A stretch of 64,000 bases of DNA. Origin: Gigantopelta aegis (Eukaryota; Mollusca; Gastropoda; Neomphalida; Peltospiridae). The stretch lies in NCBI RefSeq assembly GCF_016097555.1, contig NC_054703.1:33881954-33945953 (forward strand), in the 5' to 3' direction. The first letter of the stretch is position 1, and each line of letters begins with the position of its first letter. The position numbers were made by a program, and so were the translations under genes. Below are positions 1-64,000 of the stretch, piece by piece. The notes beneath the pieces were generated by a model. The model saw nothing but the letters and a program-made list of their open reading frames with translations, searched no databases and was not told the DNA's origin.

Positions 1-1035
1 GTACAATGCTTTGTACAATCTATTTATTGGTGTTTATGGCAATCACTAAGAAAGTTCACCCCTTGTACAATGCTTTGTACAATCTATTTATTGGTGTTTA
101 TGGCAATCACTAAGAAAGTTCACCCAGGTACAATGCTTTGTACAATCTATTTATTGGTGTTTATGGCAATCACTAAGAAAGTTCACCCCTTGTACAATGC
201 TTTGTACAATCTATTTATTGGTGTTTATGGCAATCACTAAGAAAGTTCACCCCTTGTACAATGCTTTGTACAATCTATTGGTGTTTATGGCAATCACTAA
301 GAAAGTTCACCCCTTGTACAATGCTTTGTACAATCTATTTATTGGTGTTTATGGCAATCACTAAGAAAGTTCACCCCTTGTACAATGCTTTGTACAATCT
401 ATTTATTGGTGTTTATGGCAATCACTAAGAAAGTTCACCCCTTGTACAATGCTTTGTACAATCTATTTATTGGTGTTTATGGCAATCACTAAGTTCACCC
501 CTTGTACAATGCTTTGTACAATCTATTTATTGGTGTTTATGGCAATCACTAAGAAAGTTCACCCCTTGTACAATGCTTTGTACAATCTATTTATCGGTGT
601 TTATGGCAATCACTAAGAAAGTTCACCCCTTGTACAATGCTTTGTACAATCTATTTATCGGTGTTTATGGCAATCACTAAGAAAGTTCACCCCTTGTACA
701 ATGCTTTGTACAATCTATTTATCGGTGTTTATGGCAATCACTAAGAAAGTTCACCCCTTGTACAATGCTTTGTACAATCTATTTATGGGTGTTTATGGCA
801 ATCACTAAGAAAGTTCACCCCTTGTACAATGCTTTGTACAATCTATTTATCGGTGTTTATGGCAATCACTAAGAAAGTTCACCCCTTGTACAATGCTTTG
901 TACAATCTATTTATTGGTGTTTATGGCAATCACTAAGAAAGTTCACCCCTTGTACAATGCTTTGTACAATCTATTTATTGGTGTTTATGGCAATCACTAA
1001 GAAAGTTCACCCAGCTACAATGCTTTGTACAATCT
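1..1035. repeat. 64-bp satellite array, about 16 copies
   Basis: A 64-bp unit beginning GTACAATGCTTTGTACAAT and ending AAGTTCACCCCTT is repeated head to tail from the first base. Copies differ by single changes (TTATTGG versus TTATCGG) and small deletions, for example near 280 and 490. The array continues to the left of the window. The unit starts with the short inverted motif TTGTACAA. It lies upstream of the first visible C1GALT1 exon, so it is probably intronic. Confidence 0.97.
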
Positions 1036-1077
1036 ATTTGTCGGAAAGAGTGGTAGGGACAGAAGAGACGGATGGAC

Positions 1078-1347
1078 ACAGAGAGAGAGAGAGAATGAGT
1101 GAGAAAGAGGGAGGGGGAGAGAGAGAAGAGAGAGAGAGAATGAGTGAGAAAGGGGGAGAGAGAGAGAGAATGAGTGAGAAAGAGGGAGGGGGAGAGAGAG
1201 ATGGAAAGAGGGAGGGAGAGAGAAAGAGATGGAAAGAGGGGGGAGAAAGAGAGATGGAAAGAGGGGGGGAGAGAGATGGAAAGAGGGAGGGGGAGAGAGA
1301 GAGAGAGTGATAGGTATAGAGCAGACAGAGGGACACAGAGAGAGGGT
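1078..1347. repeat. Purine-rich GA/GGA microsatellite
   Basis: A strongly strand-asymmetric run of GAGAGA, GGGAGA and GAAAGA blocks with repeated short phrases such as GAATGAGTGAGAAAG. It gives open frames of Arg/Glu/Lys on + and Ser/Leu on -, which I read as low-complexity artefacts rather than genes. Confidence 0.95.
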
Positions 1348-1439
1348 ATGGTATAAAGAGACAACACAAACATTAGTTAAAAATGACTGTATTTCTGCTT
1401 TACATGTTGGTAAAAACAATGATAATATATATCATACTA

Positions 1440-1765
1440 CAGTGAGACTGTATCTTTAAATCTTTAACATGGTTTTTTTTTCAGGTCATACTACGGTGAG
1501 ACTGTATCTAAATCTTTAACATGTTTTTGTTTTCAGATCATACTACAGTGAGACTGTATCTTTAAATCTTGAACATGTTTTTTTTCTCAGGTCATACTAT
1601 GGTGAGACTGTATCTTTAAATCTTTAACATGTTTTTTTTTCTCAGGTCATACTATAGTGAGACTGTATCTTTAAAAAGTTTTTTTCTCAGGTCATACTAT
1701 GGTGACACTGTATCTTTAACATGGGGGGTTTTCCAGTCATACTATGGTGAGACTGTATCTTTAAT
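1440..1765 (+). repeat. Minisatellite of splice-acceptor-like units
   Basis: About six units of 50-59 bp. Each has a T-rich tract ending in TTTTCTCAG or TTTTCAG, then GTCATACTA(C/T)GGTGAGACT. Every unit carries a convincing polypyrimidine tract plus AG. Two more copies lie at 2160-2300, and the last T-tract ends in the acceptor of the exon at 2301, so the family seems derived from that acceptor. Confidence 0.85.
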
Positions 1766-2000
1766 TATTATCCATATAGTTCAACATAACCGAGTTAATA
1801 ATCATACGAAGCACACATGTAATAACAAGTGTAATGACGTAATTTTGGGAAGCGACGACATAACACGACGTTGTTTCTCCAGTCGTAGCTCAGACTCTGC
1901 ATTTGAAATATCATTTCGTTGTCTCCTAGTTGTGGCTGAAACATTTTGAGTTGGGTCTTGTTATTCATAAAGAAAACAACAATAATAATATGAATAATAA

Positions 2001-2150
2001 AGAAATTATTACACTCGCGTGTGAGTCGTACTGATTTTATGAAACACGTGTCAGGATTCATGTATTACCCTTGTTCTCGCTCGGGCAGTACCAAAATCCT
2101 GAGACTCGTTTCGTAAAATCAGTACGACACACAAGCTCGTATAATAATCT
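2001..2150. mobile_element. Palindromic MITE-like hairpin, 150 bp (copy 1 of 3)
   Basis: The arms (left AGAAATTATTACACTCG, right end ATAATAATCT) pair over about 60 bp and include GTCGTACTGATTTTA and TAAAATCAGTACGAC. The apex reads CCCTTGTTCTCGCTCGGG. The same apex and architecture occur at 28654-28810 and, with reverse-strand features, at 52655-52804. Confidence 0.8.
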
Positions 2151-2159
2151 CTATATCTT

Positions 2160-2300
2160 TAACATATTTGTTTTGTTGGTTTTTTTCCAGGTCATACTAC
2201 GGTGAAACTGTATCTTTAAGTCTTTACCATGTTTTTGTTTTTCAGGTCATACTACAGTGAAACCGTATCTTTAAATCTTTAACCTTTGTTTTTTCCCCAG
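2160..2300 (+). repeat. Two further acceptor-like units abutting the exon
   Basis: Two copies of the acceptor-like unit (GTCATACTAC..GTATCTTTAA..TTTTTCAG) run straight into the genuine acceptor TTTTTTCCCCAG at 2300. They are separated from the main array at 1440-1765 by the hairpin element and flanking sequence. Confidence 0.8.
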
Positions 2301-2605
2301 GTGTGATTGACTTTAAAGTCCCTGATGGCCGGGCCCACTTGACGGAGAAGACGATAGCGGCGCTGAGATACCTGTACACGAACCACCTCAGTGGCTACGA
2401 CTGGTTCCTCAAGGCTGACGACGATGTCTACATTATCATGGAGAACCTCAAGTATCTGTTGTCGCACTACAACCACCGGGAGCCAGTCTATCTGGGACAC
2501 CTCTTCAAGAAGTACAGCAAGTGGGGGTACATGTCGGGTGGCGCCAGTTACCTCCTCAGTCGGGAAGCCCTCAGGATGGTTGTCGAGAAAGGTTACAATG
2601 TTCAG
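2301..2605 (+). CDS. C1GALT1: C1GALT1-like core-1 beta1,3-galactosyltransferase, internal exon
   Basis: GT31 glycosyltransferase of the Golgi lumen that adds galactose beta1,3 to Ser/Thr-linked GalNAc (core 1, T antigen). The exon opens after TTTTCCCCAG, with two bases finishing a split codon, and encodes 101 residues up to the donor CAG|GTAGGT. Visible family motifs are VIDFKVPDGRAHL, the acidic DxD-type motif in YDWFLKADDDVYIIMENL (nucleotide-sugar and Mn2+ binding), PVYLGH, and the GGASYLLSREALR acceptor-region motif. The N-terminal membrane anchor and stem must lie on exons upstream of the window. The exon phase joins the exon at 7385 without a frameshift. Degenerate copies of its 3' third follow in the intron. 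Confidence 0.93.
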
Positions 2606-3470
2606 GTAGGTAGGTGTGCCTGGGGGGAGGGGGAGGAGGGAGGGAAGGGGAGACAACTCTTCACAAAGTACAGCAAGTGGAGGTACATGTCGGGGGGCGC
2701 CAGTTACCACCTCAGTCGGGAAGCTCTCAGGATGGTTGTCAACAAAGGTTACAATGTTGAGGTAGGTAGGTGTGCCTGGGGGAGGAGGAGGAGGGAGGGA
2801 AGGGGAGACATCTCTTCAAGAAGTACAGCAAGTGGGTGGTACTGGTCGGGGGTGGGTAGGTGAGCCTTGGTGAGGGGGTACCTTCTCATTTGGGATGCTC
2901 TCAGGATGGTTGTCGAGAAAGGTTACAATGTTGAGGTAGGTAGGCATACCTGGGGGGGAGGGGGATGGGGGTACCTTCTCAATCGGGATGCTCTCAGGAT
3001 GGTTGTCGAGAAAGGTTACAATGTTGAGGTAGGTACGTGTGCCTGGGGGGAGAGGGAGGAGGTACCTACTCAATCGGGATGGTTGTTGAGAAAGGTTACA
3101 ATGTTGAGGTAGGTAGGTACGTGTCCCTGGGGGGGGGGGGAAGCGGGGAGGGCAGACAACTCTTAGAGGACAGCAAGTAGGGGTACATAGGGGAGTGTGG
3201 AGCCAGTTACATACTCAGTCAGAAGGCTCTCAACATGGTTGTCGAGAAAGGTTACAATGTTCAGGTAGGTAGGCTTGCCAGGGGGAAGTGGGGAGGGGGA
3301 GGGAGACATCTCTTCAAGAAATACAGCAAGTGGGGATTCTTGTCAGAGGTGAAGGGTGTGGTGGGGGGGGGTACCTCCTAATTCTGGAAGCTCTCAGGTT
3401 GCCAAGAAAGGTTACAATGTTACGTGCACCTGGGGAAGGGGAGACAACTCTTCTAGAGGTACAGTAAGTA
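2606..3470 (+). repeat. Tandem degenerate copies of the C1GALT1 exon 3' end plus donor
   Basis: Sequence matching the last 30-100 bp of the preceding exon, together with its donor, recurs near 2655-2765, 2820-2935, 2975-3030, 3065-3110, 3165-3265 and 3310-3420. Each copy has the phrase TCAGGATGGTTGTCGAGAAAG or a variant and most end in GTTGAG or GTTCAG followed by GTAGGTAGG. G-rich spacers (GCCTGGGGGGAG) separate them. Copies contain frameshifts and deletions, so they are unlikely to be alternative exons. Confidence 0.88.
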
Positions 3471-3544
3471 AGATTGATTGAAAACTTATTTTATTGTATA
3501 AATAATAAAAGAATCGGGCATGTGTTTGCTAACTGACAAGGCCC

Positions 3545-3880
3545 TCTCCAACATACATACTATATTACCAGGCTTTTTACGTGTCCTGGAAATCCAGGAA
3601 TGTCCTTGAATTTTGTGATTTTAGAATCCAGTCCTGGAAAAAGCATTCAATTTTATTGTGTCCTGGAAATTTAGGCCAAAAATTTGGTGGTTTATTTTTC
3701 CCCAACTTTACTTTGGTTATTCTCATGACCTGTCTAAATTTAGACAACAATTTCTTCTAAAAACATTCATTGATTGAACATTTCATGTCCTGGAAAAATA
3801 ACAAAAATTCCTGGAAAAGTCCTTGGAAATGTCCTTGAATTTCATGTTTTTACAAGTGTAAGAAGCCTGATTACATAACT
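3545..3880. repeat. Diverged repeat with TCCTGGAA / GTCCTTGAAT phrases
   Basis: The words TCCTGGAAA, GTCCTTGAATTT and CCTGGAAAAAG recur several times in both halves. Related phrases (GGAAGTCCTTGAAATGTATGG) appear near 6246, flanking another insertion. I read this as an old dispersed repeat of unknown class. Confidence 0.45.
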
Positions 3881-4147
3881 GTATATTTAAACTACATTTA
3901 AAAAGTCAAAGATAACTAGAGGGGGAAAAAAATTATATACAAAAGAATATGAAAATGAAAGAAATAGTGACTGATGCAAAAGTATACACGACTAGTTTGC
4001 ATGTTATCAAACTCTCGTTATCACATTTACAAATTATCCACATTAATGGTAATTTAAATTATACTTAATCAAAAAGATTAGTTTGTTTGATATGATATAT
4101 ATTTGAACACAAGTAAATATTTCTTTATTATTAGCATCATTTAATGT

Positions 4148-4722
4148 GGACCGGCCTAAAAGATCCCTTGCTGCTAATCGGAAGAGTAGCCCATGTAGTG
4201 GCGACAGCGGGTTTCCTCTCAAAACCTGTGTGGTCCTTAACCATATGTCTGACGCCATATAACCGTAAACCGGCCTCGGTGGCATCATGGCAGGCCATCG
4301 GTCTACAGGCTGGTAGGTACTGGTTTTGGATCCCAATCGAGGCATGGGATTTTTAATCCAGATACCGACTCCAAACCCTGAGTGAGTGCTCTGCAAGGCT
4401 CAATGGGTAGGTGTAAACCACTTGCACCGACCAGTGATCCATAACTGGTTCAACAAAGGCCATGGTTTGTGCTATCCTGCCTGTGGGAAGCGCAAATAAA
4501 AGATCCCTTGCTGCCTGTCATAAAAGAGTAGCCTATGTGGCGACAGCGGGTTTCCTCTAAAAAAAAAAATATGTGTGGTCCTTAACCATGTGTCTGACGC
4601 CATATAACCTTAAATACAATGTGTTGAGTGCGTCGTTAAATAAAACACTTCTTTCTTTCTTTCCATATAACCGTAAATAAAATGTGTTGAGTGCGTCATT
4701 AAATAAAACATTTCTTTCATTT
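4148..4722 (+). mobile_element. Truncated SINE split by a younger SINE
   Basis: The SINE core begins abruptly at AAAGATCCCTTGCTGCTAAT (about 4158) and runs to CCATATAACCGTAAA at 4269. It is interrupted by another SINE and resumes at 4663 with the same 15 bases, then continues to the usual tail GCGTCATTAAATAAAACATT. The head is missing. Confidence 0.88.
4270..4662 (+). mobile_element. Full-length tRNA-derived SINE (head A, tail 1), nested
   Basis: The head starts CCGGCCTCGGTGGC and carries a B-box-like TTTTGGATCCCAATC. It continues through the shared core (CAACAAAGGCCATGG, AAAGATCCCTTGCTGC) to tail 1 (GAGTGCGTCGTTAAATAAAA, then CTTTCTTTCTTT). It is flanked by the 15-bp duplication CCATATAACCGTAAA (4255-4269 and 4663-4677), which proves insertion into an older SINE of the same superfamily. 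Confidence 0.95.
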
Positions 4723-4773
4723 AATGTGTTTTTCGACCATATAACAGTACTTGTAAAGTTATTGATTGAAGCA

Positions 4774-5075
4774 GGGGCAGGACGTAGCCCAGTGGTAAAA
4801 TGCTCCCTTTATGTGCGTTCGGTTTGGGGTCGAACCCCCATTGGGCTGTTTCTCATTTCAGCCAGTGCACCACAACTGGTATATCAAAGGCTGTGGCATG
4901 TACTATCCTGTCTGTGGGACAGTGCATATAAAAGATCCCTTGCTACTAATGGAAAAATGTAGCGGGTTTCCTCTCTAAGACTACGTCAAAATAACCAAAT
5001 GCTTGACATCCATCAGACAATGATTAAGATAGCAATGTGCTCTAGTGGTGTCGTTAAGCAAAACAAGCTTTAACT
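4774..5075 (+). mobile_element. SINE (head B, tail 2)
   Basis: The head GGACGTAGCCCAGTGGTAAA resembles a tRNA A-box region, followed by a B-box-like GGTTTGGGGTCGAACCCC. The core contains CATATAAAAGATCCCTTGCT. The tail is type 2, with GTGCTCTAGTGGTGTCGTTA followed by AGCAAAACAAGCTTTAAC. Confidence 0.92.
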
Positions 5076-5266
5076 TTTAACTGTTTTAACATATATATTT
5101 TTTTAACGTGAAAGAAAAAATGGACATTGTTTTCTAGCAGTTGTCCAGGGTTACATGAGGGGGCTCTGTGGTAAAGGTCGGAGCACACCTAGTGTTTTTG
5201 TTAGTGCAGCAGTGCTGGTAAAGAGTTGTACATATTCAGCTAGAGCACGGTGATTTATTACTCATC

Positions 5267-5455
5267 GATAGGGGCCAGACGCAGCCCAGTGATAAAGCGC
5301 TAGCTTTATGTGCAGTCGGTTTGCGGATCGATGCCCATCAGTGGGCCCATTGTGCTATTTCTTGCTCCAGCCTGTCCACCATGATTGGTACATCAAAGGC
5401 CATGGTATGTACTATCCTGTCTATCAGTCAGTGTTCTCTAATGTGTCGTTAATCA
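5267..5455 (+). mobile_element. Internally deleted SINE (head B)
   Basis: The head GCCAGACGCAGCCCAGTGAT and the core start CATCAAAGGCCATGGTATG are present. The rest of the core is missing, and the copy jumps to a short tail TCTAATGTGTCGTTAATCAA. Confidence 0.82.
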
Positions 5456-5776
5456 AAGTTTGTTTTGTTTAACAACACCACTAGAGCCAGAATCCCAGGC
5501 TACTGTATGTCAAACATTTGGTAATTCTAACTCGTAGTCATCAGAGGAAACCCGCTTCATTTTACCTAATGCAGCAAGGGATCTTTTATTTGCATTTTCC
5601 CACAGACAGGAAATCACATACCACGGCCTTTGACCAGTTGTTATGCACTGGCAGGAACGAGAAAAAACCAATCAGTTGAATGGATCCTTTGAGGTGGTTT
5701 GATCCTGCGATGTAAGCACCTCAGGCGAGTACTCAACTGACTGAGCTACATCCAGCCCCCCCCCCCCCCCCCCCCC
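5456..5776 (-). mobile_element. SINE (head C, tail 2), reverse orientation
   Basis: Read on the - strand it has head C (GCTGGATGTAGCTCAGTCAG, with GGATCAAACCACCTC), the common core (AAAGATCCCTTGCTGCATTA) and tail 2 (AGTGGTGTTGTTAAACAAAA). It abuts the preceding + copy tail to tail. A poly-C run of 19-20 bases lies at its head end. Confidence 0.88.
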
Positions 5777-5804
5777 ATTAAATGATGATGATAATAAAGA
5801 AATA

Positions 5805-6192
5805 CCGGCCTTGGTGGCGTCGTGGTTAGGCCATCGGTCTACAGGCTGGTAGGTACTGGGTTCAGATCCCAGTCGAGGCATGGGACTTTTTAATCCAGAT
5901 ACCGACTCCAAACCCTGAGTGAGTGCTCCGCAAGGCTCAATGGGTAGGTGTAAACCACTTGCACCGACCAGTGATCCATATCTGGTTCAACAAAGGCCAT
6001 GGTTTGTGCTATCCTGCCTGTGGGAAGCGCAAATAAAAGATCCCTTTCTGCTAATCGGAAAGAGTAGCCCATGTAGTGGCGACAGTGGGTTTCCTCTCAA
6101 AATCTGTGTGGTCCTTAACCATATGTCTGATGCCATATAACCGTAAATAAAATGTGTTGAGTGCGTCGTTAAATAAAACATTTCTTTCTTTC
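5805..6192 (+). mobile_element. Full-length SINE (head A, tail 1) with TSD
   Basis: It begins CCGGCCTTGGTGGCGTCGTG, has B-box GGTTCAGATCCC and ends in TTAAATAAAACATTTCTTTC. The 13-bp flanking duplication is TAATAAAGAAATA (5792-5804 and 6193-6205). Confidence 0.94.
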
Positions 6193-6292
6193 TAATAAAG
6201 AAATATTCAATTGTGTTCAAATATTGACAGGGTTTGTACTCAGTCTGGAAGTCCTTGAAATGTATGGAATTTATATTTTTAATTTTCCCAGG

Positions 6293-6958
6293 ACCCATAT
6301 TCACAAAAAGGTGTAAATTTACGTCTACGACTAGCACTTACGTCTGCCGTAGACTTACGTTTACGTGCAAAAAGCACCTTATTGTCAAAGACGGTCGTAA
6401 ATATAAACATAACTTAGTTAGACGTAAATCTATGATTTAACACTCTCACCGGGAAATAATTAAAAAAACAACATTAGAAACGATGGCTACCGGATAATAT
6501 CAAATGCGCAAAACGCGATTTCGTTTGTAGTCTGCTAACAATAACATCGCAAACCATAGCATTTTGGTATTGGTTGGGATCCGTGTTTTGGTACGAACTT
6601 GAGGACATTTCTTAAAAAGGAAAAGATAACTCAGGAGAAATTGGCCGAGTCGAAAACATCTGTTCGATCACCAACAAAAATATGTTCAATCCGTGGACGT
6701 TCGCTATCGCAAACTGCTTCAATTATTGGAAATGCTGCTAGTTTCCTTAAATAATAGTAAATAACGGCGATCGTGCTTGATTTATTATATATACACGACT
6801 TACGTGCAGCGTTAGTTGTAACCGGAGGCACTCTTATATTTATATTTATGTCCAACTTTACACGTAACTTACGTTTTCGTTGTTCCATGAATAGCTCTTC
6901 AGTCGTTGATTTACGTTTACGTGTAAAACCAGGCTTACGATGTCTTGTGAATATGGGT
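6293..6958. mobile_element. Non-autonomous DNA transposon, 666 bp with TIRs
   Basis: The inverted termini are ACCCATATTCAC and GTGAATATGGGT, flanked on both sides by CCAGG, a possible 5-bp target duplication. Inner sequence is rich in TTACGTTTACGT phrases near both ends. No transposase is recognisable. A - strand open frame across 6631-7065 has a basic stretch, but I cannot assign it. Confidence 0.68.
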
Positions 6959-7384
6959 CCAGGTCTTAAAAAAACAATTTGCGTGCAAGTTTTCAAAAAG
7001 TATGGAAAACGAGTAAATTTCAGTACCTTGCATAACATCACCCGAATGTGATCTTTTACACGCAAACATTAACATTCGGAAGCTAGTCAAAGTTTCCAAT
7101 TTTATGCACTTGTGCAACGTGCAGTTGGTCATATAATATTATGTTAAAATAAGCGGGTTTCGATTTGTGGGACATTGTTTCCATACATGAAGCAGCTGAA
7201 TTAAATCATGGTCATCCTAATCTGTGAAGTCTGGAAAATGGCTTAATGTGTATTGGAAAAGGTGTGGGAAAAAGTATAGAAATTAGTTTTGAAAAAAGGT
7301 GTATGAACCATGTATTATATATCAAACCAACACAACCTTACGATGAATATTTAAGACGTCCATTCATTTGTCTTGTCGCTACAG

Positions 7385-7576
7385 GGCAAGTGTGCGAAGA
7401 CCGGAACGGACGAAGACGTGGAACTAGGTCATTGTCTTCACGCGGTGGGGATCACAGTGCATGACACGCGTGACCAGTTCAACCGCGAAACCTTCCACCC
7501 GTTTAGTGCGAGTAACCACATCATTGGACCCATCCCTAATGGACTGCCGGACTGGGATAGACATCCAACCAGAGTG
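7385..7576 (+). CDS. C1GALT1: C1GALT1-like galactosyltransferase, internal exon
   Basis: Acceptor GTCGCTACAG at 7384. The exon reads GKCAKTGTDEDVELGHCL, then AVGITVHDTRDQFNRETFHP, matching the GT31 core-1 region with the conserved E/D-D-V-E-[LM]-G-x-C motif near the catalytic base and the RxxFHPF motif. It joins phase 0 to phase 0 with the exons on both sides. The likely 3' end is GTG|GTTTGT at 7576, which gives 64 codons ending GLPDWDRHPTRV. The family usually continues with a Tyr-rich stretch after LPDW, so the last few codons look replaced. The donor sits inside the first unit of a 29-bp minisatellite that repeats the same bases, making the exact boundary uncertain. Confidence 0.9.
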
Positions 7577-8715
7577 GTTTGTAACACTTTTAGACAGCCG
7601 GAGTGGTTTGTAACACTTTTAGACAGCCGGAGTGGTTTGTAACACTTTTAGACAGCCAGAGTGGTTTGTAACACTTTTAGACAGCCGGAGTGGTTTGTAA
7701 CACTTTTAGACAGCCGGAGTGGTTTGTAACACTTTTAGACAGCCAGAGTGGTTTGTAACACTTTTAGACAGCCAGAGTGGTTTGTATCACCTTTAGACAG
7801 TGGTTTGTATCACTTTTAGATGGCCAGGGTGGTTTGTAACACCTTTAGACAGTGGTTTGTAATACTTTTAGATGGCCAGGGTGGTTTGTAACACCTTTAG
7901 ACAGTGGTTTGTAATACTTTTAGATGGCCAGGGTGGTTTGTAACACCTTTAGACAGAGTGGTTTGTAATACTTTTAGATAGCCTTGGTGATTTGTAATAC
8001 TTTTAGACAGCTGGAGTGGTTTGTAACACTTTTAGACGGCCGGAGTGGTTTGTAACACTTTTAGACAGCCAGAGTGGTTTGTAACACTTTTAGACAGCCG
8101 GAGTGGTTTGTAACACTTTTAGACAGCCGGAGTGGTTTGTAACACTTTTAGACAGCCGGAGTGGTTTGTAACACTTTTAGACAGCCAGAGTGGTTTGTAA
8201 CACCTTTAGACAGTGATTTGTAATACTTTTAGATGGCCAGGGTGGTTTGTAACACCTTTAGACAGAATGGTTTGTAATACTTTTAGACAGCCTTGGTGGT
8301 TTGTAACACTTTTAGACGGCCGGAGTGGTTTGTAACACTTTTAGATGGCCGGAGTGGTTTGTAACACCTTTAGACAGTGGTTTGTAATACTTTTAGATGG
8401 CCAGGGTGGTTTGTAATACTTTTAGACAGCCAGTGGTTTGTATCACCTTTAGACAGTGGTTTGTATCACTTTTAGATGGCCAGGGTGGTTTGTAACACCT
8501 TTAGACAGTGGTTTGTAATACTTTTAGATGGCCAGGGTGGTTTGTATCACCTTTAGACAGTGGTTTGTAATACTTTTAGACGGCCAGGGTGGTTTGTAAC
8601 ACCTTTAGACAGAGTGGTTTGTAACACTTTTAGATAGCCTTGGTGGTTTGTAATACTTTTAGACATCCAGGGTGGTTTGTAACACTTGTACACAGCCATA
8701 GTGGTGTGTAACAGT
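7577..8715 (+). repeat. 29-bp minisatellite grown from the exon donor site
   Basis: About 39 units of roughly 29 bp (GTGGTTTGTAACACTTTTAG then ACAGCCGGA), with shorter variants lacking CCGGA and variants ATGGCCAGG or TATCACC. Every unit reproduces the last bases of the preceding exon plus its donor (GAGTG|GTTTGT) and also contains TTTTAGACAG, which resembles a weak acceptor. Confidence 0.95.
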
Positions 8716-8863
8716 AATGGTAGTACTAAACCAAATAACATCTGCTGGGTCAAAGTTTGAGTGCACCTAACTTTTCATAAAGCAGTTAATACCACAAATC
8801 CTGTCATTGGTGATAAATGTGGCTGTGGGGAAAAAACAAAACAAATGATTTCATCTAGTACCA

Positions 8864-9258
8864 CCGGCCTCGGTGGCGTCGTGGCAGGCCATCGGTCTAC
8901 AGGCTGGTAGGTACTGGGTTCGGATCCCAGTCGAGGCATGGGATTTTTAATCGACATACCGACTCCAAACCCTGAGTGAGTGCTCCGCAAGGCTCAATGG
9001 GTAGGTGTAAACCACTTGCACCGACCAGTGATCCATAACTGGTTCAACAAAGGCCATGGTTTGTGCTATCCTGCCTGTGGGAAGCGCAAATAAAAGATCC
9101 CTTGCTGTCTGTCGTAAAAAGAGTAGCCTATGTGGCGACAGCGGGTTTCCTCTAAAAAACAGTGTCAGAATGACCATATGTTTGACGTCCAATAGCCGAT
9201 GATAAGATAAAAAATCAATGTGCTCTAGCGGCGTCGTTAAATAAAACAAACTTTACTT
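8864..9258 (+). mobile_element. Full-length SINE (head A, tail 2) with TSD
   Basis: Head A (CCGGCCTCGGTGGCGTCG, B-box GGTTCGGATCCC) is followed by the core and a type-2 tail (GTCCAATAGCCGATGATAAG, then GTGCTCTAGCGGCGTCG). The 14-bp duplication TTCATCTAGTACCA lies at 8850-8863 and 9259-9272. It shows that head A can carry tail 2. Confidence 0.94.
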
Positions 9259-9272
9259 TTCATCTAGTACCA

Positions 9273-10400
9273 TTGTGTCAAGAAGCCTTGTGCTTGAAAC
9301 ATGTATGGGGTACCTGTAAAAACAAGTACTAAAATTTTGTGTGAAACTAGGGGTGTTGTAAAAAGATCCAGTTACATGCATATCGAAAATGAGCCATGAA
9401 AGGTACCATTTTCTTAAGTTAATATTCTGAGGTAGGCGTTGTAGTTCTGATATGTATGGGTCATAGTTTGTTTGATATATACCAGGTATTGCACACAGTA
9501 TGTATTTTTAAACACAAATGTTAGAATGGTCGCCTATGGGCAGGGTTTCTGCAATATAAATGTTTGTGTATAATGCTATGAAATTGAATGTAACCCTAGT
9601 ATGGGGTGCCTCCCCAGAAAGAGAGCTAGAGAGAGAGAACCCTTTTAACATGCCCCTATACCACTAAGGTTTCGGGCATGCCCATCCCGGGCCCGGCCTC
9701 TGGATAGCCAGCGGTCTGGTCCGGGACAGAAGCCTCCCAAGAAAAAATGGTTTAGGGTTAGGGTTAAGAAAATCATAGATTAATGATAACAGTCGTTAAT
9801 TTTGTCAAAAGGTTAACTTAAAAAAAAAGAAATCTGCAAAAACATCTGGTGCCATACCCATTTTACCATCTGGCCGAAACCGTGGTGAGATTTTATTCGG
9901 TATAGTACAACCTGTGTGTGTAACTGCTGATACATGATTTGTTGACCTGCTGATAAAGCGGCCTTCTCATTTTGCGATTTGTTGCATGTGATTTGTCTTA
10001 GTGACTCGAATCGTGTGTGTGAGAAGACTACATCACAGGATTCCAGGACATCAAACAAAGCTTGTCAGTTTAAAAATATTTTATGAGAAATTTAAGTGCA
10101 TTCTAATTTTCTCTAAAATAAAGAAAACATGAATGTAGACATTTACTGATGGTATTATGTAACAAAACAGTTATTGACCACATCTGGAAAAATAATAGGT
10201 TTTATGAACCCATGAAATCCGGATATTTTGACAAAAAACCCAGAGGTGACAAAAATGAACGGTTGAACTTTAATGTGATTTGATTGGCTGAGAGCTTACA
10301 ATTTGTCGTGACAAATAGAACATGTTGTAATCGGTACGATTCCGACACGACTAAAGTGGTTCCGATTTAGGTGTCCTCACATTACGAGTAATGACGTAAT
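9273..10400. other. Intron sequence without a recognised element
   Basis: AT-rich single-copy-looking sequence in C1GALT1 intron 2, with a short GAGAGA run near 9620 and GTTTAGGGTTAGGGTT near 9750 (two telomere-like hexamers, probably chance). I see no exon with both splice sites. Confidence 0.5.
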
Positions 10401-10409
10401 GAAAACACC

Positions 10410-10770
10410 ACTTAAAGAGACAGACCGTAGTTATAATCTGTGAAAATTAATAATAAGTTTAGTTAATCTACAAACCTGTAACACATTTGGATAACGTTAC
10501 AATTGAGTCTGTGACTTTAAAATGGTGAAATACCCTCTAAAAATAGACTAACACTCGACTCCATAACTGTTACTTTTCAGACGCACATGAGTTTTTAAAA
10601 ATAAGAGAAAGGCATTTTGTGATATTAAAACACTAGGATGACCTAAAACACTTCGAATGTAAACAAATTGATAATCTAAACAATAAAATCTTAAGTAAAG
10701 TACGATTTCAGTTATCAAAAACGACTATAAGAGTAATAAATATGCCTTAGTGGTTAAAAACTAGGGTATG
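10410..10770 (+). repeat. Dispersed 330-bp element, copy 1 of 3
   Basis: The segment from GAGTCTGTGACTTTAAAATG to TATGCCTTAGTGGTTAAAAA closely matches 34552-34815 and, in reverse, 13705-13915. Shared landmarks are CGACTCCATAACTGTTACTT, GCATTTTGTGATATTAAAA and AAACACTTCGAATGTA. The class is unknown; ends near AAAGGGACA suggest a MITE-like family. Confidence 0.75.
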
Positions 10771-10800
10771 TCCTTTTAAATGTTTGTTTTTTGTTTACAG

Positions 10801-10971
10801 GGACATGAGTGCTGCAGTCAGCTGACCATCTCGTTCCACTACACCGACCCCAGCCTGATGCGCATCATGGAGTTTCTGCTCTATCGAACAAGCGTTTACG
10901 GGCGATTGCCCAATTTTAATGCAATGAAGAACTTCTTTAAGATTGGCACTGTACCACCCTTAAATGTATGA
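10801..10971 (+). CDS. C1GALT1: C1GALT1-like galactosyltransferase, terminal exon
   Basis: Acceptor TTTTGTTTACAG at 10800, then 56 codons and TGA. It opens GHECCSQLTISFHYTDPS, the C-terminal C1GALT motif with paired cysteines followed by (V/I)SFHY, then LMRIMEFLLYRTSVYG and a tail ending PPLNV. The phase continues from 7576. Length and position fit the last exon of the family, where this Cys pair and SFHY motif lie near the C-terminus. Confidence 0.92.
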   Translation, partial: GHECCSQLTISFHYTDPSLMRIMEFLLYRTSVYGRLPNFNAMKNFFKIGTVPPLNV

Positions 10972-10977
10972 TAATGC

Positions 10978-11431
10978 TTTTTATCCTATAACTTACCCAT
11001 GATATCCATGTCATAAACCCATGTGATAATTTTAGTGTATTAACCCGGTTAATAATGGTATGCAAATTTGTATTGTCTCAAGGTAGTGTGTTGCTGTAGA
11101 TGGGTCATTTGCTTACAATCCAACGAGACCAGTGTACCTGAGCGTAACGTTTTCAAAGCTTTAATTAAAATGTGTGACATCAAACTAATTTGTGCTAATC
11201 GTGATGATGCCATATTACCGATAGTGGTGACTTTAGTACTGTGGTTTAAAAAAATTTAAATTAAATTGTTATTTTAGAAGTGTTATAGGATAAATAGAAT
11301 TCGCTACTCATGTTTTTTAATATGTAAAATATCAACCATGTCTAGTTAATCGGTATTTGTCTCGGCAGAGCCTCGACAAATACCGATCAACATAGACTCT
11401 GTCGATATTTTCCATATTAAAAAACATTCAT
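10978..11431. mobile_element. Dispersed element with terminal palindrome, copy 1
   Basis: It begins TTTTTATCCTATAACTTACC just after the stop codon and ends in a 120-bp palindrome (CATGTTTTTTAATATG ... CATATTAAAAAACATTCATG) with apex GTCTCGGCAGAGCCTCGAC. A second diverged copy lies at 18237-18930. Shared words include CATGATATCCATGTCATAAA and GTACCTGAGCGTAACGTTTT. It may supply the 3' UTR of C1GALT1. Confidence 0.72.
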
Positions 11432-11439
11432 GGAAAAAA

Positions 11440-12260
11440 TAGTGTGTAAAAATCGCGATACGCAAAACTAGCGTGGTTTGTATCGATCTGATGAAGTATA
11501 CCGGTTTATCATTGCTGAACTAGGTAGCATACTTCTAATGTAATCTGTGTCAAGTGGCCTTGTGCTTGAAACATGTATGGAGTAGCTATAACAAAAACAA
11601 ACTCTAATTTTGTGCGGAACTAGGGTAGTCATAGACGTTACACCCAATTTTTTCTGATTTAAATTAAGGGGTGGTAGTATTTATATCTGTGGTGCTTATG
11701 TCAATTTATACGCTGCAGGTAGGTGTTTTAGCCACATATGTTACTGTTGTCATCTGGGACATAAATTTGATAATAATTGGTAACTAATTTATTATTCTCT
11801 GTGTGTCATTTGTGTTCTACTCTGGTACTTGTGTTTATTGCATTATGGGTTATTTTGTATGCAAATGTATTGTAATGTGTATAATAATTGAGTTTATTGT
11901 ATTATATATTTTTTTTATGTAAATTTATGTTATGTGTGTTTAATGTTTGTATTTATTATAATCATTATATTTTTTTCTGCAATTTTGTGATGTTTACTCT
12001 ATTGTATTGTCATTTTTAACAGGTTTTGTCATGACATTGTATTGTCATTTTTAACAAATTTGTGGCGTGTGGTTTTTTTCATGTTCAATAATTTTATTAC
12101 ACGTGGGGTTTGTTGTGGTAGAGTTACGGGCAGGAGGTGGCCATATTTATCTCCCCTTGACCATATGAAAAGGAGGAAGCCATATTTATCTTTCTGACAA
12201 TGGTTGTGGTTACGGCATCAACTTCTGTAGCAGATCTCCTCTCTTAATGCCCATTTTTCC
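11440..12260. other. Intergenic AT-rich stretch
   Basis: No coding signal. TTGTATTGTCATTTTTAACA occurs twice near 12005 and 12036 as a short duplication. Otherwise simple T/G-rich sequence. Confidence 0.5.
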
Positions 12261-12261
12261 A

Positions 12262-12350
12262 TTAACGTGATTTCGTGCGCATGTTTCCATTAACGTGATT
12301 TCGTGCGCATGTTTCCATTAACGTGATTTCGTGCGTGCGCATGTTTCCAC
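12262..12350 (+). repeat. Three tandem copies of a 28-bp unit
   Basis: CCATTAACGTGATTTCGTGC then GCATGTTT occurs three times in a row. The third copy has an extra GTGC. It lies directly before a SINE head. Confidence 0.9.
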
Positions 12351-12642
12351 GGGGGCTGAATGTAGCCCTGTGGTAAATCGCTTGCTTGATGTGTGGTCGG
12401 TTTGTGATCAATCCCCATTAGTGGGCACATTGAGCTATTTCTCGCTCCAGCCTGTGCACCATGTTTGGTACATCGAAAGCCATGGTATGTGCTATCCTGT
12501 GTGGAATGGTGCATATAAAAAAGATCCCTTGCTACTGATGGGAAAAATATAGCAGGTTCTAACACACAGTTGTGAGTTGAGAAATTATCCCAAACCGACC
12601 ACGCATCAAGCGAGCGCTTTACCACTGGGCTACGTCCTGCCC
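12351..12642. mobile_element. Two head-B SINE fragments in inverted orientation
   Basis: 12351-12557 is a + strand fragment from head (GGCTGAATGTAGCCCTGTGG) to the core (AAAGATCCCTTGCTACTGAT). 12590-12642 is a - strand head-B piece (GGGGCAGGACGTAGCCCAGT on the reverse strand). The pair could form a hairpin. Confidence 0.82.
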
Positions 12643-12649
12643 CGCACAC

Positions 12650-13037
12650 GATAAAACATGCATGGAATCACACTGGTGGGAAGCAAACCTATGACTATGT
12701 GTAAACTTAACAAATGTATCACAAGTATCTTGTCATATGAATTTTGTTGCTGTCCAATTTACACAAAATATTTTTGTTATAATACATTGTCTTTTTTTAT
12801 TACATTCCAGCATACATTTAATTATTTGTTTTAAAATGCCTAATAATTAATATATGGTTGTTTTTTTTGGGGGGGTAGTTTCTTGGTGGGGTTTTATTCC
12901 AAAATATACCAAACTCTATTGAAAACATACCAGTCAGATTTTTAGTTGTTAAAAGGAAATGAGAAGAAAACATAATACAATTAACTTTGTGTATTCTGGA
13001 AAGCAGTAAATAACCCAAAAATTGTATACAAGGGTTA
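12650..13037. other. No gene or clear repeat seen
   Basis: AT-rich sequence with short homopolymers (T and G runs near 12855). No splice-flanked open frame. Confidence 0.45.
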
Positions 13038-13225
13038 CTGGGATCGATCCCCATCAGTGGGCCCATTGGCTATTTTTCGCTCCAGCCAGTGCATCACGAC
13101 TGGTACATCAAAGGCCATGGTATGTACTATCAAAATGTCAAAATTACCAAATGTTTGACATCCAGTAGCAGATTATTAATAAATCAATATGCTCTAGTGG
13201 TGTCGTTAAACAAGTCAAACTGAGG
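13038..13225 (+). mobile_element. Internally deleted SINE (head B, tail 2)
   Basis: It begins at the B-box-like region GGATCGATCCCCATCAGTGG and runs through CATCAAAGGCCATGGTATG. It then jumps over the middle of the core to tail 2 (TGCTCTAGTGGTGTCGTTAA). Confidence 0.85.
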
Positions 13226-13370
13226 GTTATTGAATGTTTTATGTGACTTTGAACATACAATAGCAATAATAACAACTGAAAATGGAGATTTGTGTTTTCA
13301 ATGGAGTTCACTATAGTTTTAATGTTGCTCAACAGAGTAAATATATCCGACAAGAAAAAGCAGAGTTAAC

Positions 13371-13585
13371 ATATGTACTGGAGAAATCCTTTTTTTATTA
13401 ACATGTTCATTTCATTGGTTATTGTGGCTTTGGCTTCGGATTCCAGGTCTTCACCATGGAAGAGCAAATCAGAGAAAGCATATCTGACATTAAAATAAAA
13501 AAATATTTACTGGAGAAGTGACTTTTTATTAACATGTTCATTTCATTGGTTATTGTGGCTTTGGCATCTAGGTCCTCACCAATGC
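13371..13585 (+). repeat. Two-copy tandem duplication, about 130-bp period
   Basis: ACTGGAGAA, then TTTTTATTAACATGTTCATT and TCATTGGTTATTGTGGCTTT, occurs at 13377-13440 and 13510-13565. The second parts diverge. Nothing coding is evident. Confidence 0.75.
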
Positions 13586-13704
13586 CTTTCTTCGAAGCTC
13601 CTACATGCATGATATTACAGTCTGATCTCAATGTGTTCCGTCCAACAGATGTTTATAAAGTATTACCAAATCACATCTGTTATCAAAGAGAAAGAGAAAT
13701 TCAA

Positions 13705-13915
13705 ATATGTTGTTTAAAGGGACACACCCTTATTTTTTAAACACTAAGGCATATTTTTCATTATTAGAGTCGTTTATGATCACTGAAATCAAACATTACT
13801 TATAATATAGTGTTTAGAGAATCCATTTCCGTACAACCGAAGTGTTTTTGGTCATCCTGGTGTTTCTAATACCACAAAATGCATTTTTCTTATTTTTAAC
13901 TGGAATGCCCTTTAA
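13705..13915 (-). repeat. Dispersed 330-bp element, copy 2, reverse
   Basis: The reverse complement carries the landmarks seen at 10410-10770 (AAACACTTCGGTTGTACGG, GCATTTTGTGGTATTAGAA, end AAAGGGACA). It is shorter and more diverged than the other two copies. Confidence 0.65.
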
Positions 13916-14139
13916 AACCTGACCTTTTATTGCATCATATCGGTGTCCTTTCTAGATTTTTGTTATTGGATTGAAGTTGGGTTGTATTTTTCTTATATGT
14001 GTGTGAATGTTTTTTTTTGTTTTTCTGACTGTTGTGTTATTTTAAGCTCTACATATGTATTTATATAGTGTTTTTCTGGAAAATTATGGCCTTTTAAAAA
14101 ATTTCAAATAAATTCCTTTTTAACCCAGCAGTGAAGTGT

Positions 14140-14262
14140 GAATGTCCATTCCATCACATTTGGGGCCAGTTAAAAATTAGCTTGATAGATTAGTTACAAC
14201 AAAAATTTATTATATCGTAATGTCCATTCCATCACATTTGGGGCCAGTTAAAAATTAGCTAA
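14140..14262 (+). repeat. Two-copy short duplication
   Basis: AATGTCCATTCCATCACATT, then TGGGGCCAGTTAAAAATTAG, occurs twice about 78 bp apart, just before the palindromic element at 14366. Confidence 0.85.
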
Positions 14263-14365
14263 AGTTCGAACTAAATTGTTAACAACTACGATAAATTACT
14301 CTCCTACTTTTAATTACCGTTAGATTAATCATGAAGAAAGCATTACATTGACATGAATAATACAG

Positions 14366-14785
14366 ATAGATCAAATTAAAATTTACAATAAAAGTCAGTA
14401 TCACGCAGAAACTGTAATACAAGTTCTGGATGGAATCATAAAAGTCAGTATAATGCAGAAACTGTAATACAAGTTCTGGATGGAATCATAAAAGTCAGTA
14501 TAATGCAGAAACTGTAATACAAGTTCTGGATGGAATCATAAAAGTCAGTATCACGTAGAAACTGTAATATAAGTTCTGAATGGAATCATAAAAGTCAGTA
14601 TCACGTAGAAACTAATACAAGTTCTGCATGGAATCATAAAAGTCAATATCATGTAGAAACTGTAATACAAGTTCTGGATGGAATCATAAAAAGTTCTGGA
14701 TGGAATCATTTCGATTCCATCCAGAACTTATATTACAGTTTTTACGTGATACTGACTTTTATTGTAAATTTTAATTTTATCTATC
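14366..14785. mobile_element. Palindromic MITE with internally amplified arm
   Basis: The outer arms pair: left ACAGATAGATCAAATTAAAA, then TTTACAATAAAAGTCAGTAT; right ATACTGACTTTTATTGTAAA, then TTTTAATTTTATCTATCTGT. The left arm then contains about six tandem copies of a 50-60-bp unit (AAAGTCAGTATCACGCAGAA ... TTCTGGATGGAATCAT), whereas the right arm has one inverted copy. This implies one arm was amplified after insertion. Confidence 0.85.
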
Positions 14786-15037
14786 TGTGATATTTGTATT
14801 TTTGCAGTCGTTTACACAGTGTTTTTATTTAAATCTTGAATTTTTATATTGATGTGATTCAACATATAATCGTGACACCCAATAGCCAATGTATTTTTCA
14901 TGCTGGGGTGTCGTTAAACATTCATTCATTCATGACATGGATTCCATATAATAGACTGAAACTATATCAACTTTCTTAAGATCTGATAGGACTAAAAGCA
15001 TGCATTGTTTTTTACATTGACATCTGCCATTTTACTT

Positions 15038-15185
15038 TTTTATGGAATAGTCTTCAAGAGGGGTGAAAGGCTTCGAAGTATGTGACCTTATTAATATGAT
15101 GTCATTATGATTGCTTTTACAACCATTGTGCATTGTTAGATTACATTACATCCTTTCACCCCTCTTGAAGAGTATTCCATAAAAA
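15038..15185. mobile_element. Short TIR element, 148 bp
   Basis: The ends are TTTTTTATGGAATAGTCTTC, then AAGAGGGGTGAAAGG, with the inverse CCTTTCACCCCTCTTGAAGA, then GTATTCCATAAAAAA. No coding capacity. A looser relative with AGGGGTGAAAG / CTTCACCCCT ends is at 48758-48902. Confidence 0.78.
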
Positions 15186-15189
15186 AGCA

Positions 15190-15370
15190 AATATTTGTGC
15201 CTGTGCAAATTGTGGATAAAATCTATTGGTAATTAAAGGCAAATTTTTATCTTTATTAGTCCACTTACGGTTCAACTCCATCTTGTCTGTCTGTTTGTCA
15301 CACATAGTTTTCAGGAATTCTTTTTCCAGAATGCCTTGAGATATTGAGCTGAATTTTTTTTTGTATAATT
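15190..15370. repeat. Fragment of an iterated dispersed repeat
   Basis: It shares TCTGTCTGTTTGTCACACAT, AGATATTGAGCTGAA and TTGTATAATTTTATCATGT with the larger arrays at 16030-16770 and 63140-63560. Confidence 0.65.
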
Positions 15371-15377
15371 TTATCAT

Positions 15378-15455
15378 GTGCACTGAGCTCCGTGGTCTAG
15401 TGGACAAGCTGCTGGACAATCAAGCTGACGACAGTGGTTCAGATCCCGTCAAAGC
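15378..15455 (+). mobile_element. tRNA-like SINE head, isolated
   Basis: GAGCTCCGTGGTCTAGTGGA resembles an A-box region and GTGGTTCAGATCCCGTC a B-box. No tRNA acceptor-stem pairing is evident, so this is more likely the head of another SINE family than a functional tRNA gene. Confidence 0.5.
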
Positions 15456-16029
15456 TGGCTCACACATTCATTCATATTTCATCTATCACCCTCTGCTTAT
15501 CATTCTCATTATCTTAATATAAAAAAACTTTCCAATTTCTCCCACGATTTCAATGTGTTTCGACCCTTTCTGTCAGTTTCCTCCAACTCGTCTTCTGAGC
15601 TGTCCACATCATCGCCTACCTGTCTCAACTCCCTCCACGGGTGCAGTCTCTGTGTATTTCCCTGCATCCACCTGGCATCCTCGTCCTCTGTCGCTAATAA
15701 AGCTGGTCTGACCCACAGCACTAACGACCGCTGGTAGTAGGGTTGCATAGTAGGTGGTTACAAGTGCCTCTTAACAATGCCAGAAGTAACTACTGAACAC
15801 TCACCGAAGTGGTCAGACTAAGCCCACAGCTAAAAGCTGATGGGGAATGGCAGGTGTGTGACACAGATAGCCACAAGAGACAAGCACCTGTTGCAGCTGG
15901 AGAGACAAGGACTTGGATGTGGAGGTGGACAGCGAAAGAAGTTGAAAGATAGGAGGAGTTGCCAGATCAGGAAGAAATGCTCAAGATGGAATTCAAAGGA
16001 GAGAAAGGAAAGGGGGCAGTGGGATAAAA

Positions 16030-16770
16030 AAAAATTATCATGTAGTTACAGATCAAGTTTGACTTTCATGGCGATTTACCCATTTTTACAGTTATGGTCC
16101 TTGAATTTACTTGTAGGAGATAAAAATCATGTGTAAATTTGTTTTCCCACACTATTTTTTTGGTAATGGCTCAAGATACTGAACTTTTTTGTATAGCTTT
16201 ATCATGTTCTGTTACACTCCAAGTTTAATTTGCATTAAAATTTACCCATTTTGCACAGAGTTATGGCCCTTGAACATGGGCAATATGAAAATATCTTTTC
16301 TGAACTTTTTTTTTTTTTTCAATGCCTAAAGATAATGAGATGAAATTTTGCATATTGCTTAATCACGTACTGTTACAGATCAAGTTTAATATTCTTAGTG
16401 ATTTACTCATTTTTCGCAGAGTTATAGCAGTGATAGAAATCAGCAAAATGTTTTGTTTGTCCACTGGACAAGTACATCAAGAAATCTACTTGTCCAGCAA
16501 TATTTTCACTTTTGGGTTTCATGTTTTGTTTAATTCAAGTACAATGACTGTATTTTTTATTGCTCAAAATTAAACTGCATTGAACATTTTTACTTGTCTA
16601 CTGGACCATTATTAAGGTACATTTTGCTTGTTCGAGCAGATTTTCACTTGTCAGGACAAATGGACAAAGTACTTATTTTGAACACTGTATAGCCCTTGAA
16701 TTTAGGAGATACAAAAAAAATTGTTGTGCCTGGTAGGTGACAAGTATTGCTTTAGCAGTACTCTCAAAAT
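16030..16770 (+). repeat. Iterated dispersed repeat, about 155-bp units
   Basis: Units repeat the order GATAnTGA-(A/G)CTGAA-TTTTGTATAGCTTTATCATG, then AAGTTTAAT, then ATTTACCCATTTTGCACAGA, then GTTATGGCCCTTGAA. About four units are visible, ending CTTTAGCAGTACTCTCAAAA. The same units in the same order occur at 63140-63560, ending CTTTAGCAGTACTCTCAGAA. Confidence 0.78.
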
Positions 16771-16849
16771 GCTTGTTTATATGGAGTACATTTTTGTCCT
16801 GGGGAGGGGGAGGGGGGGTGCACAGCCTCTGTGGCTGTGGACTAATTAG

Positions 16850-17222
16850 AAAGAAAGAAATGTTTTATTTAACGACGCACTCAACACATTTTATTTACGG
16901 TTATATGACGTCAGACATATGGTTAAGGACCACACAGATTTTGAGAGGAAACCCGCTGTCGCCACTACATGGGCTACTCTTTCCGATTAGCAGCAAGGGA
17001 TCTTTTATTTGCGCTTCCCACAGGCAGGATAGCACAAACCATGGCCTTTGATAAACCAGTTATGGATCACTGGTCAGTGCAAGTGGTTTACACCTACCCA
17101 TTGAGCCTTGCGGAGCACTCACTCAGGGTATCTGGATTAAAAATCCCATGCCTCGACTGGGATCCGAACACAGTACCTACCAGCCAGTTGACCGATGGCC
17201 TAACCACGACGCTGGTACTTTA
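16850..17222 (-). mobile_element. Full-length SINE (head A, tail 1), reverse
   Basis: On the - strand it runs from head A (AGCGTCGTGGTTAGGCCATC; B-box GTTCGGATCCCAGTC) through the core to the tail TTAAATAAAACATTTCTTTC, seen on + as GAAAGAAATGTTTTATTTAA. Confidence 0.94.
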
Positions 17223-17330
17223 ATTAAATATTTATTAAAACACAGATTTGTTCACACTGTAGAGTCTACTCTTTGACTGTTTGAAGTTTGAAGTTTACTC
17301 AGTGTATTTTTGAACACCCACCAATTACCT

Positions 17331-17449
17331 TAGGGGCCGTCCATAAAATGTTGATCTGAGGATGTACACGTTTAGGGGGAGGGAGGGGGATGGTCAAAAG
17401 TGTACTCTTTGTACACTTGTGAAAATGTTAAAAATTATGGACGGCCCCT
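17331..17449. mobile_element. MITE with GGGGCCGTCCATAA termini
   Basis: Left end TAGGGGCCGTCCATAAAATG and right end TTATGGACGGCCCCTT are inverted. The inner part is partly palindromic (AAAAGTGTACTC / GTACACTTGTG). It has the form of small non-autonomous DNA transposons. Confidence 0.8.
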
Positions 17450-17531
17450 TGCAATTCAGTGTGAGGAGCACAAGTCTGAGATGATCACAATAACTACATG
17501 TCGTAACTGACAGTCATATTTTGAAGTTCAG

Positions 17532-18155
17532 GGCCCCGTTTTATGAAGAGGTCTTAGCGTTAAAATCACCTAATTATATAAAGTAGTGTTAAAATCACCT
17601 AATTATATAAAGTAGTGTTAAAAGCGCCTAATTATATACGGTAGCGCTAAAATCGTCTGATTATATAAGGTAGCGTTAAAATTGTCTGATTATATAAGGT
17701 AGCGTTAAAATCGCCTAATTATATAAGGTAGCATTAAAATCATCGTTAAAATCGCCTAATAAGGTGGCGTTAAAATCGCCTAATCTCATATGGTGGCGTT
17801 AAAATCGTCTAATTATATAAGGTAGCATTAAAATCGTCTAATTATATAAGGTAGCGTTAAAATCACCTAATGAGATAAGGTAGTATTAAAATCGCCTAAT
17901 CATATAAGGTAGTGTTAAAATCGTCGTTAAAATCGCCTAATCATATAAGGTAGCGTTAAAATCGTTAAAATCGCCTAATTATATAAGGTAGCGTTAAAAT
18001 CGCCTAATTATATAAGGTAGTGTTAAAATCGCCTAATCATATAAGGTAGTGTTAAAATCGCCTAATTATATAAGGTAGCATTAAAATCTAAGGTAGTCAA
18101 GTATTTAGCTTAAGATGATTTTAGTGCTAAGTTCGCTTCGTAAAGTAAGACCCAT
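17532..18155. mobile_element. MITE expanded into a minisatellite
   Basis: The termini GGCCCCGTTTTATGAAGAGG, then TCTTAGCG, and the inverse CGCTTCGTAAAGTAAGACCC are diverged inverted repeats. Between them 17562-18095 holds about 19 units of 23-29 bp (GTAGCGTTAAAATCGCCTAA, then TTATATAAG) that continue the left-arm sequence TTAGCGTTAAAATCACC. The array therefore grew from the arm of the element. Confidence 0.8.
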
Positions 18156-18236
18156 ATTTGCCAAGATCGCCAGTTGAGAATGTTTAAAGCAGTTGGCAAA
18201 TTTTATTTTCATTTAGCAAATATATTTAATGTAATA

Positions 18237-18930
18237 ATTGTTATTTATCCTTTGACTTACTCATGATATCCATGTCATAAAAACCCATTTGATAATTTAG
18301 TGTATTAACACGGTTAATAATGGTATGCAAATTTAAAGGTATATACAAACTTTCAAGATCTATTGGTAATAATGTGTCGCTGTGAATGGGTAATTTGTTT
18401 ACAAGCCATCAATACCTGTATACCTGAGCGTAATGTTTTCATAAAACTTAGTTAAAGTGTGTGACATTGAAATAATTTGTGCTAATCGTAATGACGTCAT
18501 ATTCAGGAATGTGTGAGGGGCTGGAACAAAAAAGTTTACTGCTCACCTTGTTTCTTCCAAAGTCGAACAAAGGCTTTCAAATAGCATATCCTGGATATTG
18601 GACAAAACTGGCCACGGGAATGTACTATGCACGAATACTACTTGCGATCGCGTGATATTACTTCTTTTTTTTTTCTTTTTCGCATCTTTTTTTTTCTTTT
18701 TTCTTTTTCTTTCTTTTTAAACGAAATGGAAAAAGCGCATTTACGCGTTTCCGCGTAGCTCTCACATCCTTGCATATTACCGATGGAGGCGACTTTAGTA
18801 CTGTAATTTACTAAATATCAAATGAAAATGTTGTTTTAGAAGTTTTATAGGATAAATAGAATTCGCTGAGCCGAGACAAATACCGATTAACATAGACTCG
18901 GCTGATATTTTCCATATTAAAAAACGCTTG
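18237..18930. mobile_element. Dispersed element, copy 2, interrupted
   Basis: A diverged copy of 10978-11431: CATGATATCCATGTCATAAA, GGTATGCAAATTTAAAGG, ACCTGAGCGTAATGTTTTCA, then after the interruption TTACCGATGGAGGCGACTTT. It ends with half of the terminal palindrome (AAATACCGATTAACATAGAC ... TTCCATATTAAAAAACG). Confidence 0.72.
18503..18772. mobile_element. Insertion with short TIRs inside the dispersed element
   Basis: It interrupts the host element between GTCATATT and ATATTACCGATGG. The ends CAGGAATGTGTGAGG and CTCACATCCTTGC are approximate inverted repeats. It contains a T/C-rich stretch (18661-18718). The superfamily is not assigned. Confidence 0.6.
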
Positions 18931-19138
18931 TGACGAATCCTCTGTTTATTATTAAAAAATAACGGGGGTTTTGCCATTATTGAAGTTATTTTTTGCTCAC
19001 CCAGATTTAGCCCTGGCTATTCAAGTTGCATAGCGAAAACACACGGAACCGAATTTAAGAAGCCTGTTTGGGTTTTTAAACGCAGGTGTTTAAGCATTGT
19101 AAACGTATGTAGTTACACACATGTAAGTCTAAAACATA

Positions 19139-19180
19139 AGAAAATGTGTTGAGTGCGTCAATAAAACTTTCTTTCTTTAA
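19139..19180 (+). mobile_element. SINE tail-1 fragment
   Basis: AAAATGTGTTGAGTGCGTCA, then ATAAAACTTTCTTTC, is an isolated tail without core or head. Confidence 0.75.
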
Positions 19181-19257
19181 AGTCTAAAACAGTCTTTGTA
19201 AATTTAGCCCGCAGTGTTCAAGTAGTTGCTTCTTGTCCAGGACTTGGTCACTGGCGA

Positions 19258-19580
19258 CGGGCGGTATTTATTTCAGTCGGTTGAGTGCTCACTTGAGGTG
19301 CTTGCGTCACAGGATCGTACCACATCGGAGGATCCATTCAGCTGATTGAGTTTTTTCCCGTTCCACCCAGTGCACCACAACTGGACAAAGGCTGTGGTAT
19401 GTGCTTTCCTGTATGTGGGGGAAATGCATATAAAAGATCCCTTGCTACATTAGGAAAAATGTAGCGGGTTTCCTCTGATGACTACAAGTCAGAATTACCA
19501 AATGTTTGACATCCAATAACTAATGATTAATTAATCATTGTGCTCCAGTGGTGTTGTTAAACAAAACAAACAAACCAACC
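19258..19580 (+). mobile_element. Full-length SINE (head C, tail 2) with TSD
   Basis: Head C (TTTCAGTCGGTTGAGTGCTC ... ACAGGATCGTACCACATC), the shared core (AAAGATCCCTTGCTACATTA) and tail 2 (GTGGTGTTGTTAAACAAAAC). The target duplication TTGGTCACTGGCGA (19244-19257) is repeated with one change as TTAGTCACTGGCGA (19581-19594). Confidence 0.92.
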
Positions 19581-19730
19581 TTAGTCACTGGCGAAGTCAG
19601 AGGTTGAGCCCGAATTGGGCATGCCTGAGGCTTTATTACATGTTAAGAGTTCCCATATCCCATTTTTAACATTGTTTGTTTGATTGTTTCAGTCATGTGA
19701 ACCACACACACAGAAATAGAATTTCCACCC

Positions 19731-20020
19731 CTGTACTATAGATGCCATTTTTACACCCCATCTCTGAATACTACAGATGCCCTACATCCTGTCTCTGAAT
19801 ACTATAGATGCCCTTTTTATACCCCATCTCTGAATACTATAGATGCCCTTTTTACACCCCATCTCTGAATACTATAGATGCCCTTTTTACACCCCATCTC
19901 TGAATACTATAGATGCCCTTTTTACATTTATCTCTGAATACTATAGATGCCCTTTTTACATGCTGTCGCTGAATACTATAAATGCCCTTTTTAACCATTT
20001 CACCTCATCCCTGAATACAT
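19731..20020 (+). repeat. 35-bp minisatellite, about eight copies
   Basis: The unit is GAATACTATAGATGCCCTTT, then TTACACCCCATCTCT. Outer copies are diverged (ACCATTTCACCTCATCC). The small open frame at 19843-20181 is a product of this repeat, not a gene. Confidence 0.92.
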
Positions 20021-20154
20021 GTGGAATTATTTTCGATATTGGATACCCATATTGTGATATATATCTATACAACAAAAAAAAGTGTTATAATACCCATCCA
20101 TCATCTAAAGTCCTGCTTAGTATGCCAGCAACCATTACACCGGTAGTGACTGAT

Positions 20155-20398
20155 CTAGGCTTCGACTGTCAACTGTCATGACGGAGTTGGCAAACTCGAC
20201 GGTTGCGTTGTACTTTCCACAACTGCCAACTTAAATGGGTGTGCCCAGATTAACAACTAATCGATCGTAGAAGTCATATACGACGAAAATAGAGTTGTAA
20301 GAACGTTCAGACTAGCATCTGGACACAGGACAGTTGTAGAAGTCGTGAGAACAGAAAGTTGACCAACTTTGTGGTGGCAGTTGGTAGTCTGAGCCTAG
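20155..20398. mobile_element. MITE just downstream of the LPMO stop codon
   Basis: The termini CTAGGCTTCGACTGTCAACT and AGTTGGTAGTCTGAGCCTAG are imperfect inverted repeats. The element lies about 155 bp past the LPMO stop, on its 3' side, so it may be transcribed in the 3' UTR. Confidence 0.68.
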
Positions 20399-20553
20399 AA
20401 TTAGCCAGCGACTATTCTATCTAAAACGTCAGGTTTAGCTCCAGTGGTACTATTTGTGTGGTCTGAATCCATGCATACACCGCTGAGCACTTGAAAGAAC
20501 GCTCCAAGTATCCGGGGAAACCTGAACGTTTCACCAAGTGGATATCACCCCGG

Positions 20554-21506
20554 TTATCCGACCGTACACATCCACGAACACGCTGATTCGGGGTCTTGAC
20601 GGACACTCTTTGAGACACACGTCTGCTGTTTCGGCGAGCACTTCTCACGGCACGAAAACGTCGTGAACTTCGGAAACCTCGGGACACATCGAGCACGTGT
20701 GTTCTGATGCAGCAGCAGCGAACTCATCTTGGACGGCGACGAATGCTGCACGTGCGACACGACGAAACTCTCTCCGGGATTCCAGCGAGTCTCCTGCGAT
20801 AAGGAGGGGACGAAGAATCCACGAGATCGAGAACGAGACCTAGGCACAAGGAAACTCGGCTGAGGACCTGACCTTGGGTTGGCGATGATGGGTCTGAAAC
20901 CAGAGTTCGGGATGCCGACCACAAAACCTTTTTCTATGTTAGAACCAGCGATGAATCGAGAAAAGGGGGATGCTCCTTGGTTTGACGGAAGGACCGGCGG
21001 CCCTTCTGCCGGGGGAGGTGGATTGAACTGAAACGTCTGCTGGGTTCGAAAAGAAGGCCGTTCTTCTGGGAACATTGGGTTGAATTGAAATGGCTGTTGG
21101 GTTTGGATTGAAGGCATTGGGTTGAATTGAAACCGCTGTTGGGTTCGGAAGAAAGGCTGTTCTGACGGCGGGATTGGGTCAAACTGAAACGGCTGCTTTG
21201 CCCGGGAGGAAGGTCGTACAGGAGTTCTAACTGAGATCCATTTTGGAACAGGAATCTGCGGCTCAAGTACCGGTGGTTTCTTGATATTCTTGGGCGGACC
21301 GGCAAAGACGGCGGTCGGCTTCCAACCTTTGTATGGGATGTCGTCCACCCTCGCTATGGGTGTTGATGGAAGGCGCTTCCTAGCGGAACCGGAATATCTG
21401 GTTATACTGACGTCTGCGCAGTTGACAAACTGTTCCTGTTGTCCACAGCCCACGCAGCACTTCTTATTCCCTGAGCCATGGTTCTCCATACAACCCCACG
21501 AGTTTG
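20554..21506 (-). CDS. Lytic polysaccharide monooxygenase, exon 3 with repeat linker and Cys tail
   Basis: Acceptor TGTATTTCAG|CA at 21507/21506. The first two bases complete a codon begun in exon 2. Residues 184-217 (NSWGCMENHGSG ... VGCGQQEQFVNCADVSI) finish the chitin-binding type-4/AA15 catalytic domain with its conserved GNSWG-like and GxGxQExFxxCADxxI blocks. Residues about 287-348 hold four imperfect repeats of FRTQQ-x-FQFNP-type sequence in a Gln/Pro/Phe-rich linker. The middle is Ser/Arg-rich (PRSRSRSRGFF). The last 45 residues have six cysteines spaced C-x11-C-x3-C-x6-C-x12-C-x3-C before TAA at 20556-20554. The whole protein would be 499 residues, about twice the bare catalytic domain. 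The tail is not a domain I recognise. Confidence 0.88.
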
Positions 21507-21540
21507 CTGAAATACAAATAGTAGTAGATGGTATACCTTA

Positions 21541-21582
21541 TTGAGAGAGAGAGAGAGAGAGAGACAGACAGAGAGACAGAGA
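21541..21582. repeat. GA microsatellite in LPMO intron 2
   Basis: GAGAGAGAGAGAGAGA followed by GACAGACAGAGAGACAGAGAG, 35 bp upstream (in genomic terms) of the exon 3 acceptor on the - strand. Confidence 0.9.
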
Positions 21583-21584
21583 GA

Positions 21585-23235
21585 CGTGTGACGTGTATCT
21601 AGGTCAGGGAAATAGAGTTTAAGATTTCTCTATGTGAGCTCCCGCATAACGCGCCCAATACGTGTGACGTGTATCTAGGTCAGGGAAATAGAGTTTAAAA
21701 TGTCTACGTAAAGTCTCACTACACAGATCACTTCCGGGTGAGAGTTCATCGATCACGGTCCACTATAGTTCCTAATTGTGACACATGTCATGGTTCACAT
21801 ATGATGGAAATGGTGAAGAATTAAAACAATGTGTATGTTTAATGGTGAGCCTTCTGACTGTATTTTGCCCATGTTATTTTGTAATATTGTGTATCGACCT
21901 TTTGTGACATGAGTGTATCGCGCAAGAGACCAGCGGAGTGAATCGGTTAATGAACCACCTGTTCGGACCGATACTACAGCCAGATGCGGTCTATAGCAAA
22001 AAACCGAGTCGGAAATGTTCCCAATTTTAGAGTGAAAATAAATGCTTATATAATGTATGTTCGCAATGGTGTATGTTGTTAGTGCCAACGAGAACCTGTT
22101 TTATTGGCAATCTTCGTTTGAAGTTGGTGCAATTTAACATGGGTTTCAATGACAGATGACATCTGTGTAGTGAGACCTAAGCTCCCACGTAACGCGCCCC
22201 ATACGTGTGAAGTGTATATAGGTCAGGGAAATAGACTTTAAGATTTCTCCAATGATTAAAATTAGCTCTACTGGTCTCACCAGTAGATCTAACAGCATTG
22301 CGTGGACTCCCATGTCCAGGTGACATTTCATCTATAAAGAACAATTTAAATATCGACCAAGTACACTTCGCCTTTTATAACGTTATTCGGGAGCATACAA
22401 ATTCTAAAAATATCAGTCGAGACTATGCAATAGGCGAACTTGTTGGTCTATTTCAACATTGAAAAAACAGGGGGAAAAGTGCAGTAATAAACTCTGGATT
22501 GTATACTAATGTAAACAGGTTTTATGGGTATACCATCACGGTGGGGTTTTTCGTCCTGAAACTAATTTTATATAAAATTTTATATTGAAATTAGTTTCCA
22601 GCATACTTCGTAATTCACCCGAATCATTTCGTATACCCTCGGCATAATCCCGAATGTTTTCATTTTTTTTTCAAATTACTGGCATGATTTTGCAAGTAAG
22701 GTTTTGATTGATCGAATGAAAGGTCAACTGGACATGAGCTCCAACGGGCTGCTGTTAGATCCACATGTAATAGTGGAGCTAATTTTAATTAGATTGAGAT
22801 TTCTCTACGTGAGCACCCGCGTAACGCGCCTCATACGTGTCGGGGGTGCATCTAGGTCAGGGAAATAGAATTTAAGATGTCTGCGTGATCTCCCGCGTAA
22901 CGCGTCTCACACGTGCAGGCCCATACGCAGAATATTTATATGGGGTGTGTGTGTGTGCGTAATCGAAGTTGCTAGTAGGGGGGTCCGGGGCATGCCCCCC
23001 CCCCCCCCCCCCCCCCGATATTTTTTAAAATCTAGATTGCAGGAGATGCATTTTCCTGCATTCTGGGAAGTAAATTGGAAAGTGGACTATTTAAAAAAAA
23101 ATTACACATCCACGGACGGACCTCGGCACGTGTAACGTATATCTAGGTCAGAAATAAGAGTTTAAGATGTTTCTACGTGAGCTACAACATAAAGCTCCTC
23201 ATACGTATGACGTGTATCTAGGTCAGGGGAATACC
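21585..23235. repeat. Interspersed copies of an about 80-bp unit
   Basis: The phrase order CGTGTGACGTGTATCTAGGT, then CAGGGAAATAGAGTTTAAGA, then TTTCTCTACGTGAGCTCCCG, then CGTAACGCGCCTCATAC recurs near 21585, 21660, 22180, 22800, 22850, 23125 and 23170. Some copies are tandem and others separated by insertions, one being the element at 22250-22796. The class is unknown. Confidence 0.78.
22250..22796. mobile_element. MULE-like non-autonomous transposon with 9-bp TSD
   Basis: The termini CAATGATTAAAATTAGCTC and GAGCTAATTTTAATTAGATTG are inverted. The 9-bp duplication AGATTTCTC lies at 22241-22249 and 22797-22805. The right-hand inverted repeat extends over about 110 bp, judged from its match to the left end of the copy at 49169. 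Long TIRs and 9-bp duplications fit Mutator-like elements. No transposase is present. Confidence 0.83.
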
Positions 23236-24430
23236 TTTACACGGGCGTGTGGTTTCGCGTTTTTACGTGTAAACGACGATCCACACGTACGTTGATACAT
23301 TTGTTCCGTCATCAAATTTCATGTAGTAAATGTAGGCTACATGTAATTAAGAGAAAAGCAATACACATTAAATTAATGTATTAAAGAACATTAGGAAACC
23401 AAAAAATAATTTCATTCTTCATAGATTAATATTTCCGTGGAATCTTGTAAAGTCCTAAATCTATCTCGGTTTCATACAACACATAGCCTACAATTTTAAC
23501 TAAATCGAATATTTTTCTGCTAACACTACAAGGGCACAATATTTCACGAGAACGGTCGTTCTGTTCGCGTGACGGTTACACAATTTCAAATTCACGCGAT
23601 CAACCAATCGGTTACGTGGTGAACCTTTGCATTCTAATATTAAAAGTTGCAAATTTCAGAATCAGCAAAATTCTGTTCGCTATGCAAATAAAATTCGCGT
23701 GAGCAAAAAATCGGTTGAAATATCATCCCCTGCACTGAGATTTTGAAATATCCCCTGCATTAAGATTTTTAAAAAGAAGAATATATTTGAGAATACAATA
23801 CTTACAAATGTTTTGTGTTTATTTGTGATACCACACGTGGACGTGAGAAAAATGAAAATCTTAAACTGTATTTTTTTTTTTTTTTTTTTTTTTTGTCTGT
23901 GAACAACGTGTACGCAACCTGCAACGACACACGTCCCCGTCACGTGTTTCACGCAGGTTTAATTACACCGGACAGCATGTTTAGGTTTGTTTTCTGTTGT
24001 ATTGTCAGCCACGGCGGAGCAGGGGGAGGCATACTCCTGAACCCCCTAGAAACTTTGCTTTGCGCCCTCGATCTCAGTCAGCCCACTGAGGGGGGGGGGG
24101 GGGGTGCAATACTTTCTTAATGTGCAGGGCGAGTTGCTTCCCTCTATTTAACAAATTTGAAATAGCGGGATACTTTTTGAAGGTTGTCGTTGGAAGATTT
24201 ATTCTGTTAATACTGACGCAAGTACTTCAATCGGGATTTAGTGAGTACGGTAGGTTATATAAATTTTTGGATTGCGTGTCCATTTGTTGCATTTTTTTGG
24301 TTGAGAAACGGTTGAAACATGGTGCCACTAGTTTTGAATACCAGCTATATATATAGGGTAATGTAACCCTTTTCGGACGTAGAAAGAACCACACTTCACA
24401 CTTCCTACGTCCGTTTGGACTACCCGTGAG
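23236..24430. other. LPMO intron 2 remainder, no gene seen
   Basis: Contains a poly-T run (23871-23894) and a G-run (24090-24103) but no splice-flanked open frame. Open frames spanning the homopolymers look accidental. Confidence 0.45.
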
Positions 24431-24437
24431 ATATTAC

Positions 24438-24816
24438 CTGTATTCCACTTCCACTGCATCACACATCTGTCACAGGTCACGGACTTTGGCAGACGTAACC
24501 GCACCGAGAACACCTGCGCACGCAACTTCTGGTCCACGTGATATTTTCTAGACCCATCTGGTTGCTCCAGAAGTAACCGGTCTAAACAGGCCTGGGTGGC
24601 CTCCATCATGTAAGACTTCAGGGGACATAGCCGAAACTCGAAATAGCCACCGTGATTGGCAGTGACGTCGACCTGTACTGTTATGACGTCACCGGCGGTG
24701 TAGCTCTCTGTGACGATGCCTTTAGCGTACTCCCCGGGCCACTCGTTTGGTCGAGGGCTGTCGTCGTAGGCGTCGCCACAGATGCCGCATTTTCCTTTCA
24801 TCTTCTCCCACAGGTG
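24438..24816 (-). CDS. Lytic polysaccharide monooxygenase, exon 2 (catalytic core)
   Basis: Acceptor GTCATTTCAG|CACCTG at 24817/24816 and donor ACAG|GTAATAT at 24438/24437, 379 bp, so it ends one base into a codon completed by exon 3. It encodes HLWEKMKGKCGICGDAYDD, PRPNEWPGEYAKGIV and TANHGGYFEFRLCP. The His in NHGGYFEF (residue 111) is the expected second ligand of the copper histidine brace, and the CGICGDA cysteines are family-conserved. The exon ends VTCDRCVMQWKWNT, matching the C-x2-C-V-x-QW(K/R)Y region. The family is copper-dependent and oxidatively cleaves chitin or cellulose outside the cell. Joining to exon 1 gives NQLFCGGREHLWEK without a frame break. Confidence 0.94.
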
Positions 24817-25051
24817 CTGAAATGACACATAAACAAAACTACTGACGTTGTACCTGTCATATTATATCATCCATTAAAGGCTTTTGTAGGAGATATCGCT
24901 GACACTACATAATATGCGATATCTCCTGCGATATTCTCCTAGGAAATATCGCTTCTTTTTGTTACGTCACTGTGTATGTTTGAGTGCTTACTAAACCTAT
25001 CATTAGTGACGTCACGCCACAGTCGTTCTGCTCATCGTGGCGACGTTCCAC

Positions 25052-25258
25052 TTCATGAGCTACTCTTTTTCGATTAGCAGCAATGGATCTTTTATATGCA
25101 CCATCCCACAGACAGGATAGTACATACCACGGACTGTGTTACACCAGTTGTGGAGCACTGGCTGGAACGAGAAATAGCCCAATGGGCCCACCAACGGTTA
25201 TCGATCCCAGACCGACCGTGCATCAAGCAGTGCTTTTTCACTGGGCTACGTCCCGTCC
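25052..25258 (-). mobile_element. SINE fragment (head B plus core), reverse
   Basis: On the - strand: GGGACGGGACGTAGCCCAGT head, GGTCTGGGATCGATAACCG, core CATATAAAAGATCCATTGCT. The tail is absent. Confidence 0.88.
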
Positions 25259-25370
25259 CTTGTGTGAACGAACCAGTGGATTGGTAGTAGGAACTGGGGC
25301 AGGGGTGGAGGTGGGGGTGAGGGGTGAGGTCTTGTGTCCCTCCCATTTGAGGCTCAAACATTTACTACCG

Positions 25371-25648
25371 GGGGGGGGGGGGGACGTAGCCCAGTGGTAA
25401 AGCGCTCGCTCGATGCGCGGTGCACCACGACTGGTATATCAAAGGCCGTGGTATGTACTACCCTGTCTGTGGGATGGTGCATATAAACGATCCCTTGCTG
25501 TTAATCGAAAAGAGTAGCCCATGAAGTGGCTACAGCGGGTTTCCTCTCTCAATATCTGTGTGGTCCTTAACCATATGTCTGACGCCATATAACCGTAAAT
25601 AAAATGTGTTGAGTGCGTGGTTAAATAAAACATTTCTTTCTTTTTTTT
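25371..25648 (+). mobile_element. SINE (head B deleted in the B-box, tail 1)
   Basis: A poly-G run then GACGTAGCCCAGTGGTAAAG. It jumps from GATGCGCGG straight to TGCACCACGACTGG, so the B-box region is missing, then core and tail 1 (GCGTGGTTAAATAAAACATT). TTTACTACCG flanks both sides as a short duplication. Confidence 0.9.
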
Positions 25649-26356
25649 TACTACCGAGGGATCTTCAGACTGCGTTTTACCCTACACGTTAAAGCGAAGA
25701 ACCATTCAGATAAGTTCCTAGTCGTAGGGGCTCCCATTTGCCAGGGGGACAGGCTGTGTTTTTGTCCGAACTGGCCTCAGACCACAATTAATTTCGCTAT
25801 ATGTTTCTATATAGCCTTAGTGGCTATAACATTTTTATTAATATCAGCAGGCCCGTGAAGTTTTGTATGTACCTTTGCCTGCATGGGGGACACACACCCT
25901 GAAAAGGACAACCCCTGTTGTCCAGCTCTTTCTCCCAGCATATTGGTTTAAACAGACACACCCTCTAAACCAGGCCGGAGTACACCCATTTTACACAAAA
26001 AGCACTACTTTTGCATGGGCCGGAATTACTACCAACAAGTCTTCAATGTCAACAAGTTACACATGTTTATAAACTACATGCTATCCCCTGTCACTTCAGT
26101 CAAACAGTTGCCACTTCATAGCTGTCTGCCATGAAATAATCACAGTCAAACAGCAGACTACTTGTGCGGTCAAATTTCCGGATTTTGGCCAACCAAATGG
26201 GAAGATAACTGTAATCTGAGGCCAACTAAACGAAAATGCCCGAATCTGGTTACCAACATTTATTCATATTGGCATTGCTACCAAACAGCTATATAGTGTT
26301 GTAAACGAATCACTGCGCATTTTTACATAGATTACAACTAACTTTAAGGGTAGAAT

Positions 26357-26509
26357 CAGTGGCGTAGCGTGTGTTGCCAGCCCCCGGGGCAAGGCAGGTA
26401 TTGCGTCCCTATCCAGTGGACCGTTAGCACTCCCCGAGTACCTTCCACCAGTCCAGAATGTTGCGCCAAGGGCAACCGTCCCGGAAGCCCCGCCCACGCT
26501 ACGCCTCTG
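26357..26509. mobile_element. hAT-like MITE, 153 bp, with 8-bp TSD
   Basis: Left terminus CAGTGGCGTAGCGTG, right terminus CACGCTACGCCTCTG: 15-bp inverted repeats with one mismatch. They are flanked by GGTAGAAT at 26349-26356 and 26510-26517. An 8-bp duplication and CAG..CTG ends are typical of hAT elements. Confidence 0.88.
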
Positions 26510-26849
26510 GGTAGAATGATGGAAATGCCTGGTAAAAAAGGTCTCAGGTTAGTACATTATGCCCGAATATCTCTATAATTTCCCCCGAATTTGAGGTTTT
26601 TCTCCAGCACGGGGAGGGGGTGGGATCCGTCCTCCTCCCCCCCCCCCCCCCCCCCCCCCCCCCCGTCTCGTACGCTTATGAATAAGTTTACAAAGGTTTA
26701 GCGAAAAGTAGATGGGTGAAATTAAACCGTTAGACCGGCTAATGCGCTTCACGTAAACCACATCGAAGACCAGTCATGTAAGTTCGCGAACGTTAGCGTC
26801 GCTCGCTGTCACTGAACACAAGGCAGGTGTCATCGGTTACAAAGTGCAC

Positions 26850-26938
26850 CAATCTGATTAAAATCAGCCCCACTGGGTCTTTAATTTCCACACGCTATAG
26901 TAGCCTATAGGCCAGTGGAGCTGATTTTAATCAGATTG
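26850..26938. mobile_element. Minimal MULE-like MITE, 89 bp, with 9-bp TSD
   Basis: The termini CAATCTGATTAAAATCAGC and GCTGATTTTAATCAGATTG are perfect inverted repeats over 19 bp and related to those of the element at 22250-22796. The 9-bp duplication AAAGTGCAC lies at 26841-26849 and 26939-26947. Almost the whole element is terminal repeat. Confidence 0.88.
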
Positions 26939-26947
26939 AAAGTGCAC

Positions 26948-28650
26948 TGTCTGATTCTTAAAAATTAATAATCGATGCTATCGGCAATAGTAGTATATAC
27001 TTTCCATTTAGTTATAGACAAACCGAGTGCTCGAATAATTCACCTTGTGGCGGCTTAAAGTCACGTGACTTCAGTTCTCCAGGCACCTTTTTTTGTTTCT
27101 CATAGAATTTATGCATAGCTGCTATAAAAAATAAATAAATTTAACGACACGACTCTGGAGTACATTGTTTAGTCATCGTCTGCCAAAAATAGTAATATTT
27201 TTCAACAGAGGGGGCCCAAAACTCGTTGTTTTTGAAAATATAATTTAAAGGTCCTTGACAGGTTTAAGTTTGCATTTGTCATGTATTATGTAGTATATGT
27301 ATTTATTACATACGAGGTACAGCATAACGAGGGCCATATTTATTGTACGATTTCCCTCGTATGTCATAACTAAATCGTATGTCCTCTTGACATTGTAAGT
27401 TGTAGAAGCATCACGAGGGGTATATGGCTTTTTGTGTACCCTCTGTGTGTTCTTTTACCCATCTTGCCGACATGTTAAACCATATAGCCAAATAATCAAA
27501 ATAACGCCAGAAAATAATAATTGTTAACAATTTATTAACGGAGCCGTACCACGCGGACGCGAACGAAACCACTTGCCAGTGACGAAAAATAGTTCCATCG
27601 ATAAACGAGTTTTTAACTTCAAATGTTTGTAATACGAAATTGTCTGAAACAGATATTAATAAAATAAAAAAAAACCAATTTTTTTTTTTATCAGAAATGT
27701 ATGTAGTAAAAATAAAAAATAAATAAAAAACCCCACAACTGTTGCTAATCGCGCATTAATACAATAACACCACGACCGTAATTAGGTGGCCGAGTTCAAC
27801 ATTGCAGCTTTTAAAGTATTGAAATAGTGTATTTTATAGTAAAAAATAAAATTAATTATGTATACTTGATTTATTATCAATGTTATTTATAATCTAATCA
27901 TTGCTTTAGCATTAACTGGGGTGGCTGGAAACTGTTGGAAATTACAGACGGGGTATAAGAGAATTTGGCTCCGCCCACAGGGGTTTAAGGGTTTTGTCCA
28001 ACGGCAAACAACCAATGAGATTAAAGAATTTTACACTGAAGGCGAGATAATGTCGTTTAACGATTGGCTGTTGTAAGAGTACATTTCTTTCTGATTGGCT
28101 GACACGACATTCCAGAGATACTACTTTCTTCATTAATACATTTTTATTTCGAGTGTAAGCTGATCACATGCCGTAATGACAAATACGTGTTTTTAATTAA
28201 TTTAATAAAACATTAATTGATTATTTATGATAACTTGTATTATATTACGATGTAGTTAATAATATTCAAACAAACAAAAAATTCAATAGCAATTTTGCAC
28301 TGGAATTTTTCCAGCATTCTTAAAACGGAAACGTCATGTACCCAATTTATAGTTATTGTAAGGAGATGCAAAGTGACGTCATTGGAATACTGATGTCATT
28401 CAAATTCAAAACTAATTATTTCAATTACTGTGTATTTGTTTGCTTTTTAGTATACACATGCTTTACAATTTACAGCTGTTGATACATGTGTACTCTTTAC
28501 TTATGGGCGTATAAATATCACGTAACTTTAGAATAGGTTGTGATTTGGCTTTCAAGACATCAATGAACAAACATTACTCCGCCGTTAAGGAAACGTTACT
28601 TTGTAAACAATGACTGGAATGTTCATTTAGCAAGACAGTTCTACGGTAAT
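26948..28650. other. LPMO intron 1, no recognised element
   Basis: AT-rich sequence (for example 27650-27730 and 28190-28260). No splice-flanked open frame found on either strand. The small - strand open frame at 27942-28133 has no recognisable motif. Confidence 0.5.
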
Positions 28651-28653
28651 AAA

Positions 28654-28810
28654 GAGAATATTACATTCGTGTCCATGACAGACGATGTTTACGACACTCG
28701 TGCCTAAATTATCGCATTTCCCTTGCTCTCGCTCGGGAAATATGATAATTTAGGCACTCGTGTCGTAAACATCGTCTGTCATGGACACTCATATATGATA
28801 TAATATCCTC
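28654..28810. mobile_element. Near-perfect hairpin element (copy 2 of 3)
   Basis: The arms GTCCATGACAGACGATGTTT, then ACGACACTCGTGCCTAAATT, and their inverse pair over about 60 bp with almost no mismatch. The apex is CCCTTGCTCTCGCTCGGG, as at 2001-2150. The outer ends GAGAATATTACATT and ATATAATATCCTC are less well paired. Near-identity of the arms suggests recent insertion or arm-to-arm correction. Confidence 0.88.
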
Positions 28811-29257
28811 TATATATATATTGTTTGACCAAAAATAGTGCTTTTTTTTTGCTTTTTTTTTCTTCTTTTTTTTTTAATTGCACACTGCATTTCATGTTGT
28901 TTGACACATTTTAAACTGCAGTATTTTTTAATATAATACTTGTAAATATTCTAAAAATGTATCCATTAATTTCCCAAATTGTAGGGAACGTAATTTTACC
29001 CTTTTCGTTCCAGCCAGTGCACCACGTGGGCGACATACTACAGAGGGTACCTTTGTAATAAACCTTCATCGGCTATTGGGTGTGGATGTCTAAATTATAT
29101 ATTTGTTAATTCCGGCACCCGCTACAGACAGGACAGCACATACCACGGCGTTAGATATAGGAGTTGCGGGAAGGGAGGGGAGAATTCAATGGGTCCGCCC
29201 AGTAGGTTTTATCCTGCCAGCCAAGCACTCCGGGCGACATACTAAAGTTTTTGTGTA

Positions 29258-29515
29258 ATGATACCACTAGAGCACATCCATTTATTAATTATCGGCTATT
29301 GGATGTCAAACATTTAGTCTTTGAGAGGAAACCCGCTACAGTTTTTCATTAGTAGCAAGGAATCTTTTATATGCACCATCCCATACAGGACAGCACATAC
29401 CACGGCCTTTGATATATCAGTCGTGGTGCACTGATTGGAACGAGAAAGAGCCCAATGGGTCCACCGACGGGGATCCATCCTAGACTGACCGCGTAGTAAT
29501 ACGTCCACGGTCCGG
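29258..29515 (-). mobile_element. SINE (head B, tail 2), reverse
   Basis: On - : GTGGACGTATTACTACGCGG head remnant, then GTCTAGGATGGATCCCCGTC, core CATATAAAAGATTCCTTGCT, and tail TGTGCTCTAGTGGTATCATT. The A-box region is lost. A further SINE-like fragment is at 29010-29160. Confidence 0.85.
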
Positions 29516-29655
29516 CATGTTGTTGTTTCCAATTGCATGACTGTAAACTTGACAGCAGTTGTCCTTTTTTTCTTCTTTTTTTTAAATATTATTATCCCCA
29601 GAAATATTTGGCAGTGTCAGGGTTGAGGTGCCCTGAGCTCACTGACGTACACATA

Positions 29656-29659
<4 letters not shown>

Positions 29660-29722
<63 letters not shown>
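29660..29722. repeat. AT dinucleotide microsatellite
   Basis: About 30 TA repeats followed by CACACACAC. A C-run and a second CA tract follow near 29817-29840. Confidence 0.97.
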
Positions 29723-29729
<7 letters not shown>

Positions 29730-29989
29730 TGTATATACAGACTATTTACATGTACACAATGTTCATGTTTAAAACATATACTGCATTCAAAATCTCTCTC
29801 ATCCACTCACCTACACCCCCCCCCCCCCCACACACACACAAATATCCATGTACATCAGTTTTCATACATGTCGGTAATTAGTTTTAATTATTTCTGGGAG
29901 CAAGAAAGAAGAGAAAGAAGAGAAAGAAGAAAGGGGAAAAACGAAATATCAGAAGTGAAAGAAAAGAATAACGGGTTGCAAATTTTATC

Positions 29990-32900
29990 TTTTATTGTTT
30001 GTCTCTAAGCCAGTATGTTAAACTACAGTTGAAAAAGTTCATGTAAAATTGTCAATAAATAAATTATACCATTTCTTCCAATATGTTCCAAAATATTCGT
30101 ATTCACAGTTTTTAAGCAGAAGACACCTTTGAATTTCTAATTTATTTTTAATTGTCCGTTGTAATGATCGTACGTTCAATTTTTGTTTTTGCATTTTTAT
30201 AGAATAAATATAATAATTTATATTAATAATCATCCAATTTACTACACTGCTGTTTGGTTCATTAGGCAAACCTAAGATAACTATATGTTTATCAAAAGTA
30301 ATATGTTCACCCATAGTATTTGTTATCCAATTTGCAATAGATTTCCATAGTTTTTTAACAAAATGACAATCATAGAATAAGTGTTCCATTGTCTCTGGCA
30401 GCAGATTACAGAAAGTACATTTATTGGTATCTATATAGTGAATAGTATATAAAAAAATTGTTAGTTGCGAGTATTCGATGCAATATTCTGTACTGAAACC
30501 ACCGCAAAGTTCTATCTCTAGTACATTTAAAGGGTACGCTATAATATATTTTCCATTCCCTTAATGAATAGTTAAAACCTTTTTCCTGATATTTTAATTG
30601 TGATTTTGGTATTTGTGATGTTTTGTATAGCAGTTTATATTGTTCCTTGCAACCTTGTTTCTCTTTTAAAATCTGCTTTAACTTTTGTGGATAAACTGGT
30701 TTATAATTAGGGAAAAAATTCAGTTTGACAATTTAATTTTCCATATTTTTCAATGAAACATTTTACTGCTTTAATTAAAGACGTATAATCTAAAAAAAAT
30801 CGTTATTATATTATACTTCACCATAAATTCGTCAACAGTTAGAAAGCCACCATGTACACCAATTAAATCATTTATAAAAATAATTCCCTTTTCGGCATAC
30901 TTTTTGTAGAAAATAGGTTTTTTATCTTTTAATATTTTACTGTTGTGCGAAATATTGACACCACTATGTCGTCTATACTTTCAATGATTTCTTCACATTG
31001 AATTTTTCTCCAGCTTTCAAGAACATCTTTCCAAAAAGGATTACTTATATTTTGCATTTTCTTGCTAACAAATTAATCCCCATATATAATTAAATCATGT
31101 ATTGATACCTTTGTAATAGATGAAAAAAGATGTATCCATTTTGAATAATTTGTAAGTAGTCTTCTTATCCATGCTGATTTTAAGGCTGTTATATAAATTG
31201 AAATATTAATCATTCTTAATCCTCCGTTTTGATAATCTTGAATTATAGTTTCACGTTTTATTTTTTCTGGTTTATTTTCCCATATAAAACTATAAAATCT
31301 GTTTTTTAACTTTTGGACTAATTGTTCAGATGGAGTTGGTAATGAGATTAGTAAATTTATTATTTTGTGTATTATTAATGTTTTTAAAACAGTGAGTCTG
31401 CCTAATAGCGTCAATTTTCGTGCACTCCAGATTTTCATTGTACTTTCCATGTCCAATACTTTTGGTTCAAAGTTTTCTTTAACTATATCTTTTAGATTTA
31501 AAGAGAAGCGAATTCCCAATAAAGTAAACTTAGTTGAACCCCATTCTAATTTCCATCTAGTATGTTGAAAGACTTCATTTGAGAATTTTTTTTCTGCCAG
31601 TCCATATTGTCTTTGATTTAGATTAATTTAGCTTCAAACCTGACATTTTTGCAAAGCAGTCTAGAGTAGTAAGTGTGCCGTACAGTGACTCGGGAGATCC
31701 ATCCAAAATAAAAGTAGTATCATCTGCATACTGCGAAATAAGATATTCTTCTCCATCAATATAAATTCCCTTAATATTCTTGTTATTGCGTATTTAAATG
31801 GCAAGTATTTCTGCACATATTATAAAAATGCAGGGCGATAACGGATCGCCTTGTCTGCAGCCTCTGTATAACTTAAAACTTTCTGATAGATGTCCATTTT
31901 AGATTACAGCTGAAACTGAATTTTTATACAGTGTTTGTATCTAAGTTTTTATTGAACACTTAAAATTAAAAATGTCTAGAGCTTTTTGAATAAATTTCCA
32001 GGATAAGGAGTCAAACGCCTTTTCAAAATCGACTAATAGTAGCTGACCTGGTATTTATATGTTTCTGTGTATTGCATAATGTCATATATCAACCTTATAT
32101 TTTCTCCTATGTATCTTCCCTTTATAAATCCTGTTTGATCTTTTTCAATAATTTTGTCCAATACGGTTTTTATCCTATTTGCAATGCAACCAGATGTTAT
32201 TTTATAAGTACAATTTAAAAGGGTGAGTGGCCTCCAATTTTTTTTAAATTGCTTAGGTTTGTTTGCTTTTGGTATGCAGGTTATGATGCCTAGTTTTTGT
32301 ACATGTGACATTTCTTAAATACTGTAACTTAAATTGATGGCTCTAACTACAAAGTGCCCCAAATCAAACCAAAATAATTTTTTTAATTCTGCTGGAAATC
32401 CATCAGAACCAGGACTTTTTTCATTCTTCATATTTTAAAGAAATAATAAAGCTTCAGCGTACGTTAATTCCCCCTCCAACTCTGCTGCTTCGTTATCAGA
32501 GAGAATATTAAAATTACAGTTTTCAATTAATTTTGTTATATTTTCACATTCAGATTCCTGTTTTGAATACAGTTTTTCATAAAAACGTTTTGTTTCTTTC
32601 AATATTTCAGCTTGGTCTGTGATTAAATTTCCGTTTTCTAATTCTATTTTGGAAACTAATTTGCTATGAAAGTTTCTTGCTTCCATGTTACAAAAATATT
32701 TTGAAGATTTCTCTCCTTCTACCCATTTAGCTCTAGATCTAATAAAATGCCCTTTTAATTTCTCTTTTCTAATTTCTACCAATTTTTGTTTTTGTTCTTC
32801 TATTTGTTTAAAGATTATGGCTGCATTTTCTTCTAACGCCTTAATATCTTCGCACAGTTTAGTTTCCAGTTTTTGTTTTTCCCTTTTTTTGGCAGAAGAA

Positions 32901-33720
32901 TATGATATCGTTTTCCCTCTGATTTCCATTAATAGCGTTTCCAAGAAAAGCTGATCATTAATGGTAAATTGAAGTGTGTCATTTGGAATTGTGTTTATTT
33001 CATCTATATTATATATCTGGACAGCATATTGCGTTTTTATATTATTTATTATTTCTTTTACTATCTTAGCATACTATTTGTCGTTTAATAAAGAAGTATT
33101 AAATGTTCACAAACCTGTACCTTTTTTAATAGTATTTATTTTAATTTTAAAATCACTCCTGCATGGTCAGATCTATAGCTATTATCAATAGTTACTTGTT
33201 CTACATGTGTCATCAAATTGTTAGAGATCAAATACAAATCTAATCTCGCCTGCTTAATAGGATTTTTCTTTCTCCATGTATACATTCTTAATGTTGGGTA
33301 CAATTCCCTAAACGGATCAACCAAATCATACACTTGTAAATTGTCTAACAATGTTTTCTTTGAGTTAGGATGATTTACATGTAGATAATTACTAATATCC
33401 AAAAACTGATTTAACACTAAGTTAAAGTCGCCACAAATTATGTACTGTTCATTTTCAAAGTCTTCAATATTTTTCAGAACATTTTCAAAAAAGGTAGGGT
33501 TATCTTCATTTGGTCCGTAAATATTTAATAGTGTTATTGTTGTATTTTCTATAGCTATATCCATTGCTATTGTCCTTTTTAGTTTTATGTCCTCCCAAAA
33601 AAAATCCTGGATTCATCCCTCTGCGTCGCCCACCACATGTACTGTACCACTATGCATTCTTAATAAATGTCTTTCTTTTTTTATTATTATTTCATATCTT
33701 GACATTGTTAGTGTGGCTGA
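29990..33720 (-). mobile_element. Decayed LINE with endonuclease and reverse transcriptase (L1/Tx1-like)
   Basis: Read on the - strand: a 5'-truncated APE-type endonuclease (33564-33136; LLNIYGPNEDNP, ICGDFNLVLN, SDHAGVIL), a Lys/Glu-rich connector (32944-32435), then RT pieces (IPKANKPKQFKKNWRPLTLL at 32311-32033). Next come the polymerase motif QYADDTTFILDG near 31745-31712, a thumb region (31519-31073), and a C-terminal zinc-knuckle-like EHLFYDCHFVKKLW with a tail ending WYNLFIDNFT (30389-30039). Stops and frameshifts separate the parts, so the copy is dead. It lies in sense orientation in LPMO intron 1. The layout resembles the L1/Tx1 group, but that assignment is inferred. Confidence 0.88.
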
Positions 33721-34140
33721 ACCAATGTAATTATTCATAACTGACGCTGGAACACCATGAATCTGCCAAACGTTCGTCTACCTGCTTCAGTTCATGGCTG
33801 TTGTCCCCGGGGCCTTTTCTTAAAGCTGCTTCTTCGGGTTACTGACAGACACAACATGACTCTTATATCATGACAGAGACGTTCTAAACAGGGCTCAGTC
33901 CCACGACCGTAAGTGCATAAGGTGATTTTAGCGCCAAGATTGTTCGTGGAACGAGACCCAGGTCTATAAAAACCGTGTACTACTCATTGGTCTCCGACAG
34001 CCCTATCCAGTGAACTTGTCAGATGTGGATTCACGTTTTCTTAAAGCTACTTTCTCGGATTACTGGCAGAAAGAAAGACCTATCATACCTGATTTTGTCT
34101 CATGACACGTATTAAACAGACATAGAAAAAAAAAAATTGT

Positions 34141-34156
34141 ATGTGTGTGTGTGTGT

Positions 34157-34252
<96 letters not shown>
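34141..34252. repeat. GT then CT microsatellite
   Basis: About nine GT units then nearly 47 uninterrupted CT units. The run ends exactly where a SINE body begins (CCTGATGCGCGATCG), replacing the SINE's A-box region. Confidence 0.97.
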
Positions 34253-34253
<1 letters not shown>

Positions 34254-34545
34254 GATGCGCGATCGATCTAGGATCGATTCTCGTCGGTGGGCCCATCGGG
34301 CTATTTCTCGTTACAGCCAGTGCTCCACAATTGGTGTAACAAAAGCCGTGGTATGTGTTGTCCCGTCTGCGGGATGGTGCATATAAAAGATTCCTTGCTG
34401 CTAATCGAAAAGAGCAGTCCATGAAGTGAAGACAGCGGGTTTCCTCTCTCAATATCTGTGTGGTTCTTAACCATATGTCTGACGCCATTTAACCGTAAAT
34501 ATATGTGTTGAGTATGTCGTTAAATAAAACATTTCCTCCCTCTCT
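34253..34545 (+). mobile_element. SINE (head B truncated, tail 1)
   Basis: It begins at GATGCGCGATCGATCTAGGA, continues GGCCCATCGGGCTATTTCTC and core AAAGATTCCTTGCTGCTAAT, and ends GTCGTTAAATAAAACATTTC. Confidence 0.9.
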
Positions 34546-34551
34546 CAGTTA

Positions 34552-34815
34552 CAATTGAGTGAAACATGAGTCTGTGACTTTGAAATGGTGAAATACTCTC
34601 TAAAAATAGACTAAAATTCGACTCCATAACTGTTACTTCTGAGACGCACGTGCGTTTTTAAAAATATGAGAAATGCATTTTGTGATATTAAAAACACCAG
34701 GATAACCAAAAACACTTCGAATGTACGGAAATGGATAATCTACACAATAAAATCTAAGTAAAGTAAATAGTAAAAAATATGCCTCAGTGTTTAAAAACTA
34801 TGGTATGTCCCTTTA
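34552..34815 (+). repeat. Dispersed 330-bp element, copy 3
   Basis: Closely similar to 10410-10770 (TGAGTCTGTGACTTTGAAAT, CGACTCCATAACTGTTACTT, AACACTTCGAATGTACGG, GGTATGTCCCTTTAA). Confidence 0.78.
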
Positions 34816-35171
34816 ACTGTTAGTTAATGTGTATTGCTTTGATGTGTGCCCATAAACAAATAAAACTAAATAATCTAATTTACTACTAGATATATTGAAA
34901 GATCTAGGCCTATAGTGGATGACCGGTGGAATTGGTCGCGTTCAGATGAGGCGAACACTGCGTAACGTTATGTCAGAGGGGTGTTGCTGACAAATGTTCT
35001 GTCATCGTGCAACTCATCTATCTCTGACAAATCTATCCAGTCAACTTGCCAGACTTTGATTATTCACCGATTTTATCAGATTTGTTACGATGTAACAAGA
35101 CAACGATCTAATCATACTGAACGTGACAGTTAACACGGTACAATTTCCACATGCATTTCTGTCCAGGCCAG

Positions 35172-35261
35172 GAGATCTGGCGCAAATCAGAACTCGTGCC
35201 CAGGATGGACGTGCCTGAACCTTCGGTGGATATGGGCACGTTAACAGAGTTTCCCCCTCCG
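35172..35261 (+). CDS. Candidate isolated exon, unknown gene
   Basis: A GC-richer island in AT-rich DNA, preceded by TTCTGTCCAGGCCAG and followed by GTATGCATT, with an open frame EIWRKSELVPRMDVPEPSVD, then MGTLTEFPPP. Both splice-site-like ends and the compositional contrast suggest a real + strand exon inside the large LPMO intron. No partner exon was recognised and I cannot name the protein. It could also be a fragment of a retrocopy. Confidence 0.28.
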
Positions 35262-37060
35262 GTATGCATTCCTGAGTTAAGATTGATTAGTCCCTAGTTA
35301 TATTTATTACAAATAAGTGAGAAGACAATTTGATTAAAACAGCATATAAATTTGTAACTATGATATTAAAGCAACTTTAAACTTTTTATATGTGTGTGTC
35401 ATCAACAGTGTTAATTTAAGTGGCCAGATTCCATTTTAATAATTATATTATAATATACTGCTACCGTTAGATTGATTTATTATAAAGGCCATTTTGCCTG
35501 TCACAAGAGTATGTACCTTGTATTACGAACATGCACTGCGATGCGCAAGATCTCGTGCCACCGTCGCGGGAAAATCGTGTTCTCGTTACTATGAATAGCA
35601 TTTTACAGAATTTCTAATTTCCAATGAATCCAAACTGACGTTAATAAATGTTTATTAAATTATATCGAGGTTTTAAAATGTTTGACAAATATCATCTACT
35701 GATCAATATTATACTTGTTCAAGCGTACATTTAAATTGGTTAAATATTAACAACAACAAAAATTCTTTCCCAAAAGAGGTCGAAAAAGATTTTGACACAG
35801 GTCGATTTTCATGGGTCGGTCGGGTTAGGACAAACAAACCTAATTTTTATTTTAGCCTGGTAGCTTTTAAGTTAGTCCTAGCACACAAAAACTGTATTTT
35901 CGTAAATTTATGATAGAAGAAAAGCTACGAAAATCGATCATCTTAGATTCTAGTTAGAATATTGTTGCCCATTAACCTTTTCATTTGTATCCGAACTACT
36001 GAAGAAAATCGTTCGTGTAAACACTAAAACCACACGAACGACATATTGGTTGTCTGAAAAAGTTTATGCCCTGATTTAACGTCCAGGTCATCACCATGGA
36101 GACGCCAATCAGATGTTCTTCAACATGAATGACATCGTCGTGTAATGCCATAATTATATACTCAAGGAAAAAAGTTCCTGTGCATCATTCAAATTGCAGT
36201 AGGACTTATATTTTTAAAATTTAAAAATATTGTGATTTACATAGATGTACTATTTATCTGTTAAAAGTACGGTGATCCTCTCCTGCCTTCTGAACCTGAA
36301 GTACTGTCTACACAATGCTTGGTGCGCCGTCGGTGATGATGTAACAGAACAACGTAATGATGTACGGTCATGGTCGTACTTTATTATCACCTAATCGGTT
36401 GCGTTCAGTTCTTCCACTGATTGGCCTTAACTTAGAGATGCATTAGGATGTTAAACGTATTATTTCCAAATGATTCCATATGTGCACCCGCTTAATACTG
36501 ACGATTTGCTGACGTGGCGTCACGTGTCGACTCCCTAAACATGGAAGATCCCTAGTACCCCTAAACTGTCGAGAACATCTCCGCAGATATTGCATAATAA
36601 TGATGAACACCAATGAATACCAAAATTACTAGCAACAGTGTTTGTGCCGTTATAACCTCAATCATACCCATCGTTCGAAGGAGTCCATTTTCTGGGAGGC
36701 GTGGCATCACACTGACAACGATCATATACCAACAAAAATATTTTTCTGAGTAACGAGAATCCATACAATAGTTTTAAAGTCCAATGATAAGAAAAATGAC
36801 GTCAAACAGGAGCACGTGACCAAGAATGCTAGTAATGCAACGTGTGATCACAAAGTATGAATAGTTCGTGCAATTGACAGGACACCGCTGGAATATCGAC
36901 GGGAGTGATTACACGTTCAGTTACTGAACTTTTTATAACCAGATTACAAGTAAATTAGATTCTATATGCAATCATTTGGTGCACAGGAACTTTTATCCGC
37001 GAGTATATATAGGGCCGTACATAGTAAAACTAAAGTGGACCCATTCTCTGATTAGGTTCA
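35262..37060. other. LPMO intron 1, no recognised element
   Basis: AT-rich, apparently single-copy sequence. The - strand open frame at 36561-36764 has hydrophobic stretches but no splice or homology evidence. A SINE core fragment (CATGGTATGTGCTGTCTTGT) lies at 37068-37140. Confidence 0.45.
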
Positions 37061-37186
37061 TTCACCGTCCGAATCAGTGCTCCACGACTGGTATATCAAA
37101 GGCCATGGTATGTGCTGTCTTGTCTGTTGGAAACATGTTATATTAAACTAGAACCTGGATGATAAATCTTAGATCATAACAGAGAA

Positions 37187-37425
37187 AAAAATGTGTTTGT
37201 TTAACGACACCACTAGAGCACATAGATTTATTAATCATTGGCTATTGAATGTCAAACATTTGGTCATTCTGACCTACTGTCTTAGAGAGGAAACACGCTT
37301 CATTGTTACATTAGTAGCAATGGATCTTTTATATGCACCATCCCATAAACAGGATACACATACCGCGGCCTTTGATATACCAGTCGTGGTGCACTGGCTG
37401 GAAATAGCCCAATGGGCTACCGATG
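37187..37425 (-). mobile_element. SINE (tail 2), head-truncated, with TSD
   Basis: Reverse orientation, with tail GTTTGTTTAACGACACCACT on + and core through GATCTTTTATATGCACCATC. It stops at GCCCAATGGGCTACCGATG. The duplication TCATAACAGAGAA lies at 37174-37186 and 37426-37438, so the missing head is an insertion-time 5' truncation, as expected of LINE-driven retroposition. Confidence 0.9.
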
Positions 37426-37870
37426 TCATAACAGAGAAGTCCCTATTTTATATTATGCCTACTATAGGAGTATGTCATGATATCTCATTTTACTGCGATA
37501 CCCACACACCACACACACCCCACCTCGTTATGTCAGCCTATGCACGCCCCTACCTTACATATCTCGGGTGTTCCCTCAAATGAGTGTCCAGAAGTGGTCG
37601 CAATAGTTTCTCTATTCGTTTAATAAACACTATTACGGCCAGTGCTGGATTATCTCAAATAAAAAATTATCTGAACTGAACTGAACATTTATTTCTCTCA
37701 GGCCGTAATCCACGGCATATGAGGAACAATATATAATACAACAATTCACACTTTTTAACAAGATGACAGAGTAAAACTATTCACATAAGTATATCTACAT
37801 AAAACGAACATGGGAATATAATTATAAATAATTGGTTTGGGTTTGCATACACAATAATAATACAATAAAG

Positions 37871-40800
37871 CTATGAGCCGGAGGGCTTGAAAGTATTCAT
37901 AATATGTTTACAAAATATTGCAAGTTTTCGGAGGACACCAGTTTTTTTTACAATTAAATAATTCGTGAAATTTATATGTGTTTGGTTTGGATCGATAATA
38001 TTTCGGTATATATTGAAGTCTGAATTGGTTGAAATATGGGCATGTAAAAATATAATGGAATTCATCTCCGATGTCGTTAGTGTTGCATAAAAAACACAAT
38101 CTATCATGTAATGGTTTACGTATCCATCTACCTGTCTCTATTGGAAGATTGTGGTTTGATACTCTAAAACGTAACAATGGGCACCAAATGTTTTTTTTCT
38201 AATAAATTTAAATAATTTTCGAATGCTATACTGCTTTTAAATATTTTGTAACAAGATGCTTTCGATGAAGTGTCAATATGACTGTACCATGTTTGCAAAA
38301 ATTGATCTATGAGTTTTGTTGAAATAAACATTTTCAACAATGAAGCACTATTAATACGCTCACAATGTGACCACCATATGTATGTGCAACCAATATTATC
38401 TAAAATTGATTTTATAAAAGCTATCCATTTGTGATCATAAAAATGTGTATTATAATCATTCAATAACATTCTGTACACTAATAATGATAGCTTGGACTGC
38501 TTCCCAGTAATCATCCTAAACCAAAATCCTATCATTCTTATTTTTACTGTTATATCTACCGGGAAGCATCCAAGTTCTCCATACAACATATATAATGGGG
38601 TGGATTTTCTAACAGGCAATAATAACTTTAAATATTTGCTATACAATTTTTCTATGCAGGACAGACTTTCAAAACCCCAAATTTCACATCCGTATAAAGC
38701 AATAGGTAAAACCATACAATCGAATAATTTAAGTTGGCATTGAATGGAAAGATGGCAACGTTTTCCTTGTCTAAGTGTAAAATACATAGCTTTTTGAGCT
38801 TGATCATATTGATGTTTTCGAGCATTAGTGAATTTATTGGATTTATGAAATATAATTCCAAGATATTTGTATATTTCTACATTATCTAGATTTGTGTTTC
38901 CTAAATGGAACCTTTTGGAATAATCTTTTTTATTACCACTGAAAATTAGCACTTTTGTTTTTTTACAATTTACATTTAGTTTCCATTTTGTACAATAAGA
39001 GTCGAAAATATTTAATAAATTCTGCATGTCGTCATAATTTTCGGCAAAGAGCGCTGTGTCATCAGCATATAGTAACACAAAAAGAACAATATTTGTATAC
39101 AAAGTGGAATCTGTGAATAAGTTATCTATGCGGATGCCATTACAATCATTAGTTTTAAACGTATCCTCTAAATCATTGAGAAACATGGAGAATAATAGGG
39201 GCGATAAATTTTCTCCCTGTCTAACACCCATGGAACATTGAAAATAATCCGACATTGTGTTATGTGCACTAATGCATGACTTAATGTTCTGATACATGCT
39301 ATATATTACTTTAAAACATTTACCATTAATACCATTTTGTATTAGTTTACCCCAAAGTCCTGTTCTCCATACTGAGTCGAATGCCTTGCTAAAATCTATA
39401 AAAGTACAATACAGTTTTTTCTTCCGTGCTTTTAACAATTCGATGAGTCCATATAATGTAAAAATATGATCGTTCGTCGGGTACTCCTTCCTGAATCCGG
39501 CTTGAACTTCAGATAACAAATCATTAGTTTCTAAATATAATTTCAGTCTATTATTTAAAACAGCTGTAAACAGTTTCCCGAGACAACTAAGTAAAGTAAT
39601 AGGTCTATAATTTTCTGGAACAGTTCTATCGCCACATTTATAGATCGGTTTGATTATGCCAACTAGCCACGAATCAGGAAAGATGCCATGTTCTAAACAC
39701 TAAATTAAAGAGCTTAACATACACAGGGACCATACAGCCGATAGTTTGCTTAATATACTCGTTGATTATTTGGTCTATTCCGCAGGCTTTATTGTTTTTT
39801 AGATTTTTAACAACGGCGAGTATTTCTTCTTGTAATATTGATTCATTTAGCATGGTAGTGTCCTCAAAATCTATATTAAAACTTGGATCTTTTTCTTCTG
39901 TTGTGTTGTCATCACTGCTGTTTATATTTTTAAAGTAATCGTACAGAGTGTCTAAAGGGGGGGAGAGTAGGGTCTTGTTTTTCTTTTAACAGTTTCCAAA
40001 AGGCGTGGGTATCATGTTGACTAAGTTCTGTGAGTCTTTGTTCTGTCTTCCAATTGTGTTTGTTAACATATTTCCGTATTACATTTCTGTAGCTTTTACT
40101 GGCATTCAAAAGTCGTTGCTTATTATCAGGTGTTTTTCGTTGTTTGTATGCTGATCTCGCTTCTGTATACTTTCTTCTTAGTGTTCTGCAATGATTTCCA
40201 AACCATGCTTTGTTACGGGTATTTTCACGCTTGTGTCTGGCTCTGACGCGGGCTTGCGTGTAACCAAAAGTGTCGGCTGCGGTGTCAACAAATAGGGTAC
40301 CAATACGCTCCACTGCACCATTCAGCTTTTCTTTCGAGAAGTGTTCACACAGTTCATTTAATATTACGTTTATGTCGTTGACTGTTTCTTTGTTTATATT
40401 TTCACTATAGTGTTTAGCCTCTTTAGTATTCCATTTCCTTGGGGTGAGTTCATTATTAATGACGGCGTGGTGTTTACCACTAGCTGTATGGATATTCAGT
40501 CGCATTGTTAATGGATTGTGAATGTCCGAGAATAGTGGTTCGAATTCGTTGACCTTGAATTTAAGAATTATTTCCAAAACTGTGAATGAGGCTATGGCAT
40601 AATCTATTACACTCGATCCTTTGCAAGTAGGTTGTCCTATACCCCGATCTTCGCCGACTCTTCCGTTCACTAAATACAAATTACTATTTTTACAAAGATC
40701 AATTAGTTTATATCCGTGACCGTTAGGTCTACTGGTATCTTGATTCGCTCTTTGTAATGGAATGCCAATATTTAATAAGTTGTTAGGTTCATTCATAAAA

Positions 40801-41399
40801 TCGGAGATATCAGAAATGAGTGTGTTATTAGTATGTTCACCATCACAACTCACATAATCTACAAGCAAACTCGTTTTAGCATTAAAATCGCCGATCAAAA
40901 GAACATTATTTCCACTTAAGAGTTTCTCGTTCACTTCGTCTTGTATTGTGTTAAACGTATCATGGTTTAAATAGGGCGAGCCTACTGGGGGTATATATAG
41001 AATTCCAATAACAGTGCTTAATACATCTCCCTGTGAAATAGCGTTAGAAAGAGTAAACCATAATACATATTGGGATACAGTTTTATGAATATGTACTTGA
41101 TCTGTGAGCTTATTTTTAATTGCCAGGCCTGATCTTACATTGGATTCAATATTTCTATTATTAGTAAAAATTGTATAACCTGGTATTTCTACGTGATCAA
41201 TATCGTTAAGTTTAGTTTCAACTAAACATATTAAATCATACTGATTGATAAAATCTATAAATTCTGGAATATCCAGTCTGCTGCTGAGACCACACACATT
41301 TAAATATACAATATCTACATAGTCACATACGCTTATTCCCTCTGAATAAGAATGTACACGGGGAATATTTACAGTTTCGTATTCACTTGGTGTTGACAA
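37871..41399 (-). pseudogene. LINE ORF2: endonuclease plus reverse transcriptase, frameshifted
   Basis: The first block (41399-39930) is an APE-type endonuclease: VYLNVCGLSSRLDIPEFIDF, LICLVETKLND, LLIGDFNAKTS, then a basic linker ending in a WKLLKEKQ motif. A run of eight G (near 39956-39963) breaks the frame. A second break is near 39700. The reverse transcriptase block (39519-38164) has FIDFSKAFDSVWRTGLW, GVRQGENLSPLLFSMFLNDL and the catalytic LLYADDTALFAE. More breaks near 38170 and 37946 (a T/A run) separate the C-terminal FLCNTNDIGDEFHYIFTCPY, which carries Cys and His residues like the zf-RVT region. About four frameshifts, mostly in homopolymers, inactivate an otherwise intact frame; assembly errors could explain some. 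Confidence 0.88.
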
Positions 41400-41429
41400 G
41401 TCCTGACCGGTGTCTCTCCTCCGGCGTCC

Positions 41430-42575
41430 CTATGGTCGATATTCCCTTGGTGAGAAATTACGTGCACGTTTGTTTGGGTTTTCATTCGGAGGATTGTACG
41501 GATGCGCATCGTTGGGCCTATCGTGGGGTGCACTATCGGGAAACCAGCGTTTACCGTCAATAAAAAGTTTATCAACAACAAGTGAGGCACGGAGTCCACG
41601 ACGCAGCGCTTCTTTGTACTTCGGCCATAACTCCTTTCTGCGTTGAACGATCTCGTAAGGGAATTGTTCGCTTACACCAAAGTTTGTTCCCTTGAGCACT
41701 TTTGAGCTTCTTCTGATGTTTTCACGATCTTTATATCGTTCGAATTTTGCTACGATTGGCCGCGGTCTTGTTGGATTAGTACTCTTTCTACCAAGTCTGT
41801 GTACACGGTCAAAGTTAATAGAGCTTTCTATTTTCATTTTATCTTTCAAAAATGTTTGTAAAATCGCTTCTGTTTCTTCATCGTCTTTTTCCTCAATACC
41901 GTTAAAAATAAGATTGTCTCTCATTGATCTGGTTTGAAGGTCTAACACACAGTCATGCAACTCGTTATAATCACCGCGTAAGCTGTTGACTTCATCAAAA
42001 CCATTACGCACTTCTCTCACCTCAGTTTTTATTTTGTCGACAACGTCCGCCATTTTCTTTCTATCTGAACGGGCTTCTTCGAAGCTTTCGTTTACAAAGT
42101 TTATAGACTTTTCCATTTCAATAATTTTCTCATTGCTTTCAGATAACTGTGTTTTAAATGCATTAACATTAAGCTCAATAGTCTGTAATCGCTTTTCGAT
42201 TCCTTCAATCTTATCAGTCTTTTGCGAAATTACAATGAGCGTGTTGGAAATTTCAGTCAATTTTTGGAACACTTGGTTCGCCCATGGCGGTATAGATAAT
42301 TGTTGGGTCAGCTGACCTGGAAAAACTGGCTGAATTTGCAAGGCGGGGTTACCGAATTCAGGCTGTTGAATCATTATCGCATCATATGAGACTTGGGGTG
42401 GTTTTGGCGATTGTTGATGACAATTACTCGTTGAGGGATCTATGGCCGCCATCTTGTCAGTTGGGCTAAGTGACTTACCAACCTTCTCCTTCTGTTTTTC
42501 ATCCTTCTTCTTGTTCGCTGGTTCTCTTTTCGGCATGGAGCATTTCGATCGCATGTAATGAACTCTACAAACCAC
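41430..42575 (-). CDS. LINE ORF1: coiled-coil and RRM-like nucleic-acid-binding protein
   Basis: Uninterrupted 381-residue frame. The N-terminus is basic (MPKREPANKKKDEKQKEKVG). Residues about 110-210 form heptad-rich coiled coil (KTDKIEGIEKRLQTIELNVN, then KIIEMEKSINFVNESFEEA). Residues about 225-330 read MRDNLIFNGIEEKDDEETEA, FDRVHRLGRK and RPRPIVAKFERYKDRENIRR, the pattern of L1-ORF1/Transposase_22-type RRM and C-terminal domains. The tail is rich in Arg, Pro and Asn. Such proteins coat element RNA for retrotransposition. It ends 31 bp before ORF2 starts on the - strand. Confidence 0.9.
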   Translation of the reverse strand: MVCRVHYMRSKCSMPKREPANKKKDEKQKEKVGKSLSPTDKMAAIDPSTSNCHQQSPKPPQVSYDAIMIQQPEFGNPALQIQPVFPGQLTQQLSIPPWANQVFQKLTEISNTLIVISQKTDKIEGIEKRLQTIELNVNAFKTQLSESNEKIIEMEKSINFVNESFEEARSDRKKMADVVDKIKTEVREVRNGFDEVNSLRGDYNELHDCVLDLQTRSMRDNLIFNGIEEKDDEETEAILQTFLKDKMKIESSINFDRVHRLGRKSTNPTRPRPIVAKFERYKDRENIRRSSKVLKGTNFGVSEQFPYEIVQRRKELWPKYKEALRRGLRASLVVDKLFIDGKRWFPDSAPHDRPNDAHPYNPPNENPNKRARNFSPREYRP

Positions 42576-42691
42576 TTTTTAGCATGTGTTTACGTTAAAA
42601 GAAGACATTATTTTAAACGATATCAGAGCAAATTTCTCAATGTCAACCTCTCCGCCATCTTGTCACGTGACACTATATCAGTATAGTCATT

Positions 42692-42858
42692 TTTTGTTTA
42701 ACGACAACACTAGAGCACATTGATTAATTAATCATCGCCTATTGGATGACAAATATTTGGTAATTTTGACATATAGTCTTAAGAGAGCAAACCCGCTGCA
42801 TTGTTCCATTAGTAGCAAGGGATCTTTTGTATGTACTTTCCCACAGATAGCATAGCAG
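42692..42858 (-). mobile_element. SINE fragment (tail 2 and core), reverse
   Basis: GTTTAACGACAACACTAGAG tail, then GATCTTTTGTATGTACTTTC core. The head is missing. Confidence 0.86.
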
Positions 42859-42865
42859 GTCAGGT

Positions 42866-43080
42866 CGGGTCAGGTCAAGAGTATTTAACGTGCACATTCA
42901 GAGCAGGCTGTTTTAGCGCACGCCTGTCCTAGGCACAGGTGCCCCCCCCCCCCCCTCCTCGGCCGGCTCCTCCGTCCAGGACAGGAAAGGGGTGGGATGG
43001 GTTGGACGGGGGACCGCCTGCACTGACAGGTGCAAGGGTGCAACAGCAGTTCGACCGGGGCTGATAACAGGCGGAGGGTG
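42866..43080. repeat. Unclassified repeat-like GC-rich segment
   Basis: CAGGTCGGGTCAGGTCAAGA, then ATTTAACGTGCACATTCAGA, then GCTGTTTTAGCGCACGCC, with a poly-C run and a G-rich end. The composition differs from its surroundings and it begins where the SINE core is cut. I suspect an independent SINE or MITE but cannot classify it. Confidence 0.4.
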
Positions 43081-43202
43081 GTATGGTGCTATGGAATTTG
43101 GTGTCTCGTAGGATTAAGCCAAAGAGAAATTGTGCGCATTTTTGTGAAAGAAGTTGGGCGCAATTTTGGACGGTCCGTCAAAAAGTAAACGGGGAGCTAT
43201 GT

Positions 43203-43434
43203 CATGGGCGTACATAGGATTTCGAAAAGGGGAGTTCCAATACATAGGATTTTGAAAAGGGGGGGTTCCAAAATAGATTGCAGAGATATTGGGCATATAT
43301 TTCTATGTTGAGTAAATATAATAATGTCAGATATCAATCTCAGATATATTAAATTATAAAAAAAGCGATTTCGGGGGGGGGGGGGGGGGTCGGTCGAACC
43401 CATCGAACCCCCCCCCACCCTATGTACGCCCATG
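43203..43434. mobile_element. TIR element with CATGGGCGTACATAGG ends
   Basis: Left end CATGGGCGTACATAGGAT and right end CCTATGTACGCCCATG are perfect 16-bp inverted repeats. TATGT flanks both sides (43198-43202 and 43435-43439). It contains G and C runs and an internal duplication (AATACATAGGATTTTGAAAA). Non-autonomous. Confidence 0.85.
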
Positions 43435-43643
43435 TATGTATAGTTTTGGTGTGTCGTGATTAGTGTGCCGAGAGTAGCATGTTAAGGGGACCTAGTAGGT
43501 GTTGAAATGTCTCCCTAGGTTGTCCATAGGGGCACTTAAATGGGCCTAATCTGTTCAGATCGTGGTATGACAACCCAGGAGACTCGAAGCAATAATAGTG
43601 TACTACAGGGATGTAAGGCCGGCAGTTCTCTTATTGAAGGAAG

Positions 43644-43930
43644 GAAAATGTTTTATTGAACGACGCACTCAACACATTTTATTTATGGTTATATGGCGTC
43701 GGGCATATGGTTAAGGATCACGTAGATACTGAGAGAGGAAACCTGCTGTCGCCACTTCATGGGCTACTCTTATTGATTAGCAGCAAGGGATATTTTATAT
43801 GCATCGTCCCACAGACAGGATAGTGCATACCACGTCCTTTTATATACCAGTCGTGGTGTACTTGCTGGCACGAGAAATAGCCCAATGGATCCACCGATGG
43901 GGATCGATCCTAGACTGACCACCCTTGACT
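43644..43930 (-). mobile_element. SINE (head B truncated, tail 1), reverse
   Basis: Tail AAAATGTTTTATTGAACGAC on +, core AGGGATATTTTATATGCATC, and a head remnant GGGGATCGATCCTAGACTGA. It sits about 50 bp downstream (gene sense) of the LPMO exon 1 donor. Confidence 0.92.
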
Positions 43931-43977
43931 CAAAAGATGATATATAATAGTCAAATATGTGATTTTAAAATACTGAC

Positions 43978-44145
43978 CTCTCTTCCACCACAAAACAACT
44001 GGTTATCGTCATAGTTCTTAGCGGTTTCCCACCCGTACCTCCACATACTGGATCTACTGGCGGGCGACTTCAAATGTCCGTGAGGGGAAACGACTTCCGC
44101 CAGCCACAACACATACAGCACGCGCACTAACATGGTTGCCACCAC
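43978..44145 (-). CDS. Lytic polysaccharide monooxygenase, exon 1 (signal peptide and copper-binding N-terminus)
   Basis: ATG at 44145; 56 codons to the donor GAGAG|GTCAGT at 43978/43977. MVATMLVRVLYVLWLAEVVS is a hydrophobic signal peptide. Cleavage before His22 would expose HGHLKSPASRSSMWRYGW, the LPMO N-terminus whose first histidine supplies the amino and imidazole ligands of the copper brace. YDDNQLFCGG follows and joins exon 2. An in-frame Met at position 5 is an alternative start with little effect. A TTAAAAAGG sequence about 135 bp upstream (near 44285, - strand) is a weak TATA-like candidate. The protein should be secreted; digestive or matrix chitin are both plausible targets. Confidence 0.93.
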
Positions 44146-44831
44146 ACCAAGCGTTCGCTAGTAATTTCGTTCCAAAATCGAAGAAGACCTTTGTTATCTT
44201 CCCAGAATCCAAAATATCTATTATCTTTGTTCACGACAAATGTATTCCTACTTCTGAAAGATGCGATTTATTGCTGGCCTTTTTAACGTTTTCTGTGTGA
44301 CCAATCACGTTTTCTCGGCTGTCATTTTTTTTTTTGCGAGGCACGGTTTGGGTTCAAAAGGTAAATTCATCGGTCGTTTTTGTTTAATATAAAAACAAAA
44401 TGTCGTACTCGTACAATGACCGTTTTGTTATTAATCATATACAGCGTACATATATCAAGCACTTCTGGTGTGTTTTCTGTTTTCTATGATACGCAAAGAG
44501 AAAAACATTGTCAACGCCAATCAAATGCTGGGCCCCTGCGTTTAGACATCTGTTATTTTTGACGTTCGGCGTGGTGTCTTCATACTTTATGACAAGGTCA
44601 AAGGTCATGACACTGCAAGAGTTATTTATACTAGCCAGGTTACACGGTGTACTAGTAGTACAAATGCCTTGTGGGTTAAAAACATGTCGAACAATCAACT
44701 TAGACATTATTTTTGTCAGACATATATGCTTACCCCTTTCCCCCCCCCCCCCCCCCCCCGTATTTTTCCTAAAACTTAGTTTGCCGCTTGGAATAATAAT
44801 TTCAGGATACCTGCAAATAACTCGTGAAGTA

Positions 44832-44936
44832 AAGGTTGTTTTGTTTAACAACACCACTAGAGCACATTGATTTATTAATCATCGGCTGTTGAATGTCAAA
44901 CATTTGGTAATTCTGACATACTCTTAGAGAGGATCG
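44832..44936 (-). mobile_element. SINE tail-2 fragment, reverse
   Basis: TTTTGTTTAACAACACCACT to CTGACATACTCTTAGAGAGG, then cut by the start of the pseudogene-like sequence. Confidence 0.87.
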
Positions 44937-44949
44937 AGCTCTATATTGA

Positions 44950-46470
44950 GAGAAAGTGAGGGATATTGATTTAGAGAGTGTTCTGAAGTACGAACTGGTA
45001 CCTGTACCCACCGCCATGTTTTACAGTAATGGTGACATGAGGCTACACAAGTCAAAATCAACTCTTAAGAAGAAGTTACAGGTTGAAATATCTGACAGGA
45101 CATTCCATCCCCCAGAGAGCATTATAATGGATGGAAATGCAGTGTTATGGATGATCAACTGGCCATCACATGGAACTGTCTAGGATTATATCCATAATCT
45201 GCTCAGTTACCTTGCACAAGTTTAAACAAGTGTGATACCTACCTTGTTTTTGACAAGTACTATGACAACAGTATAAAAGCTGCCACTCGGAATGCCAGAG
45301 CAGAGAAGGATGCAAGCAGACAGCACCAGTTGTTATTGAGCACACCTCTACCAGCCCAGAAGGTAATCCTAACGGTCACACCAAACAAGGTTCAGCTCAT
45401 CAAACTCATATGTACTACCTCAGAGACTATGCAGATATGCTGCCACAGAATGGAAACACCCTAGAGATAACAGGACCTGATCCCACTCCTGTCCATCCAG
45501 CAAGCTGTTCATCTGGCAACTACAGACGTTAACAGCATCAGAGTGGTAGCTGATGACACAGATGTGTTTGTGCTGTTGCTGTATTATTGCACCACCCAGC
45601 AGTTGACCTGTAATCTCGTGATGGCTGGAACCAGTCATGACAGGACATCAGTGGACATAAAAGCCACCGCAGAGAAGCATAGTGGCATCGTTCCATACCT
45701 GTTGGCTGCACATGTTCTCTCCGGCTGTGACATTGTTGCCTACCTGTGGGGGATCGGCAAAGTAACTGTTGTGAAGGTATTATCATCTGGGAAACAACTA
45801 GGGAAGCTAGGTGACCTACAGCTACAAATGGTTGATGTGATATCCGAGTCTACCGTATTTGTTGCTGCTTGTTGTGGATCACCGGGATCAACCAATATGA
45901 CTTCATTGAGATACACTGTTTGGTCATCTAAAATGTCCAATCCAAAGTTGAGTTCAGCTCCAGACTCGAAAACACTTCCGCCAGCAACCGAGGCTTTTGA
46001 GGTACATGTTTATAGGGCACACCTGCATATAGCTATATGGAAAGCTGCTCTTGATGCTGATCCACCATCTATTAATCCTGTACATTATGGTTGGTCACTG
46101 GACGAGTCATCTGGCACTCCGCTCCCCGTAGCCAAACCACCAGATGTTTCACCAGCTCCTGTTGATGTGTTGAAGTTGATTAGGTGTGGGTGCTCATCTC
46201 CAAGGCCTCGCTCAACATGCAGAAGTAGTTGTCTGCAGCTCAGCGTGTATGTCCCATGTTCTGTGCATGTCATGGCAACACGGACTACAACAATAACCGT
46301 ACAAGAACTGCTACAAATACTGTTAATGATAAAGATACTGGAGATGAATAATATATATATATGTATGTATGTATATTGTATTGTTCTAGTTTTGATAATA
46401 CACCTACTGACACTAGTTTCATATCAGATCATTAAAAAATATTGTATGACAATGGCCAATGTTCTTAACT
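44950..46470 (+). pseudogene. Decayed intronless gene of an uncharacterised family with PIN/FEN-like motifs
   Basis: Frame pieces in order: RDIDLESVLKYELVPVPTAM and IIMDGNAVLWMINWP, then an in-frame TAG at 45181. Next come a shifted piece CDTYLVFDKYYDNSIKAATR (45231 on) and NKVQLIKLICTTS. After that there is a gap where an acidic motif would be expected, then IRVVADDTDVFVLLLYYCTT, LAAHVLSGCDIVAYLWGIGK and a Cys-rich end (IRCGCSS ... CRSSC). Spaced DG, DDTDV and GCD motifs recall the acidic residues of PIN/FEN1-type nucleases. I recognise the overall sequence as like intronless, multi-copy predicted proteins of marine invertebrates, without a known function. A stop, at least one frameshift and a deletion make this copy non-functional. 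The nuclease reading is inference. Confidence 0.7.
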
Positions 46471-46479
46471 AAAAGTGAA

Positions 46480-47045
46480 CATAAATATATAAGGGAGTAA
46501 TTTTACTCCATTGTAATGTTTGAGCATCTATTGTAAATGACACAATATAACTATATAAACAGTATATCTTCATTGTTTTGGTGTCTGACATTTCGTTTTT
46601 CATTAAATACTAACATAAAGGACATGATAAATCCATCACATACCTTTTTAGGCAATTAAAATGGATTCCTGGTGTATGAAAACCTACAGTTTGCCACACA
46701 AATCAGCTCTCTATGTGCATTATTAGGGAAGATATGGCAAAAATAATATTTGGCGGCGGCCATTTTGAATTTAGGCTGTCAAAAAAATTGCTCAACGGTG
46801 ACAGCTTGTCACCCGGCTGAACTATGTTCAGGAAGGTCCAATCTACCAGCAATAACAATAAAACATTGTATATACCCTAAAACATGGTTTCTTAAAAAAA
46901 AAAACCTCCATTATGCCACTGGACTATTACAAAATGCGGCATCGGGTAAGTATAAAGAAAGCTGTCGGCAGTACAAAGCAAAAGATGAGAAGCAGGCAGA
47001 ACGATGAATGGGAAATTGTTGAAACGGTCTTGCGTATAATATATA
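46480..47045. other. No gene or repeat recognised
   Basis: AT-rich sequence after the pseudogene. An A-run (46893-46904) is present. No splice-flanked frame. Confidence 0.4.
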
Positions 47046-47049
47046 AAAA

Positions 47050-47098
47050 AAAGTGTGTTTTGTTTAACGACAACACTAGAGCACATTGATGTATTATT
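47050..47098 (-). mobile_element. SINE tail-2 end fragment, reverse
   Basis: GTTTTGTTTAACGACAACAC, then TAGAGCACATTGATGTATTA. Its presumed other parts are not adjacent; a + strand tail-2 fragment lies on the far side of the CT tract. Confidence 0.78.
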
Positions 47099-47196
47099 GT
47101 AAAGTGTGTTCTGTATTGTGATTGGTCAATTACAATCTTTTTCCGGGATCAAATCGACAATAACACCCGGAAAGCTAATGACGTCATTAGAAAGTG

Positions 47197-48226
<1,030 letters not shown>

Positions 48227-48292
48227 CCAATAGCCGATGATCAATTAAACGGTGTGCTCTAGTGGTATCGTTAAACAAAACAAACTTTAACT
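48227..48292 (+). mobile_element. SINE tail-2 fragment
   Basis: CCAATAGCCGATGATCAATT, then GTGCTCTAGTGGTATCGTTA and AACAAAACAAACTTTAAC. It follows the CT tract directly. Confidence 0.88.
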
Positions 48293-48757
48293 CTCCGCTA
48301 TTGCGTTATAACCGTAATGTTTGTTCTTCTTGATGTCAACAACATTATTTTTTTCTGATGTAACAATAAACCTGTTAGTACAAGACGTTTGTAAATTGTT
48401 GTTTTTACAAAGGGATGGGCGTTGTCATGCTCACCTGTCACAACCGGAATACAGAGTAGTAAGCTCGACAAAAAACATTTGTCTTTCATTCATGAATACT
48501 AACACTTCCACTTATAGTCCAATTGCGTCAAAACGGAACAAATTAATTCAGTATTGAACAACGTCAAACTTTGTATCAAAACATATTATTATGTTTTAAA
48601 CTCATACCAACTCACAAAACTTTTTAAAGATGTGAGTGAAAATTTAAAAAAATTAAATAAATATTATTGGGGTTTTGTGGTTTTTGGATGGGGTGTTTGT
48701 TTGTTGTTTTTTTGTTTTTTTGTTGGGGGGGGGGGGGGGTAAATGTTCTGTTTTTCA

Positions 48758-48902
48758 TAAAGGGGTGAAAGCAATTGATGTGGAACAGCCAATGTGAAGA
48801 ACTCTCAATTCTGTCTTTAGTCTCTGTGCACTACATTATCGATTTCGTCAGGTGAAATTGCAGACCTTGGCTGTTCCAGCATTCTGTCTTCACCCCTGTT
48901 AT
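48758..48902. mobile_element. Short TIR element
   Basis: The ends ATAAAGGGGTGAAAGCA and GTCTTCACCCCTGTTAT are approximate inverted repeats, and GGAACAGCCAA / TTGGCTGTTCC lie further in. Loosely related to 15038-15185. Confidence 0.68.
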
Positions 48903-49168
48903 ACAAATGAGATTTAATCTATACAATTCCTAAAAAAAAAAAAAAAAATGAAATGACAAAAAAGAAATTATGAGAGTTGGTATGCGTTTACAAATGTAAT
49001 ACTAATAATCTGGATCATGATCATGATACGCATGTACCTCTGAGAAATAACGGTTATGGAGAAGAGCTTTAGTTTACTCTTTAAAGGTATTTCCCCGTTT
49101 CAGCATCGCAGACTCCCGTTATTGTAGCTTTATTCACGTTTGTAACTAGTTGAAACTAGGGTTTGCGG

Positions 49169-49670
49169 CAATCTAATTAAAATTAGCTCCACTATTACAT
49201 GTGGATCTAAAGACAGCCAGTTGGAGCTCATGTCCACCAATCAAAACCTTACTTGCAGAATCCTGCCAGTGATTTAAAAATAATAACACTGCGTAGTCCC
49301 CAATGTCCAGGTAACATTTCGTCTGTAAATAATAATTTAAATATTGACCAATCACACTTCGTCTTTTATAACGTTATTTGGGAGCATACAAATTCTAAAA
49401 ATATCAGGCGAGTCTATTTTAGTGGCCGCAGTACAGCGAACCATACCAATATGTACGGGGTGGGTTATCAGTCTTCAATTTTACATTAAAAATTATTTAT
49501 TTATTTATAAAATTTAAAAAACCTAAATCAGTCTTCAGTTTTACATTACAAATTATTTATTTTATAAAATAAAACATGTTTTAAGGCATTCGTAATTCAA
49601 CGAAACATGTCGTATACCCTCAGGATAATTCGGAATGTTTTCAAATTATTTTTAAATCACTGGCAGGGCA
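49169..49670. mobile_element. MULE-like non-autonomous element, right end truncated
   Basis: The left end CAATCTAATTAAAATTAGCT, then CCACTATTACATGTGGATCT, matches the inverse of the right end of the element at 22250-22796 for over 100 bp. The inner part (CGTCTTTTATAACGTTATTT, then GGGAGCATACAAATTCTAAA) matches its middle. The distal terminal repeat is missing. Confidence 0.82.
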
Positions 49671-49754
49671 GGAATTTGAAACACCATCATTCAATGAAAG
49701 TTAAAGAAAATATGTTTTTACCTTTCTGCCTTAAAAGTAGAGAGAAAAATTTTA

Positions 49755-50057
49755 AAGTTGGTTTTGTTTAACGACACCACTAGAACACATTGATTTATTC
49801 ATCATCGTCTACTGGATGTCAAACATTTGGTAATTTGACATATAGTTTTAGAGAAGAAACCACATTTTTCCATTAGTAGAAAAAGATCTTTTATATGCAT
49901 CATCCCACAGGCAGGATAACACATACCACGGCCTTTGATACACCAGTCGTAGTTCACTGGCTGGAACGAGAAATAGCGGAATGTGTCCACTGACGTAGAT
50001 CGATCCCAGACCGACCGCGCATCAGGCGAGCACTTTACCACTTTGCTACATTCATAC
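49755..50057 (-). mobile_element. SINE (head B, tail 2), reverse
   Basis: On +: GTTTTGTTTAACGACACCAC, core AGATCTTTTATATGCATCAT, head GATCGATCCCAGACCGACCG, then GCACTTTACCACTTTGCTAC. Confidence 0.92.
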
Positions 50058-50807
50058 TTTTAGCGAATAATCTCTCGTAATGCAGTATAGAGTGGCCCAT
50101 AACAATGTTTTAATTTATATTGCTTGTATGTATCTCATAACTGCATTTTATTCTGTTCTACCGGCCTACTATATAATATCTCTGTCTGTACGTCCGTCTG
50201 TCTGTCTGTTTCACTGAAAATATATTTGTTTTAATGGTATTCAAAACATAACGGGCACAATTAGCCGTGAAATGGTGCATGTGTGTGCGTGTGCGTGTGG
50301 AGTGAGATGTGGTATGCGCGAACGGTAACTAGGTGCGTGCATTGTAATGAAGGAAGAGACAGAGGAACGGTTTCCGGAAATGTACCGGAAGTTGGTTTTA
50401 ATGGCGATTGACGTTTGACGTGGATTTTTGTTTCATTCAACTGACATGTGATTATTATTGAACTACAAAGTCGCGTTAACACATTTCCTGTAAGGTAAAT
50501 GCGCTGCTCGTTTATGTCACGAAGAAATGTGATTGTTGAATAATTAGTTTTGTGTGTTTTTGCGTGACATGTTAATGTTGGTTCACTGTTTACAATTCTC
50601 AATGTAATTCTGTAAACAGTAAAGCATAGCAGTTAGAACGGTGGAAAAAAGCAGCTCGAGTGTCCTTTAAGCCTTCCCTCTTAATATATGAACACAGGAC
50701 GGTATGAGTTCGATCCATACACCCATTCAATGGTTAGGTAGTTTTACGGATAGGGTTAGGGTTCGTCTTTAGAGCCTTTGAAGTTTGATGTAGAGGGGTA
50801 AACTGGA

Positions 50808-50942
50808 CCCGTGTTTATAAAACTTAAAGTCTAGATTTTAATAAAGTCCAGACTTTTAACGTAATGCCATTTGAATGGCGTTGCCATGACGTTAAAGTCT
50901 GGACTTTATTAAAGTCTAGACTTTAAACTTATAAGCACGGGG
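50808..50942. mobile_element. Palindromic MITE, 135 bp
   Basis: The left arm CCCGTGTTTATAAAACTTAA, then AGTCTAGATTTTAATAAAGT, pairs with its inverse ending TTTAAACTTATAAGCACGGG. The apex is a secondary palindrome (TGCCATTTGAATGGCG). Stem length is about 60 bp. Confidence 0.85.
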
Positions 50943-51122
50943 CCAGGTCAAACTCTTTCCGTGATCTTAGTACTAAGGTCGCTTCATGGAATGGAGCCTA
51001 TGCCCTTAATGTATGTTAACCTGAACGTATGTTGCCTGGCACTGTGCTTATTTTGATGTCAGATACAAAGTTCTGAAGTGTGGTTTTGTTGTTTTTTCAA
51101 CTCTGTGGTTTTATTATTTCAG

Positions 51123-51266
51123 CACCATGGGTGCAACAAGCAGCAGCCTGTCAGAGCTGGCCAGCAATGATTACCTGAAGAGACTGTCGGGAACTGAACC
51201 CATCAACCCCATGGACCCGTACTGGAACCAGTTGCTGTCCTTCTCCTTCCTTATTCCAGTCAACAG
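51123..51266 (+). CDS. DYM: Dymeclin, first coding exon
   Basis: Acceptor TTTATTATTTCAG at 51122, four untranslated bases, then ATG at 51127. A 5' non-coding exon must therefore lie upstream. It encodes MGATSSSLSELASNDYLKRL, then SGTEPINPMDPYWNQLLSFS, then FLIPVNS, typical of the dymeclin N-terminus. Gly2 with Ser at position 6 fits the N-myristoylation signal reported for dymeclin. Dymeclin is a conserved helical protein that associates with the Golgi and endosomes and is needed for normal secretion. The donor is CAACAG|GTAAAC; the exon ends two bases into a Ser codon. Several degenerate copies of its 3' end follow in the intron. Confidence 0.95.
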
Positions 51267-51560
51267 GTAAACATTCAGTACAGTCTAGATACTGGAACCA
51301 GCTTATTTCCTTATTCCAGTCACCAGGTAAACATCCAACTGGTACTGTGTATGTACTGGAAGTAGCTCTTCTTATTTCTTATTCCAGTCAACAAACATAT
51401 TCAGTAAAGTGTACATACTGGAACTAGCTTATTTCCTTATTCCAGTCAACAGATAGATATTCATTACAGGGTACATACTGGAACTAGGTTATCTCTGTAT
51501 GAATTCCAGTCAACAGGTAAAAATTCATGACAACATAAATGTTCCTTAGTCCAGTCAATG
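51267..51560 (+). repeat. 63-bp copies of DYM exon 1 end plus donor
   Basis: The segment TACTGGAACCAG .. TTCCTTATTCCAGTCAACAG|GTAAACATTC, covering about 45 exon bases and the donor, recurs starting near 51290, 51354, 51417 and 51478, with a partial copy at 51541. Two copies keep an intact GTAAA donor; two have lost it (CAACAAACAT, CAACAGATAG). Confidence 0.93.
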
Positions 51561-51652
51561 TGCCGCATGGCCTTTTAAATTCGAGCTCTGGTTATAACTA
51601 TAAGAGGAAAGAGTCTGAGTTGTATTACAGTGTCTCTTTACATCTCTTACAG

Positions 51653-51799
51653 CACTGATGCTCGCCTGCTTGAAGAATCTACAGCGGCCGTTTGTCGGAA
51701 TTTCTCTGTGAACAACACCCACACTGGAAACTTCCGCTCTCTCATACACAACTTTCTCGTTCGGTCAGCTGAGCTGAAGGCATCTGCGCAGTGCGACGA
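51653..51799 (+). CDS. DYM: Dymeclin exon 2
   Basis: Acceptor CATCTCTTACAG at 51652, donor GACGA|GTAAGT. It encodes TDARLLEESTAAVCRNFSVN, then NTHTGNFRSLIHNFLVRSAE, then LKASAQCD, a helical N-terminal stretch like that of vertebrate dymeclin. It completes the Ser codon split by intron 1 and ends two bases into the next codon. Confidence 0.93.
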
Positions 51800-51886
51800 G
51801 TAAGTACATGTCAGTGTATGCGGAACTCGACTAGAGATAAATGAATTGTACGATCCTTGTAACATTCAGTGTTCACAGGGGAGACC

Positions 51887-52248
51887 GGCCTTGGTGGCGT
51901 CGTGGTTAGGCCATCAATCTACAAGCTGGTAGGTACTAGGTTCGGATCCCAGTCAAGGCATGGGATTTTTAATCGAGTGAGTGCTCCGCAAGGTAGGTGT
52001 AAATCACTTGCACTGACCAGTGATCGATAACTGGTTAAACAAAGGCCATGGTTTGTGCTATCCTGCCTGTGGGAAGCACAAATAAAAGATCCCTTGCTGC
52101 CTGTCGTAAAAGAGTAGCCTATGTGGCGACACTGGGTTTCCTCTAAAAAAAACCAGTGTCAGAATGACCATATGTTTGACGTCCAATAGCCGATAATAGG
52201 ATAAAAAATGTGCTCTAGTGACATCGTTAAATAAAACAAACTTTACTT
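51887..52248 (+). mobile_element. SINE (head A, tail 2) in DYM intron 2
   Basis: CCGGCCTTGGTGGCGTCGTG head, B-box GTTCGGATCCCAGTC, core, and tail GTGCTCTAGTGACATCGTTA. A small deletion occurs in the region between head and core. Confidence 0.93.
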
Positions 52249-52253
52249 TTTCA

Positions 52254-52580
52254 TAGGGGCGAGACGTAGCCCAGTGGTAAAGCATTCGCTTGATACGCGG
52301 TCAGTTTGGGATTGATCCCCGTCAGTGGGCCCATTGGGCTATTTTTCGCTCCAGCCAGTGCACCACGACTGGTACATCAAAGGCCATGATATGTGCTATC
52401 CTGTCTATAGGATGGTGCATATAAAAGATCCCTTGCTGCTAGTCGTAAAGAGTAGCTCATGAAGTGGTGGCAGCGGGTTTCCTCCCTCAATATCTGTGTG
52501 GTCCTTAGCCATATGTCCGACGGCATATAACTGTAAATAAAATGTGTTGAGTACATCGTTAAATAAAATATTTCTTTCTT
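52254..52580 (+). mobile_element. SINE (head B, tail 1) in DYM intron 2
   Basis: GGCGAGACGTAGCCCAGTGG head, GGTCAGTTTGGGATTGATCC, core CATATAAAAGATCCCTTGCT, and tail GTACATCGTTAAATAAAATA. It lies only 5 bp after another SINE in the same orientation. Confidence 0.93.
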
Positions 52581-52654
52581 CCAAAGTGTTCATTAGTAGA
52601 TGGCAGGTGGAGATTTTCAGTGGCCACTGCCATCTATGTTTGTTATATATATAC

Positions 52655-52804
52655 AGATTATTACACAAACTTGTGTGTCGTACAGATTTTACAAAATAAG
52701 TGTCAGTGTTCTGGTATTGCCAAAGTGAGAGTGAGAGTAATACATGGATCCTGACACAAGTTTCGTAAAATCAGTTCCAATCATACGCGGGTGTAATAAT
52801 TTCT
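52655..52804. mobile_element. Hairpin element, diverged copy 3
   Basis: AGATTATTACACAAACTTGT, then GTGTCGTACAGATTTTAC, pairs with GTTTCGTAAAATCAGTTCCA, then ATAATTTCT. The apex region AAGTGAGAGTGAGAGTAAT corresponds to the reverse-complement apex of copies 1 and 2. The arms are more diverged. Confidence 0.72.
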
Positions 52805-53077
52805 TTGTTATCCACATTATTCATAATATTTTTTTACGAATAACGAGGATCCATGTTGAAACATTAACAACGTAACTCGAAGGAGATTACGAAATGGTGT
52901 CATTTTGGTAAGCAATTACACAATGATAAGACTGTGGAAGTAACATCATGTGACACATACACCTTGTTCTCCCAAGGTTTTTTCCAGAGGGTAAAACTGG
53001 TATGGCGCCATTCCATACCCAGATGTTTTTGCAGATTTTACTTAGTATGTTTATTTTTCTCTCCTGTTTTTTTTCAG

Positions 53078-53205
53078 CAATATTTTCATTTGGCAGACCT
53101 ACAATGCACTGTTCATTATCCGCAGTTTGTGTAAATATTTTGTCGAATATCTCAGCGAAGAACTTTTACTGCAACAGTTCGACTGCAAGCCACCAGATCC
53201 AGATG
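53078..53205 (+). CDS. DYM: Dymeclin exon 3
   Basis: Acceptor TGTTTTTTTTCAG at 53077, donor CAGATG|GTAGGC. It encodes NIFIWQTYNALFIIRSLCKY, then FVEYLSEELLLQQFDCKPPD, matching the dymeclin W-Q-T-x-N-A-L-F motif. The phase joins exon 2 (GA|C) and exon 4 (G|GG). Confidence 0.93.
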
Positions 53206-53515
53206 GTAGGCATTACAGACATCGCCATGATAAACATTGTGATAAACATTGTAGGGAGTTATTGTAGGGACATTCCTGAGTTCGCTGCATTGTAATATGT
53301 TTCCAAGTAATAAAATACTTCTACGATTAAACTTACATATTAAATATATTTTCTTGTTTAGAATATCAGTGTCTGTATATTCAATGTGTTTCTGGTCAAC
53401 TTAATATTTGTAAGAAGCCCAAATTGGATTTTGTACCTAGTACAAATATTAGAACAATCAGAAACACGTTTAAAATACAGCCACTAATATTTTATGCAGA
53501 AAAATATAGTTGATA
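53206..53515. other. DYM intron 3, no feature
   Basis: AT-rich intron sequence. ATTGTGATAAACATTGTAGG has a short internal duplication (GATAAACATTGT). Nothing else is supported. Confidence 0.4.
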
Positions 53516-53526
53516 TGTAATTACAA

Positions 53527-53911
53527 ACCGGCGTCGTGGTTAGGCCATCGGTCTACAGGCTGGTAGGTACTGGGTTCGGATCCCAGTCGAGGCATGGGAT
53601 TTTTAATCCAGATACCGACTTCAAACCCTGAGTGAGTGCTCCGCAAGGCTCAATGGGTAGGTGTAAACCACTTGCACCGACCAGTGATCCATAACTGGTT
53701 CAACAAAGGCCATGGTTTGTGCTATCCTGCCTGTGGGAATCGCAAATAAAAGATCCCTTGCTGCTAATCGGAAAGAGTAGCCCATGTAGTGGCGACAGCA
53801 GGTTTCCTCTCAAACTCTGTGTGGTCCTTAACCATATGTCTGACGCCATATAACCATAAATAAAATGTGTTGAGTGCGTTGTTAAATAAAACATTTCTTT
53901 CTTCTTTTTTT
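53527..53911 (+). mobile_element. SINE (head A, tail 1) with TSD in DYM intron 3
   Basis: It starts ACCGGCGTCGTGGTTAGGCC (a few head bases deleted), with B-box GGTTCGGATCCC and tail GTTGTTAAATAAAACATTTC. The duplication TGTAATTACAA lies at 53516-53526 and 53912-53922. Confidence 0.94.
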
Positions 53912-53922
53912 TGTAATTACAA

Positions 53923-54970
53923 TTGTTAAAAAGTCTCTCTTAGTCGATAACATCTTAAAAATTGCAGCAAACTCGGGAAATGTCCCTTTAATTGCTCTCC
54001 TAACTTAGATTATATGTGGAGCCATTTATGATATTACTGTATTGATACCATATAAATTCACATGTTAAGGAGAGCTAATACTATCACTGAGCTAGATTTG
54101 GGACAGATGGGGAACGAGAGTTATGGCTCCTCTTAAACAGTGAGTGTTAAGCAGGCCCATGCTAACAATATCTGGAGTTGGGGGACCAATCTCTAGGGGA
54201 GGAGGAGGGGCGCACAAGCTATATTTGTACATTTATTTGTATTAAGTATATTAAATTAAAAAAAATTAAAAAGTTGGGGGGGGGGGGGGGAGGCTGTGCC
54301 ACCCCAGCCACCTTGGTTCTTACAGAACTACTGACCAGGAGTCTAATTCACTGAACTCTCGCAACTTTGTGACCTCATAGTGCAATGCTGAAAAGCTTGC
54401 AAAGAGGATGCTTTGTTGTGTAGCAGAGCCTAAGAGAGCTTTGTGAATTAGGCCGCTGGTACTGCAAAATATATATTTTTTAATGTCATAAAATTAGATT
54501 CAAGATAGGTAATCCATAAAAAACACACCTGCAGAACAACAAGCAATAAGCAGTTGTCCATACATGACTTTTTAACAGGGCTTTAGATTGTACCGAGGTT
54601 CAGGCTGTAAATGTTGTAAACATGCCCAAGTTATATACAAATATGCCCACCTCAAAATCATTCAATCAGTATGCTTTAGTTTATTTAATTAACGATTGTC
54701 TGTTATTTCTTTTACGTTCATAGGTGTATGAACAAAAAAAATCATCCACAAACTGAAAATAACCGACAATACTTATAAATAAATTGGAATTGTACTTTAA
54801 TAACTAATAACACTAAAACTTCATATTTTATTTTGAATTAATTTTGGTCCGTAAACAATAACGCTTAATAAGACAACTTGCCTATATAAAATAACATCAT
54901 CAGATACGATGTTGCCTGACAATGTAATGTTTACGTTCATCAAGAAATATAACAAACTCCCAATTGTATG
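53923..54970. other. DYM intron 3 remainder
   Basis: AT-rich with a poly-G run near 54275-54292. GCAGCAAACTCGGGAAATGTCCCTTTAA near 53967 resembles the AAAGGGACA end of MITE-like families, but the opposite end was not found. Confidence 0.4.
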
Positions 54971-54971
54971 T

Positions 54972-55138
54972 CTGGACCAATGGGGTGACATTATGTTTTA
55001 ATGAATGTAACATCTGGACCAATGGGGTGACATTATGTTTTAATGAATGTAACATCTGGACCAATGGGGTGACATTATGTTTTAATGAATGTAACATCTG
55101 GACCAATGGGGTGACATTATGTTTTAATGAATGTAACG
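54972..55138. repeat. 42-bp perfect tandem repeat, four copies
   Basis: CTGGACCAATGGGGTGACAT, then TATGTTTTAATGAATGTAAC and AT, repeated four times with essentially no change. A 42-bp period is 14 codons, so both strands stay open (WTNGVTLCFNECNI on +). Homogeneity implies recent expansion. It is intronic, so coding is unlikely. Confidence 0.95.
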
Positions 55139-55298
55139 GAAATTTAATTCTAGTAACTTGAAATACATTTGTGAATATGTACAATCCTTCAGCAGTTGTA
55201 AGAACATTACTGTGCTAAAAGGACCTTGCTTTAGCTGTAGACGTTGTGTTGGTTTTATTGTGGAAAACTGCAACTGTATTATTGTTGTTTATATTTAG

Positions 55299-55395
55299 GG
55301 TCTGTTCCGGAGTTGGCCGAAGGAGAACAGATGGGCTCGTTAGCAGAAGACCTTCTTAACTCTCTGATAGAGCTCATCGTTGATGTCCCAGTTCT
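55299..55395 (+). CDS. DYM: Dymeclin exon 4
   Basis: Acceptor TTTATATTTAG at 55298, donor GTTCT|GTGAGT. It encodes SVPELAEGEQMGSLAEDLLN, then SLIELIVDVPV. The phase links exon 3 (G|GG) and exon 5 (CT|G, Leu). Confidence 0.92.
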
Positions 55396-55406
55396 GTGAG
55401 TAATAT

Positions 55407-58400
55407 ATCAGGGCTTTTAGATTATGGTAGCCCCACTCCCATAGCTGGTGATATTCAGTGTTGGGCTAGTAAATAACTACTATGGCCATGCCTGATGGCT
55501 AGCAGAGCTTCTAGATTATGGTAGCCCCACTCCCATGGCTAGTGATATTCAGTGTTGGGCTAGTAAATAACTACTATTGCCATGCCTGACGGGGCTTCTG
55601 GATTATGGTAGCCCCACTCCCATAGCTGGTGATATTCAGTGTTGGGCTAGTAAATAACTACTATTGCCACGCCTGACGGGGCTTCTGGATTATGGTAGCC
55701 CCATTCCCATAGCTAGTGATATTCAGTGTTGGGCTAGTAAATAACTACTATTGCCATGCCTGACGGGGCTTCTGGATTATGGTAGCCCCATTCCCATAGC
55801 TGGTGATATTCAGTGTTGGGCTAGTAAATAACTACTATTGCCATGCCTGAGGGGGCTTCTGGATTATGGTAACCCCATTCCCATAGCTAGTGATATTCAG
55901 TGTTGGGCTAGTAAATAACTACTATTGCCATGCCTGACGGGGCTTCTGGATTATGGTAGCCCCATTCCCATAGCTGGTGATATTTAATGTTTGGCTAGTA
56001 AATAACTACTATTGCCATGCCTGACGGGGCTTCTGGATTATGGTAGCCCCATTCCCATAGCTGGTGATATTCAGTGTTGGGCTAGTAAATAACTACTGTT
56101 GTCATGTCTGACGGGGCTTCTGGATTATGGTAGCCCCATTCCCATAGCTGGTGATATTCAGTGTTGGGCTAGTAAATAACTACTATTGCCATGCCTGACG
56201 GGGCTTCTGGATTATGGTAGCCCCATTCCCATAGCTAGTGATATTCAGTGTTGGGCTAGTAAATAACTACTATTGCCATGCCTGAGGGCGCTTCTGGATT
56301 ATGGTAACCCCATTCCCATAGCTAGTGATATTCAGTGTTGGGCTAGTAAATAACTACTATTGCCATGCCTGACGGGGCTTCTGGATTATGGTAGCCCCAT
56401 TCCCATAGCTGGTGATATTTAATGTTTGGCTAGTAAATAACTACTATTGCCATGCCTGACGGGGCTTCTGGATTATGGTAGCCCCATTCCCATAGCTAGT
56501 GATATTCAGTGTTGGGCTAGTAAATAACTACTGTTGTCATGTCTGACGGGGCTTCTGGATTATGGTAGCCCCATTCCCATAGCTGGTGATATTCAGTGTT
56601 GGGCTAGTAAATAACTACTATTGCCATGCCTGACGGGGCTTCTGGATTATGGTAGCCCCATTCCCATAGCTGGTGATATTTAATGTTTGGCTAGTAAATA
56701 ACTACTATTGCCATGCCTGACGGGGCTTCTGGATTATGGTAGCCCCATTCCCATAGCTGGTGATATTCAGTGTTGGGCTAGTAAATAACTACTGTTGTCA
56801 TGTCTGACGGGGCTTCTGGATTATGGTAGCCCCATTCCCATAGCTGGTGATATTCAGTGTTGGGCTAGTAAATAACTACTATTGCCATGCCTGACGGGGC
56901 TTCTGGATTATGGTAGCCCCATTCCCATAGCTAGTGATATTCAGTGTTGGGCTAGTAAATAACTACTATTGCCATGCCTGAGGGCGCTTCTGGATTATGG
57001 TAACCCCATTCCCATAGCTAGTGATATTCAGTGTTGGGCTAGTAAATAACTACTATTGCCATGCCTGACGGGGCTTCTGGATTATGGTAGCCCCATTCCC
57101 ATAGCTAGTGATATTCAGTGTTGGGCTAGTAAATAACTACTATTGCCATGCCTGAGGGCGCTTCTGGATTATGGTAACCCCATTCCCATAGCTAGTGATA
57201 TTCAGTGTTGGGCTAGTAAATAACTACTATTGCCATGCCTGACGGGGCTTCTGGATTATGGTAGCCCCATTCCCATAGCTGGTGATATTTAATGTTTGGC
57301 TAGTAAATAACTACTATTGCCATGCCTGACGGGGCTTCTGGATTATGGTAGCCCCATTCCCATAGCTAGTGATATTCAGTGTTGGGCTAGTAAATAACTA
57401 CTGTTGTCATGTCTGACGGGGCTTCTGGATTATGGTAGCCCCATTCCCATAGCTGGTGATATTCAGTGTTGGGCTAGTAAATAACTACTATTGCCATGCC
57501 TGACGGGGCTTCTGGATTATGGTAGCCCCATTCCCATAGCTAGTGATATTCAGTGTTGGGCTAGTAAATAACTACTATTGCCATGCCTGACGGGGCTTCT
57601 GGATTATGGTAGCCCCATTCCCATAGCTGGTGATATTTAATGTTTGGCTAGTAAATAACTACTATTGCCATGCCTGACGGGGCTTCTGGATTATGGTAGC
57701 CCCATTCCCATAGCTGGTGATATTCAGTGTTGGGCTAGTAAATAACTACTGTTGTCATGTCTGACGGGGCTTCTGGATTATGGTAGCCCCATTCCCATAG
57801 CTGGTGATATTCAGTGTTGGGCTAGTAAATAACTACTATTGCCATGCCTGACGGGGCTTCTGGATTATGGTAGCCCCATTCCCATAGCTAGTGATATTCA
57901 GTGTTGGGCTAGTAAATAACTACTATTGCCATGCCTGAGGGCGCTTCTGGATTATGGTAACCCCATTCCCATAGCTAGTGATATTCAGTGTTGGGCTAGT
58001 AAATAACTACTATTGCCATGCCTGACGGGGCTTCTGGATTATGGTAGCCCCATTCCCATAGCTAGTGATATTCAGTGTTGGGCTAGTAAATAACTACTAT
58101 TGCCATGCCTGAGGGCGCTTCTGGATTATGGTAACCCCATTCCCATAGCTAGTGATATTCAGTGTTGGGCTAGTAAATAACTACTATTGCCATGCCTGAC
58201 GGGGCTTCTGGATTATGGTAGCCCCATTCCCATAGCTGGTGATATTTAATGTTTGGCTAGTAAATAACTACTATTGCCATGCCTGACGGGGCTTCTGGAT
58301 TATGGTAGCCCCATTCCCATAGCTAGTGATATTCAGTGTTGGGCTAGTAAATAACTACTGTTGTCATGTCTGACGGGGCTTCTGGATTATGGTAGCCCCA

Positions 58401-59090
58401 TTCCCATAGCTGGTGATATTCAGTGTTGGGCTAGTAAATAACTACTATTGCCATGCCTGACGGGGCTTCTGGATTATGGTAGCCCCATTCCCATAGCTAG
58501 TGATATTCAGTGTTGGGCTAGTAAATAACTACTATTGCCATGCCTGACGGGGCTTCTGGATTATGGTAGCCCCATTCCCATAGCTGGTGATATTCAGTGT
58601 TGGGCTAGTAAATAACTACTATTGCCATGCCTGACGGGGCTTCTGGATTATGGTAGCCCCATTCCCATGGCTAGTGATATTCAGTGTTGGGCTAGTAAAT
58701 AACTTCTCTTGCCATGCCTGACGGGGCTTCTGGATTATGGTAGCCCCATTCCCATAGCTGGTGATATTCAGTGTTGGGCTAGTAAATAACTACTATTGCC
58801 ATGCCTGACGGGGCTTCTGGATTATGGTAGCCCCATTCCCATGGCTAGTGATATTCAGTGTTGGGCTAGTAAATAACTACTATTGCCATGCCAGACGGGG
58901 CTTCTGGATTATGGTAGCCCCACTCCCATGGCTAGTGATATTCAGTGTTGGGCTAGTAAATAACTACTATTGCCATGCCCAACAGGGCTTCTAGATTATG
59001 GTAGCCCCACTTCCATGGCTAGTGATATTCAGTGTTGGACTAGTAAATAATTACTATTGCCATGCCCAACGGCTAGTGAATTGGTTTTGG
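55407..59090 (+). repeat. 87-bp satellite, about 42 copies, with higher-order structure
   Basis: The unit is GGGCTTCTGGATTATGGTAG, then CCCCATTCCCATAGCTGGTG, ATATTCAGTGTTGGGCTAGT, AAATAACTACTATTGCCATG and CCTGACG. It begins about a dozen bases after the exon 4 donor. Diagnostic variants (GAGGGCGC at 56284, 56980, 57154, 57937, 58111; ATTTAATG at 55982, 56417, 56678, 57287, 57635, 58244) are all spaced by exact multiples of 87. Pairs 957 bp (11 units) apart show an 11-unit higher-order repeat. Confidence 0.97.
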
Positions 59091-59723
59091 TAAAATATTG
59101 CAGTTAAGTCTATTTTGTAAATATGAATACCCTGCCCCCACCCCAGTCCCCCATTGTTAGTGTTTTTAATTAAGCTTTATCTCCCTCTTTAGGCTTTTAG
59201 TACTATTATTTAGTAAAATTGTATTAACTTAAAGTAAAGTAGGGCTAGTGAATTTTTAATTGTGGCTAGTGAATTTTTATAATCACTGATCCTATGGCTA
59301 GTGGATTTTATAAAAAATTCTAGAAACCCAGAATATATGTACATTACTACAATAACTTTAGTTCAATAAAAAAAATTCAAATGGTTACACTGAAAGCACC
59401 TTAAATAAAATGTAAATAAAAAGAGGTTGCGAGTCTAGCACGATTCCATGCTTTCACAAATCCCAGATTTTGTGTCATAGGTATATGCTTATTTTTTTTT
59501 TTTTTTAATTTGTACAATTTTCACTGAATCCTAAGAAAATCCACAAATTCAATGCCTGTATTAGTGTAACAATTATTTAGATTTTTTTACATTAAATAAT
59601 GTTGATATTCACAGAAAAATTCTTGAAACTCTTAAAAATGCATTGAAAATATGGAAATTTTTGGAATTTTCTTGATGTGTTGTGAGCCCTGCAGGGATAT
59701 ATAAAATATGTGTCTGTTTCTAG
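59091..59723. other. DYM intron 4 distal part
   Basis: AT-rich sequence with GGCTAGTGAATTTTTA phrases near 59245-59300 that look like degenerate ends of the 87-bp unit. T-run at 59491-59506. No exon signal before the acceptor TGTTTCTAG at 59723. Confidence 0.5.
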
Positions 59724-59849
59724 GAACTTCACATACGCGCTACACTTGGAGGCTCTCAACACGATTCTCACTCTGCTGTCAATCCAGATGTTTCAACCAC
59801 AGGCAACCAGCACCTTCACCATCTTCAGATTCATGATGCAGGGCAAGTG
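59724..59849 (+). CDS. DYM: Dymeclin exon 5
   Basis: Acceptor GTCTGTTTCTAG at 59723, donor CAAGTG|GTAAAT. It encodes NFTYALHLEALNTILTLLSI, then QMFQPQATSTFTIFRFMMQG. The HLEA-x-N-T motif is a dymeclin signature. It ends two bases into a Cys codon completed by exon 6 (TG|C). Confidence 0.94.
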
Positions 59850-60094
59850 GTAAATACCAGATTTATTACCCAGTCATGTGTGATATACAGCCTATATGTA
59901 CCATCTCATTCATAATGCAGGGAAAGTGGTAAATACTAGATTTATTACCCAGTCACATGTTATATACAGGTCATGTATAACATCTCATTCATGATGCAGT
60001 GCAAGTGGTAAATACCGGATTTTTTACCCAGTCACATGTTATATACAGTTCATGTATAATATCTCATTCATGATGCAGGGCAAGTGGTAAACAC
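59850..60094 (+). repeat. Copies of DYM exon 5 end plus donor
   Basis: Besides the genuine donor, TTCATGATGCAGGGCAAGTG|GTAAA-like sequence recurs with GT at 59939, 60008 and 60087, at 69-89 bp spacing. All three keep the GTAAA donor. The last copy passes without a spacer into the exon 6 acceptor array (ACACCTGTTGATAAAGGTGT). Confidence 0.94.
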
Positions 60095-61418
60095 CTGTTG
60101 ATAAAGGTGTTGCTATGGAACTACATAAACCAGAAAGTGTAAATGTTTTATTTGCAGTGCTATGCACGCCCCACTGTTGATGAAGGCATTGCTATGGAAC
60201 TACATCAACCAGAAAGTGTAAATGTTTTATTTGCAGTGCTATGCACGCCCCACTGTTGATGAAGGTGTTGCTATGGAACTACATCAACCAGAAAATGTAA
60301 ATGTTTTATTTGCAGTGCTATCCATGCCCCACTGTTGATGAAGACGTTGCTATGGAACTACATCAACCAGAAAGTGTAAATGTTTTATTTGCAATGCTAT
60401 CCATGCCCCACTGTTGATGAAGGCGTTGCTATGGAACTACATCAACCAGAAAGTGTAAATGTTTTATTTGCAGTGCTATGCACGCCCCACTGTTGATGAA
60501 GGTGTTGCTATGGAACTACATCAACCAGAAAATGTAAATGTTTTATTTGCAGTGCTATCCATGCCCCACTGTTGATGAAGACGTTGCTATGGAACTACAT
60601 CAACCAGAAAGTGTAAATGTTTTATTTGCAATGCTATCCATGCCCCACTGTTGATGAAGGCGTTGCTATGGAACTACATAACCCAGAAAGTGTAAATGTT
60701 TTATTTGCAGTGCTATGCACGCCCCACTGTTGATGAAGGTGTTGCTATGGAACTACATCAACCAGAAAATGTAAATGTGTTATTTGCAGTGCTATCCATG
60801 CCCCACTGTTGATGAAGACGTTGCTATGGAACTACATCAACCAGAAAGTGTAAATGTTTTATTTGCAATGCTATCCATGCCCCACTGTTGATGAAGGCGT
60901 TGCTATGGAACTACATAAACCAGAAAGTATTATGTTTTATTTGCAGCGCTATCCACGCCCCACTGTTGATGAAGGTGTTGCTATGGAACTACATCAACCA
61001 GAAAGTGTAAATGTTTTATTTGCAATGCTATCCACGCCCCACTGTTGATGAAGGCATTGCTATGGAACTACATCAACCAGAAAGTGTAAATGTTTTATTT
61101 TCAGTGCTATCCATGCCCCACTGTTGATGAAGGCGTTGCTATGGAACTACATAAACCAGAAAGTATTATGTTTTATTTGCAGCGCTATCCACGCCCCACT
61201 GTTGATGAAGGTGTTGCTATGGAACTACATCAACCAGAAAATGTAAATGTTTTATTTGCAGTGCTATCCATGCCCCACTGTTGATGAAGACGTTGCTATG
61301 GAACTACATCAACCAGAAAGTGTAAATGTTTTATTTGCAATGCTATCCATGCCCCACTGTTGATGAAGGCGTTGCTATGGAACTACATAAACCAGAAAGT
61401 ATTATGTTTTATTTGCAG
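60095..61418 (+). repeat. 79-bp array of decoy splice acceptors plus exon 6 5' end
   Basis: Each unit has TAAATGTTTTATTTGCAG, then GCTATGCACGCCCCACTG and TTGATGAAGGCGTTGCTATG, up to AACCAGAAAG: a full acceptor plus about 55 bp of the exon 6 start. Exon-like starts occur at 60158, 60237, 60316 and onward every 78-79 bp, giving about 16 decoys before the genuine start at 61419. The variant TATTATG recurs every 236 bp (three units), a small higher-order repeat. Confidence 0.96.
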
Positions 61419-61552
61419 CGCTATCCACGCCCCACTGTTGATGAAGGCGTTGCTATGGAACTACATAAACCAGGAGAAGATTCCTCCGGAACTCTACAAA
61501 GGAACGTCGGAGAGCAGCAGTATGTTGTACGACATGACCGCCGCTGTCGCAT
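61419..61552 (+). CDS. DYM: Dymeclin exon 6
   Basis: The last acceptor of the array (TTTTATTTGCAG at 61418) is the only one followed by a full exon. It encodes AIHAPLLMKALLWNYINQEK, then IPPELYKGTSESSSMLYDMT, then AAVA, to the donor CGCAT|GTACGC. This matches the dymeclin region with L-L-x-N-(F/Y)-I-x-Q-E-K-x-P-P. The diagnostic stretch past ACCAG (GAGAAGATTCCTCCGG) is absent from all decoys, which read ACCAGAAAGTGTAAAT instead. Confidence 0.9.
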
Positions 61553-61603
61553 GTACGCAGTGTTTACAACGTTTACATCAATTTTGTTTTCTAGCCATTG
61601 TGG

Positions 61604-61918
61604 GGTGGGGTGGGACGTAGTTCAGTGGTACAGCACTTGCCTGATGTGCGATCCATCGGTGGGCCCATTGGGCTATTTCTCCTTCTAGCCAGTGCTCCAC
61701 AACTGGTGTAACAAAGGCCATGGTATGTACTATCCTGGTTGTGGAATTGTGCATATAAAAGATCCCTTGCTGCTAATCGAAAAGAGTAGTCCATGAAGTG
61801 GCAACAGCGGGTTTCCTCTCTCAATATCTATGTGGTCCTGAACCATATGTCCAATGCCATACAACCGTAAATAAAATGTGTGAGTGCGTCATTAAATAAA
61901 ACATTTCCTTATTTCCTT
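61604..61918 (+). mobile_element. SINE (head B, tail 1) in DYM intron 6
   Basis: GGGACGTAGTTCAGTGGTAC head, a gap in the B-box region (GATGTGCGATCCATCGG), core AAAGATCCCTTGCTGCTAAT, and tail GCGTCATTAAATAAAACATT. Confidence 0.93.
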
Positions 61919-61947
61919 CTTGTAGCCGTGGTGGTGGTGGGGGTGGG

Positions 61948-62268
61948 GGGGTGGGGCGGGCCGTAGCCGAGTGATAAAGCGCTCACTTGATGCACAGTCG
62001 GCCCAGGATCGATCCACGTCGGTGGGCCCATTGGGCTATTTCTCGTCCCAGCCAGTTCACCATGACTGATATATCAAAGGCCGTGGTATGTGCTATCCTG
62101 TCTGTTGGATGGTGCATATAAAAGATCCCTTGCTATTAACAGAAAAATGTAGTGGGTTTCCTCTCTTAATACTATACGTCAGAATTACCAAATGTTTGAC
62201 ATCGATATAGCCGATGATTAATAAATCAATGTGCTCTAGTGGTGTCATTAAACAAAACACAACTTCTT
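61948..62268 (+). mobile_element. SINE (head B, tail 2) in DYM intron 6
   Basis: GGCGGGCCGTAGCCGAGTGA head, CGGCCCAGGATCGATCCACG, core, and tail GTGCTCTAGTGGTGTCATTA. Confidence 0.93.
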
Positions 62269-62400
62269 CTAGCCCAGGGGGCAGGTTCAAATTCAGTGAT
62301 AAAAATGACGGCTGCTTTCGCATGTACGTAGTGTTTACAATGGTTATGTCTTCTAGCCCAGGGGTGCGGGATCTGGCTCATTGATAACAGTGTTCGACAA
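62269..62400 (+). repeat. Copy of DYM exon 6 donor region
   Basis: AAATGACGGCTGCTTTCGCAT|GTACGTAGTGTTTACAA (GT at 62324) matches the exon 6 end and donor at 61536-61575. TTCTAGCCCAGGGG occurs before and after it (62270, 62351). The two SINEs above therefore appear to have inserted into a duplicated donor segment. Confidence 0.82.
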
Positions 62401-62836
62401 ATGTTTGAGAAAGTCGCGAGTCCTTGCGGACCATTCATTTGTTTGCAGGCCATGCAGAACAATGCTTGCCGATGTACAGTGCTCAATGATATTTTAACTC
62501 AGCTCTGCTAAATGTTGTAACTGATAATGTAATTTAATTGTCAAATGATTGCGTAACTGCAAAATTATTTTACACAGCCTAATAACTCGGGTCATTTTTA
62601 TTACATATTGTATCATATCATGACCTATTCATATCATCAAACCTCCACGTCGGATAAAATGTAAAAATAGTGGGTCTGGGAATGCCACACAACAAGAAAG
62701 TCCAATTTTAGACAGACATAGGACACAGAGATATTAGTTAGGCAAGTACTCTACTTTAATACATTTTGAACATCAAAGCAATTTTCGAAAAAATCATTCT
62801 TTTTCTGTTTTGTTTTTTTCCTGTTTGTGTTGACAG

Positions 62837-63025
62837 CCAGCTTCTGGTCTGTGGTGACCTTGGGAATGGGAAGCAAACCAAAGCCAGTAGAAGAAGATTT
62901 CTCTGACACACTGCTGGCCAATCAGAGCCTTCTTCTCATACTGGTGCTGACCAATCACTGCACGAGTGACAGAGGTTTCAACAACCCCTACAGACAAGCT
63001 CTCTTCTCCTTCACAGATTCCCAAG
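62837..63025 (+). CDS. DYM: Dymeclin exon 7
   Basis: Acceptor TTTGTGTTGACAG at 62836, donor CCCAAG|GTACGT. It encodes SFWSVVTLGMGSKPKPVEED, then FSDTLLANQSLLLILVLTNH, then CTSDRGFNNPYRQALFSFTD. It includes the dymeclin L-A-N-x-S-L-L-L-x-L-V-L and N-P-Y-R motifs. Confidence 0.94.
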
Positions 63026-63135
63026 GTACGTAACTCTTATTTTTTTATATTCCTATTTTTTCTAATTGCATATTTCAAAACAGAATTTGTGTTCACATAT
63101 TCCCAAGGTAGGTAACTCTTACAGAGGAACGCTAC
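63026..63135 (+). repeat. Second copy of DYM exon 7 donor
   Basis: ACATATTCCCAAG|GTAGGTAACTCTTA (GT near 63110) repeats the genuine junction ACAGATTCCCAAG|GTACGTAACTCTTA about 85 bp downstream. Only about 13 exon bases are duplicated. Confidence 0.82.
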
Positions 63136-63139
63136 TTTT

Positions 63140-63560
63140 AGTCCTCTACTGGTAAAACTAAAGTGGACTATAGGTTTCATCTTTGTCTGTCCATCCGTCT
63201 GTCTCACATATAGTTTTCTAGATGGTTTTTTCACACTGCCTTCAGATATGCAGCTGAAATTTTGTGTATAGCTTTATCATGTACTTTTACATATCAAGTT
63301 TTACTTTCATAGCTATTTACTTATTTTTGACAGAGTTACGGTTCTTGAACTTTACAAGATACAAAACTGTGTTTTCCTGTCTTGTTTTTGCAATGCCTCC
63401 AGATATTGAGGTGAAATTTTGTGTGTATTCCTTTATCATATTCTGATCAACTTTGATTTTCAATGCATTTTACTAATTTTTCACAGAGTTATGGCCCTTG
63501 AACTTACGAGATGAAAATGTGTTGGGCTCAATGTATTTCTTTAGCAGTACTCTCAGAATG
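63140..63560 (+). repeat. Iterated dispersed repeat, second large copy
   Basis: Same unit order as 16030-16770: TGGACTATAGGTTTCATCTT, TTTTGTGTATAGCTTTATCA, GACAGAGTTACGGTTCTTGA, AGAGTTATGGCCCTTGAACT, TCTTTAGCAGTACTCTCAGA. Confidence 0.78.
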
Positions 63561-63567
63561 TTTTTTC

Positions 63568-63778
63568 TCTCGTTCCAACCAGTGTACCACAACTAGTCAA
63601 AGGCCGAGGTATGTGCTTTTCTGTCTGTGGGAAAGTGGATATAAAAGATCCCTTGCTGCATTAGGAAAAATGTAGCGGATTTCCTCCGATGACGTGTTAG
63701 AAATACCAAATGTTTGACATCCAATAGCTGATGATGAATTAATGAATGTGTTCTAGTGGTGTCGTTAAACAAAAAAAC
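63568..63778 (+). mobile_element. SINE (head-truncated, tail 2) in DYM intron 7
   Basis: It starts at CTCGTTCCAACCAGTGTACC, then core ATAAAAGATCCCTTGCTGCA and tail TAGTGGTGTCGTTAAACAAA. CTCAGAATG on both sides may be a short target duplication. The wording at its start suggests a head C origin. Confidence 0.9.
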
Positions 63779-63935
63779 CTCAGAATGCTTGTTCAGTCAG
63801 TCATGCTAAGCTCTCATGAAGCATTAATTTTTTCAACTTGGGATGTTACCAAAACCACTCGTTCTTTTTTCATTATTTTATTTATTTTTTAAAAAGTTTG
63901 CTTAGTTTTTAATGTTTATGATCTTGTTTTTTCAG

Positions 63936-64000
63936 ACACATCCAATCCAGGTCCAACGCGTGCAGTACCCACGTTTAAGATCGACTTCAATCGATTGTAC
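63936..64000 (+). CDS. DYM: Dymeclin exon 8, cut by window end
   Basis: Acceptor TCTTGTTTTTTCAG at 63935. It encodes TSNPGPTRAVPTFKIDFNRL, then Tyr, continuing the exon 7 frame (G|AC, Asp) and matching the dymeclin (F/I)xINFNxLY motif. The rest of the gene lies beyond the window. Confidence 0.92.

Follow-up and report, generated by a model that had tools for sequence, protein, structure and literature searches.

How does an intron come to consist of copies of its own two splice junctions, and how are the genuine junctions then chosen? The question is raised by a 64,000-nucleotide stretch of DNA from Gigantopelta aegis, a deep-sea hydrothermal vent snail of the Peltospiridae. This stretch, C5:33881954-33945953 (C5 being contig NC_054703.1 of the G. 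aegis genome), is called the window below. A query made of its dymeclin exons 5-8 (174 residues) gave a 100% match to the G. aegis dymeclin-like protein over 98% of the query, together with a Pfam Dymeclin match at E 3.4e-32, and for the first gene of the window 96% of the query matched a C1GALT1-like protein of G. aegis at 100%. Between these two plus-strand genes we also noted a split LPMO_10 (chitin-binding type-4) gene on the minus strand at 20557-44127, and a reverse transcriptase frame of 511 residues was seen at 38167-39699. The junctions at the end of dymeclin exon 5 and the start of exon 6 read CAAGTG/GTAAAT and TTTGCAG/CGCTAT, respectively, giving an intron 5 of 1,569 bp (59850-61418), and the database dymeclin-like protein shows a plain in-frame join of the two exons.

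Anatomy and probable history of dymeclin intron 5

Intron 5 has no other content than tandem copies of the two exon-intron junctions that bound it. TRF resolved it into two abutting arrays, namely array A at 59829-60095 (period 79, 3.4 copies, 88% matches) and array B at 60095-61473 (period 79, 17.5 copies, 93% matches), in agreement with the initial annotation of this DNA, which had described an intron of this size built from junction copies and beginning with copies of the exon 5 end plus donor (Table 1). Array A presents four donors, the genuine one at 59849 and decoys at 59928, 60007 and 60086. In array B, each unit joins the last 23-24 nt of the intron to the first 55 nt of exon 6. This gives 17 acceptor positions, running from 60157 through 61418, of which the last is genuine and the other 16 are decoys. 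Zero unrelated sequence lies between the arrays, as had been claimed with a meeting point at about 60090, and the rest of the intron is empty of anything else.

Table 1. Coordinates of dymeclin intron 5, its flanking exons and other junction-associated repeats, in window numbering.
Feature	Position	Strand	Remarks
C1GALT1-like exon, acceptor-side repeats (acceptor 2300)	1431-2302	+	8 T-rich CAG sites precede the genuine one; copies end at junction
Same C1GALT1-like exon, end (2605) + donor	2496-3469	+	diverged copies downstream
29-bp array at next C1GALT1-like exon (donor 7576)	7566-8713	+	41.6 copies; starts in last ~10 nt of exon
Dymeclin exon 1 end + donor (51266)	51219-51532	+	tandem copies, period 60; TRF, local duplicates
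87-bp array after dymeclin exon 4 (donor 55395)	55406-59072	+	starts 11 nt past donor; no exon piece seen inside
Dymeclin exon 5	59724-59849	+	100% match to database protein residues 172-212; boundaries
Array A	59829-60094	+	79-bp copies: last 21 nt of exon 5 + donor + 58 nt of intron
Site at which array A is fused to array B	about 60092-60096	+	at most 1-2 bases in common
Array B	60095-61418	+	one partial + 16 full 78-79-bp copies: acceptor + first 55 nt of exon 6
Dymeclin exon 6	61419-61552	+	boundaries, protein match; first 55 nt = genuine, final copy of the exon piece in the B unit
Dymeclin exon 6 end + donor	61534-62346	+	61534-61575; diverged copy 62305-62346 (42 nt, 86%)
Dymeclin exon 7 end + donor	63010-63121	+	63010-63039; copy 63092-63121 (30 nt, 93%)

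Two details of the initial annotation held in part. The four similar donors and the 17 acceptor positions are there, but in 5 of the 16 decoy acceptors the sequence is GCAA, with the AG lost, so that AG is kept at 12 of the 17 positions. The decoy exon piece of 58 nt leading to a GTGTAA donor, described for each unit, was found in 9 of the 16 B units, whereas three have GTATTA instead and four have lost the GT.

The B unit contains conserved dymeclin coding sequence, and its derivation from the exon is therefore far beyond chance. The 16 full copies of this unit are told apart by a small number of ordered variants, of which many occur in triplets; autocorrelation peaks lie at 79, 158 and 236-237. 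The 78-bp units at 60869, 61105 and 61341 have a linker in common with the genuine acceptor; the units following the first two start CGCTATCCACG, and exon 6 itself starts so after the unit at 61341. This order suggests growth in multi-unit steps that captured the genuine exon edge. Unequal exchange and slippage would both yield such a pattern and are favoured as a pair that cannot be separated. Replication slippage, one of the mechanisms guessed at initially, remains a reasonable guess.

We consider it probable that two junction-spanning minisatellites were here fused by a deletion. One local tandem duplication would have arisen across the exon 5 donor and another across the exon 6 acceptor, each array would then have been extended into the intron through unequal exchange or replication slippage, with array B growing partly by three-unit steps, and a later deletion of the intervening sequence would have joined the two. 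Splicing would have been held to the outermost sites, with the arrays as near-neutral passengers. In this history the arrays themselves, the three-unit pattern and the direct fusion are observed, and the order and mechanism of the steps are inferred. Descent of the A and B units from one ancestor was rejected, the best circular match between them being 8 bases, equalled in 19% of 500 shuffles, and alignment of the two units gave no support to the B linker being a donor remnant. The equal 79-bp period of the two arrays despite their unrelated units (59829-61473) is unexplained.

Intron 5 is real and extreme in degree but known in kind. The initial annotation knew of no named mechanism that produces such an intron; tandem repeats spanning splice junctions have been described in human CBS and OCT1, in duplicated human genes and in potato RdRp. 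In both arrays the unit takes in the edge of an exon together with the splice site next to it, as in junction-spanning minisatellites of the CBS VNTR kind. That human 31-bp VNTR, c.1444_1467+7(16_21) at exon 13-intron 13 (PMC2630376, PMC1395315), is reported to cross the exon-intron junction in 16-21 copies with single-base variants between units, much as in intron 5; it differs in being confined to the donor side, in its shorter unit and, as far as those reports describe it, in not making up a whole intron. The human VNTR is polymorphic in people. Internal tandem repeats at exon-intron boundaries of human genes in segmental duplications (PMC2812944) are likewise presented as minisatellites able to shift intron structure, although with an average unit of 30 bp, about four copies and an occurrence in duplicated genes. 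In potato RdRp, a tandem duplication across an intron-exon boundary is described as having made a new intron (PMC4974935); it too crosses the junction, but there a single duplication created the intron. A gastropod intron minisatellite is known from intron 3 of an abalone TSSK1-like gene, where copy number varies among individuals and junction-spanning is not stated in the account given (PMC6905558). Titles and abstract openings of the open-licence PubMed Central articles retrieved yielded no intron consisting wholly of two junction arrays and no donor-anchored repeats along one gene.

Repeats at other donors of the stretch

Intron 5 is not an isolated case, as similar repeats occur at other dymeclin and C1GALT1-like exon ends. 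Copies of the exon 3' end also follow dymeclin exons 1, 6, 7, 8, 13 and 14 and both C1GALT1-like donors in the window. After exon 8, its end and donor recur in about ten tandem copies (period 99, 97% alike), which lie past the window end at C5:33945993-33947110 (about 64040-65157 in window numbering) and leave a frame open for 284 residues. A process linked to 5' splice sites might repeatedly seed duplications, whether through co-transcriptional structures, breaks or templated repair, and intron 5 would then be one outcome of a donor-anchored mutational hotspot; such a process would add a cause to the history of two fused minisatellites proposed above.

What speaks for a hotspot is the position of the repeats. 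A repeat locus had its left edge at -110 to +11 of 11 of the 16 plus-strand donors of the dymeclin/C1GALT1-like stretch, with about 1.0 expected, as compared to 3 of 17 acceptors having a local repeat in the same edge test (about 1.1 expected), a test that was run after those at the base and event levels and with an interval chosen after the data had been seen, which counts against it. For dymeclin alone the figures were 9 of 14 donors against 1.2 expected or, leaving out donor 5, 8 of 13 against 1.0. A later rerun with symmetric intervals of 20, 50 and 110 nt, each combined with four filters, gave P 0.0003-0.002 for donors in all 12 settings and P < 0.05 for acceptors in one of the 12, using circular shifts that keep genes clustered and hence are not independent trials. 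Local duplicates spanned 9 of 18 donors and, among acceptors, 2 of 19 (Fisher P 0.013), one of these two, that of dymeclin exon 12, resting on a single 71% match. These spanning counts and the 23-junction coverage test given below, but not the edge tests, include the two donors and two acceptors of the minus-strand LPMO gene, placed by eye from homologues, 0 of which were spanned.

Other results argue against a hotspot or weaken the case for it. Enrichment at the base level was weak, because for 23% of random window positions (n = 1000) a copy scoring at least 50 already lies within 1,500 bp, and junction coverage in the window did not exceed chance (7 of 23 junctions spanned, with a null mean of 5.45; P 0.34 by circular shifts) since repeats cover much of the window. 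Under an event-level null, P was 0.002 (6 of 30 loci), rising to 0.011 if one locus is dropped, to 0.025 if the units are inflated and to 0.08 if both are done. Elsewhere in the genome, a sample of CCT genes had a local duplicate at only 2 of 26 exon ends and also at 2 of 26 exon starts; these were 26 of 46 rows, those left out including small-contig rows, rows with stops and long single-stretch matches, and the splice sites, mostly with ~1 kb downstream, were judged by GT/AG near profile ends, so that some of the 26 may not be donors. These exon-edge duplicates, two at ends and two at starts, came from three CCT chaperonin stretches outside the chromosome of the window, at local positions near 1176-1640 and 875-1062 in one, 236-509 in another and 2-116 in the third. 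Among C1GALT1 paralogues on C5, 0 of 9 donors had a repeat at the donor, while 3 of the 9 have weak repeats from about 60-80 nt into the intron that a wider interval would count. Setting the 11 of 16 donors against 2 of 35 CCT and paralogue donors gave a Fisher P of 6e-6, for a first set reached via the finding and with somewhat differing criteria. Tandem arrays with a period of at least 15 amounted to 3.0 per 10 kb and 17% coverage in the window, and to 2.5 per 10 kb and 10% coverage in 21 picked 10-kb stretches from C1-C14. The donor-anchored cluster thus appears local.

Moreover, exon-anchored copies remain recognisable for longer, and selection may simply purge acceptor duplications. We hold a donor-anchored hotspot to be possible but doubtful. 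Equally tentative is the more specific proposal that 5' splice sites in this stretch start tandem duplication and that introns may grow from the donor end, with intron 5 as the end point; should that be true, splice sites that are almost alike would compete in intron 5 as in a natural assay. What deserves a count across the genome is the clustering of donor-anchored repeats in one gene; if confirmed genome-wide, such repeats would tie the origin of minisatellites and the growth of introns to splice junctions.

Splice-site choice among near-identical copies

Over six intron bases, two of the three decoy donors are identical to the genuine one and the third differs by one base. The AG is kept in 11 of the 16 decoy acceptors, and in 9 of them the 15 bases that precede the genuine exon are the same. 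Because the decoys are near-identical to them, the genuine sites are not singled out by sequence strength; they are, instead, the outermost sites of the intron. This makes intron 5 an extreme natural test of spliceosome choice among near-identical sites, in which position and complete exons, rather than local sequence, must decide. The genuine sites would be used since only they border complete exons, i.e. through exon definition. That reading is supported by the human CBS variant 844ins68, a 68-bp duplication of an acceptor junction for which splicing is reported to strongly prefer the distal copy, keeping the full exon (PMC2630376). As in array B, it is the intron-exon junction that is duplicated, albeit with a single extra 68-bp copy and no array.

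When the AG-bearing sites were combined into all 48 donor-acceptor pairings, the genuine pair was open and each of the 47 wrong ones led to an in-frame stop. Use of the decoy position at 61340 would insert 26 residues in an open frame, but that position no longer has an AG. The 47 stops are weak evidence for selection, because TAA occurs in the linker and in the donor and stops are expected when an intron is read. Since every other AG-bearing pairing meets a stop, mis-spliced products would presumably be cleared by nonsense-mediated decay, and the arrays could then be carried as near-neutral passengers, as the proposed history has it. If the repeats are merely neutral, intron 5 shows the reach of junction duplication with the plain exon join of the annotated protein intact.

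Decoys need not be silent, however, judging by a human analogue. An 8-bp duplication at exon 7-intron 7 of OCT1 is reported to give alternative splicing at 38-52% in minigenes and at 0.3-0.6% in liver (PMC8137991); it duplicates a donor site as does array A, although with only 8 bp and one extra copy. Competing decoys might divert part of the dymeclin transcripts into stop-bearing forms and so tune dymeclin level, a role also proposed for junction repeats in human genes, which would suit their near-identity to the genuine sites and the human precedents in which junction repeats are described as changing splicing or expression. The apparent decay of the copies, with lost acceptor AGs and lost inner GTs as given above, argues against such a regulatory role, which we find unlikely.

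Assembly, inserted elements and genomic repeat content

Array length could in principle reflect repeats collapsed or inflated during assembly from PacBio subreads with Canu correction and wtdbg2 (PMC7895826). The methods given in that genome paper, in which the best contigs came from Canu plus wtdbg2, include a Canu minReadLength of 8000, and corrected reads of at least 8,000 compare well to a 1.6-kb intron; the B units furthermore bear ordered diagnostic variants. An artefact is for these reasons quite improbable, yet the copy number could be off.

The initial annotation had named, as a case that would overturn it, a related species in which the unit exists elsewhere as an ordinary satellite and merely inserted here. 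When the G. aegis genome was searched with the B unit, the 18 matches obtained all fell within intron 5 and the exon 6 start, and because the unit matched only this locus array B is no inserted satellite. Insertion of a dispersed satellite, with arrays of the unit elsewhere, or of an introner-like element, with related copies in introns of many genes, is hence extremely unlikely for a unit that has a single-locus match and is built from the coding sequence of its own gene. The A unit had no other occurrence on the plus strand of the window.

A six-frame Pfam scan of one stretch gave SNU71_N as the sole family at E < 0.01 (E 0.0033, below its cut-off), and no gene was added. Across the 21 sampled stretches, several of which lie on one chromosome and one of which contains 2,203 N, tandem-repeat coverage fell as chromosome length rose (Spearman -0.55, P 0.01).
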